Assembly: GCA_025362015.1 (NCBI GenBank)
Contig: JANYIO010000106.1
Coordinates: 1-41,553, forward strand
Direction of reading: 5' to 3'
DNA length: 41,553 bases
Source of the DNA: Gammaproteobacteria bacterium
Lineage (GTDB): Bacteria; Pseudomonadota; Gammaproteobacteria; Pseudomonadales; Cellvibrionaceae
Made by a program: the position numbers and the translations under genes. Under the pieces are notes generated by a model. It had not been told where the DNA came from. It saw only the letters and a list, made by a program, of their open reading frames with translations, and made no database searches. Each line of letters starts with the position of its first letter. Within the stretch, counting starts at the first letter, position 1. Positions 1 to 41,553 of the stretch are shown here, piece after piece.

Positions 1-1
1 C

Positions 2-190
2 AGCACACCCGAATTATCACATTGGAAAGTCAAAAAAGATGGTGGTGATTTTGATCAGTTTGCGGGAGCAACAATTACACCGCGTGCCGTGGTTAATCAA
101 ATTCGTCGCGTATTGGAATTTGTTGACTCCCACCGCGATGAGTTGTTTAAGAAAAATTCAGTAAATACTATTCAGAAATCATCACCATGA
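2..190 (+). CDS. rsxG: RsxG/RnfG C-terminus (5' partial), electron transport complex subunit G
   Basis: The window opens inside a gene. Reading from base 2 gives 62 codons ending in TGA at 188-190. The visible part contains [10 protein letters not shown], which matches the flavinylation motif of RnfG/RsxG, where FMN is attached covalently to the second Thr of an S/T-G-A-T-x-T sequence; here the residue before GAT is Ala. It is followed by the usual charged C-terminal helix with [15 protein letters not shown]. RsxG is a periplasm-facing, membrane-anchored flavoprotein of the Rnf/Rsx Na+/H+-linked electron transport complex. The stop overlaps the rsxE start as ATGA, so the two are translationally coupled. 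The family assignment is strong because of the motif and the downstream rsxE. The N-terminal part lies outside the window. Confidence 0.85.
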
Positions 191-924
191 ATAATCCTGT
201 TAATGAAACCAATGTTTATCAAGATATTTGCCAAAAAGGTTTGTGGAAAAATAACCCAGCCTTAGTACAAGTATTAGGATTGTGTCCCCTGCTCGCCGTC
301 AGCGCATCGGTAGTCAATGCGTTAGGTTTAGGCTTGGCGACCTTGATGGTACTCACTGCATCGAACACAGCAGTGTCACTCATTCGCAACCAGATTAGCG
401 ATACAATTCGCCTACCTGCATTTGTAATGATTATTGCCTCACTGGTAAGTTGCATAGAATTAATGATGAAAGCTTACACCTACGAGTTGTATAAAATTCT
501 TGGAATTTTTATTCCGCTGATTGTTACCAACTGCGCGGTGTTAGGCCGCGCCGAAGCTTTTGCTAGCAAAAATAAAGTACTCCCCGCCGCACTTGACGGT
601 TTTATGATGGGCTTAGGTTTTACACTGGTGTTGGTTTGTGTTGGTGCGATTCGTGAAATTTTAGGCACGGGTATGATATTTAACAACATGCAATTATTGT
701 TGGGTGATATGGCAGCGCATTGGAAAATAAATGTACTCGGCGATAATTACCCCGGTGTAATACTTGCACTCTTACCACCGGGTGCGTTTATTGTTGTTGG
801 ATTTTTAATGGCCGCCAAAAACTTTATTGATAATTATTTAAAAGAAAAAGCAACTGCAAAAAATGCAGCCCAATTAATTATTAGCGGCGGCAAGCGCGTG
901 CGCACTACAGGGCATATTGCTTAA
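187..924 (+). CDS. rsxE: Electron transport complex subunit RsxE/RnfE
   Basis: A 245-residue integral membrane protein of the RnfA/RnfE (NqrD/E) family. It begins with a short cytosolic segment followed by [20 protein letters not shown], the hallmark N-terminus of RnfE. Hydrophobic helices then span most of the protein, with the conserved [13 protein letters not shown] segment (the Cys lies in a membrane helix that binds a shared Fe-S centre in this family) and [10 protein letters not shown]. In the Rnf/Rsx complex it forms part of the membrane core that moves electrons between ferredoxin and NADH; in gammaproteobacteria the Rsx form also keeps SoxR reduced. The start ATG overlaps the rsxG stop. 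The length is normal for the family. It is the last gene of the rsx operon here; many relatives carry nth next, but this window has an mscS gene instead. Confidence 0.93.
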
Positions 925-1030
925 TTTTTAAGGCGAGCAAGGCTCCCTAGTAAATATCTTCACCGGTGGGCAAGCTACGCTTTACCCACGCTACTCTTCA
1001 GCATTATTCAGACAACACTCGAGGCGCACC

Positions 1031-1849
1031 ATGTTTGAACAAGCTCAACTCTTAACCTTTTTTGATGTTCATATAGCTCCCTGGGCATTAAAAATTGGCA
1101 TTGCGATCATTGTATTTTTAGCTGGCCAACTTATCGCCAATTTTTTTAGTCGTTTTATCGGCAAACTACTCGCTCACACCAAGCTCGACAAAATTTTAGT
1201 GAATTTTTTGCAGTCGTTAATGCGCGCATTAATACTAGTGATGGTATTGGTTGCCGCGCTTGACCAGCTGGGCGTTAACACCAACTCTCTAATTGCCATG
1301 CTCGGGGCCGCTGGCATTGCCATTGGCCTAGCATTGCAAAGCTCTTTGCAAAATTTTGCTGCGGGTTTTATGTTATTAATTTTTCGCCCTTTTAAGGCTG
1401 GGGACTTTGTTGAAACCGCTGGCACTTCAGGTATTATTGACAGTATCAGTATTTTTTCCACGCGTTTGTATACTGCCGATAACAAAGAAGTGATCATCCC
1501 AAACGGCGCAATTTATAGTAGCAACATTGTCAATTACTCATCGCGTAAAACCCGTCGTGTGGATATGACTTTTTCGGTAAGTTATAGCGATGATATTCGC
1601 CTTGCAAAAAGTATTATTTTAAAAGTCATTGCAGATGAAACACGTGTATTAACAGACCCGGCACCGGAAGTTGCGGTAGGAGAACTGGCCCCGAGCAGCG
1701 TCAATTTTGTAGTGCGCCCATGGGTGAAGGCTGAGGATTATTGGCCCGTACGTTTTGCGCTGAATGAAAAAATAAAATTAGCATTTGATGAGCAAAAAAT
1801 TACAATACCCTATCCACATATGGATGTGAATGTTAAAAATATTCAATAG
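1031..1849 (+). CDS. Small-conductance mechanosensitive channel, MscS family
   Basis: A 272-residue MscS-type channel, close to the size of E. coli MscS (286). It has three N-terminal membrane helices. The pore-lining TM3 carries the Gly/Ala-packed stretch GAAGIAIGLALQSSLQNFAAG and is followed by the family signature IFRPFKAGDFVE, which starts the beta domain. VIIPNGAIYSSNIVNYS and the C-terminal alpha/beta domain end with FPYP-like ITIPYPHMDV. The channel sits in the inner membrane and opens on hypo-osmotic stress to release solutes. ATG at 1031 is preceded by GAGGCGCACC, an acceptable ribosome binding site. It lies 106 bp after rsxE and may be transcribed separately. Assignment to the MscS family is secure; which paralogue it is cannot be told. 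Confidence 0.93.
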   Translation: MFEQAQLLTFFDVHIAPWALKIGIAIIVFLAGQLIANFFSRFIGKLLAHTKLDKILVNFLQSLMRALILVMVLVAALDQLGVNTNSLIAMLGAAGIAIGLALQSSLQNFAAGFMLLIFRPFKAGDFVETAGTSGIIDSISIFSTRLYTADNKEVIIPNGAIYSSNIVNYSSRKTRRVDMTFSVSYSDDIRLAKSIILKVIADETRVLTDPAPEVAVGELAPSSVNFVVRPWVKAEDYWPVRFALNEKIKLAFDEQKITIPYPHMDVNVKNIQ

Positions 1850-1882
1850 AACTCAACGAAAAGCCATTTTTCCTGCTCCAAA

Positions 1883-2061
1883 GGGTGAATCTGTATATTT
1901 GGAAAAAATCCCACCTTTGATACTTAAGCCATTATAATTGATAGTTTTTAACTGCCAATACCGATACCCGGTAAATCGAAATTGAACCGATATTATTGTG
2001 AACAAAACCAGGTGATTACGATATGAAGTTGGGATTTTTTCCCAAATATACAGATTCACCC
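1883..2061. mobile_element. MITE-like element with about 32-bp terminal inverted repeats
   Basis: The left end (1883-1914) begins GGGTGAATCTGTATATTTGG. The right end (2028-2061) is its reverse complement apart from one extra G in the middle and a base at the inner edge. The two arms enclose about 113 bp of AT-rich sequence with no convincing gene; a 73-codon minus-strand frame across it is a by-product. Length (179 bp), long near-perfect terminal repeats and lack of coding capacity fit a miniature inverted-repeat transposable element or a large intergenic palindromic repeat. I see no clear target-site duplication at the edges (left flank ccaaa, right flank atagt), so the mobility mechanism is unproven. 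Confidence 0.7.
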
Positions 2062-2081
2062 ATAGTACACGCATCTAACGA

Positions 2082-2100
2082 GTTAGGTCACTGACCCAAC
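2082..2100. repeat. 19-bp near-perfect palindrome beside the MITE
   Basis: GTTAGGTCACTGACCCAAC forms two 9-nt arms around a central C with a single mismatch. It lies 20 bp outside the right end of the MITE-like element and just beyond the stop of the minus-strand open frame at 2112. It could be an operator, a weak hairpin or part of a larger mobile unit. There is no U-tract on either side, so it is not called a terminator. Confidence 0.35.
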
Positions 2101-2111
2101 TCTTTCCAGCT

Positions 2112-2375
2112 CTACTCGAGAATCTCACAAAGGTAGCGTCCCGACTCCGTCACTCGTTGCGACGGCTTACGTTTTTCTGCACTTTGTATAAGTTCCCCGA
2201 GCTGAAGTTCATCGACATAATTTCCAGCAATCAACCGCTCAAGAATTGCTTCTCTTGGGGGAGCACCATCAAAATGGCCTATCGCAATAAGGAAAGCGTG
2301 GTCTACGATATTCAACCTACTACTGTACCGTTTATTATTTAACGCCGCTAATAGTAGGGTCGTACCACATGCCAA
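2112..2375 (-). CDS. Small hypothetical protein or gene remnant (87 aa)
   Basis: An open frame of 87 codons with no family that I recognise. It reads like a soluble, charged, helix-rich peptide; the end (QRVTESGRYLCEILE) has the look of a winged-helix or C-terminal domain tail. The only start at this position is TTG without a clear Shine-Dalgarno sequence. The frame stays open upstream to about 2413 without an ATG, so it may be the 3' remnant of a longer gene. It lies between the MITE-like element and the KGG-repeat gene, in a stretch that also holds other broken genes, which favours a remnant. Expression is unproven. Confidence 0.3.
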   Translation of the reverse strand: MACGTTLLLAALNNKRYSSRLNIVDHAFLIAIGHFDGAPPREAILERLIAGNYVDELQLGELIQSAEKRKPSQRVTESGRYLCEILE

Positions 2376-2482
2376 TTTTCTTGGCGATTCAGTTAGTTTA
2401 GTTTTATTTTATAAAGAATTTAATCGCTATAAAAAATAACTGCAAAAAAAAATCAAATTGGAATTATTAGTTGTCTAATGTT

Positions 2483-2499
2483 ATGTGCAAAAAGCACAT
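2483..2499. promoter_or_regulatory. Palindrome upstream of the KGG-repeat gene (possible operator or promoter element)
   Basis: ATGTGC-AAAAA-GCACAT is a perfect 6-bp inverted repeat with a 5-nt spacer. It lies 34 bp before the ATG of the small stress protein, where an operator overlapping the promoter would be expected. No regulator can be named from the site alone. Confidence 0.35.
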
Positions 2500-2532
2500 T
2501 AACGTAACTTTAACTTAAATGAGGATTTCAAA

Positions 2533-2709
2533 ATGACTCAGAATCAAGGTGGTAAAGGCTTTGCTAAAGATCCTGAACGCGCTTCAGAAGCTGGAAAAAA
2601 AGGCGGCAGCGCAAGTGGTGGTAACTTTAAAAATGACCCTGAGCGTGCCTCAGAAGCAGGGAAGAAAGGCGGAGAAAATAGCCATGGTGGCGGACGTAAG
2701 TCTGAATAA
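2533..2709 (+). CDS. KGG-repeat stress-induced small protein (YciG/GsiB-like)
   Basis: A 58-codon gene that is easy to miss because a longer spurious frame overlaps it. It starts with ATG at 2533 behind a good ribosome binding site (GAGG at 2520-2523) and ends in TAA at 2709. The protein has two copies of a repeat of the form GGxxFxxDPERASEAGKKGG, with Lys-Gly-Gly at each end, and a Gly/His/Lys-rich tail (SHGGGRKSE). This is the stress-induced repeat (KGG motif) found in YciG, GsiB and fungal con-10. These proteins are very hydrophilic and probably disordered; they are linked to general stress, desiccation or stationary phase, but their biochemical role is not settled. It is probably monocistronic with its own promoter region. 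Confidence 0.85.
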   Translation: MTQNQGGKGFAKDPERASEAGKKGGSASGGNFKNDPERASEAGKKGGENSHGGGRKSE

Positions 2710-2716
2710 TCTCCCA

Positions 2717-2736
2717 GGCGGAAATGGAATTCCGCC
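2717..2736. terminator. Hairpin just after the KGG-repeat gene (weak terminator candidate)
   Basis: GGCGGAA and TTCCGCC form a 7-bp perfect stem with a 6-nt loop, starting 8 bp after the stop codon. The position suits a 3' end. No T-run follows, so it would be a stabilising stem or a poor intrinsic terminator. Confidence 0.35.
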
Positions 2737-3321
2737 GAAACTTCAAACCAATAAATATCTGCAGTTTGAAAAATTTATTTTTCCCTAAATTCACAAATTT
2801 CCCCCAGATTACATTTTTGCAAGACTCAATGTGAGCATATTTATTTAAGCTTTAGCTTTTATGTTCGCATGTTGCTATGGAGCTTCTTCTCTACAAGTTG
2901 ATATAAATAACAATATCCACACAATCTTATTTAATAGTTAATTATTCGACAACAAGCGAAACATAAATCTTATTATTTCGAAGAAATCGATGCTATGCCT
3001 TCATCAAAATGGTGAAATTATTCAGATAGGCTTCAATTAGTGAAATTTCCTTTAAAACAAAAATACTGTCTATGAAGACGAAAAGACAAAATTAAATTGG
3101 CATGTAAATTTTTGTTAATGGATATGCGAATCACTGAGGTCGTGACGCCATGACCATTTTTTAATCCGTTTTGGTGTCTTATCGCACAGATGTCTTTATA
3201 TGTCACCACTAATATTTTGTCCGTATAGGTTACATCGTACCCATCATTATTAACGAATAAATTCGTAGGAGTTATGTAAGTGGAGTGAAAAGTTCAAACA
3301 AGCGAACCAGAGCGCACTTGT
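2737..3321. other. AT-rich non-coding stretch
   Basis: About 585 bp without a convincing gene on either strand. All frames are broken by frequent stops; the longest ATG frame I could find on the plus strand (2861-2941, 26 codons) lacks a ribosome binding site. The only structured item is a terminator-like hairpin at 3138-3162. A small RNA ending at that hairpin, or decayed sequence, would both fit. Confidence 0.5.
3138..3162 (+). terminator. Terminator-like hairpin with T-run and no gene upstream
   Basis: GGTCGTG and CATGACC pair in a 7-bp stem (one G-U), with a 4-nt ACGC loop, followed directly by ATTTTTT. On the plus strand this has the form of an intrinsic terminator. The nearest plus-strand coding stop is more than 400 bp upstream and has its own hairpin, so this may mark the 3' end of an untranslated RNA. 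Confidence 0.45.
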
Positions 3322-3564
3322 ATGGTTAAAGAATTCTCTGACTATATAGCATGGACAGATGTTCGGGAGGAAGGGAGTAAATTTGTCGGGCTGATTGAAT
3401 ATCAGCGTAAAATACCGGGTTCTATGGTAAATATCCTGTGGGTAATGGCGCCCAATATAACGCAATTCTTTGATGCTGAGAAAGCGGCTATTCGTATGTT
3501 AAGCCATATTCGCGATATTAATACTCAGGGCCGAATTATTTACAGTGACGGCGTAACGCTTTGA
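3322..3564 (+). CDS. Small hypothetical protein (80 aa)
   Basis: An 80-residue soluble protein that I cannot assign to a family. It begins MVKEFSDYIAWTDV and has alternating strand-like segments (SKFVGLIEYQRK, SMVNILWVMAP) followed by an amphipathic helix (DAEKAAIRMLSHIRDI) and a short final strand (GRIIYSDG). This looks like a compact alpha/beta fold. There is no signal peptide or membrane helix. The Shine-Dalgarno region before ATG 3322 is weak. The open frame reaches back to 3289 without another good start. A strong hairpin terminator about 90 bp downstream supports a real transcription unit. It could belong to a domain family of unknown function. Confidence 0.5.
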   Translation: MVKEFSDYIAWTDVREEGSKFVGLIEYQRKIPGSMVNILWVMAPNITQFFDAEKAAIRMLSHIRDINTQGRIIYSDGVTL

Positions 3565-3649
3565 TTGAGCATGAAGTGAATGTGCAGTTGAATATCCTGC
3601 CATCGAGCGACGCGTAATCCAACAACGATTTAGTCTTACAATAAATAAA

Positions 3650-3682
3650 AAAAAGCATCCATCGTATAGATGGATGCTTTTT
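3650..3682. terminator. Strong bidirectional intrinsic terminator
   Basis: GCATCCATC and GATGGATGC form a perfect 9-bp stem with a GTATA loop. It is flanked by an A-run on the left and a T-run on the right, so it can work in both directions. It separates the small plus-strand gene at 3322-3564 from the minus-strand PRC-barrel remnant that ends at 3700. Confidence 0.85.
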
Positions 3683-3699
3683 CGCATTGTAACGCTCTC

Positions 3700-3969
3700 T
3701 TAATGCTGAAGATCTGTATAAGGCGTAGTTTCGTATAAATTATGAATATCGCTGATCCATGTTTCATCCGCCATATTCGGCCAGCCATCTTTATCAAAGC
3801 CTGGCGCATTTTCGAGACGAGGCTTGCTCACATTTAAAATAAAACGTTTATTTTCAGGATCTAGCGTCAATGCACTCCAAGGTACCGCAAAAAGTTTTTC
3901 CCCCAGAGAAAGAACGCCGCCAAATGATAAAACCGCATAGGTAATTTTACCGCTAGCAATATCTATCCA
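3700..3969 (-). pseudogene. PRC-barrel domain protein, 5'-truncated remnant
   Basis: Reading the minus strand from 3969 to the TAA at 3700 gives about 89 codons that match the C-terminal part of small bacterial PRC-barrel proteins. Recognisable blocks are DIASGKITYAVLSFGG, GEKLFAVPWSALTLD, NKRFILNV and LENAPGFDKDGWPNMAD, then the tail ETWISDIHNLYETTPY. The N-terminal portion that normally precedes DIASG (start codon and first strands) is missing; an in-frame stop lies immediately upstream, at the join with the OmpA remnant. The 3' end is intact and next to a terminator. PRC-barrel proteins of this kind are small soluble proteins, often stress-linked. With no start codon, this copy is almost certainly not expressed as a normal product. 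Confidence 0.8.
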
Positions 3970-4698
3970 TTAAATGAAAAAAATTATCTTTACCTACGCG
4001 CCGGTTTGCTCTTTGCAAATTCTCGCTATGAAGCGGATGCGCAAGTAGATTTCGCCAAGCGATCCAACAGCGGCCGCGATGGTTTTGCGGGCATTGGTTA
4101 CGGCTATGAAATAAATGATTACTGGGGTGTGCGCTTAAGTTGGGAAAATTATCGTGTGGAAGGTGAAAACATTGGCCTTCTGGGTTTAGGTGTGCAATAT
4201 AAATTCCACCATCATAAAGCTGATGTTGCTATAGCCCCTAAAATTGTTGCAACAACGACATCAGCTGAAATAAAAATACCAGCAGTTGTTGTAGACCCCT
4301 GTGCAGAACCTGTTTCCGCGCAAGAAAAATGTACACTACCATTAATCGAACCTTTATCTATTACATTGGCCGTGCAATTCGATACTAACAGTGATCTAGT
4401 AAAAGATATTTATCTTGCCGAGATTGGCAAGCTTGCAGATTTTATGAAGCTGCATAGCAATACTAAAGTGGCCATTGAAGGTCACACCGATGATCGTGGC
4501 AACGACCAACTCAATAAAAATTTATCACAACGTCGTGCTCACTCAGTGAGCACTATTTTAATTGAAAAATTAGGCATCGAAACTGACAGAGTAGCTTTTG
4601 CAGGTTACGGTGAAGAACGTCCGATTGCGGATAACACAACCGAGCAAGGCCGAGCACAAAATCGTCGTGTGATGGCATTAATTAGCGCACAGAAATAA
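3967..4698 (+). pseudogene. OmpA-family outer membrane protein, 5'-truncated
   Basis: The frame from about 3967 encodes the last strands of an OmpA-type beta-barrel (PLNEKNYLYLRAGLLFANS, then GFAGIGYGYEINDYWGVRLSW and GLGVQYKF). A Pro/Val/Ala-rich linker with a Cys pair follows, then a complete OmpA peptidoglycan-binding domain (LAVQFDTNSD, VAIEGHTDDRGND, LSQRRAHSV, YGEERPIADN, GRAQNRRV). The signal peptide and the first barrel strands are missing. The first possible start is TTG at 4006, which would give a 230-residue protein unable to be exported. The break coincides with the 5' break of the divergent PRC-barrel remnant, so both genes were cut by one rearrangement. The C-terminal domain itself is undamaged. 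I call it a pseudogene; a cytosolic product from TTG is possible but unlikely to be functional. Confidence 0.75.
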
Positions 4699-4705
4699 AC
4701 TATTA

Positions 4706-4741
4706 AAATTTGCATTACCTATATCCGAGTAATGCAAATTT
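4706..4741. terminator. Bidirectional terminator hairpin between convergent genes
   Basis: AAATTTGCATTAC and GTAATGCAAATTT are a perfect 13-bp inverted repeat around a 10-nt loop. It lies between the OmpA remnant (stop at 4698, plus strand) and the end of the minus-strand hydrogenase-like gene (4783). A T-run is present on both strands within the stem. It probably ends the long minus-strand transcription unit. Confidence 0.7.
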
Positions 4742-4782
4742 ATTGTATAACCGAAAAAATACCTTATTCTGCCTTGCCAATG

Positions 4783-6642
4783 CTATATCGGAAAGCTGGT
4801 ATCGATAACTTTTACAAGCACTCGGTCACTCTTATCAATAAGTACGTGCGAGCTACAATTCATACAGGGATCAAAACTTTGAATAGTGCGCTGGATATCA
4901 ATACCACTAAAATCTTCTGCATTATTAAAACGGCTTTCGATAATAGGCGTATTCAGCAACGCTTTCTCCAGCGGGCCTAATTCATCATTACGGGTACGAG
5001 TGCCAACATTCACCCGGGAGGGAATGGCTATTTGATAGTTATCAATAACCTGATCTTTGATAACGGCCCAATGCGCTAAAAATCCACGGCTCGCGCCCCA
5101 TAATCCTACGCCTAATTGCTGGCCAGCTTTATCATTTTTTAGCTGTACAAAAGTTTGTGTATTACCTGAGCGGATCAATTGCTTGGCGATGCAAATATTT
5201 TCTTGTGTTACGGAAAGATTAAACGCCAGTGCATAAGCTCGCGCGCGATTACGCTCAAAAGTATTCCAGGTTTTAGGTACTGCCCAGTGCATTTTTACAT
5301 CCGCCGCATTAGTAACAGGTAGTAAAAAGTCCAGCCCAAAGCCTGTAGCAAAAAGATAATTACTTTTCGGTAGTTGTTGCGCTACCGCAGTGAGATAAAG
5401 CCGCGCATAAGCACCAACTTCAAAGCCCTCCCCCCTCCAGGTTAAACTCGAACCCCAGCTATAAGCATGGGCATTGAGCGTACGCGAAATTTGCGTTTTT
5501 TTATTCCACGGGTGATATTCACTAATACGATTGCCATTGGGATCCTGCGTGATAATATTTTCAGGTGTTAGCGATGCGCGTGCTTGATAGGAATAATCTA
5601 AAAATTCTTCCATGCCAGCATTCAGTTGACTTAATTGCGTGCAAGCTAATTTGCCATTGATAATTGCCGCTGGAGTCGACCAGCGTTTTCGCCCCCAGGT
5701 ATCGCAGGTTTCATAGCGCCCATCATAATAATCCGGGTGATCCCACTGCCCAAAATCCAACATGGATGCAGCGCTTTTACCGAGGTCTTCATAGCGTGGG
5801 TTGGCATCCAACATAAAGTTAAATATGTCATCCCACAGCGCCGCAGTTTTTTGACTATAAATTGTAAAGGGTTGCAGAATAGTTTCAAATTGCGTTAGCT
5901 TTTCTGGGTCAACGCTAATAGTGACACCACCGGGAATTATCGATTCTGAATGCGGATATTTTCCACCCAGTAAAGCATAAGCCTGGCGCGCAAGCGAAAC
6001 CATTGTTAAAGCTTCTTTATAAAGTTTTCCTTCACCTTTATTAAGATCCACCATGATATCGCTAATGCGTTTATAGCCATGTAAATGTGAAAACTGACTG
6101 CTGACTTGTTGCGCTTTTATCCATATTTCCGGATTGGTTTTTTCAATAATCTGTTGTGAATAATCTGGCCCGGCCAACACAAACAAGTGCATACAATTAT
6201 CATTTAGATATTGGCAACTCAGTAAGAGATTCCGCAACACTATTCCCAGTGGTGGCGGTTTCAATCCCAGAGCCATTTCTAAACAAAGCGCAGATGCAGT
6301 CGCATGTACACCACCACAAATTCCCGACGCGGTTGAACTCACCAAGCCAACCTGTTTTAAATCGCGACCAGGAAGCAAAGATTCATAGCCTTTAAAAAGT
6401 GTGGCCATGGCGGCAACTTCAAGTACTTTTTTGTTTTCAAGATCTATTCGACAATGTACGGCAAGGCCGCCACCCAAAAGACTTAAAGGGTCAGCTGGCT
6501 TAGTAAGGCTGGCTTTATTTTTTTCTTTGATCAGCAACATTAGTTCAGGACTTAAGCACGAACTTGGTGATTTTTTTGTAGTTTGTATTTGTATGGCCGT
6601 GTAGATAGGTATAGTAATTTCTTCGTCTAATTCGAGTTCCAT
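4783..6642 (-). CDS. [NiFe]-hydrogenase large-subunit homologue with altered L1 motif, no small subunit
   Basis: A 619-residue protein of the nickel-dependent hydrogenase large-subunit family. The N-terminal region has DPLSLLGGGLAVHCRIDLEN and ATLFKGYESLLPGRD; the usual RxEGH block is replaced by SLLGGG, so its Glu is gone. The L1 motif RxCGxC reads TASGIC (residues 104-109): the first metal-ligand Cys is Ser106 (codon TCG) and the Arg before it is changed, while Cys109 and the following GGVHATAS remain. Arg519 in GASRGFLAHW and the L2 motif DPCMNCSSH (Cys593, Cys596, His599) are kept, followed by a 20-residue C-terminal extension of the kind normally cut by a maturation protease. Three of the four cysteine ligands therefore remain. 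ATG 6642 follows GGAG. No small subunit, HypA/B or protease gene is in the window. It is the last gene of the minus-strand run. The reaction is unknown; it may not be a hydrogenase. Confidence 0.85.
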   Translation of the reverse strand: MELELDEEITIPIYTAIQIQTTKKSPSSCLSPELMLLIKEKNKASLTKPADPLSLLGGGLAVHCRIDLENKKVLEVAAMATLFKGYESLLPGRDLKQVGLVSSTASGICGGVHATASALCLEMALGLKPPPLGIVLRNLLLSCQYLNDNCMHLFVLAGPDYSQQIIEKTNPEIWIKAQQVSSQFSHLHGYKRISDIMVDLNKGEGKLYKEALTMVSLARQAYALLGGKYPHSESIIPGGVTISVDPEKLTQFETILQPFTIYSQKTAALWDDIFNFMLDANPRYEDLGKSAASMLDFGQWDHPDYYDGRYETCDTWGRKRWSTPAAIINGKLACTQLSQLNAGMEEFLDYSYQARASLTPENIITQDPNGNRISEYHPWNKKTQISRTLNAHAYSWGSSLTWRGEGFEVGAYARLYLTAVAQQLPKSNYLFATGFGLDFLLPVTNAADVKMHWAVPKTWNTFERNRARAYALAFNLSVTQENICIAKQLIRSGNTQTFVQLKNDKAGQQLGVGLWGASRGFLAHWAVIKDQVIDNYQIAIPSRVNVGTRTRNDELGPLEKALLNTPIIESRFNNAEDFSGIDIQRTIQSFDPCMNCSSHVLIDKSDRVLVKVIDTSFPI

Positions 6643-6667
6643 GTCCTACTCCGATAATTTAAGTGCT

Positions 6668-6730
6668 TTGATGCTAGTTATATTTTTTGACGCAAGTTAT
6701 ATGCTTTGATACACGAATTATATGTTTTGA
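6668..6730. repeat. Short tandem repeat, about 20-nt period, three copies
   Basis: Three imperfect copies of a unit like TTGATGCTAGTTATATTTT, each starting TTGA and containing A(A/G)TTATAT, lie between the hydrogenase-like gene and the upstream glycosyltransferase. The last copy runs into the 3' end of the glycosyltransferase frame. It is one of several similar spacer repeats in this window. Confidence 0.65.
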
Positions 6731-7560
6731 ATTAAGAGCTCAGTGAGCTGCTCTTTGCGCTGCTGAAAACATTGTTCGGTATCATCGTTCCACTTTGGAT
6801 TACCCAGATAACGTGAAATAATATTTTTTTGCTGCTGCCAAATTTGCTGCTGTTCTTTTATACTTTTAGTTTGACCAGAAGCGCTGTAAAAATGCCGGGT
6901 GCCATCATTAAACACACGTCGCGTACAAATAATTTGTGGGTAAAGCAGCCCCTTGAATTGGCTGAAAAATCTAAACTCCAGATCCCAGTCCTCGTCCAAA
7001 CGCAGCGCCTCATCAAAAGGATTACTGCCAAGCAGCAGTAAAGCAGTTTTTCTAAACGTCATACCACTGGTACAACACACCGGCCCCAATTGCATAATTT
7101 TTATAGACCAATCGAAAAAACGCGGCTGCTGTTGGTTAAATAATATTTCTCGTTGCGCAAAAGTATCTTTTGAACGCAATTTATTCTCAACAAAGGTACT
7201 GGCATTACCCGCCAACATATCAGCTTCAGGAAAACGCTCTAGTAATAGAAGCTCTGTTTGAATTTTATTTTCCAGCCAAATATCGTCAGAATCTAAAAAA
7301 GCAATTAACTCACCTTTTGCTTCGCGGATACCGCGATTGCGTGCAGCAGCAGGCCCCTGATTAGATTGACGGAAATAGCGTACTTGGGAATAAAGCGCTT
7401 GCGGATATCGTTGCGTAATCATTTCCGCAGTGCCGTCCCGCGAACCATCATCAATGACTATAATTTCAAGCGCGTGAAAATTTTGTTGTAACACGCTGTC
7501 GATGGCTTCTGCTAATAATTTACAGCGGTTGTAACTGGGAATAATGACTGAATAAATCAC
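6718..7560 (-). CDS. Glycosyltransferase family 2
   Basis: A 280-residue GT-A-fold glycosyltransferase. It opens with the classic GT2 block YSVIIPSYNRCKLLAEAIDS, then LEIIVIDDGSRDGTAEM and NQGPAAARNRGI. The metal-binding DxD-type motif is in AFLDSDDIWLENK. The C-terminal half (a LRLDEDWDLEFR block, where the ED pair is a probable catalytic base region) matches inverting GT2 enzymes that transfer a sugar from a nucleotide donor. There is no membrane segment, so it is cytosolic. Its ATG overlaps the stop of the preceding GT2 gene by 4 bp (ATGA), so the two are coupled. Acceptor and sugar are unknown; location beside tag-bearing cytosolic proteins makes a protein or small-molecule acceptor as plausible as a cell-surface glycan. 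Confidence 0.88.
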   Translation of the reverse strand: MIYSVIIPSYNRCKLLAEAIDSVLQQNFHALEIIVIDDGSRDGTAEMITQRYPQALYSQVRYFRQSNQGPAAARNRGIREAKGELIAFLDSDDIWLENKIQTELLLLERFPEADMLAGNASTFVENKLRSKDTFAQREILFNQQQPRFFDWSIKIMQLGPVCCTSGMTFRKTALLLLGSNPFDEALRLDEDWDLEFRFFSQFKGLLYPQIICTRRVFNDGTRHFYSASGQTKSIKEQQQIWQQQKNIISRYLGNPKWNDDTEQCFQQRKEQLTELLIQNI

Positions 7561-8330
7561 AATGACATATACCTGGAAAATTTCACATGGTCGGCCGCAG
7601 ATTCAGGTTGAATTTTTAAGCTGCGTTCGCCTGTTTTATATTGCTGCAAATAGTCAGCATTGAGCTGTTGGATAGATTTGCGTAATGGCGATTTAAAATT
7701 CGTGTCAGGATGCGCAGTTAAAGAATTTTCATGCGTGCGGCGCAAATATAAAAATTGTTCGATAGTGCAAGGTTTGAAACCTGCAGTTTGAATGCGATTT
7801 AAAAAATCTGTATCCGCACTACAGCGCCAGGCGCGAAATCCACCCAGGCGTTGCCAAACTTCGCGCTTAATAACAAATTGTCCTTCAGCTGCACGACGAT
7901 TTAAACCATTTGCAGGATGATAAAATTCATGCGCCATAACATGAGAGGTTGCTTGTAAGTTGACATCAGTATAGATGCTCCATGACATAGCCATATCTAC
8001 ATCTGGCCCAATGCTGAGAATGTGCGCCCTTAAATAATCGGGCTGCATTACATCGTCAGCATCAAAGCGACAAATTAATTCGCCTGTGGCATAAGCCATT
8101 AGTGTATTGAAAGTAATATAGGTGCCATGGTTTTTTTGCAAATAAACAATACCGAGATCGGGGTAGCTTATTGTCTCTGTTGCTTTCAAGGTATCGTCAC
8201 AGCCATCAATGCCGAGCAGTACTTGCATTTTCCAGCCATTCGGTAGCTGTTGCGAAAATACAGAATTCAAACAATCTTGTACATATTCTTGCGCTTGATA
8301 GGCTGCAATTAAAATAGAAATAGTTTTCAT
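7557..8330 (-). CDS. Glycosyltransferase family 2
   Basis: A 257-residue GT2 enzyme: TISILIAAYQAQEYVQDCLN at the N-terminus, VLLGIDGCDDTLKAT as the nucleotide-binding strand, LQKNHGTYITFNTLMAYA, and the DxD motif in CRFDADDVMQPDYL. Later come GQFVIKREVWQRLGGFR and CSADTDFLNRI, the usual acceptor-side blocks. It is soluble, with no signal peptide. It overlaps by 4 bp both the ATP-grasp-like gene upstream and the next GT2 gene downstream, so the three are translated as one coupled block. The two GT2 proteins differ clearly in sequence and are not a recent duplicate pair. Substrate unknown. Confidence 0.88.
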   Translation of the reverse strand: MKTISILIAAYQAQEYVQDCLNSVFSQQLPNGWKMQVLLGIDGCDDTLKATETISYPDLGIVYLQKNHGTYITFNTLMAYATGELICRFDADDVMQPDYLRAHILSIGPDVDMAMSWSIYTDVNLQATSHVMAHEFYHPANGLNRRAAEGQFVIKREVWQRLGGFRAWRCSADTDFLNRIQTAGFKPCTIEQFLYLRRTHENSLTAHPDTNFKSPLRKSIQQLNADYLQQYKTGERSLKIQPESAADHVKFSRYMSL

Positions 8331-9340
8331 GCTTCGACTAATTCCATTTGTAATTCTGTTTCTAAATTGCGCTTAAGAAAGCTGCGCGCACCTTGACACA
8401 AAAAATTCACTGCATCAGACGTTTGTTGTTTTACTCCTGCATAAGGCGTGAGATTTAAATCAATGATGTAATGGGCACCCGTATTCTGGGCTGAATCAAA
8501 AGTATTCTGGATTGGATCAAAGGCATCGTGGACTATATCAAGGCAAAAATAAGCCAGAGGATAATGTGTAATAAAAGTTTTAATAGTTTCCTGCAGGTCA
8601 ATAGCCAACTCAGTTTTCTCAGTAAGGATTTGGTGCTTGCTGAGCATAATATTGATATCTTTCGGGTGTTCAGTCAGCTTCTTAATTAATGCCTCACTGT
8701 GAGCCTTAACAATCACGATGGAATCGCCAAAACCATAGACACGAAAAAAACTATTTTCAGAATTTTCAATATAGTTTTCAATAACAACACTAGAATTAAA
8801 CCAAAGCTCAGGATCAATATCGCAGCGTTTTATCACATAGTAATTATCCCAACCTGTTATTAAAGACGGTTTTTGTGGAAGTAATTTCTCATGCAACTCT
8901 TGCGGCAAGCGCAACTCTATCTCACCACCCCAGTTAAGGTTGGATTTAATAAATAGCAACTGATTAGCCTGACCATATTTTTCAGCTTTAGCAGATCGCA
9001 GTCCCGCTTGTTGTAGCAACTGGTGCAAGTTTCGTTTACTGATATCTTCAACTTCCAAATTTAACACCAGAATATTACGTGCTTGCAGCGCGCGAATAAG
9101 TTGTAACCGTTTAGCGGGATAAACTCCCGCATTGGTTAAATTCACTTGAAATAAAACCGCGCGAATATTGGGCGTGAGATGCTGCTCAAGATTTGATATT
9201 TCATCATCATAGTGTGCGTCGATATGGCAATAATCAGCTGCAAGATGGCTGATTAAAAAGCCATCCCAGGCTTGCCACTGATAAATCAAAATATTATCCA
9301 GTAAACAGCTATCCGATAAATAACTATCAAACTTGCTCAT
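8327..9340 (-). CDS. ATP-grasp-like protein
   Basis: A 337-residue soluble protein that I assign to the ATP-grasp superfamily from local motifs. LLFIKSNLNWGGEIE matches the glycine-rich nucleotide-binding strand and loop (K-x-[ND]-L-N-x-GG). VIKRCDIDPELWFN and VVIENYIE cover the lid and hinge region. YFCLDIVHD and HYIIDLNLTPYAG are the two acidic strands that carry the Mg-binding Asp and Asn. Between these strands there is a tandemly repeated insertion (FDPIQNT, FDSAQNT) that looks like a recent 21-nt duplication. ATP-grasp enzymes join a carboxylate to an amine or thiol through an acyl phosphate. The partner substrate here is unknown, but peptide or protein ligases belong to this group. ATG 9340 follows GGGGTAAGAG. 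Coupled to two GT2 genes. Confidence 0.65.
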   Translation of the reverse strand: MSKFDSYLSDSCLLDNILIYQWQAWDGFLISHLAADYCHIDAHYDDEISNLEQHLTPNIRAVLFQVNLTNAGVYPAKRLQLIRALQARNILVLNLEVEDISKRNLHQLLQQAGLRSAKAEKYGQANQLLFIKSNLNWGGEIELRLPQELHEKLLPQKPSLITGWDNYYVIKRCDIDPELWFNSSVVIENYIENSENSFFRVYGFGDSIVIVKAHSEALIKKLTEHPKDINIMLSKHQILTEKTELAIDLQETIKTFITHYPLAYFCLDIVHDAFDPIQNTFDSAQNTGAHYIIDLNLTPYAGVKQQTSDAVNFLCQGARSFLKRNLETELQMELVEA

Positions 9341-9380
9341 CTCTTACCCCGTAAAAAAGCTGCTAAGAAAACTTTTATGA

Positions 9381-10253
9381 TTAGCCAAGTTTGATCATCT
9401 GGCTGCCACCCTGACGACCATCTGCAGATAAGCGACAAATGTAAACTCCCTGCCCTAAAGGATTGCCTTCATTATCACAGCCATTCCACACAATAGTCTG
9501 GCGGCCCTGCCCTTGAACCTTGTCATGTACAAGTGTTTTGACATAAAACGCAAACTGATTCCACAAACCCACAAATACATTTTCCGTATCATCAGGCAAT
9601 TGATAACTAATTTCTAAAGTGCCATCGGCTTGTTTTTTATATTCCAACGCAAAATCATGCTGTGGAAATAAAATTTTATTGTCTGTTTGGGAGAACGCAC
9701 TTTTATCAATTTTTTCGCCGCTGCGAGCAGGTTCCAAACGCCGTTGCTTAACCTTTGCAAAAGCAGCTTTTTTAACATGGCCACCAAACTGTAATTTATA
9801 AACTTGTTGGCCAGAACAATAGCCAGCAGTAACCGGGTTGCCAATAAAACGATAACGGTTAATACGTAAACGCTGATCACTATTCGAATCTTGCGGAATA
9901 TTATCTTGCCTTACCCAGGTAAGCCCACCGTCTTCCGTGTAAGAGTTAAATAAGCCGGCAAAATTATCGCCCCAGCCGCCAACCCAACCTTGAGTTTCAT
10001 TGATAAAGCCAATGCCCTCCAGATCGACATTAATGATGGTGCCAAGGCTGTCTTGCACATTGTGACGAACCCATGTTTCGCCACCGTCCGTCGTTTTCAA
10101 AATAGCGGCACTGGCAAAATTTTCCAAACTAATAAAACCAAATTTCTGATTAATAAATTGAATTTTCCAGCCCCATTCACCGCACAAGAATCCAGCAGTA
10201 TTAGCGGCCATATTTTGCCAGGTTTTACCACCATCCAGAGTTCGCAACACCAC
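9381..10253 (-). CDS. YCF48/BNR-type beta-propeller protein, C-terminal part after an apparent frameshift
   Basis: 290 codons that continue the propeller of the gene ending at 10225. Repeats of the form T-x-DGG-x-TW are visible (LRTLDGGKTW, LKTTDGGETW, YTEDGGLTW), as in YCF48/HCF136-like photosystem II assembly factors and sialidase BNR repeats. A basic linker carries KKAAFA (9756-9773) and DKSAFS (9690-9707), variants of the tag found in the neighbouring lectin. The last 90 residues (QTIVWNGCDNEGNPLGQGVYICRL) match a FlgD-type Ig-like domain. The only start is GTG at 10253 without a Shine-Dalgarno sequence, and the upstream frame overlaps by 29 bp. One base too many in CCGGTGGTG would explain the split. 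It is probably the second half of one protein of about 520 residues. Confidence 0.7.
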   Translation of the reverse strand: MVLRTLDGGKTWQNMAANTAGFLCGEWGWKIQFINQKFGFISLENFASAAILKTTDGGETWVRHNVQDSLGTIINVDLEGIGFINETQGWVGGWGDNFAGLFNSYTEDGGLTWVRQDNIPQDSNSDQRLRINRYRFIGNPVTAGYCSGQQVYKLQFGGHVKKAAFAKVKQRRLEPARSGEKIDKSAFSQTDNKILFPQHDFALEYKKQADGTLEISYQLPDDTENVFVGLWNQFAFYVKTLVHDKVQGQGRQTIVWNGCDNEGNPLGQGVYICRLSADGRQGGSQMIKLG

Positions 10254-10944
10254 CGGTTGTAAGTTGCGCGTAACGAATCAAGCGCGGGGCAGGATAAGCT
10301 TTATTATCGATGGGACATTGGTCCTGAATTTTTCCGCCGACTACAAAACCTTTGTTTTCGTCGACAAAATAAATATCAATTAAATTATCGGCATGGGCAC
10401 TCATATCAATTAATTGCCAACTCGCACCGCCATTAGTCGTTTTAATAATGCCCGGTCCGGGCAGGCCTGGATCATTGGTGCCCGCACCATAAGCAACCTG
10501 CTCATTCACTGCATAAAATCCACAAATACCCGCAGGCGACGCTTTGGGTAAATTCAAGACCGGGTGCCAGGTTTCACCACCATCTTTAGTATGATGCAAT
10601 AAGGTATTGAGATAGTTATCAGGATTTTTTACACCATCGTCACCCAACCCTGTCACAGAACCAAACCAGCCAACTTTCTCGCTGCCCCAACCCATACAAC
10701 GTAAATAGGGCTTACCTTTTGAGCTTGGGCAAAGATAAAATTTTGGGTGCCAGCAATCACCACCATCCGTTGTTTTACAAACATAGCCGCTGGAATTAAC
10801 AAGCCACCCATGCTGTTCATTAAAAAACCAAATATCATCTGTACGCGAGCTGGCAATTGGAGAATTTTCTAACACTTCCCAAGATAATTTCGTGGCAGGA
10901 AATGCAGATTTTTTTGGCAATGTCGGTGTGGTGGTTTTAGTCAT
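10225..10944 (-). CDS. YCF48/BNR-type beta-propeller protein, N-terminal part
   Basis: 239 codons starting at ATG 10944 behind a good AAGGAAAA site. The N-terminus carries the tag variant PKKSAFPATK (residues 10-19) and no signal peptide. Propeller repeats follow (YVCKTTDGGDCW, HHTKDGGETW, IKTTNGGASW), each after a GWxxG-type turn such as GWLVNSSG and VGWFGSVTG. The frame leaves the homologous sequence at about 10250 and ends in a short unrelated tail (LTTGGVANSGWW), exactly where the next frame takes up LRTLDGGKTW. This is best explained by a +1 frameshift, a real mutation or a sequencing error, in one gene spanning 9381-10944. YCF48-type propellers often act as assembly factors or binding scaffolds, which would suit a chaperone or substrate role here. 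Confidence 0.72.
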   Translation of the reverse strand: MTKTTTPTLPKKSAFPATKLSWEVLENSPIASSRTDDIWFFNEQHGWLVNSSGYVCKTTDGGDCWHPKFYLCPSSKGKPYLRCMGWGSEKVGWFGSVTGLGDDGVKNPDNYLNTLLHHTKDGGETWHPVLNLPKASPAGICGFYAVNEQVAYGAGTNDPGLPGPGIIKTTNGGASWQLIDMSAHADNLIDIYFVDENKGFVVGGKIQDQCPIDNKAYPAPRLIRYAQLTTGGVANSGWW

Positions 10945-10969
10945 GACAGGTTTTCCTTATGGCGGCAGT

Positions 10970-11584
10970 TTATTTTTTATCAGGCGCAAAAGCTGATTTC
11001 TTTTCGACAGCAAAAGCTGATTTTTTAGTAGCAGCAAAAGCCGATTTTTTAACCGGGGTAGCGGTTGCAGCAAAAGCCGATTTTTTAGCAAACGCTGATT
11101 TTTTAACAACAGGCTGAGTACCATCACTAAGCACAAAGCTCCATAACTGGTTATCGCTGGTAGGTGAGTTTTGTGGATAACTGATAACTTGTGTGCCAGG
11201 TGCAGTGTTAGAACCGGTAATATCCAGCACGAAACTATTTAACAGACTAACAATATAGAAATATCCCTCAACACTGCTTTCAACAATTTGCCAAATTTGA
11301 TTATTAGACGCTGGCGAATTTATCGGGTAATTAATAATGGGAGTTACAGGTGCAGTATTTGAGCCCTTAATATCCAACACAAAATTATTTAATTTAGTTT
11401 GGATATAGTATTGGCTTTGGCCACCAGACCGGTCTTTAGGGCCAGTTGGCACACGCTGCCATAATTGACTAGGAGCGCCCGTTTGTGGGTTACTCACAAT
11501 AGGTGTTACAGCAGCAGTATTTGCGCCCTGAACATCCAACACATAGCCGTTAAGTTTACTGGTAATAAAAAAATAATCAGACAT
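10970..11584 (-). CDS. R-type (ricin B-like) beta-trefoil protein with a tail of five KKSAFA tags
   Basis: 204 residues. Residues 1-155 form a three-fold beta-trefoil: LNGYVLDVQGANT, LNNFVLDIKGSNT and LNSFVLDITGSNT each lead to a QLW or QIW strand end, the Q-x-W hallmark of ricin-type lectins. The three lobes are very alike. Residues 160-204 are a low-complexity basic tail containing KKSAFA five times, separated by 0-6 residues such as AT, VE and ATATPV. There is no signal peptide or membrane helix, so the protein should be cytosolic unless exported in an unusual way. ATG 11584 follows AAGGAAAA. The trefoil may bind glycan, which is interesting next to two GT2 genes. The tag also occurs in the adjacent propeller. 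Function unknown; a substrate or scaffold carrying several modification sites is my inference. Confidence 0.82.
   Translation of the reverse strand: MSDYFFITSKLNGYVLDVQGANTAAVTPIVSNPQTGAPSQLWQRVPTGPKDRSGGQSQYYIQTKLNNFVLDIKGSNTAPVTPIINYPINSPASNNQIWQIVESSVEGYFYIVSLLNSFVLDITGSNTAPGTQVISYPQNSPTSDNQLWSFVLSDGTQPVVKKSAFAKKSAFAATATPVKKSAFAATKKSAFAVEKKSAFAPDKK
10985..11104 (-). repeat. Coding repeat: five KKSAFA units
   Basis: The 3' end of the lectin gene holds five copies of an 18-nt unit read on the minus strand as AAAAAATCGGCTTTTGCT with small synonymous changes (TCA/TCG/TCC-type Ser codons, GCT/GCA Ala). Spacing is uneven (0, 6, 2 and 2 codons), so it is not a simple slippage product; the peptide is kept while the DNA varies. 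Confidence 0.9.
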
Positions 11585-11600
11585 AGTTTTTTCCTTCTTA

Positions 11601-11640
11601 GTTTATGAATTACTGTTTTTGTTTATGGGTCACTGTTTTT
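11601..11640. repeat. 20-nt tandem repeat, two copies
   Basis: GTTTATGAATTACTGTTTTT is followed directly by a second copy with three changes, in the 55-bp spacer between the multicopper oxidase and the lectin gene. The second copy abuts the oxidase stop codon. Confidence 0.75.
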
Positions 11641-13361
11641 TATGGCGAAATGGTCACGTTCATCATCATGCCTTGATCTTCATGGTCAAGATTATGGCAA
11701 TGCAGTACAAATTCACCGTCAAAATCGTCATAGCGCGACAACACAGTGAGCGCATTTTTTTCGCTCTTATTATCAGTACCGGAAACTAACAAAGTATCTT
11801 TCCAATAACTGAATCCATTTTTATCGATAAGTTGAAACGGATTAACGTGAATATGAAATGGATGACTTGCAGTAGAAGTTTGTTTTTCGCCAACCCATAG
11901 TTTCCAGGTATTGCTGTCATTAAGTTTTAGGTGTTTAGTCAGCGTATTGGGATACACACCGTCGTTTACGGTTTTATTAGTTCCGCCAGAGTCATTGGCG
12001 ACGTTAGCAAACCAAACTCTTTCTTTTGTCAATTGCTCGCTGCAATCGTTGAAAAATCTTATTTTTGCAGCAACACCTTGCACATGAGTGGTATCGCAAA
12101 TAAAGGGATAGGGATTATGAAATATGTCTGACGGCGGCATTTTCATAGCCGTAAGTGTATTTTTCTGAATAATAATTTTTGCAATTTGTTTGCTTGGTTC
12201 TGCTTCACCCATCAAACTATTAGCTGCCTTACTAACATCATCGACCAAAAATAATTCACAAGGATATTGTTCTTTACATTCGGGAAACTGTAATAACACA
12301 TCACTGCGATAGCCTGGCTGCAGTAAAATATTTTTCTGGATCTGCGCACCATTGGTGGTAATACCATCGCGCGCAAATTCATGTAAATTCAGTTTCACGC
12401 CATCGGCTTGCACAACTGCAATATTGATAGATTCACTAATACCCGCATCAATAAGCCGCCAACGATTAATATCACCCGCCATAACGGTAATAATAGGTAA
12501 ACACTGACCATTGATAGAAGTAGTAATATTTTCACCACCACTTGCTTTTCCACACAACGGAGTATTATTTGCGTCGGTAGACAACTGTTGCAGAATCATT
12601 ACCTTGTCTTTACTTCCTGCAATGTCATAGTCTTTAGCTAGGGTTTTATCCAACGCACCTTTTAAAATAATGGCACCCGCCATGCCCTGCTTAAGTTGTG
12701 ATGCAGTTGAACCATGTAAATGCGCATGCAACCAATGAGTACCGGGCGGATGATTATTGGGAATTTCATAATCATATTTAACCGTTTGTGTTGCAGGCGA
12801 TATCGCCAGAAATACAAAATCAGATTGAACTTGCGCGGGATCAAGAGAACCCTTAGGTGAAACATGAAGACCATGAACATGCAGATTGGTGCATTGACTT
12901 ACATCTTTACCATGATGACCGCAATCATAAGTTTTATTGCTATCGCCTAATTTATTCGTGAATTCAATCGTTAATTTTGGCGGGGGAAGCTGTGAGTCCA
13001 CATCAAGAATATAGCTAGGCCCAACCGCACGCTTATCAAAGCCGGCATTGCTATCAAGATAAGACTGCAAGGAAATAATTTTTCCGTTAACACATTTATC
13101 GCTAAGCTTTGCACTGAGCTGGGTGTTAATTCGCAAATCTTTTGCAGTCAATGTGGGTGGATCCATAAGTTCCTGATATAAACCCGTGCCCGAGCAATCT
13201 ATAGGAATCTCTTTGGCTAACGGCGTTACTGTCGCCAACGCAATTGCTGGTCGAGTTGTTGCTTGTATATCATTTGGCTGATTGATATGTTCACAACCAC
13301 TCAGCAAAAAAAAAGGTATAACCAGTAAATAGGTATAAAACGTAAAAGCAGATCTATTCAT
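11640..13361 (-). CDS. Multicopper oxidase, periplasmic or outer membrane lipoprotein
   Basis: 573 residues with a lipoprotein signal (YLLVIPFFLLSGC, lipobox LSGC at residue 23). All four copper motifs are intact: HVHGLH, HWLHAHLHG, HPFHIHVNPFQ and the C-terminal HCHNLDHEDQGMM, which provides the type 1 Cys, His and Met ligands and the trinuclear-site histidines. This is the laccase/CotA/bilirubin oxidase layout, so it should oxidise a substrate one electron at a time and reduce O2 to water. The Met axial ligand suggests a moderate redox potential. Unlike the cytosolic tag-bearing proteins next to it, it acts outside the cytoplasm, together with the cytochrome-like protein at 15450. The ribosome binding site (GAGAAAA) is weak. 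Substrate unknown. Confidence 0.9.
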   Translation of the reverse strand: MNRSAFTFYTYLLVIPFFLLSGCEHINQPNDIQATTRPAIALATVTPLAKEIPIDCSGTGLYQELMDPPTLTAKDLRINTQLSAKLSDKCVNGKIISLQSYLDSNAGFDKRAVGPSYILDVDSQLPPPKLTIEFTNKLGDSNKTYDCGHHGKDVSQCTNLHVHGLHVSPKGSLDPAQVQSDFVFLAISPATQTVKYDYEIPNNHPPGTHWLHAHLHGSTASQLKQGMAGAIILKGALDKTLAKDYDIAGSKDKVMILQQLSTDANNTPLCGKASGGENITTSINGQCLPIITVMAGDINRWRLIDAGISESINIAVVQADGVKLNLHEFARDGITTNGAQIQKNILLQPGYRSDVLLQFPECKEQYPCELFLVDDVSKAANSLMGEAEPSKQIAKIIIQKNTLTAMKMPPSDIFHNPYPFICDTTHVQGVAAKIRFFNDCSEQLTKERVWFANVANDSGGTNKTVNDGVYPNTLTKHLKLNDSNTWKLWVGEKQTSTASHPFHIHVNPFQLIDKNGFSYWKDTLLVSGTDNKSEKNALTVLSRYDDFDGEFVLHCHNLDHEDQGMMMNVTISP

Positions 13362-13393
13362 TTTGTTTTTCTCATCATATTTTTAAAAGATAT

Positions 13394-14269
13394 TTAGGCT
13401 GTTTCTTTTGTAGCATTGGCTAGCTGCTGGTCTTTCATCAATAAGTGCGCCGCTGCAACTTGCCACTCCGGCGATTCAATATGGCCATACCATGCAGCAC
13501 TCGGGGCATTACCATAAATTACATTTTTTACTTTTATCCAAATCTGATTGCCCCAGTCATAGTGCCAATAGAGAATGGGATCATTTAAAAAATCTTCACT
13601 TCGCAACGCCCAATCCATTAAACGCCTATTCCATAAACGCTCGTCGTCCGCTTTGATCAAACCTTGTTGCAATTGCCGCTCAAAATAATCTGTGCTGCTC
13701 ACAGCAATAATTTCTTCAAATTTAGAACCCATGTTTAACCATTGGCCAGTGTTGCGTTGGCGCAGAATGACATCAATAGACGAGCCCGTAATGTGAATAG
13801 GAAAAGTGCGTGCATCCAACGGATTAAAAATTCGCGGATCGCGCACATACCCCAATGCGTACTGACGCAAATCTTCATCACTGGCATTAGGATTTTCTTC
13901 GCGACCACGGGCATAAAAAAAATCCCACAAACCATGCTGGCATTCAATGGATCTATAAGCATCGAGTATTAATAATTCAGCATTAAAAGGTTTTAACAAT
14001 CGATTCGATTTTTCTAATTTTTCAGCAATGGATTTTCTTAACCAACCTTCCTGATGACTGCCCCGAATGGGCTTTCCGTAAGGGGCATTGCTGCCATCGG
14101 TAATCGCATGCCAGGACAAAAAAGGTAAATCATAATCCTGCAAATTAACTAAGGGCTCAGCAAACAATGGCGATTGCTTGTCCACTGGAATCTGACTATG
14201 GGGCAGACGTATTTTACTGAGATCCACCAAGGGAATTTGATAGTTAATATCGTACATATTGCAGCTCAT
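13394..14269 (-). CDS. VanX-like M15D metallopeptidase homologue with catalytic Glu replaced
   Basis: 291 residues related to D-Ala-D-Ala dipeptidases. LLILDAYRSIECQHGLWDFF matches the DxYRS substrate-binding block. HITGSSIDV supplies the first two zinc ligands (His and Asp of HxxGxxxD), and YWHYDWGNQIW supplies the third His. In active VanX the last block reads E-W-W-H, and the Glu is the general base; here it is L-Y-W-H (Leu codon at 13571-13573). The zinc site is thus kept but the catalytic Glu is lost. MGSKFEE replaces the usual MGxxFD. There is no signal peptide, so it is cytosolic like VanX. It could be a non-peptidase binding protein, or a peptidase with a different base. Neighbouring genes suggest a role in the same pathway rather than in vancomycin resistance. 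Confidence 0.75.
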   Translation of the reverse strand: MSCNMYDINYQIPLVDLSKIRLPHSQIPVDKQSPLFAEPLVNLQDYDLPFLSWHAITDGSNAPYGKPIRGSHQEGWLRKSIAEKLEKSNRLLKPFNAELLILDAYRSIECQHGLWDFFYARGREENPNASDEDLRQYALGYVRDPRIFNPLDARTFPIHITGSSIDVILRQRNTGQWLNMGSKFEEIIAVSSTDYFERQLQQGLIKADDERLWNRRLMDWALRSEDFLNDPILYWHYDWGNQIWIKVKNVIYGNAPSAAWYGHIESPEWQVAAAHLLMKDQQLANATKETA

Positions 14270-14288
14270 TTTTATGCAATAAAAAGGT

Positions 14289-15179
14289 TTATGAGATGGA
14301 AAGACTATGACTGGAAGTTGCCAATAGATTCATCTTATCTGAGAATAGTGAATTGCTATAGCGCCCCTCTTTCTCTGCCAGAAAGTAAATTATCTCGCGC
14401 ATTTTTTGATTAAGCGACGTGACCAAATAATAAAAATCATTAAATTCTTCATTAAATAAACGCGCTATGCAGCGAGCAGTGTGCTGGGTTTTTTCATCGC
14501 CCAAAATTTTTCCGTAGCTATCAAGATCGTTTATTTGGCTGCTATTAATATGATATTCAATTTCTGGATGATCCTGTGCCAGCTTTTCATCAACATTCAA
14601 TATATACAACCAATAGCAGGCTTTGACTTGCAACTGATCAAACATCTGTTGCATAAAACGCTGCTGGGTTCCCGTCACATTAATATCATTGATAATCATG
14701 ACAGACTGATTTTTGAAATAGGATTTGAGTCGATCCGCATTAGGTATCTGCACTCGTTGTCGCTCAGCAATGCGTTGTTGCAAATTGTTCTTACTGTAAT
14801 CGTGATAACTTTTAAATTCTTCCTGACTAGCAATGACGATTTGCTGTTGGCTTAACCGTGGCTCAATCAGGGAAACCGAAAAATTTTGTTGTTGCAATAG
14901 TTTATGTACTTGACGAGCCAATAAATTAGCGGCAGCGGGCAACTGATAATAAGCTGGTGCAGTTATCACCCAATTATTATTTTTATATGCACTTTCATCG
15001 TCGCTATTTTGCAAAATGTCGGCAGCCATCACACACAATTGCTGACTGAAAAAATCTATTTGTTGCTGCTGACCAAGTTTCATCGCTGGATAATTTCGAT
15101 AAAGTGGTTTATCGAGAGCCAAGGGTAACGATTGAATCTCTTCCAACACATATTTATTTTCCGCTTGCTGTTGATTCAA
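14289..15179 (-). CDS. Phosphoribosyltransferase-fold protein
   Basis: 296 residues. The central motif VMIINDINVTGTQQ is the PRPP-binding loop of type I phosphoribosyltransferases (hydrophobic strand, two acidic residues, then TGT). Upstream WVITAPAYYQLPAAANLLARQ resembles the flanking strand that senses the substrate. The DD or ED pair normally found before the loop is DIN here, so activity is uncertain. The C-terminal 120 residues are helical and unassigned. The start is TTG 15179, with AGGTGA about five bases upstream; no in-frame ATG exists before it. The enzyme may transfer or remove ribose phosphate on a base or small molecule, as orphan PRTases in biosynthetic and stress clusters do. 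It is soluble, with no targeting signal. Confidence 0.65.
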   Translation of the reverse strand: MNQQQAENKYVLEEIQSLPLALDKPLYRNYPAMKLGQQQQIDFFSQQLCVMAADILQNSDDESAYKNNNWVITAPAYYQLPAAANLLARQVHKLLQQQNFSVSLIEPRLSQQQIVIASQEEFKSYHDYSKNNLQQRIAERQRVQIPNADRLKSYFKNQSVMIINDINVTGTQQRFMQQMFDQLQVKACYWLYILNVDEKLAQDHPEIEYHINSSQINDLDSYGKILGDEKTQHTARCIARLFNEEFNDFYYLVTSLNQKMREIIYFLAEKEGRYSNSLFSDKMNLLATSSHSLSIS

Positions 15180-15245
15180 TTCATCACCTATAAGTACAAG
15201 CCATATTTGTATTTATTTTTTAACTACTTACTAATTAGAAATTAC

Positions 15246-15346
15246 TAAAGAATAGTGTTTGATTCGAAACCGTATGAGGCATGGATGCCGATTCGAGCCT
15301 ATAGGGACATATTTACGGCGTGTTTCGAATTGAACACTATTCTTTA
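15246..15346. repeat. Large intergenic palindromic element (101 bp)
   Basis: A 25-nt left arm (15246-15270) and right arm (15322-15346) pair fully in RNA with only two G-U wobbles. The arms run from TAAAGAATAGTGTT to CGAAAC. The 51-nt centre contains a second small hairpin (GGCAT-GG-ATGCC) and AGGC/GCCT. It lies in the 270-bp spacer between the cytochrome-like and phosphoribosyltransferase-like genes. It could be a dispersed repeat (REP/MITE type), a processing site or an attenuator inside the operon. No second copy is present in this window. Confidence 0.75.
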
Positions 15347-15364
15347 ATGACGCATAGTTACTAT

Positions 15365-15416
15365 CGAGCTCTTTGTTTCTATCCAGCTCTTTGTTTCTAT
15401 CCAGCTCTTTATGAAG
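15365..15416. repeat. 18-nt tandem repeat, nearly three copies
   Basis: CCAGCTCTTTGTTTCTAT is repeated with a one-base change, plus a third partial copy (CCAGCTCTTTATGAAG). It lies next to the large palindromic element, just after the stop of the cytochrome-like gene. Confidence 0.8.
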
Positions 15417-15449
15417 AAGTGCGCAGCATCCCTACTGCACCAAATAGTT

Positions 15450-17117
15450 TTAAAGACCGAAGTTGGAGCTGTTAATCATTTTGGTATTGTGTGCGGCTTG
15501 TTGGCTTGCAGTTAAACTACTGGCCGGCACCGAATCAAGTTCTTTACCTTTACCACCAACACCGTTAGCAAGAAAACTGAAATCGCGCCCAAGTTGTTCC
15601 GCTACACCATGGCAACCCTGACACCCGCCCATACTGTATTTAGGTGCAGGAACTGGCTGGCCTTCCTGAACATTGAGAGAAACATTGTTATAGGTAGTCG
15701 GTGGAGTACCGGTATTAAGTTTTGGATCAGGATAAACACAATTTGAACTACCCTTCACACCGCGACAATTAACAAAATAGAGTTGGCTTGGATCTGCAAT
15801 ACCTGCCACTGGCACACCGCCATTGAGAAGAATTCCGCTGAATAATTGAATGCCTGGTTGACTACTTTCCACAACTATATTGGCTAAATAAAAATTACTT
15901 GTCGTGGTGTCGCTGGTAGATACAGCTTGCACACCTTTAAGACGATAATTTCCCCAGACGTTTGTTTTATCGATGCTTTGCACCAAAGCGTTAACCTGAT
16001 TATTTACATCATTCACTTCGCTAATAATGTCATTAGGCTCTACCACAGTCGTGAAATTTTGCGAGATAGCACCAGCAGCAGGAAGCGTGTAAGTCGTTAA
16101 TTTATTTTTCTGTGGAGGCTGACCTTGCGCATTAATGGAGTAAGCACCATTGGCGGTAACGGTGTGCGGCTCCTGATTAGGTGATTGATAAGACAGGTTG
16201 TTATAAGTCGTTTTGTAGGCTGGATCTGTAATCGCGTTGGTGTTATTGCGAGTTACCGCATTCACATGTTCGAACGAGGTAAAAATAAATTGTTGATAAT
16301 TCGCCGTCTTCTGAATGATATGAATAGCAATCAGTGCAAAGGTATCTGTGTAGGGAGTAGGGACACCTGAAGCATCGGTAATATAATAAGTTGCGCTGGC
16401 TTGATGATATTTACTAGGATCAGAATTTTTGATATCCCTGACTCTGCGCCAAGCGGTTTTAACTTCAATCACATTATTGGGAAAATCCCATGATTTATTT
16501 GCAGCAGGAGCAGTACGGCTCGGGTCCAATGCGTAGTTTGTTTCTATTTGATTCACTTTAACCATAAATAAAACCGGAAAATTAGGCGCATAGGAATTTT
16601 GGTAATACAAAAAGTTTTGGCTAATTTGATTGGTCTCGTCCAAATAAACATAATTTTGATTTTGCAAAGTAAGAGGCACATTAGCGCCCGCTGCATTTGC
16701 ATAAAAGGTGTTATAGACAGGCACTTGATTAATGGGTGATGCCGGTTTAGTTGTGGTGTAATAAGGAAAAGCTTCCGTGCGGTGATAGAAGCTTTCAAAC
16801 ACTAATGGGTTATCTACACCAGGACTTGCACCGGTATTAATAAAATTATTTTTCCCATCACCTACTGCTCGCCCTGTACCAGAACTTAGTGATGCGGTGG
16901 TCTGCTGCGTCGCGGCAATAAATAAACGCCAGGCATAGTTAGCAAACTGAGTTTGATTGGCACCGCTGACTAAATCGGAAGGAAAGGTCGTGACGGGCAC
17001 CGTCAAATCCGTTTTGGTAATTGCGCCACCATTATCAGCAGCAGCCAAACCCAGCTGAGATAGACTAGCGCTCAGTAAAAAAATGCAGACAAAACTTAAT
17101 GTTTTATTGTAGTTCAT
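15450..17117 (-). CDS. Secreted one-heme c-type cytochrome-like protein
   Basis: 555 residues from ATG 17117 (GAGAGA ribosome binding site). A TTG 48 bp upstream opens the same frame but would spoil the signal peptide. MNYNKTLSFVCIFLLSASLS... ending GLAAAD is a Sec signal. The body has the blocks of a poorly characterised family of exported proteins: YAWRLFIAATQQ, VFESFYHRTEAFPYY, IEVKTAWRRVRD, FALIAIHIIQKT, FIFTSFEHVNAV, and near the C-terminus a single heme c motif GCQGCHGVAEQLGRDFSF. It therefore probably binds one covalent heme in the periplasm, and could pass electrons to or from the multicopper oxidase encoded downstream. I know this family only from its motif pattern; no biochemical role is established to my knowledge. 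Confidence 0.75.
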   Translation of the reverse strand: MNYNKTLSFVCIFLLSASLSQLGLAAADNGGAITKTDLTVPVTTFPSDLVSGANQTQFANYAWRLFIAATQQTTASLSSGTGRAVGDGKNNFINTGASPGVDNPLVFESFYHRTEAFPYYTTTKPASPINQVPVYNTFYANAAGANVPLTLQNQNYVYLDETNQISQNFLYYQNSYAPNFPVLFMVKVNQIETNYALDPSRTAPAANKSWDFPNNVIEVKTAWRRVRDIKNSDPSKYHQASATYYITDASGVPTPYTDTFALIAIHIIQKTANYQQFIFTSFEHVNAVTRNNTNAITDPAYKTTYNNLSYQSPNQEPHTVTANGAYSINAQGQPPQKNKLTTYTLPAAGAISQNFTTVVEPNDIISEVNDVNNQVNALVQSIDKTNVWGNYRLKGVQAVSTSDTTTSNFYLANIVVESSQPGIQLFSGILLNGGVPVAGIADPSQLYFVNCRGVKGSSNCVYPDPKLNTGTPPTTYNNVSLNVQEGQPVPAPKYSMGGCQGCHGVAEQLGRDFSFLANGVGGKGKELDSVPASSLTASQQAAHNTKMINSSNFGL

Positions 17118-17161
17118 GTTTTTTCTCTCTATCAATTGAAAGGATTGTTTACACACGGCGA

Positions 17162-17803
17162 TCAAACAGCAACTGCGCCCTCGGCGATGTTATTCGGAGC
17201 AACCTTGTTCCAAATATGATTAGTCGGTATTTCACCTATCGCTAAAGGTGGTAAATATTTAACGGAAAAATTTTCACTCAGGGGTGCTACCCAAATTCGC
17301 GCAGAAAGATTTACTTTATATAATTCAAATAATTTATCGTCGCTCTCGCGAGTTTCGCTATAAACACGGCGATCAATTAATTCATAAAATTCCCTTGGCA
17401 CAAAATCATCGCGCAATAAAACATGGGCAGTTTGCTGGCCATCACTAACCCACCATTCAAATTTCATTTCACTGTTGCAGCGGCTAACACAGTTATCATT
17501 TTGCATGACGGTTAAACGCCCTTTATTAGTACAATGGGTCACGAAATTTAAAGAATCCAAAACTCCCGGCCCGGGATGGCCGCTCACCACGGTTAAATGT
17601 TCTCGACTCCATAGTTTGTCTTTAGAGAGTGCGATAGCCGCCATTTGCATAGCGCGATAACCAACCGCAGTACCCCACCACAAAGAACGCTGGTGTTCGG
17701 CGGTTGCATTTTGATAATCAAGCGTTACCACCTGGTCGTTATCGACAATACGAATTAATAAACCTTCTGTAGGAATATGTTCAGTTGGAGAAAAAGAGTT
17801 CAT
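17162..17803 (-). CDS. FmdE-like domain protein
   Basis: 213 residues with a resemblance to the FmdE family, the accessory subunit E of formylmethanofuran dehydrogenase. The order of blocks agrees: GTAVGYRAMQMAAIAL corresponds to the helix after the family's CPGxxxG loop, and LTVVSGHPGPGVLDSLNFVT-HCTNKGRLTV corresponds to the V-D-A-I-Q-x-x-T-G-C-T-x-G-K-G-N-L block. The normal HxHxCPG metal-binding loop is replaced by LWWGTAVG; remaining Cys and His residues (SGH, THC, CVSRC) might bind a metal. No signal peptide. ATG 17803 follows AAGGAAAA. It lies directly after hypE, so co-expression with the Fe(CN)2CO pathway is likely. One-carbon or CO-ligand chemistry is a speculation from the family name only. 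Confidence 0.55.
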   Translation of the reverse strand: MNSFSPTEHIPTEGLLIRIVDNDQVVTLDYQNATAEHQRSLWWGTAVGYRAMQMAAIALSKDKLWSREHLTVVSGHPGPGVLDSLNFVTHCTNKGRLTVMQNDNCVSRCNSEMKFEWWVSDGQQTAHVLLRDDFVPREFYELIDRRVYSETRESDDKLFELYKVNLSARIWVAPLSENFSVKYLPPLAIGEIPTNHIWNKVAPNNIAEGAVAV

Positions 17804-17822
17804 TGTTTTTTTCCTTGATCTG

Positions 17823-17884
17823 TAAAAAATAGCTATATTAAAAATAGCTGTGTTAAAAATATGTCTGTTAAATATTCATCTATT
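17823..17884. repeat. 15-nt-period tandem repeat, four degenerate copies
   Basis: Units such as TAAAAATAGCTGTGT, TAAAAATATGTCTGT and TAAATATTCATCTAT follow each other with a 15-nt period in the 94-bp spacer between hypE and the FmdE-like gene. The copies are AT-rich and diverged. Confidence 0.7.
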
Positions 17885-17897
17885 AATATTTTTTGTT

Positions 17898-19001
17898 TTA
17901 ACAAATTCGCGGCAATTGCTCGCCCACTAACATATCGACAATACGTTTTCCGCCAAAACTGGTTTGCATATGCACACGACCAGCTCGGCCATTTTCCAAC
18001 ACCTGACCTATATCCGCCGCATCATGTCCCAGTGGGTGCGCGCACATTGCAGCAAGCGCAGCCTCAACTTCATTGGCAGGTACGACAGCAACTAACTTAC
18101 CTTCATTGGCGAGGTACAAAGGATCTAAACCGAGAATTTCGCAGAAGCCTTTTACTTCTGTACGAATAGGTGTGCTCGTTTCCTGAATTTCAATTGCACA
18201 TTTCGATGCATCCGCAATTTCGTTTAATACGGAAGCAATGCCACCTCGTGTTGCATCGCGAATAAATCGAGTGTTTGGTGCAGCCTTGAGCAGTGTTTGA
18301 ATAAGATCATGTAGCGGCGCACAATCACTTTGTATCTGCGTCGATAAATTCATTTCGCCACGTGCATCCAAAATGGCGGCGCCGTGATCACCGAGAAAAC
18401 CGTTCACTAAAATATGATCATTGGCTTGGGCTTTATGAACACCAAGCTGGTAATTTTTATGAATCACACCAATGCCGGTGGTATTAATAAATATTTTGTC
18501 GCAGCTACCGCGTTCGACTACTTTGGTATCGCCGGTAACAATAAATACTCCGGCCGCTTTTGCTGTATCTGCCATTGATTGCACAATTTTGCGCAGGGTG
18601 GTGACTTCCATGCCCTCTTCAATAATCATTGCGCAAGTTAAATACAAGGGAATTGCACCACCGACAGCAAGATCATTTACTGTGCCGCAAATAGCCAACT
18701 TACCTATATCACCACCCGGGAAAAATATAGGGTCTATCACATAGGAATCCGTTGTCATTGCCAATCGGTCACCATGTTTGGCTAGATCAGTGAGTAAAAA
18801 ACGCGCCTGATCTTCAAGAGTATTCAATGCAGAATTACTAAATGCATCGATAAAAACATCGTCGATCAAATCGCGCATAGCTTTACCGCCACCGCCGTGG
18901 GCGAGCGTGATAATGCTACTCACTAATTTTCCATGACGACTACGCAAGTCTATTGGTTCAATACTAGCTTCTACATCAAGAATATTTTCTGCTAAGTTCA
19001 T
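17898..19001 (-). CDS. hypE: Hydrogenase maturation protein HypE (thiocarbamoyl dehydratase)
   Basis: 367 residues, full length. It has the PurM-like fold signatures ITLAHGGGGKAMRDLI near the N-terminus, TTDSYVIDPIFFPGGDIGKLA and GTVNDLAVGGA, and ends exactly in PRIC. The C-terminal Cys accepts the carbamoyl group from HypF and is dehydrated with ATP to a thiocyanate, which donates cyanide to iron on HypC-HypD. All key features are kept, so it should be active. Its ATG overlaps the hypD stop by 4 bp. It closes the hyp block; the spacer to the FmdE-like gene is only 94 bp, so transcription probably continues into the rest of the cluster. Confidence 0.96.
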   Translation of the reverse strand: MNLAENILDVEASIEPIDLRSRHGKLVSSIITLAHGGGGKAMRDLIDDVFIDAFSNSALNTLEDQARFLLTDLAKHGDRLAMTTDSYVIDPIFFPGGDIGKLAICGTVNDLAVGGAIPLYLTCAMIIEEGMEVTTLRKIVQSMADTAKAAGVFIVTGDTKVVERGSCDKIFINTTGIGVIHKNYQLGVHKAQANDHILVNGFLGDHGAAILDARGEMNLSTQIQSDCAPLHDLIQTLLKAAPNTRFIRDATRGGIASVLNEIADASKCAIEIQETSTPIRTEVKGFCEILGLDPLYLANEGKLVAVVPANEVEAALAAMCAHPLGHDAADIGQVLENGRAGRVHMQTSFGGKRIVDMLVGEQLPRIC

Positions 19002-20155
19002 AGGCTCACCTCTTCAACTACATCATTTATTTGAATCGCATCAATACGGTCGCCACCATAAAGATAATAAGCGGCGCATGCACCTTCACTGGAAACCATC
19101 AATGCACCTACGGGAGTTTCTGGCGTACAGGCTTTGCCGAATACTTTGCACTGCCAGGGTTTTATTGCGCCCTTTAACACTTCACCACACTGGCAAGATT
19201 TCGGATCAGCAATGGTGACATTCGCAATCGCAAATTTTTTCTCCGCGTCAAATGCCGCGTAATCCTGCTTTAATTGCACGCCGGAATGATCGATAGAACC
19301 GAGACCGCGCCATTCAAAAAATTGGCGCAACTCAAACACTTTGCTAATGGCATCCAAGGCCATTTTGTTTCCATACTCAGGAACAATACGGTTGTATTGA
19401 TTTTCAATTCGCGCTTCGCCCGTTTGCAATTGTTTCAACACCATCCATAAAGATTGCAAAATATCCAAAGGCTCAAACCCCGCAACTACCACCGGGCGAT
19501 GATAATTTTTGGCAATAAATTCGTAAGGCTGATTGCCAATAACCATGCTCACATGGCCCGGACCAAGAAAACCGTCAAGCTGTAAATCTGGCGAATCCAG
19601 TACTGCTTTAATGGTGGGAATAATGGTGATGTGGTTGCAAAATAGTGAAAAGTTTTTAAGGCCATCGGCTTCTGCCTTTAACACCGTGAACGCCGTGCTT
19701 GGCATAGTTGTTTCAAAACCAAGACCAAAAAATACAACTTCCTTATCGGGATTTTTTTTCGCAATACTCAATGCATCCAGCGGCGAATAAACCATGCGCA
19801 CATCTGCACCATTTGCGCGCGCTTCCATTAAACTTTTTTTCGAACCTGGCACCCGGATGGCATCGCCAAACGTAGTAAAAATAACGTTTTCTTGTTCTGC
19901 AATAAACACACAATCATCAACCCGGCCGCGCGGTAAAACACAGACAGGGCAACCCGGCCCATGAATTAATTCGATGCTTGGCGGCAACATATTTTCAATG
20001 CCATAACGAAAAATGGAATGTGTATGGCCGCCGCAAACCTCCATAATAAAAACCGGGCGGTTTAATTTTTCTGCCAATCCATCAGCGATCTGATTAATCT
20101 CTTTTAGTAAGGCTTTAGCTTTTATGGGGTCGCGAAATTCGTCAACATATTTCAT
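18998..20155 (-). CDS. hypD: Hydrogenase maturation protein HypD
   Basis: 385 residues. I take ATG 20155 (protein MKYVDEFRDP, the normal HypD N-terminus, behind CAGGAG) rather than an upstream start at 20200 that would add 15 unrelated residues. Conserved Cys motifs are intact: CGGHTHSIFRYGI, HGPGCPVCVLP, GFETTMPSTAF, and the C-terminal [4Fe-4S] cluster region CQCGEVLKGAIKPWQC with KACTPETPVGALMVSSEGAC. HypD is the redox scaffold on which, with HypC, the Fe(CN)2CO unit is built. The start overlaps the end of the SIS gene by 14 bp. Confidence 0.96.
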   Translation of the reverse strand: MKYVDEFRDPIKAKALLKEINQIADGLAEKLNRPVFIMEVCGGHTHSIFRYGIENMLPPSIELIHGPGCPVCVLPRGRVDDCVFIAEQENVIFTTFGDAIRVPGSKKSLMEARANGADVRMVYSPLDALSIAKKNPDKEVVFFGLGFETTMPSTAFTVLKAEADGLKNFSLFCNHITIIPTIKAVLDSPDLQLDGFLGPGHVSMVIGNQPYEFIAKNYHRPVVVAGFEPLDILQSLWMVLKQLQTGEARIENQYNRIVPEYGNKMALDAISKVFELRQFFEWRGLGSIDHSGVQLKQDYAAFDAEKKFAIANVTIADPKSCQCGEVLKGAIKPWQCKVFGKACTPETPVGALMVSSEGACAAYYLYGGDRIDAIQINDVVEEVSL

Positions 20156-20864
20156 CTTCGGCTCCTGTATTTTTATTAGCTGTAGTCGCGGAAGAACCAC
20201 GATCGTCGGCCAGTAAGGTATGCACTAAATCCCATAACACATGGTAAATAGCAACGTGACATTCCTGCACACGATGAATGCTATCCGAGTTAACAATAAG
20301 GCAATGATCCAACCCGGCTTTTGCCATTTCCCCACCATTGCCACCAGTAAGTGCAATAGTCACTGCACCTATTTTTTTTGCTTGAGCAAAGGCTTTCAAC
20401 AAATTTTCTGAATTACCGCTGGTAGAAATACCAATAAGTGCATCATTTTTTTTCACCAAAGTGGCTACTTGTCGGGCGTACACCTGGTGATAACCGACAT
20501 CATTAGCAATGGCTGTCATGACAGTTTTATCGCAACTTAAATCATAGGCTGGTAGCGCTGGCCTACCGGTAGTCACAGGGTGCAAAAATTCAACCGCAAT
20601 ATGCGAAGCATCCGAACTTGAACCACCATTGCCCATACTAAAAAGCTGACCCTGGTTTTTATACATAGTGGCAATGGCATTAGCACAATCCACAATGGCT
20701 TGATTATTATTTGCAAAAAAATCGCTAATAATTAATTTGTGCTGCAGAATTTTTTGTTCAATTGAATCCAGTAATGCCTGGTTCATACTCGCAACATCCG
20801 ATTTTTTATTCGTTAAAAAAGGATAAAGCGCATTTAAACTGGAGTTGTTTTCAGTTTTATTCAT
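20142..20864 (-). CDS. SIS-domain sugar phosphate isomerase, GmhA/DiaA-like
   Basis: 240 residues of the phosphoheptose isomerase type. Motifs are LFSMGNGGSSSDASHIAVEF (phosphate-binding Ser loop), LIGISTSGNSENLL, and CHVAIYHVLWDLVH near the end, as in GmhA and DiaA. The N-terminal 45 residues are extra compared with GmhA (about 192 aa). GmhA converts sedoheptulose 7-phosphate to heptose 7-phosphate, but SIS proteins bind many sugar phosphates. Its place inside the hyp operon (1-bp overlap with hypC, 14-bp overlap with hypD) argues for a role tied to the metallocofactor pathway or to the sugar transferred by the GT2 enzymes, rather than LPS core synthesis. Substrate is not readable from sequence. 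Confidence 0.85.
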   Translation of the reverse strand: MNKTENNSSLNALYPFLTNKKSDVASMNQALLDSIEQKILQHKLIISDFFANNNQAIVDCANAIATMYKNQGQLFSMGNGGSSSDASHIAVEFLHPVTTGRPALPAYDLSCDKTVMTAIANDVGYHQVYARQVATLVKKNDALIGISTSGNSENLLKAFAQAKKIGAVTIALTGGNGGEMAKAGLDHCLIVNSDSIHRVQECHVAIYHVLWDLVHTLLADDRGSSATTANKNTGAEDEIC

Positions 20865-21142
20865 TACGATTCCCCTTCTTGCATGGCTGCGAGCTCTTCT
20901 TGCATATTGCCCAACTCAATTAATACTGCGAGTGTTGCCTGCGCCTCGGCTTCGTTAATCACACTCATCGCAAAACCAACGTGAACCAATACCCAACTAT
21001 TAATATGTTGATGTAGATCCTGCCCTACTTCAGCAATGCAGCTGAGATTAACCGCACGCTGAATACCTCCCACATCTACTATGCCCAGCTGTTGTTCAAC
21101 ATCACTAATGCTGACAATTTTTCCCGGGATACCTAAACACAT
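20864..21142 (-). CDS. hypC: Hydrogenase maturation chaperone HypC
   Basis: 92 residues beginning MCLGIPGKIVSI, the canonical HypC/HupF N-terminus; Cys2 is the essential iron-binding residue once Met is removed. The small beta-barrel continues with VDVGGIQRAVNLSCIAEV and HINSWVLVHVGFAMSVI, followed by an acidic helical tail with EEL repeats. HypC carries iron and CO2/CO ligands with HypD and escorts the Fe(CN)2CO unit to a hydrogenase large subunit. The start overlaps the end of hypF by 10 bp. A single hypC-like gene is present, so the large-subunit homologue at 4783 is its likely client. Confidence 0.95.
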   Translation of the reverse strand: MCLGIPGKIVSISDVEQQLGIVDVGGIQRAVNLSCIAEVGQDLHQHINSWVLVHVGFAMSVINEAEAQATLAVLIELGNMQEELAAMQEGES

Positions 21143-23673
21143 ATGTTTTCCTCTGCTTTTTTTATATTGGTTAACGGATGATTTGATGATTCAGTAATAA
21201 TTCTGGCAGCGGCAATAACGGCCTGCCCTAATGCGATACCGCCATCATTTGCTGGCACGAAGGAATGGGTTAAACAATTTAATTTTCGTTCTTTTATCGC
21301 TTGCTCAAGGCCTTGCAAAAGAATGGCATTTTGCATACAGCCGCCGGAAAGAACGACATCGTTGAATTGAAATTTTTCACTCAGAAGATCAAGCATATTG
21401 ATAATGCCATCGATTAAACCGGCATGAAAACGTGTGGCAATAATGGCTGAAGATTCGCCTTGCTGAATATCAGTCAGCAGGTCTGGCCAAATATTGCTGG
21501 CATTTAGTTCGAGCAGACTATTGGCTTCGGAATTCATCGCCGATTGCGATGAAGCATTTAACTCTGACGCACTTAACTCTGATGACTCAGCAATAGTAAA
21601 TTTATAGGGCTTGCTCACCTGCTTACTCAACACCGCATCCACGTCCGCCAATAATTCAAGCTCTATCGCAGCTTGCCCTTCAAATTGCACCTGATCTGCA
21701 CTCAGCCCCAAGGCTCCGGCAACCGCATCAAATAATCGCCCTGCAGAACTTGCGATGGGGCAATTCATGTTATTAACCAGCATGGCTTGCAAAGTGGCCA
21801 GAGGCTTCTCGCTGAAAAATTTTGCCAGCTCGGTATTACCATATTGAATTGAAAAATCATCCCAACTCATGCTGGTAAGTATTTGCGCAAACGTGTTGCG
21901 CCATGGCTGTTTAACTGCTCGCGCAGCGCCAGGCATGGTTACCGGTTTTAAACGCGCAACACGCTGAAACCCGCAATAATCAGCCAATAAAAATTCACCA
22001 CCCCAGAGGGTTCCATCATCACCAAAACCTAAACCGTCCAGAGCAATACCAAGCACGGCGGGATGCGAAAGTGAAATATTATTTTCCGCCATTGCACTCG
22101 CAATATGCGCGTGATGATGTTGAACCTCTATAGCCCTTAATTGCTTTTCGGTAGCATCGCTTTTGGCCAGTTTGCTCGAGAGATATTCGGGATGCATATC
22201 GAAAGCGAGATAGCGCGGCTCAAATTCGAACAGCGTTTTATAAAGAGCAATATTATTTTCATAATCGTTGAGCGTATTGATATTTTCGAGATCGCCTTGA
22301 TGCTGGGATAAAATAGCGGTGCCTTGTTTCACTAAACAGAAAGTAGATTTTAATTCGGCGCCATAAGCTAATATTTTATCCGCTTGTGCAAAACCATCCG
22401 GCAATTGCAGGGATCGGGGTGCATAACCACGGGCGCGACGGATTACGCGGACACGACCGGAAATAACACGCACAACTGAATCATCAATTCGATTCGCAAT
22501 ATCGCGATCATGATAAACAATGAGATCAGCAATAGTGCTGAGCTTTTCCAGAGCTTCGTTATTATCGATAATTTGCGGTTCGCCAGAAAAATTGCCGCTG
22601 GTCATAACGAGAGGTTTAGCAAATTTTTTGCAGATTAAATGATGCAAAGGCGTGGAAGGCAACATAAACCCTAACAGGTTACTGCCGGGTGCTATGGAGC
22701 GAGACAGTTTTCGCGCATTGTGGGACTGGCGCGAATTTTCTTTTAAAAAACTATTCTCTTGCAATAAGACGATAGGTGCTTCCACACTCTGTAATAAAGT
22801 TTGTTCCTTGTCAGACACCTGACAATATTGTTTTATACAGCTGAGATCATGGCACATAAGTGCAAACGGTTTGCCATAGCGTTTTTTACGCATGCGCAAC
22901 AAATTAACAGTTTCATGATTGCTCGCATCACAACACAATTGAAAGCCGCCTAAACCTTTTATCGCAATTATTTTTCCAGCATTTAATGCCTGATTGATAT
23001 GCTGCAACTTTTGATAAATATGTTCTTCATTATTATCGCGAGTCGTTGTTGGAAAAAAATTACCATCGCTATATAAGAATAACCCGGGGCCGCATTGATG
23101 ACAGGCGATGGGCTGGGCATGGAAGCGACGATCCAGTGGGTTCGAATATTCTTTCAAACAATCTTCACAGAAAGGAAATTTCGCCATAGTCGTATTGCTG
23201 CGATCATAGGGAATGCCCTGCACAATAGATAATCGCGGCCCACAATGTGTGCAGTTGGTAAAAGGATATAAATAACGCCTCTCTTTAGGATTCAATATTT
23301 CATTCAGGCAGGCGGTGCAACTGGCAGCATCGGCAGCAATTTCAGTATGCCCTTCGCTTTTGCCGATATGGCTGGATGGGCGAATAGTAAAATCGTGATA
23401 TTGCCAGCTCTCCGCACCCGCATCAGAATCTTTAACAAGGGACGCCTCAATGGAATCTATTTTCGCCAGCGGTGGCGCTTCCGCTTTTAAGCGGTGTAGA
23501 AATTGCTGAATATTTTTTTGAATACCCGATAAGCGCATCAGTACACCATCCGTATCATTAGACACTTCACCGATTAATTGGCACTCTATTGCTAAACGAT
23601 AAACCGTGGGGCGAAACCCCACACCTTGCACCGTTCCTCGCACACGAATTTCATGATTTTCTAAGGCTGACAA
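21133..23673 (-). CDS. hypF: Carbamoyltransferase HypF
   Basis: 846 residues, all domains in order: acylphosphatase (RVRGTVQGVGFRPTVYRLA), zinc-finger pair (CTACLNEI, CTHCGPR, CEDCLKEY, CHQCGPG), YrdC-like domain (KGLGGFQLCCDASNHETV, MTSGNFSGEP), and a Kae1-like domain (VQHHHAHIASAMAENN, ALDGLGFGDDGTLWGGE, VLSGGCMQNAILLQG). It uses carbamoyl phosphate and ATP to load the HypE C-terminal Cys. Between about residues 690 and 720 there is a Ser/Asn/Glu/Leu-rich insertion (SELSASELNASSQSA) caused by a short repeat. The start is TTG 23673 with AAGGA 12 bases upstream; no in-frame ATG is suitable. It is the first gene of the long minus-strand unit. Confidence 0.96.
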   Translation of the reverse strand: MSALENHEIRVRGTVQGVGFRPTVYRLAIECQLIGEVSNDTDGVLMRLSGIQKNIQQFLHRLKAEAPPLAKIDSIEASLVKDSDAGAESWQYHDFTIRPSSHIGKSEGHTEIAADAASCTACLNEILNPKERRYLYPFTNCTHCGPRLSIVQGIPYDRSNTTMAKFPFCEDCLKEYSNPLDRRFHAQPIACHQCGPGLFLYSDGNFFPTTTRDNNEEHIYQKLQHINQALNAGKIIAIKGLGGFQLCCDASNHETVNLLRMRKKRYGKPFALMCHDLSCIKQYCQVSDKEQTLLQSVEAPIVLLQENSFLKENSRQSHNARKLSRSIAPGSNLLGFMLPSTPLHHLICKKFAKPLVMTSGNFSGEPQIIDNNEALEKLSTIADLIVYHDRDIANRIDDSVVRVISGRVRVIRRARGYAPRSLQLPDGFAQADKILAYGAELKSTFCLVKQGTAILSQHQGDLENINTLNDYENNIALYKTLFEFEPRYLAFDMHPEYLSSKLAKSDATEKQLRAIEVQHHHAHIASAMAENNISLSHPAVLGIALDGLGFGDDGTLWGGEFLLADYCGFQRVARLKPVTMPGAARAVKQPWRNTFAQILTSMSWDDFSIQYGNTELAKFFSEKPLATLQAMLVNNMNCPIASSAGRLFDAVAGALGLSADQVQFEGQAAIELELLADVDAVLSKQVSKPYKFTIAESSELSASELNASSQSAMNSEANSLLELNASNIWPDLLTDIQQGESSAIIATRFHAGLIDGIINMLDLLSEKFQFNDVVLSGGCMQNAILLQGLEQAIKERKLNCLTHSFVPANDGGIALGQAVIAAARIITESSNHPLTNIKKAEENICV

Positions 23674-24342
23674 GATATTTAGTCCTTAAAAAGGTTGGTG
23701 AAAAATTCCGATTACGAGTTTATTAGGCATGCAAACCGACATTTATTCTGTCGCATAAAATTGCTAGTTTACAAAGATATTTCCGTAATTTTTTATATCA
23801 ACATTCCGTATGTTTTAAATAAAAAAATAGTTTATTTTTTTACATGATCTAGAAAATAATTTTTTCAATAACTCTGGTAACGAGTTGTAGCGAGATTTTT
23901 ATAATTAATTACAAGCAGCAACGTTACTCCAGAGGCTGCGGGAAAAACATTACGAAACATTACGGACTGATAATGTAAATTAATATTTTTATGTGTCGCA
24001 GAAATCATCAAAAATTAAAAAAACCACGAAAACCGAATAAAAATTTAATCATTTTAAAATTAATTATTAGTGAAGAAATTTGTTACTAACGACACCGCCC
24101 TGCGAATAAATCCTGTTACATTGCAATAGCATGATTTATATACCCACACCTTTTTGCGGAATGTTCATTATTGTTAATCTGTATTGATCGAATAAGGGGA
24201 TCTGGTATAAAAGTCTGAGTTGCTGCGAGTCGCACTGCATGGCGCGCAAATGACTTTATGCTTAAGTAAGTTTGTTAGCGCACAGACTTACGAATGCGCG
24301 ACGGCTTAGGCTCTTGGTTTAATACAGAAGGAACCCAATATC
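23674..24342. promoter_or_regulatory. Long AT-rich divergent intergenic region
   Basis: 669 bp between divergently transcribed hypF and the oleate hydratase gene; no gene visible. It must hold the promoter of the minus-strand hyp/hydrogenase-like run. Two possible control elements are visible: a 10-nt direct repeat AAACATTACG in tandem ending near 23964, and the overlapping inverted repeat ACATTA-N8-TAATGT (23957-23976). A small hairpin (CGAC/GTCG) lies about 70 bp before hypF. I do not find a clear FNR or NifA/sigma-54 site. Confidence 0.5.
24184..24211 (+). promoter_or_regulatory. Sigma-70-like promoter for oleate hydratase gene
   Basis: TTGATC (24184-24189) and TATAAA (24206-24211) are separated by 16 bp and lie about 130 bp before the start codon at 24343. 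The fit to -35/-10 consensus is good; the long leader that follows is G/C-richer than its surroundings. Prediction only. Confidence 0.5.
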
Positions 24343-25914
24343 ATGAACTCTCCTGTAAAAGCCTACCTAATTGGGGGCGGTATAGGCTCTCTCGCCGCAG
24401 CGGCCTTCATGATCCGCGACGGCGGTTTGCACGGAAAAGATATCACCATTCTTGAAAGTGGATTATTGATGGGCGGCAGTTTGGATGGCGCAGGTGACGC
24501 TGAACGTGGCTACTCATTGCGCGGTGGGCGCATGCTCACCACCGACAACTATGAATGCACGTGGGATTTATTTAAATCAATTCCCTCCCTCGAAAACGAT
24601 GGCAAATCAGTATTTGAAGAGACCGAAGATTTCAATCATCGCCATCAATCCTATTCGATGGCTCGCCTAGTCGACAAACTCAGGGCAAAAGTAGACGTAA
24701 CCTCGATGGGCTTTTCCATGCAACACCGCAAGGAATTATTGAAGCTCAGCAATGCGGAGGAAAAAGATTTAGGTGCCAGCTGCATTACCGATTGGTTTTC
24801 TTCCAGCTTTTTCACCACCGAGTTCTGGTTTATGTGGGCCACTACTTTTGCCTTTCAGCCATGGCACAGCGCAGTGGAATTCAAACGTTATATGCATCGC
24901 TTTATGCTGGAATTTACGCACATTGAAACACTTGCCGGAGTCAAACGTACTATCTACAACCAATATGATTCGCTAGTGCTGCCCTTGAAAATCTGGCTTG
25001 AGGATAATGGGGTACGCATGGTGAATGCCTGTAAGGTAACCGGGCTGGATCACACGCTGGTCGACGATAAATTCACAGTTACCAATATCCACTGCCTGCG
25101 TCAGGACACGATTGAAGTAATAGCAGTCAATGAGGGCGACCTGGTATTTTTGCAAAATGGCTCTATGACGGATGCCTCAAGCCTTGGCTCAATGACCAGC
25201 GCCCCGGAAAAACTCACCAAAGCTGACAGCAACGGCTGGAACCTGTGGGAAACCCTGGCAGAAGGCAGACCCGAATTTGGTAACCCTACGGCGTTTACTA
25301 GCTGTATCGCACAATCCAGTTGGGAATCTTTTACTGTCACCTTGAAAGAGCCCACATTTTTTAACCTTATGCACCAGTTCAGTGGTAACGCAGCGGGCAC
25401 CGGTGGCCTGGTTACCTTTAAAGACTCTAATTGGCTAATGTCAATTGTATTGGCGCATCAGCCACATTTTGTTAATCAACCGAAAGACGTGCAAGTATTC
25501 TGGGGCTATGCCCTGTTTCCAGACCGCATTGGCAATTTTGTTGCTAAACCTATGGAAGAGTGCAACGGCGCTGAAATTCTGCAAGAGCTATGCGGACACT
25601 TGCGTTTTGATTTGGACGTATTCAAAACTGCCAACTGTATTCCCTGTCGCATGCCTTATATCACCAGTATGTTTATGCCGCGCAACCACAGCGATCGACC
25701 ACTGCCAGTACCAAAAGGTACGCGCAATTTTGCCTTTATCAGCCAGTTTGTGGAAATTGCCGATGATGTCGTATTTACCGTGGAATATTCGATACGTGCT
25801 GCACAAATAGCGGTGTACCAACTACTCGCGTTGGAACACAAGGTGCCCCCGGTTACACCTCACGACAAATCATTGCGAGTTCAGTTTGAAGCCTTAGTAA
25901 AAGCTTTTAGCTAA
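24343..25914 (+). CDS. ohyA: Oleate hydratase (FAD-dependent fatty acid double-bond hydratase)
   Basis: 523 residues of the oleate hydratase / MCRA family. Near the N-terminus is the FAD-binding KAYLIGGGIGSLAAAAFMI, then ESGLLMGGSLDGAG and RGGRMLTTDNYECTWDLF, the family signature holding catalytic residues. Middle and C-terminal blocks include TTEFWFMWATTFAFQPWHSAVEF, NQYDSLVLPLKIWL, and MPYITSMFMPRNHSDRP. It adds water to the cis-9 double bond of oleate or linoleate to make 10-hydroxy fatty acids; the reaction needs FAD but is not a net oxidation. The length fits the shorter members of the family. ATG follows GAAGGAACCC. It heads a plus-strand group with a reductase and lipid transport genes, consistent with fatty acid detoxification or use. 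Confidence 0.93.
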   Translation: MNSPVKAYLIGGGIGSLAAAAFMIRDGGLHGKDITILESGLLMGGSLDGAGDAERGYSLRGGRMLTTDNYECTWDLFKSIPSLENDGKSVFEETEDFNHRHQSYSMARLVDKLRAKVDVTSMGFSMQHRKELLKLSNAEEKDLGASCITDWFSSSFFTTEFWFMWATTFAFQPWHSAVEFKRYMHRFMLEFTHIETLAGVKRTIYNQYDSLVLPLKIWLEDNGVRMVNACKVTGLDHTLVDDKFTVTNIHCLRQDTIEVIAVNEGDLVFLQNGSMTDASSLGSMTSAPEKLTKADSNGWNLWETLAEGRPEFGNPTAFTSCIAQSSWESFTVTLKEPTFFNLMHQFSGNAAGTGGLVTFKDSNWLMSIVLAHQPHFVNQPKDVQVFWGYALFPDRIGNFVAKPMEECNGAEILQELCGHLRFDLDVFKTANCIPCRMPYITSMFMPRNHSDRPLPVPKGTRNFAFISQFVEIADDVVFTVEYSIRAAQIAVYQLLALEHKVPPVTPHDKSLRVQFEALVKAFS

Positions 25915-26000
25915 AAGTGGTTTCGAACTATGGAGGAGCGGAACTTATTCCTGCTTGCCGCTATTGATTATTCAGTATCACAACATTGAGGAACAACATC

Positions 26001-27125
26001 ATGGAACAACTATCAGCCAAACGAACAGCGCCAGCGCCATTTTCACCCGAAAGGCGCGCCTTACCTACTTTTAATCTAACTGACGGCTTAGCTAGAAATA
26101 CCTCGGTTAACCATAGAATTGTGCTTAATTCTCGTCCGGATGGTGCACCAACTGCAGCAAACTTTCGCATGGAAGAACTGGCCATTCCGGATATTTCTAA
26201 CGGGCAAATACTGCTGCGCACACTCTATCTTTCACTTGACCCTTACATGCGTGGCCGCATGAGCGATGCTCCGTCTTACGCTCCACCCGTAGCAATAGGA
26301 GAAGTCATGGGCGGTAGTACGATTGCACGCGTACAAGCCTCACAACATCCCGAGTATGAGGTCGGAGATCTGGTGCTGAGTTACGGCGGCTGGCAGAAAT
26401 TTGCGGTTTCTGATGGCAACGGGCTTACTAAACTTAACTCGCAAATACCCCACCCATCACTCTGTTTAGGGGTGCTCGGTATGCCTGGCTTTACCGCCTA
26501 TATGGGCTTGCTTGATATTGGCAAGCCACGAGTGGGTGAAACTGTAGTGGTTGCTGCAGCCAGCGGTGCAGTTGGTTCAGCCGTAGGACAAATTGCCAAG
26601 CTTAACGGCTGTCGTGTGGTCGGCATTGCTGGCGGCCCAGAAAAGTGTCGTTATGTAACCGAAGAGCTGGGTTTTGATGCCTGTATTGATCACCAGAGTA
26701 GTGATTTACCAAAAAAACTGGCAGCGGCTTGTTTACATGGAATAGATATTTATTTTGAAAGTGTTGGCGGTGCAATTTTTGACGCAGTTTTGCCCTTACT
26801 CAATGTCCATGCCCGCATACCTTTGTGCGGCACAATCGCCAATTACAACAACACGACTAACTCGCCACTTAGCACAGACCATCTTGGGCTATTAACTCAC
26901 ACAGCATTAGCCAAGCGCATAAAACTTCAAGGCTTTATTATTTTCGACGACTATGGCCCCCGCTTTGGCGAGTTTTTTAGCCAAATGAGTGCATGGGTGA
27001 ATGAAGGCAGAATCAAGTACCGCGAAGATATAGTTGATGGATTGGAAAATGCGCCCTTGGCGTTTATTGGTCTGCTGGAAGGTAAAAATTTCGGCAAATT
27101 AATAATTCGTGTCGCTGAGGAATAA
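26001..27125 (+). CDS. Zinc-independent MDR oxidoreductase, CurA/leukotriene B4 dehydrogenase-like
   Basis: 374 residues from ATG 26001 (GAGGAACAACATC ribosome binding site); a TTG 15 bp upstream is less likely. Family blocks are [54 protein letters not shown], and the Rossmann segment [21 protein letters not shown] (AxxGxVG type, NADPH-binding). Near the end comes [17 protein letters not shown]. There are no zinc-ligand cysteines in the usual places. CurA-like enzymes reduce alpha,beta-unsaturated ketones with NADPH. Next to oleate hydratase, it could act on oxidised fatty acid products, but this is inference. The next gene begins 8 bp after its stop. Confidence 0.88.
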
Positions 27126-27132
27126 TCCTAAA

Positions 27133-28452
27133 ATGCAACGATACAACCTAATACTGGTCGCAGTGATAAGTTTGGCAATGTTACTAGTTGCCGCTTGCAG
27201 TGAACCCACTACGCAACCAGTAAGCGCCGGAATGGGCGCAAACCCCAACCTGCCAGCGCCTCATCACACACTTATTCCAACAGTTAACATAGCGCCGGCA
27301 AAAGGCTGGCCAGCCAATACAACACCCGTTGGCCCATCTGGAACAAAAGTTGTCGCTTTCGCTAAAGGGCTGGATCACCCGCGCTGGATTTATGTGTTGC
27401 CCAATGGTGATGTCCTGGTGGCAGAAACCAATGCCCCCACCAGACCCGATGATCGCAAAGGCTTTAAAGGTTGGGTCATGGGCCTGGTGATGAAAAAAGC
27501 TGGCGCAGGCGTAGCCAGTGCCAATCGCATCACGCTCTTGCGCGACACTGATGGCGATGGCATAGCGGACATAAGGTCGCCATTTATGGAAAAGCTTAAC
27601 TCACCTTTTGGCATGGCCTTGGTGGGCGACAATTTTTATGTAGCTAACACTGATGCCATAGAGCGTTTCACTTACCACAGTGGCGACCTGCAAATCACTG
27701 CCCCCGGTGTCCGACTTACCAGCTTGCCCGCTGGCACTATCAATCATCACTGGACGAAAAACATTATCGCCAGTAACGACGGTGCTCACATTTATGCCAC
27801 AGTGGGCTCAAATAGCAACGTCGCTGAAAACGGGATAGCGGCGGAAGCAGAGCGCGCTGCCATTTGGGAAATAGATATCAATAGCGGTGCTCATCGTATT
27901 TTTGCCGGCGGCCTGCGCAATCCTAATGGTATGGCCTGGGAACCGACCAGTGGCACACTTTGGACAGTTGCGAATGAGCGCGACGAAATAGGCAACGATT
28001 TAGTACCTGACTATTTAACATCAGTGCGTGATGGAGGTTTTTATGGCTGGCCCTATAGCTATTATGGTCAGCATATTGATGCACGCGTAACACCACCACG
28101 TCCTGATTTAGTTGCCAAAGCAATTTCACCAGACTATGCATTGGGTGCACACACCGCCTCGCTTGGCCTCGTGTCAGCAGCCGGAAATAATCTACCCCCA
28201 AGCTTCGCTAACGGCATGTTCGTCGGTCAGCATGGCTCATGGAATCGCAATCCGCGCAGTGGTTACAAAGTTATTTTTATTTCATTCGTTAACGGTAAAG
28301 CAAGCGGCGCGCCCCTGGATGTGCTCACTGGCTTTCTTAATGACGAAGGTAACGCTTATGGCAGGCCTGTCGGTGTAGAACTCGATAAAACTGGCGCATT
28401 ACTGGTGGCTGACGATGTCGGTAATATTATCTGGCGCCTTAGCGCAAATTAA
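27133..28452 (+). CDS. PQQ-dependent sugar/sorbosone dehydrogenase-like lipoprotein
   Basis: 439 residues from ATG 27133, which follows GAGGAATAATCCT; a GTG at 27109 also opens the frame but would add eight charged residues before the signal. The lipoprotein signal is [12 protein letters not shown]-type (lipobox VAAC). The mature part is a six-bladed NHL/GDH beta-propeller of the sorbosone dehydrogenase type: [75 protein letters not shown] and [19 protein letters not shown]. Such proteins often bind PQQ and Ca2+ and oxidise sugars or aldehydes in the periplasm. Real substrate unknown. It appears co-transcribed with the preceding reductase. Confidence 0.88.
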
Positions 28453-28553
28453 TTCAACACCATGAGCCCTAAACATGATTAGAAAAGCATAATTAGAAAA
28501 ATTAGTTGCACAGTTTTTATAAATAGTTTTCATCAAAATTTTTGAGGAGAAAA

Positions 28554-29666
28554 ATGACCGACGCGAGTTTTAGCATTGACAGCCACAATACGGAATGCAC
28601 GTTACATATCAGTGGCGACTGGCACTTGGGTAAAACTCCCGAAGGCACTGCGATCTATACAAATATTCCTAACGACTGCAAAAAAATTACTATATCAACA
28701 ACAGAGGTCGGCACCTGGGATTCCAGCCTGGCAATAGAGCTGTTGCAATTAGTGCGCTGGTGCGCTGATAAAAAAATTAATCTAAATACCTCCGCCGCTC
28801 CCGAGGGTATACAACAATTATTAAGCCTTGCCATTGCGGTTCCCAGTTATGAATCCAACACGAATGAAAACCCAAATGGTTTTGTAGAAAAACTTCATCA
28901 ACGCATAGAAAATTTGGGCGGAGAAGTTCGCGCAACATTTATTTTTATTGGTGCAACTGCCTTGGCATTTCAGCAATGGTTACTCGGTAAAGCTAAAACA
29001 CGGCGCAGCGATCTTTTATTTTTTATTGACCAGGCAGGCCCCAAAGCCTTGCCGATTGTCACCCTGATTAGCCTATCTGTAGGGATGATTCTCGCCTACT
29101 TAGGCTCAGTGCAATTGCGCCAATTAGGTGCGCAAGTCTATGTAGCAAATTTAGTTTCTATTGGCATGGTGCGCGAAATGGGCGCACTCATGACTGCAAT
29201 TATTATTGCTGGTCGCACTGGCGCTGCCTATGCAGCGCAACTCGGCACTATGCAAGTCAATGAAGAAATTGATGCGCTTAAAACCATGGGCATTTCCAGC
29301 ATGGAATTTTTAGTATTGCCACGCTTACTCGCATTAATTTTTATTATGCCCTTACTCTGCATTTACGCAGATCTTATCGGCATGGCGGGTGGTGCACTTA
29401 TCGCATTAGGCATGGATGTAAGCTTCAATCAATATATTTTGCAAACGCAAGGCGCGGTAGATTGGGCAGATATTTTTATTGGTTTATTTAAAAGTATGAT
29501 CTTTGGCATTTTAATTGCGACAGCCGGTTGTCAGGCGGGTTTAAATTGCGGGCGCAGCTCAACCGCTGTTGGTGTAGCCACTACTAATGCAGTAGTTAAA
29601 GCCATTGTCTATTTAGTGATGGCCGATGCCGCGTTCAATGTGCTGTTTGATAAGTTGGGAATTTAA
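28554..29666 (+). CDS. MlaE-type ABC permease fused to an N-terminal STAS domain
   Basis: 370 residues from ATG 28554, behind GAGGAGAAAA; an earlier in-frame start at 28542 would bury the ribosome binding site. Residues 1-100 are a STAS-like domain (TLHISGDWHLG, VGTWDSSLAIELLQLVRWC), the equivalent of stand-alone MlaB. The rest is an MlaE permease with five to six helices: LPIVTLISLSVGMILAYLG, VREMGALMTAIIIAGRTGAAYAAQLGTM, NEEIDALKTMGI and GLNCGRSSTAVGVATTNAV. It forms the inner membrane part of an MCE-type lipid transporter. First gene of a four-gene operon (permease, ATPase, MCE protein, lipoprotein). Confidence 0.93.
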   Translation: MTDASFSIDSHNTECTLHISGDWHLGKTPEGTAIYTNIPNDCKKITISTTEVGTWDSSLAIELLQLVRWCADKKINLNTSAAPEGIQQLLSLAIAVPSYESNTNENPNGFVEKLHQRIENLGGEVRATFIFIGATALAFQQWLLGKAKTRRSDLLFFIDQAGPKALPIVTLISLSVGMILAYLGSVQLRQLGAQVYVANLVSIGMVREMGALMTAIIIAGRTGAAYAAQLGTMQVNEEIDALKTMGISSMEFLVLPRLLALIFIMPLLCIYADLIGMAGGALIALGMDVSFNQYILQTQGAVDWADIFIGLFKSMIFGILIATAGCQAGLNCGRSSTAVGVATTNAVVKAIVYLVMADAAFNVLFDKLGI

Positions 29667-29668
29667 CC

Positions 29669-30502
29669 ATGACAACTGCAGCCTATATTGCTAAAAACCC
29701 GAGTGCCGTAAAAGACGAACCATTTGTAGCCGTGCGCGATCTCACCATTAGTTATGGCGATAGAATTATCCAGCAAAATTTAAACTTCGATATCAAAAAG
29801 AACGATATATTTTTTATTATTGGCGGCAGTGGTTCAGGTAAAACCACCTTACTGAAAAGTATGATTGGCTTGCTACCGCCCATTCAAGGTGAAACACTTT
29901 ATGGAGGCACTAATTTTTATAATGCCAATGACACTACCCAGCTGGAATTATTAAAAGGCTGGGGCATAACCTATCAATCAGGTGCGCTATTTTCCAGCAT
30001 GTCAATTGCAGAAAATGTGGCCCTGCCCTTGCAGCTATATACCGATTTATCAGAAAAACAAATTGCGGAAACCGTTTCTTACAAATTAGCTTTAGTCGGC
30101 CTTTCCGGCTTTGAAACATTTTATCCCGCAGAATTAAGTGGTGGCATGCACAAACGTGCGGGCCTTGCTCGCGCCCTGGCGCTAGACCCAAAATTATTAT
30201 TTTTTGATGAACCTTCCGCAGGCTTGGACCCTATCAGCTCATTACGCCTCGATCAATTAATTGTGCAAATTTGCCAAGCGTTAGATTCTACCGTGATCAT
30301 TGTATCCCACGAATTGCCGAGCATCTTATCTATAGGCACTAATGGCGTTATTTTAGATGCGCAAGCTAAAACCATGCTCGATAGCGGTGACCCAAAACAA
30401 ATGTTAATAAATAGTAAAGAGGAAAAAGTGCGTCAATTTTTAAATCGCGCAGAAAATACAACGACAAAGGCTATTAAAAACAATGAAGAGAAAAAAACAT
30501 GA
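29669..30502 (+). CDS. MlaF-type ABC ATPase
   Basis: 277 residues. Walker A is IIGGSGSGKTTLLKS, the Q-loop is ITYQSGALFSSMS (typical of MlaF), the signature motif is ELSGGMHKRAGLARALALDP and Walker B is LLFFDEPSAGLDP; the H-loop is VSHE. It powers the MlaE-type permease encoded just upstream (2-bp gap) and overlaps the next gene by 4 bp. The C-terminus is slightly extended and Lys/Asn/Glu-rich. Role: ATP hydrolysis for phospholipid or other lipid traffic across the inner membrane; the direction cannot be read from sequence. Confidence 0.95.
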   Translation: MTTAAYIAKNPSAVKDEPFVAVRDLTISYGDRIIQQNLNFDIKKNDIFFIIGGSGSGKTTLLKSMIGLLPPIQGETLYGGTNFYNANDTTQLELLKGWGITYQSGALFSSMSIAENVALPLQLYTDLSEKQIAETVSYKLALVGLSGFETFYPAELSGGMHKRAGLARALALDPKLLFFDEPSAGLDPISSLRLDQLIVQICQALDSTVIIVSHELPSILSIGTNGVILDAQAKTMLDSGDPKQMLINSKEEKVRQFLNRAENTTTKAIKNNEEKKT

Positions 30503-31494
30503 CAAGTATTGAAAAGGCACCCACTAATTCTCCAAACAAAACCAATGCATCGTTTACGATAGGAGCATTTATTGTCGGAGCTATAGCGTTAGTATTTGTT
30601 GCGTTATTATTTTTTTCTGGTGGGCGTTTATTCACCCACAAAGAACGCGTAATAATGTATTTCGTTGGCTCTGTGCAAGGCTTACAAATAGGCGCACCGA
30701 TTAAATTGAAAGGTGTGGTACTTGGCGAAGTTACCGACATTCAAATTAATTTTCAAAATGATGATAAATCCATCACTACCCCACAAACGATAATTACCGC
30801 CGTCACCGCAGAGCTAGTAATGAAACGTATTAACCGCCAGGGTGCTAATGCCAAAGGTGAGTTTTTTAATGAAGCTATTCAAAATGGATTGCGGGCACAA
30901 CTTAATTTCCAAAGTTTTTTAACGGGACTTTTATATATTGAGTTAGATTTTTATCCCAAAACACCTGTAGTACTTTATCAACTACAAAATGAATATCGCG
31001 AGCTACCGACTATTGCGACTGAATTTGAAGAAATATCCAAAATTGTACAAGAAATAGATTTTAAAGGCCTAGTCAAAAATCTCGATCATCTAGCAACTCA
31101 AGCAACTGTCATTATAGACAGCGGCGTCATTGAAAAAACCCTGGGTGACTTTGCCCGCGCAGCAAACTCTGTTGAAACTACCGCAAACAGTGTAAATCAA
31201 CTGGTTAAAAAACTTGATGGCACACGCATGCAAGCCGATACTTTTCTAAAGCAACTTAACACTAAAATGCCACAGGTTGCCGACGCAATGACTCACACCC
31301 TGGAAAAAATTAATCTGGCCGCAGGTTCAATTAATAACACCTTTTCTGAAGATGCACCTTTGCTTAACCAATTAAATATCACACTTGAAGATATGAGCCG
31401 TTCTGCACAAGCATTTCGCAATTTAAGCGAAACGTTGGAACAACAACCTGAATCACTGTTACGCGGCAAAAACTCAACCGTTAAGGAGAAGTAA
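30499..31494 (+). CDS. MlaD-like MCE-domain protein
   Basis: 331 residues with one N-terminal membrane anchor (FTIGAFIVGAIALVFVALLFF) and one MCE domain: VIMYFVGSVQGLQIGAPIKLKGVVLGEVTDI is the typical G-L-x-x-G-A-P-V-x-x-x-G-V-x-x-G-x-V core. FLTGLLYIELDFYP follows the pore loop. The C-terminal part is long and helical, longer than E. coli MlaD (183 aa) and more like PqiB/LetB-type or cyanobacterial MCE proteins with a coiled-coil needle. It sits in the periplasm as a ring and binds lipid. The start overlaps the ATPase stop by 4 bp. Confidence 0.92.
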   Translation: MTSIEKAPTNSPNKTNASFTIGAFIVGAIALVFVALLFFSGGRLFTHKERVIMYFVGSVQGLQIGAPIKLKGVVLGEVTDIQINFQNDDKSITTPQTIITAVTAELVMKRINRQGANAKGEFFNEAIQNGLRAQLNFQSFLTGLLYIELDFYPKTPVVLYQLQNEYRELPTIATEFEEISKIVQEIDFKGLVKNLDHLATQATVIIDSGVIEKTLGDFARAANSVETTANSVNQLVKKLDGTRMQADTFLKQLNTKMPQVADAMTHTLEKINLAAGSINNTFSEDAPLLNQLNITLEDMSRSAQAFRNLSETLEQQPESLLRGKNSTVKEK

Positions 31495-31497
31495 TCA

Positions 31498-32106
31498 ATG
31501 AAAACCATAATAAAAACTAAAATAGAAACAGTAATACTACTAACGGTGATCTGTAGCATTTTATGTAGTTGCCAACACTCACCACAAAAAAATTATTATT
31601 ATTTAAGCTCAACGCCTGTTGAACAAAAAGAATTCAAATCATCCGCTGAAAATATCACCAATGTTATTGGTATAGGTCCAATTGAGATTGCTGATTATTT
31701 AAATAGATCACAAATAGTTTATAACCAAACCGACAATACATTGAACATATCGGAAAATAACTACTGGGCGGAACCCTTAGACAAAGGCATAGCTCGCGTT
31801 ATCGCACTCAATCTTACACAACAGAACAGCAATCGCAGCTTCACCAACTTTCCATGGCGTAGCGACACCAAGCCGCGTTACAGCATTCGTGTACAAGTGA
31901 ACAGCTTGACACGCGCGGCTAACCAGGCAAGCATCTTCGCGACTTGGGAATTAATGGATAACGACACCAAAACAAACCTACAACGCCGTAATTTTATTCG
32001 CACGATACCCGTAGAGTCTAGCGCTAAAGATTTAGCTGAGGCTTACAGCAAATTGTTCGCGGAATTGGCAGGGGAAATAGATGGAGCTTTGCACAAGGTG
32101 CCTTGA
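31498..32106 (+). CDS. ABC-type transport auxiliary lipoprotein (PqiC-like)
   Basis: 202 residues. The signal peptide ends LTVICSILCSC, with a lipobox-like LCSC; the mature start is followed by the family hallmark YYYLSSTP. Later blocks are IGIGPIEIADYLNRSQIVY, NYWAEPLDKGIARVIALNL and RIRVQVNSLTR-like strands (SIRVQVNSLTRAAN). PqiC/LAL lipoproteins sit in the outer membrane and form a ring that continues the MCE tunnel. It is the last gene of the MCE operon, 3 bp after the MCE gene; a 19-nt tandem repeat overlaps its stop codon. Confidence 0.88.
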   Translation: MKTIIKTKIETVILLTVICSILCSCQHSPQKNYYYLSSTPVEQKEFKSSAENITNVIGIGPIEIADYLNRSQIVYNQTDNTLNISENNYWAEPLDKGIARVIALNLTQQNSNRSFTNFPWRSDTKPRYSIRVQVNSLTRAANQASIFATWELMDNDTKTNLQRRNFIRTIPVESSAKDLAEAYSKLFAELAGEIDGALHKVP

Positions 32107-32153
32107 ATTTAAAAAGATACCTTAAATTTAAAAAGATACCTTAAATTTAAATT
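32101..32153. repeat. 19-nt tandem repeat, 2.8 copies
   Basis: CCTTAAATTTAAAAAGATA is repeated almost exactly, with a third truncated copy. It overlaps the stop codon of the lipoprotein gene and lies between convergent transcription units. No hairpin with a T-run is evident here. Confidence 0.85.
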
Positions 32154-32221
32154 AGCGGGTTCACTTTATTAAACTTACTAAACCAAAACAAATAGGATCG
32201 CATCGTGTGCAACACCTGTCT

Positions 32222-32605
32222 TCACTTCAACGAGAGAACTTTAGCGATGCCATTGATGAGCGCGCTTTTATTGTAGGGTTTAACTATCCACGCTTTTATT
32301 TGCAGCTTAGCTGCTTGAGCTTTGAGCTCTGGGTTGGTTTGAGTGGTTAACATAAAAATAAGTGTATTGATGCCTTGCTCACGGATGTGGGAGCACATGG
32401 TAAGGCCATCCATTTTAGGCATATTGAGGTCGCTAATGATTAAGTCGATATTACCTTCGACTGCTAGTTTCAGCCCTTCTTCACCATTGACCGCTTCCAG
32501 CACTACATGTCCGGCTTGCACCAGATCCATTTTTAATTCTTCCCTAAAAGTCATTGAATCATCTACTAAAAGTATATTGGCCATGCTATCACTACACTCA
32601 CTCAT
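32222..32605 (-). CDS. CheY-like single-domain response regulator
   Basis: 127 residues, only a receiver domain. The phosphoacceptor Asp is in LIISDLNMPKMDG, the acidic pair in ILLVDDS, the switch Thr in FMLTTQT and the Lys in IVKPYNKS. The start may instead be the internal Met (MANILLVDDS, ATG at 32584), which is the more usual receiver N-terminus; neither has a good ribosome binding site. With no output domain, it must act by protein contacts. It is the third gene of a minus-strand group with a PAS-GGDEF protein and a CheX-like protein, 66 bp after the former. Confidence 0.9.
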   Translation of the reverse strand: MSECSDSMANILLVDDSMTFREELKMDLVQAGHVVLEAVNGEEGLKLAVEGNIDLIISDLNMPKMDGLTMCSHIREQGINTLIFMLTTQTNPELKAQAAKLQIKAWIVKPYNKSALINGIAKVLSLK

Positions 32606-32671
32606 GTATTGTTAGATTCAATTTGGCACCTGAGTGCAAAAAAAATAAAACTCTTTAAACGTTTGTACAAA

Positions 32672-34069
32672 TCACACATCGCCCTCGACGACTATGCGAT
32701 TTCTACCAGTACGCTTTGCCTGATACAAATAATTGTCGGCTCGTTCAATCACAAGATCAATATTTTCCCCTTTGCCACAAGATGCCGCTCCACCACTAAT
32801 GGTTATCGCAATCTCATCGCCAGAAGCAAGTTTCAAGCGGTAATTTGCAACATCTTCACGAATTCTTTCAGCAACAATTCGCGCCGAGGTCATATGACTC
32901 ATATTCGAAGGTAATATAATAAGAAATTCTTCACCACCGTAGCGAATTGCAATATCAGTTTCGCGCACCCGCTTCAATATGATGCGACCAATTTCACTGA
33001 TCACGCTATCACCCACCTTATGACCGTAGGTGTCGTTAATACTCTTGAAGTGATCAATATCCATCATTAACACTGCTAGCTCTTCAATACTGTCGCGATG
33101 AAAATTACCGATTAGACTTTTTACACTATCCTTCATAAAAAGACGAGTGTAAAGCCCCGATAAGGGGTCGCGAATTGCAGCTTCATAAACTGTCAGTATT
33201 TGCCGTTCCAACACTGATACACGTTCAATTTCCTTTTTAGCGTGCTCTGTCTCAGTCACATCTTCAATCAACAAGATAAAACCGTCGATCTTATTAACTT
33301 TCAAAATAGGTTGATAATTAATACTCAGCCACTTCGTTTGCGTCGTATGTGAATCTGCAATTGCAATTCTTTTAGGGAAGAATTTTTCAATGCTGTCATA
33401 GTGATTTTTGGTCTGACCAAAGCAACTGTCAAGATGAGTCAATCCTTCAATAATGAGCTTATCCTGACTATTTTCTGCCGCCTCAATCAGGGAGGAGAAG
33501 GTCACGCCAACCAGCTCATGACGGTCAAATAAAACCTCGCTAAATTGCGAAAGAACTTCTTTAATCTTGCCTTCCGAATCAATCATCAACATACCGAGTG
33601 GCAAGTTGGCAAAAATGTTTTTCAACTTCATTTCCGATTGGTATAACTCGGATAAATCTTTTCCGCTGATACTGATTAAATCACCTTCAGCACTTTTCTT
33701 GAGCCCTACCAGCGTTGCCTGCCAGAAGAACTGACGAGCACTTTTCTTTTTACCCGGTGGCGTTATCTCAAGCTCAAAATCAATTCGCTTATTGGGCTGC
33801 CCCCCGTTTTTCAAGAGCGCGAATTGTCGACGGAGAATGTCTGTATTTTCTGGACTAAACAAACTAGTAAATTCAAAACCCAGCACATCTTCCATGTTGC
33901 AACCAGAGAGCTTCGCAAACTCTTGATTGGCTCGGATAACGCGTAGATTCTGGTTCACCACCACCACCACACCCGGCATGTTATCCAACATGGTTTCAGT
34001 GTTATCGCTGGCGGTTTCCAGCAATGAAAGAACCTTATAACAGGCTAATAATTCGTTATTTTGACTCAC
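32672..34069 (-). CDS. PAS-domain diguanylate cyclase
   Basis: 465 residues. PAS-type sensor repeats occupy about residues 20-280 (LDNMPGVVVVVNQNLRVIRAN, IFANLPLGMLMIDSEGKI, and a third with WLSINYQPILKVNKIDGFIL). They are followed by a short coiled coil and a GGDEF domain with the active-site motif RYGGEEFLIILPS. The product inhibition site RxxD is present five residues earlier (RETD). It should make cyclic di-GMP and be feedback-inhibited. There is no membrane segment, so it senses an internal signal. Its start overlaps the CheX-like gene by 4 bp, and a receiver-domain gene follows. The GGEEF variant is fully active in other cyclases. Confidence 0.92.
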   Translation of the reverse strand: MSQNNELLACYKVLSLLETASDNTETMLDNMPGVVVVVNQNLRVIRANQEFAKLSGCNMEDVLGFEFTSLFSPENTDILRRQFALLKNGGQPNKRIDFELEITPPGKKKSARQFFWQATLVGLKKSAEGDLISISGKDLSELYQSEMKLKNIFANLPLGMLMIDSEGKIKEVLSQFSEVLFDRHELVGVTFSSLIEAAENSQDKLIIEGLTHLDSCFGQTKNHYDSIEKFFPKRIAIADSHTTQTKWLSINYQPILKVNKIDGFILLIEDVTETEHAKKEIERVSVLERQILTVYEAAIRDPLSGLYTRLFMKDSVKSLIGNFHRDSIEELAVLMMDIDHFKSINDTYGHKVGDSVISEIGRIILKRVRETDIAIRYGGEEFLIILPSNMSHMTSARIVAERIREDVANYRLKLASGDEIAITISGGAASCGKGENIDLVIERADNYLYQAKRTGRNRIVVEGDV

Positions 34070-34668
34070 AGAAACTCCAGCTCACCATCATCGTTATTAG
34101 AGGCTTGTTCTTCAACATACTGCAGGTTAGCAACCGCCGTTGGTTCCATTATTTCAATATAGGTGGTGCACACTAGAGAACCAAAGTCACCCTTGATTCG
34201 CCATGCCTGACCAAATTTTTTCAGGATGTCATTATTCGGCGTATAGTCTGAATATATCTCATAGAACCCGTGCATACTAAGGGGAATACACATACCTAGT
34301 GCTAAGTCATTCAACTGAAAAATTCGGCAAATTCGGCCACAAACCTGGTTCGTTAGCTCTTTCATGTAATCCAGGGTTTTGACAGCTGCAACCCGCTCAT
34401 CCGTTGATTGATCGCGAAATTTTACCCGTCGCAATTGATCGCTTTCACTGTTATTAAAGTGGATTTTAAACAGCACTCTCATTTCTGCGCCGGAAATAAC
34501 AATCAGGATCATCTGCCGCGAAACGACTTGCCCCAACTTAAAACTGTCATCCATTTCGACCAGTTCCAGCGCCTCGCAGCCTGAAAACTGGCGAGTCTGC
34601 ACCAATGAAGCATTCCTAAAAATGCTACCGATTGCTGCCCCTATATTATCTACGCCAGCTGTTAACAT
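34066..34668 (-). CDS. CheX/CheC-like protein
   Basis: 200 residues. The central DYMKELTNQVCGRICRIF contains the E-x-x-N core of CheC/CheX/FliY phosphatase helices, and is followed by a strand-rich region with IPLSMHGFYEIYSD, as in CheX. Only one such helix is clear. CheX dephosphorylates CheY; here it is co-transcribed with a stand-alone receiver protein and a diguanylate cyclase, so it probably resets the receiver. Similarity is moderate and the N-terminal 80 residues are less typical, so a binding role without phosphatase activity is possible. No strong ribosome binding site precedes ATG 34668. Confidence 0.6.
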   Translation of the reverse strand: MLTAGVDNIGAAIGSIFRNASLVQTRQFSGCEALELVEMDDSFKLGQVVSRQMILIVISGAEMRVLFKIHFNNSESDQLRRVKFRDQSTDERVAAVKTLDYMKELTNQVCGRICRIFQLNDLALGMCIPLSMHGFYEIYSDYTPNNDILKKFGQAWRIKGDFGSLVCTTYIEIMEPTAVANLQYVEEQASNNDDGELEFL

Positions 34669-34909
34669 GGTTTAATTTCACATTGCAGTAAAGGTAAAGG
34701 CATCGTCAGTCAGCCTTAAAGGCTGGTGTTTATAAATACTGGGTAATACTGAAATTGAGTATAGTAGCTGTCTGCAAAATGCACATAAAATTTATAGATA
34801 TTCAGAAAAAGAATTATTGAGCCAAAAAATGAGCCCAGCACTGTTACATTGCTAGCAGTAGAATGGCAATGACATATCGATTGAAGAGCAATTAGCCGGA
34901 GACCTGCCA

Positions 34910-35911
34910 ATGAAAGTCGCCATATTTAGCAGCAAAGCCTACGACCGAGAATATCTCACTCGCGCTAACTCGCCACAGACTTTTGCACAACATGAATTAC
35001 TTTTTTTTGAAGCTCCACTAAATGTAAATACTGCTCTACTTGCACAAAACTGCACTGCGGTATGCTGCTTTGTAAATGACCATGTGGATGAAGCTGTATT
35101 ACGAAAGCTAGCAACCTTAGGCGTGAAATTAGTTGCGTTACGTTGTGCTGGTTTTAATCAAGTGGATATAACAGCAGCAAAAAAAATCGGCATTACCGTC
35201 GCGCGCGTTGCGGAATATTCGCCGCATGCAGTGGCAGAACATACGCTTGGTTTGGTATTAATGCTCAATCGCAATTTACACCGTGCGCACAATCGAATTC
35301 GCGAAAATGATTATTCACTGAATGGGCTACTCGGTTTTGATTTAGTCAATAAAACTGTCGCTATCGTCGGCACCGGAAAAATTGGTCAAGTATTAGCGCA
35401 AATAATGATAGGTATAGGCTGCAAGGTTATTGCGCATGATATTGAGCCCAATATTGAACTCATTAGTAAGGGTGTACGCTATCTACCCCTCGCCGAACTT
35501 TGGCCACAAGCGGATATTATTTCACTACACTGCCCGCTCATACCTGAAACCTACCACCTCATTAACGCTAACATTATTTCGCAAATGAAAAATGGGGTGA
35601 TGTTAATTAACACCGGGCGCGGTGGTTTGATTGATACATCTGCCGTTATTACCGCTCTGAAAGCCAAAAAAATTGGCTACCTGGGTTTAGATGTTTATGA
35701 AGAAGAAAGTGATTTATTTTTTGAAGATAACTCCAATAAACTATTACAAGATGATATTTTTGCGCGGCTACTCACTTTTCCCAATGTCGTTATTACGGGC
35801 CATCAGGCATTTTTTACGCGCGAGGCACTCTCCGCTATTAGTGAAATCACTATTGCGAATATCACGCACTTTGAACGCGGCGAATTGGATCAGGTTTGTA
35901 TTGCCAACTAA
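34910..35911 (+). CDS. ldhA: D-lactate dehydrogenase (2-hydroxyacid dehydrogenase family)
   Basis: 333 residues of the LdhA type. The N-terminal catalytic half has MKVAIFSSKAYDREYL and LRCAGFNQVDITAAKK, which supplies the catalytic Arg region. The NAD-binding half has VAIVGTGKIGQVLAQI (GxGxxG), then INTGRGGLIDTSAV, LDVYEEESDLFFED and GHQAFFTREAL, where the His is the acid/base. The block FFEDNS after DVYE is typical of fermentative LdhA rather than phosphoglycerate dehydrogenases. It reduces pyruvate to D-lactate with NADH. The ribosome binding site is CGGAGA. Divergent from the CheX operon across a 240-bp spacer in which I see no clear operator. Confidence 0.92.
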   Translation: MKVAIFSSKAYDREYLTRANSPQTFAQHELLFFEAPLNVNTALLAQNCTAVCCFVNDHVDEAVLRKLATLGVKLVALRCAGFNQVDITAAKKIGITVARVAEYSPHAVAEHTLGLVLMLNRNLHRAHNRIRENDYSLNGLLGFDLVNKTVAIVGTGKIGQVLAQIMIGIGCKVIAHDIEPNIELISKGVRYLPLAELWPQADIISLHCPLIPETYHLINANIISQMKNGVMLINTGRGGLIDTSAVITALKAKKIGYLGLDVYEEESDLFFEDNSNKLLQDDIFARLLTFPNVVITGHQAFFTREALSAISEITIANITHFERGELDQVCIAN

Positions 35912-36000
35912 ACAAATAACTGAACTAAAATGCTGTAAAAATGACGTACACCGAAACCGGAATCATACGGGCGATGTTCTTCGGCAGGATAGCGTCGGTT

Positions 36001-36372
36001 TTACACAATTTTACAACGAATCCAAACATCTTCATCAAAACCATAAATAGCACACATCCTATGGTAACCGTCGGCAATCACGACTTTTCCGTGCTCTTGA
36101 TCGCGCAACAAGAGTATTGGCGAAAATGACTCACCCTTCGCAATTTTATTGCGATTTTTTTCAACGCGAGCATTACTAATACCCAGTAAAGAAAGTTGCG
36201 ATGCACGAAAAACATCTTTAGATTTAAATTGCGTGATTTCTGCAGCCCGCAGTTTAGAAATTATTTTAACAACTTTATGGTCATCAAACAAAAGCGTTAA
36301 ATAAGATTGCGCTGCAATGTAGTTTCCTTCAGCAACTTCGTCAAACCACAAAATATCATTTTCATTATTCAT
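36001..36372 (-). CDS. ParB/sulfiredoxin-fold domain protein
   Basis: 123 residues. The C-terminal two thirds match the small ParB-like (ParB/Srx fold) family: RVEKNRNKIAKGESFSPILL, then VVIADGYHRMCAIYGFDED, in which DGYHR corresponds to the nucleotide-binding G-x-H-R motif of ParB and sulfiredoxin. There is no DNA-binding domain, so it is not a chromosome-partition ParB. Its ATG overlaps the stop of the ABC exporter gene by 4 bp, which implies co-expression. Members of this stand-alone family have no clear role; nucleotide hydrolysis or binding is a possibility from the fold. Confidence 0.72.
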   Translation of the reverse strand: MNNENDILWFDEVAEGNYIAAQSYLTLLFDDHKVVKIISKLRAAEITQFKSKDVFRASQLSLLGISNARVEKNRNKIAKGESFSPILLLRDQEHGKVVIADGYHRMCAIYGFDEDVWIRCKIV

Positions 36373-38165
36373 ACTTTTTCACCTTGGGTTTTCTCGCCCG
36401 TTTGCAAACGCCACAAAGCGGCATAACCGCCATTCAAAACAACAAGCTGTTCATGGGAACCACTTTCGACAATCTCACCGCCCTCCAACAAATAAATGCA
36501 ATCTGCGTGACGCACTGTGGACAAGCGATGGGCAATCACGATGGTAGTGCGATTGCGGCTAACGACATCCAAACTGCGCTGAATAGCGGCTTCAGTTTCA
36601 TTATCAACAGCGCTCGTGGCTTCATCCAAAATTAAAATGGGTGGATTTTTTAAAATTGCGCGTGCAAGTGCGAGACGTTGACGTTGTCCGCCAGAAAGCT
36701 TCTGACCGCGCTCGCCAATGCGAGTCGCAAAACCCAGGGGTAATTTTTGAATAAACTCAGTTGCCTCTGCGGCACGCGCCGCTTCAGCAATAGCTTCTTC
36801 ACTGGCACCCACAACACCATACGCGATATTTTCAGCAATAGTACCATCTGTTAAAAAACTATCCTGCGCGACATAACCAATAGCACGACGTAAATCCTGC
36901 AAATTAATATCATCGATAACTTGATTATCCAACAAAATTTTTCCGCTTTGTGCAGAATAAAAACGCAACAACAGTTTCACCAATGTCGATTTGCCAGAAC
37001 CCGTTGAACCGACAAACGCGACAGTTTTTCCAGCCTGTATATTGAACGACATATTTTTTATGGTTGGTGATTCAGCATAAGCAAAATTCACCTGATCAAA
37101 ACGCAATTCTCCTTTTACGGAAGATATTGTTAAATGCGCGCCTTCGTAGCTAATGTTAATGGGAGTATTTAATAAATTCATTGCGCGATCAATCGCAGAC
37201 ATTGAACGTTGATACATATCCGCCACATCCGCTAGCGCCGTTAATGGCCACAATAAACGTTGCGTCAAAAATACTAATACCGAATAAGCACCCACAGCAA
37301 GTTCGCCATGCAATGTAAGCCAACCACCATAAACCAGAGTTGCAGTAAAGCCCGCCAGAATTGCCATGCGAATCACCGGTGTAATTGCAGCGCTAATGGC
37401 AATAGCCCGCGCGTTTGCATCGCGATAGGCATCGCTTGCTTGCGAAATATGTTGCGCTTCAACATTTTCCGTCGCGAAGGCTTTAATGGTAGCAAGCCCC
37501 AGTAAATTATTATTTAACAACGCACTGACATCACCCGCTGCTTCACGCACTTCTGCATAGCGCGGAGCAAGGCGTTTTTGAAACCAGAAAGCACCAAATA
37601 AAATTGCTGGCACGGGCAACAAAGAAATAACGGCTAACGATGGTTGTAATGCAAAGAAAACTGCACTTACCATAACAGAAGAACAAATCACTTGAATAAT
37701 TTGATTTGCACCACCATTTAAAAATCGCTCCATTTGATTGATGTCCTCATTCAAAATTGACATCAAATTTCCAGTGCGTTGGTTTTCAAAATACGCCAAA
37801 TCTAAGCGTTGCACATGGCTGTAAGTATCAACGCGTAAATCGTGTTGCAAATTTTGCGCGAGCTTACGCCATTTAAGCGCCAGCAAATATTCAAACCAGG
37901 ATTCACCACCCCAGATCAACACATTGAGCACCCCCAGAAAAATCAACTGGTGCCATGTATCGGTAATGCCAACACCACCCAACACTTTTTTTGCTAAAAA
38001 ACTTTTATCACCATTAACAACCACGTCAACAGCAATACCAATGAGTACCTCTGGCAAAATATCAAAAAATTTATTCAGCGTTGAGTAAAGCGCCGCTAAA
38101 CGAAAATCACGTTGATAAATACTGGCGTAGCTGAATAATTTTTTTAAAGGGTGTATGGCTGGCAT
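36369..38165 (-). CDS. ABC exporter, fused membrane and ATPase domains
   Basis: 598 residues from ATG 38165 (protein MPAIHPLKKLFSYASIYQRDF); an upstream GTG at 38231 would add 22 hydrophobic residues and lacks a ribosome binding site. Residues 20-310 are the six-helix exporter domain (FENQRTGNLMSILNEDINQMERFL is the coupling-helix region). The ATPase domain has Walker A VGSTGSGKSTLVKLLLRFY, Q-loop VAQDSFL, signature LSGGQRQRLALARAIL, Walker B ILILDEATSAVD and H-loop IAHRLSTV. It works as a homodimer or half-transporter. Similar proteins include MsbA and multidrug or lipid exporters; substrate not predictable. Confidence 0.93.
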   Translation of the reverse strand: MPAIHPLKKLFSYASIYQRDFRLAALYSTLNKFFDILPEVLIGIAVDVVVNGDKSFLAKKVLGGVGITDTWHQLIFLGVLNVLIWGGESWFEYLLALKWRKLAQNLQHDLRVDTYSHVQRLDLAYFENQRTGNLMSILNEDINQMERFLNGGANQIIQVICSSVMVSAVFFALQPSLAVISLLPVPAILFGAFWFQKRLAPRYAEVREAAGDVSALLNNNLLGLATIKAFATENVEAQHISQASDAYRDANARAIAISAAITPVIRMAILAGFTATLVYGGWLTLHGELAVGAYSVLVFLTQRLLWPLTALADVADMYQRSMSAIDRAMNLLNTPINISYEGAHLTISSVKGELRFDQVNFAYAESPTIKNMSFNIQAGKTVAFVGSTGSGKSTLVKLLLRFYSAQSGKILLDNQVIDDINLQDLRRAIGYVAQDSFLTDGTIAENIAYGVVGASEEAIAEAARAAEATEFIQKLPLGFATRIGERGQKLSGGQRQRLALARAILKNPPILILDEATSAVDNETEAAIQRSLDVVSRNRTTIVIAHRLSTVRHADCIYLLEGGEIVESGSHEQLVVLNGGYAALWRLQTGEKTQGEKV

Positions 38166-38420
38166 AATAAATACTATAAAGTTTAGTGGGATGAGCCTAA
38201 GAATATTACAAAAAGAATGCTGCAAAAACACTTTTATAACGCTTATGCAAAAAAAGCCAATTACACAACCATAAAAACCGAATGACGGAGTAATACGGAA
38301 GAATAAATGGCGAAATCACTTGGGCTACCCCTAGCGCAACACCTATGTGGGCTATCACACAGACCACCGTTACTGACATCATACATACTGAATATTCGTT
38401 CACGACATTGGAATGCCCTT

Positions 38421-38873
38421 ATGAAAACGCTCTCAACAATTATGATTAGCTTCTTGTTAGCGATCACCTTAACTGCTTGTAATACTTACTCACCGCCCAA
38501 CCGCCAAGTGCGCAGTGTGCACCATGCATCACGGCATTATGAGCAACTCGGCCGTGTTAGTGATATTGAAGTTATCACGCTAGAACGACGTAATTCTGGT
38601 GGTGGCGCTGTACTGGGTGCAATATTAGGTGGTGTAGTTGGCCACCAAATGGGCAGCGGACGTGGTCGCGATGTTGCAACAGGTGTTGGTGCAATTGGTG
38701 GTGCAGTAGCAGGTAACCAAATTGAAAAACGCAACGGTAACGACAGTGAAATTTACCGCGTCACCGTACGTCTTGATAACGGACGCACACAAGTGTTTGA
38801 TTATGAAAATATCGAAGATTTACGCGTGGGTGATCGTGTGCGAATCAGAAACGGCCAAATTGATTTGATGTAA
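38421..38873 (+). CDS. Glycine-zipper (SlyB/PcpY-type) outer membrane lipoprotein
   Basis: 150 residues from ATG 38421; an earlier in-frame start adds 38 residues that do not look like a signal. The signal peptide ends LLAITLTAC (lipobox LTAC). Residues 60-105 form a 2TM glycine zipper: GGGAVLGAILGGVVGHQMG and GVGAIGGAVAGNQIEKR, the SlyB / 17-kDa antigen pattern. The C-terminal part (YRVTVRLDNGRTQVFDYENIEDLRVGDRVRI) is the usual small beta domain. Probably outer membrane-located and stress-linked. A strong terminator follows. Confidence 0.9.
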   Translation: MKTLSTIMISFLLAITLTACNTYSPPNRQVRSVHHASRHYEQLGRVSDIEVITLERRNSGGGAVLGAILGGVVGHQMGSGRGRDVATGVGAIGGAVAGNQIEKRNGNDSEIYRVTVRLDNGRTQVFDYENIEDLRVGDRVRIRNGQIDLM

Positions 38874-38930
38874 CTATTAGTGCGTGATCTCACCAAAACG
38901 AATGGAGTTATTCGGCACCCCTAAGCCATC

Positions 38931-38959
38931 GCCCGCACAGCAATGTTCGGGCGTTTTTT
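38931..38959 (+). terminator. Intrinsic terminator after the glycine-zipper lipoprotein gene
   Basis: GCCCG and CGGGC close a hairpin that has further weak pairing inside (ACA/TGT) and is followed by GTTTTTTT. It lies 58 bp after the stop codon at 38873. Confidence 0.85.
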
Positions 38960-39053
38960 TATTCTTATTGTGTAAGTCTTCTCTCTCGCCGTGCTTATAT
39001 ATAGCGAGGTGTTTTCTTAGCAAGAGGTATTTCATAGCAAAAAATAAAATACA

Positions 39054-39821
39054 TTAATGCGTGTGGGCATGAGTTGGTTGAACCGGAACAGAGCCTGGCA
39101 CAACAGTATTTGGATCAATAGGATCAACGTGATTTTTGAAGAGCAAACCAGCAGAGGCAAGCCAACCTTTATCTCCATTTGCTTGTAACTCATACTGACC
39201 ATCGGGTGTATCCATGCCACCTACCGTAAGGCTTGCACCGCGGGTAAACGAAACAGCGTAGCTTCGCCCGTCACCACCATCGATGTGTCCATTCCAGCTA
39301 ATGCTGTTGTAATCGTGTTTTTCAATACTATCAATAGTCACCGCATATTCTTTACCAGCCCCTTGAATGGGTATACGCACCCGATCACCAGGCATAAGTG
39401 TTTCAATTTTTAAAGCGTCAAGAGAAATAAATTCGCGGCCATCGGTAAACTCTTCTGGCTTTAGCGGTAATTCTTTGGGAATTTCTTTCAGCGGTGCCCA
39501 GGCTACGTCACGCTCTATAGCGGCCGCAACTTGCTCTGGATCAAACTTCATGTTGGGGCGACGCTCTTGCATTGCAGTCAAGCGATCTTGAATATAGCGA
39601 AAATCTTTTTTCTTTTCAGAAGCCGAGCTTGTTTGCGCAACCTGAGGCGTACCGATCATTTGTGTCGAGTTACTATCAGCCGTAGTAGCTCCTGGTGTTG
39701 CTACAGAATTTTCAGGGGTTGTTGTAGTGTTTATTTTATTTTGAGTGCCGGAAAAATGGATCACTAAAAAAGCGATTGCACAGAGACCTAAAACGCCAAA
39801 TAAAAAATGCTTTGAATTCAT
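39054..39821 (-). CDS. Propeptide-like protein with N-terminal signal anchor, partner of the adjacent metalloprotease
   Basis: 255 residues from ATG 39821 (GAGGAT ribosome binding site). The N-terminus KHFLFGVLGLCAIAFLVIHF is a signal peptide or signal anchor, followed by a Thr/Ser/Asn-rich linker. The region from about residue 125 (LKIETLMPGDRVRIPIQGAG, YAVTIDSIEKHDYNSISWNG, SYAVSFTRGASLTVGGMDTPDGQYEL) resembles the N-terminal prodomain of secreted reprolysin/M12-type bacterial metallopeptidases, in which a beta-rich domain with a W-x-G-H/x block precedes the catalytic domain. Here it is a separate gene, while the protease encoded upstream has no propeptide. The C-terminus is His-rich (PTHAHTH) and might touch the protease zinc. 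A trans-acting inhibitor or foldase is my inference. Confidence 0.55.
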   Translation of the reverse strand: MNSKHFLFGVLGLCAIAFLVIHFSGTQNKINTTTTPENSVATPGATTADSNSTQMIGTPQVAQTSSASEKKKDFRYIQDRLTAMQERRPNMKFDPEQVAAAIERDVAWAPLKEIPKELPLKPEEFTDGREFISLDALKIETLMPGDRVRIPIQGAGKEYAVTIDSIEKHDYNSISWNGHIDGGDGRSYAVSFTRGASLTVGGMDTPDGQYELQANGDKGWLASAGLLFKNHVDPIDPNTVVPGSVPVQPTHAHTH

Positions 39822-39864
39822 TGTGATAATCCTCAATCGCTATTAAACATAACCCGTAAAAAAT

Positions 39865-39900
39865 AAAACAGCAAAACTCTTTCTGGAATTTTGCTGTTTT
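39865..39900. terminator. Bidirectional terminator hairpin after the metalloprotease gene
   Basis: AAAACAGCAAAA and TTTTGCTGTTTT form a perfect 12-bp stem with a 12-nt loop. Read on the minus strand it ends in GCTGTTTTATTTTTT, a proper U-tract. It lies between the protease stop (39939) and the start of the propeptide-like gene, so the two are probably transcribed separately or with partial readthrough. Confidence 0.85.
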
Positions 39901-39938
39901 AATTGGGTATTTATTTTATTACTTAATAATTTTTAAAA

Positions 39939-41330
39939 TTATTTCCTAATGCGCCACCAATTGATATTCCAGCCGCCAGTTGAAGCAAAAATACCGAAAT
40001 TATAGGTGCCTGCGTTGATATTGACAGTTTGGGTGACCGTAGTCCAGTTTTGCCAACCGCCCGTATTTGGAAGATCCATTTGACCAAGAACAATTGCACC
40101 ACCGTTCAAATCCAGAGACAACTTGCCGCCACCAGGACTCGCTACACGGTAGTCAACAAAGTAAGTACCGCTGGTTGGAATGTTAATACTGTTGTATGCC
40201 ATCCAATCATTAGCATCTATCCAACCAACGTTTTGGCCACCACCAGCATCAGCGGTGTTTTCCAATTGCACGCCGTTATTAGATGAATAAGTTTCCGCTT
40301 GCACAGTAAGAGAGAATGCAGAGCTAACCGCTTCAACACGTACTGATGACACAAGATCATTAAAACCTCTACCAACCAGACAGCTATCATCACCCGTTAG
40401 TACCACTGAACTACCAGCGAAGTTATCATCGTTATAGAGAGTTACCTTGTAGCCACTTGGAACCTGAATAGATGAAATATCATCATTCTTGACACCAATC
40501 GCATTCAGTTGAGTCAAGTTATAGGTACCGACTGAAAGGCTTGCAGAGTAGCCACCGTAACTACAATCCTGGAAGACTTTAATTGGACCGGAACCGGTAT
40601 TGGTTGTTGCACGAAAACCTGCCAATTCATCGCGAACATTTTGCAGCGCTTTCGCACCATAGGCCTCTTGATCTTGACCTTCTGGTACACCACAAGGCAC
40701 GCCTTTGCATGAAAGTGTTGGGTTAGAGAAAAGATTTTGGCGCGGTGCGTTATTGAATGATTGGCTATAAGCCATGATGTCTACGAACAAACTATCAACA
40801 CCGTAGCCAACACCATATCTATAGCGTGTACCGCTGGTATCGCCCTGGCGACGCGAATGGTTCAAGCCCATGTTGTGGCCGAGTTCATGAATCATCGCCA
40901 TGGGGCCGCAACCTGGGCCAACTACGTTGAATGTCCAGTTTTTATCGACAGCCACATAACCCACACCACAGTTACCGGTTTGGTGTAATTGCGCTACGAA
41001 ATCTGCACCCAGCTGATCGCGCAACGCAAGAACGTCATTATTAACGCGAATATTGCCAAGCACAGCGCCTTGGTCAGCACCGCCATCTTCGTGCAAACGA
41101 ACACCCACAAGGCGCAGTTGAATATCTACTTGACTAGTAGCATAAGCAGCATTCATTTGGTTAACCCAGTTAACCATTGCAGTTTGTGGGTCACCACTGA
41201 AGTAATTTTTAGAATAGGTATCGTACAGCACTAACAAATCCACGGTGGCGGCGCTGGCGATACTTGAAAACGCGGTTGAAACAGTAATGCACGAAAGCAT
41301 AAGAGCTAATTTGATATTTTTAATGATCAT
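39939..41330 (-). CDS. Secreted zinc metalloprotease with beta/gamma-crystallin and CBM6-type domains
   Basis: 463 residues from ATG 41330 (AGGATGA upstream); a longer frame to 41438 adds residues that do not resemble a signal. The Sec signal ends SSIASAA. The catalytic domain starts at once (TVDLLVLYDTYSKNYF) without a propeptide. Zinc motif HELGHNMGLNHSR fits HExxHxxGxxH, with the Met-turn in VDIMAYS, so it belongs to the metzincins (M12/reprolysin-like). Cysteines in NPTLSCKGVPCG should form a disulphide. Next comes a beta/gamma-crystallin domain (PIKVFQDCSYGGYSASL, YNDDNFAGSSVVLTGDDSC), which often binds Ca2+. The last 125 residues are a CBM6-like module (VQAETYSSNNGVQLENT, VGWIDANDWMAYNSINI, GGWQNWTTVTQTV). 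The enzyme probably acts outside the cell, tethered to polysaccharide. Confidence 0.9.
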   Translation of the reverse strand: MIIKNIKLALMLSCITVSTAFSSIASAATVDLLVLYDTYSKNYFSGDPQTAMVNWVNQMNAAYATSQVDIQLRLVGVRLHEDGGADQGAVLGNIRVNNDVLALRDQLGADFVAQLHQTGNCGVGYVAVDKNWTFNVVGPGCGPMAMIHELGHNMGLNHSRRQGDTSGTRYRYGVGYGVDSLFVDIMAYSQSFNNAPRQNLFSNPTLSCKGVPCGVPEGQDQEAYGAKALQNVRDELAGFRATTNTGSGPIKVFQDCSYGGYSASLSVGTYNLTQLNAIGVKNDDISSIQVPSGYKVTLYNDDNFAGSSVVLTGDDSCLVGRGFNDLVSSVRVEAVSSAFSLTVQAETYSSNNGVQLENTADAGGGQNVGWIDANDWMAYNSINIPTSGTYFVDYRVASPGGGKLSLDLNGGAIVLGQMDLPNTGGWQNWTTVTQTVNINAGTYNFGIFASTGGWNINWWRIRK

Positions 41331-41553
41331 TTTTATTATCATCCTATAAAAATTATGATTTAGGTGACTCAGTTTTTTAAACGTGAACGAACTCGACACC
41401 TGTCCAACGCTAGAGTTACAACAGACGAAGTCTCGCAAAGAGTTATTGCGAAAAATTAAACATGAAAATTTGTTTGTCAGAAGGAAGTAGGTTTCAATTA
41501 ATTTATTGTTTTTGAATTATTTAAAGCACTTATTTTCTCTTGCAAAGAATAGC

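What the first reader, a model, noticed from the sequence alone, without database searches (positions are those of the whole stretch)
9690..11104. A shared KKSAFA-type peptide tag in two unrelated neighbouring proteins
The lectin ends with five KKSAFA units. The propeller gene carries KKSAFP at its N-terminus, KKAAFA in a basic linker and DKSAFS shortly after it. The consensus is K-[KD]-[SA]-A-F-[APS]. The tags sit at termini or in linkers, outside the folded domains, in proteins of different fold. No signal peptide is present, so it is not a normal export signal. Recognition or modification (for example glycosylation of the Ser, or ligation at Lys) by a cluster enzyme would fit.
Basis: partly seen in the sequence, partly recalled or inferred. 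Interest (0 to 1): 0.85.

Follow-up and report, generated by a model that had tools for sequence, protein, structure and literature searches.

The report
KxAF peptide tags on neighbouring proteins
Two unrelated bacterial proteins encoded side by side, a sugar-binding lectin and a beta-propeller, carry the same short Lys-x-Ala-Phe peptide in their floppy parts; two relatives keep it, together with the same enzyme genes, so it looks like a real recognition tag of unknown use.

Summary
The window lectin ends in five KKSAFA units. The neighbouring propeller, split over two reading frames here, carries KKSAFP, KKAAFA and DKSAFS. Shuffled sequences do not give this. Two other genomes with the cluster keep the tag: L045 (one in the lectin, four in the propeller) and G179 (five in the propeller linker, no lectin). 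The 18 tags correct the consensus to [K/D/E/Q/S]-K-x-[A/C]-F-[A/S/G/P]. Ser is at x in only 10 of 18, so Ser glycosylation cannot be the general rule. All three tag-bearing loci hold an ATP-grasp-like protein and two GT2 glycosyltransferases (and a multicopper oxidase). None of six core clusters without propeller, and none of six opened plasmid loci with an untagged propeller, holds the ATP-grasp or GT2 genes. Best reading: a conserved short linear tag that presents lectin and propeller to the co-encoded ATP-grasp/GT2 enzymes, or docks them, possibly with modification at Lys. Recognition and modification are inferred. The sample is three related loci; genome-wide the motif is not enriched, only in these neighbours. 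The library searched held no description of it.

The parts
10970..11584 (-). ricin-B-type lectin, 204 aa, with tagged C-terminal tail
   Evidence: Pfam RicinB_lectin_2 E 1.8e-21
10985..11104 (-). five KKSAFA tags in the lectin tail (first bases at 11104, 11086, 11050, 11026, 11002)
   Evidence: tandem arrays partly reported by TRF
10225..10944 (-). N-terminal half of YCF48-like beta-propeller
   Evidence: PSII_BNR E 1.5e-11; 80% identical to L045 propeller
10897..10914 (-). KKSAFP tag at propeller N-terminus
9381..10253 (-). C-terminal half of the propeller plus linker plus FlgD-Ig-like domain, in another frame
   Evidence: BNR, FlgD_ig; 72% identical to L045
9756..9773 (-). KKAAFA tag in linker (site A)
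   Evidence: alignment with L045 and G179
9690..9707 (-). DKSAFS tag in linker (site B), after the conserved P-A-R-S spacer
   Evidence: alignment
8327..9340 (-). ATP-grasp-like protein, 337 aa, co-occurs with the tags
   Evidence: no Pfam hit at 1e-3; invariant residues that fit an ATP-grasp by recalled motifs, among them K132, N134, E188, R200, D268, D294, N296; weak matches to Ins134_P3_kin E 0.018 and AMdnB 7m4s E 0.35
7557..8330 (-). GT2 glycosyltransferase b, co-occurs with the tags
   Evidence: Glycos_transf_2 E 2.5e-15
6718..7560 (-). GT2 glycosyltransferase a, co-occurs with the tags
   Evidence: Glycos_transf_2 E 6.5e-36
11640..13361 (-). multicopper oxidase with lipoprotein-like N-terminus (by reading); also co-occurs with the tags
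   Evidence: Cu-oxidase_2 E 2.5e-14; also in L045 and G179
4783..6642 (-). divergent NiFe-hydrogenase large-subunit-like protein, core of the cluster
   Evidence: NiFeSe_Hases E 3.5e-59; 5aa5 HofG E 1.6e-93

Best explanation
The K-x-A-F peptides are conserved short linear recognition tags in unstructured tails and linkers of two proteins that appear cytoplasmic. Several copies per protein give avidity. The likely reader of the tag is the enzyme set that travels with it (ATP-grasp-like ligase, GT2b, GT2a): the tag holds lectin and propeller to these enzymes and probably offers its lysine to them. Shown: the tag exists, clusters in two neighbouring unrelated proteins, is kept at homologous sites in two other genomes, is expanded differently in each, and co-occurs with the three enzyme genes. 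Inferred: that any protein binds it, that the binder is one of these enzymes, and that Lys is modified.
For: Homologous placement: linker sites A and B in window, L045 and G179; N-terminal tag in window and L045; lectin C-terminal tag in window and L045. Copy number differs (five in the window lectin, one in L045; linker tags two in the window, three in L045, five in G179). Tags are encoded with different codons, including both Ser codon families (TCN and AGT), so the similarity is not just a recent DNA copy. In G179 x becomes T, G, E or D and the residue before Lys becomes S or E, while K..F stays, so this is not merely basic composition. Co-occurrence: ATP-grasp, GT2b and GT2a in 3 of 3 tag-bearing loci, in 0 of 6 core clusters without propeller (G011, L043, L044, L046, L047, L048; L043 and L044 short) and in 0 of 6 plasmid propeller loci opened. 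In a class sample of 326 genomes the ATP-grasp profile hit only G000 and G179; in the plasmid collection the ATP-grasp hit nothing. Tag regions are among the least confident of the modelled L045 propeller (residues 381-440, blocks of 10, pLDDT 19-28, the lowest of the chain; residues 1-20 28-30), in line with disorder, though the whole model is weak (mean 50.9, the other four 30 to 34).
Against: Only three tag-bearing loci, with propellers 63-80% identical, so these are not independent, and co-occurrence within one gene cluster can be common inheritance. The multicopper oxidase co-occurs just as well (3 of 3; 0 of 6 core clusters; a 29% relative in one plasmid locus); I set it aside only because it looks exported. 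The distant ATP-grasp relatives in G848 and G1149 lie beside GT2-like genes without repeated tags; single matches there are KEAFQ in a 324-aa ORF about 11 kb away and KECF near the end of the GT2-like ORF. So the enzymes may simply make a glycan. The Rhizobium linker reads AKSAQA at the same place, so the tag may have grown out of an ordinary linker. K and F are fixed partly because my search pattern demands them. No usable structure of the ATP-grasp was obtained (pLDDT 40.9) and no complex was modelled.
Confidence: 0.41

Rival explanations
1. A non-covalent assembly tag: the KxAF peptides dock lectin and propeller onto a structural partner or onto each other's domains, as cargo-loading peptides do, with no modification.
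For: [quoted passage not shown] Varying copy number fits avidity.
Against: No encapsulin of the classical family in the 3 tag-bearing genomes (PF04454 0 of 3, control rang in 3 of 14). SrpI-like PF19307 0 of 3, but its control was silent, so that says nothing. No partner identified.
Confidence: 0.3
2. An ordinary flexible linker of biased composition (K, A, S) that expanded by local duplication; no specific partner.
For: The tail is rich in K, A and S; the Rhizobium homologue has AKSAQAATRVAAA at the same site; TRF sees partial tandem arrays at 10972-11051 and 11069-11109; the motif is not enriched genome-wide.
Against: Phe kept in every unit of the linkers read, different codons for the same peptide, conserved homologous sites in three genomes, acid-containing versions in G179.
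Confidence: 0.22
3. Ser or Thr glycosylation sequon for the two GT2 enzymes.
For: Two GT2 genes co-occur; 11 of 18 tags have S or T at x.
Against: 7 of 18 tags have A, N, G, E or D there, including homologous linker positions. GT2 enzymes usually act on other acceptors than protein Ser (recalled, general knowledge).
Confidence: 0.05
4. Graspetide-type ring formation inside the tags by the ATP-grasp.
For: ATP-grasp-like gene present; weak profile match to the microviridin-type ligase AMdnB, 7m4s, E 0.35; repeated core units are known in graspetides (recalled).
Against: The lectin tail has only one Glu and one Asp, both beside the last unit (by reading), so most units have no acid for a ring; tags sit on folded proteins, not on a leader-core peptide.
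Confidence: 0.02

Closest known systems
Encapsulin cargo-loading/targeting peptides, especially Family 2B terpene cyclases (PMC8346489, passages seen)
   Same: short conserved peptide in unannotated disordered regions, in a linker and at a terminus, repeated within one protein
   Different: no classical encapsulin in the three tag-bearing genomes; motif K-x-A-F is unlike GPTGLGT or TVGSL
Graspetides and their ATP-grasp ligases (PMC8939145, passages seen)
   Same: ATP-grasp-like enzyme co-encoded with repeated short peptide units
   Different: no precursor peptide recognised; substrate candidates are folded lectin and propeller; few acids in the lectin tail; enzyme relationship only a weak lead
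YCF48-type propellers
   Same: BNR propeller, Pfam PSII_BNR
   Different: extra C-terminal FlgD-Ig-like domain and tagged linker; two of the six plasmid relatives opened are annotated as larger ferritin-like proteins
Ricin-B-type lectins
   Same: two stretches match RicinB_lectin_2
   Different: KKSAFA tail: none of the ten plasmid matches reaches past residue 159, and the tail starts at 161

Membership tests
Encapsulin cargo with targeting peptide | encapsulin shell protein encoded in the genome | tested here: inconclusive
   classical family PF04454 in 0 of 3 tag-bearing genomes, control rang in 3 of 14: not met for that family; PF19307 0 of 3 but control silent, so uninformative
Encapsulin cargo with targeting peptide | conserved short peptide at terminus or in disordered linker | tested here: met
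   disorder supported only by low confidence of a weak model
Encapsulin cargo with targeting peptide | tag necessary and sufficient for loading | not testable with these tools
   needs experiment
Graspetide system | ATP-grasp ligase of the graspetide type | tested here: inconclusive
   ATP-grasp-like conserved residues; weak hits only; no confident fold
Graspetide system | short precursor with leader and ring-forming acid plus Ser/Thr/Lys pairs | tested here: not met
   tags are on proteins of 171 to 543 aa (split halves in the window aside); lectin tail with one Glu and one Asp
Ricin-B lectin | beta-trefoil lectin domain by profile | tested here: met
   PF14200 E 1.8e-21, PF00652 E 3.5e-10
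YCF48-like propeller | PSII_BNR/BNR repeats | tested here: met
Glycosylation sequon | hydroxyl or Asn acceptor at a fixed position | tested here: not met
   x is S in 10, T in 1, N in 1 of 18 tags; A, G, E or D in 6

The most novel reading that the evidence does not exclude
K-x-A-F is the substrate motif of an undescribed protein-conjugation system: the ATP-grasp ligase joins a carboxylate, perhaps on a glycan built by the two GT2 enzymes, to the tag lysines, so that lectin and propeller are decorated or tied together at several points.
Probability: 0.14. Interest if true: 0.82.

Novelty: new variant of a known kind. Interest (0 to 1): 0.5.

Why it matters
A short tag shared by proteins of unrelated fold within one cluster defines a simple, testable question: what reads it. 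If the ATP-grasp/GT2 enzymes do, it would be a new way of marking or joining folded bacterial proteins at lysine, and a portable tag. Even as a mere docking tag it would give a first handle on a cluster built around a hydrogenase-like protein whose function is unknown.

Tried and rejected
Ser glycosylation as the general rule: rejected on position-x variation. Recent DNA duplication as the sole cause: unlikely, codons differ. Genome-wide tagging: not supported; counts equal the reversed control in the own genome for both patterns (29 v 29; 18 v 18), 20 v 12 in G179 and 3 v 8 in the genome of L045. Of the 41 matches, 30 had loci and were examined: 9 are the tags themselves, 13 of the other 21 lie in frames open for less than 100 aa and 8 in longer ones; 11 were not examined. 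Tail as protein query in plasmids: no match (the low-complexity filter may hide it). ATP-grasp in phages and viral contigs, lectin of L045 in phages, propeller in viral contigs: none. ATP-grasp fold: model too poor, so no fold search was run. Papers: KKSAFA occurs in one unrelated paper (listing); two searches listed no paper; one search found 53 and listed 10, none of which describes the cluster by title or abstract start. An earlier count said no hypC; that was wrong: an ORF with the MCLGIPG start that I recall for HypC lies at 20864-21142.

Full report
What is there. On the minus strand of the window the lectin ORF (10970-11584, Pfam RicinB_lectin_2) ends with five KKSAFA units. The next genes are a YCF48-like propeller, split here into two overlapping frames (10225-10944 and 9381-10253), with KKSAFP near its N-terminus, KKAAFA and DKSAFS in the linker before a FlgD-Ig-like domain; then an ATP-grasp-like protein and two GT2 glycosyltransferases. 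The rest of the cluster is a hydrogenase-like large subunit with hypF, hypD, hypE, a SIS protein, a ComF-like PRTase, an M15 peptidase, a multicopper oxidase, a 571-aa protein with a CQGCH motif and an unassigned 213-aa protein, and an ORF that I read as hypC.

Chance. Each tagged protein was shuffled 20,000 times. The lectin's five matches were never reached; single reader-pattern matches in the other five sequences were reached in 0 to 6 shuffles. Over 19 sequences, 143,008 aa of ORFs, KxAF was seen 32 times, 17 of them in the tagged proteins that make up 2,027 aa; L041/L042 and L058/L059 overlap by about 500 and 400 bases (sums). Against this, genome-wide counts of two motif patterns do not exceed the reversed control in the own genome: the signal is local. 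Of the 22 off-cluster matches, six lie in stop-to-stop ORFs of 100 aa or more, and only one of those six is followed by A, P or S.

Relatives. A scan with the hydrogenase-like protein gave seven loci, and a search of 37 genomes gave one close relative, G011, besides partial matches in G024 and G026. Of these, L045 holds the lectin with one KKSAFA at its end and an intact propeller with QKNAFA, KKAAFG, KKAAFS and DKSCFS. A propeller search of 369 genomes of the class found G179 (and a 33% partial match in G280); the G179 propeller linker holds KKSAFA, SKTAFA, KKGAFA, EKEAFA and EKDAFA, and no lectin homologue was found in the stretches held. Aligned, the linker tags fall at two sites around a conserved P-A-R-S spacer; the N-terminal tag is homologous in window and L045. 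The 18 tags give K 18/18 and F 18/18 (partly by construction of the pattern), A 17/18 with one C, x = S 10, A 3, N, T, G, E, D one each, and A 13, S 3, P 1, G 1 after Phe. No unit with another residue in place of K or F was seen in these linkers by reading. Serine is encoded from both codon families.

Where the tag is absent. Six core clusters (G011, L043, L044, L046, L047, L048) have no propeller, lectin, ATP-grasp or GT2 homologue and no K[KRD]-type tag in the DNA held; L043 and L044 are short; one KxAF match lies in an ORF at the far end of L048. L049 is a remote relative (27% identity) and was left out of this count. Of 12 plasmid records with a propeller match I opened six: no Kx[AC]F in any of the three forward frames of the six propeller regions (the L055 gene is broken in frame), and no ATP-grasp or GT2 homologue at E 1e-5 in the six stretches. 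The ATP-grasp had no match in the whole plasmid and phage collections. Three remoter propellers (L060, L069, L070) lack the enzymes in the stretches held; that of L070 contains one GKTAFA near its end, and a protein beside the propeller in L055 has one TKSAFS, which I take as chance. The ATP-grasp profile hit 2 of 326 class genomes, G000 and G179, only the own genome among 398 of the phylum, and two distant relatives, G848 (1 further of 109) and G1149 (1 further of 390), beside GT2-like genes; there single matches only, KEAFQ in a distant ORF of G848 and KECF near the end of the GT2-like ORF of G1149.

Reading. Conservation in otherwise variable linkers, copy-number change without change of K..F, different codons and co-occurrence with three enzyme genes make a recognition tag the best explanation, though with three related loci the co-occurrence may be common descent. 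The multicopper oxidase co-occurs equally well; it has a lipoprotein-like start by reading, so I prefer the ATP-grasp and GT2 enzymes as readers of cytoplasmic-looking proteins. A HAD-type phosphatase found in L045 and G179 was not found in the window by motif, where the two GT2 genes abut, and so seems not to be needed. The Lys could be modified by the ATP-grasp; this is inference. The ATP-grasp assignment rests on conserved residues and weak hits to ATP-grasp models; its model was poor. The propeller model is weak overall but has its lowest confidence in the linker that holds the tags.

Known systems. The closest architecture is that of encapsulin cargo tags (PMC8346489 and PMC8049743, passages seen), but no classical encapsulin was found in the three genomes. 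Graspetides (PMC8939145, passages seen) share an ATP-grasp and repeated units but not the precursor design. I file it under neither. KKSAFA occurs in one unrelated paper of the library searched (listing).

Noticed in passing
window 4783-6642 (-): Hydrogenase-like large subunit in which the first cysteine of the usual N-terminal Ni-binding motif is a serine (TASGICGGVHATAS, aligned without gap to the RICGIC stretch of 5aa5) while DPCMNC..H remains at the C-terminus. The SGICGGVH form was found in the window and in the eight near clusters scanned (G011, L043-L048, G179); remoter relatives were not scanned. hypD, E, F and a hypC-like ORF lie beside it; no small subunit was among the families matched by the ORFs scanned..
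   Followed up: partly
window 9381-10944 (-): The propeller is split over two reading frames around 10250 in the window, intact in L045 and G179; pseudogene, assembly error or recoding not decided.
   Followed up: partly
window 15450-17165 and 17162-17803 (-): A 571-aa protein with a CQGCH motif and a 213-aa protein conserved in several of the clusters, with no Pfam or NCBIfam match at 1e-3; weak relatives of the first lie beside propellers on Bradyrhizobium plasmids.
   Followed up: no
L056, L057, L101, L102: Propeller homologues on Rhizobium, Bradyrhizobium and Mesorhizobium plasmids lie among genes annotated, varying by locus, as tyrosinase, LodA/GoxA-like, multicopper oxidase, cytochrome P460, ferritin-like and radical SAM: a wider family of redox-enzyme clusters.
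   Followed up: partly
L045 8288-8860, L058 15536-16159: HAD/NIF-type phosphatase between the two GT2 genes, not found in the window by motif.
   Followed up: partly
L041 15298-17004 (+): The 571-aa homologue of G011 ends in KMIKSSAFDLR, a near match to the tag in a genome without lectin or propeller at this locus; the window copy ends differently.
   Followed up: no
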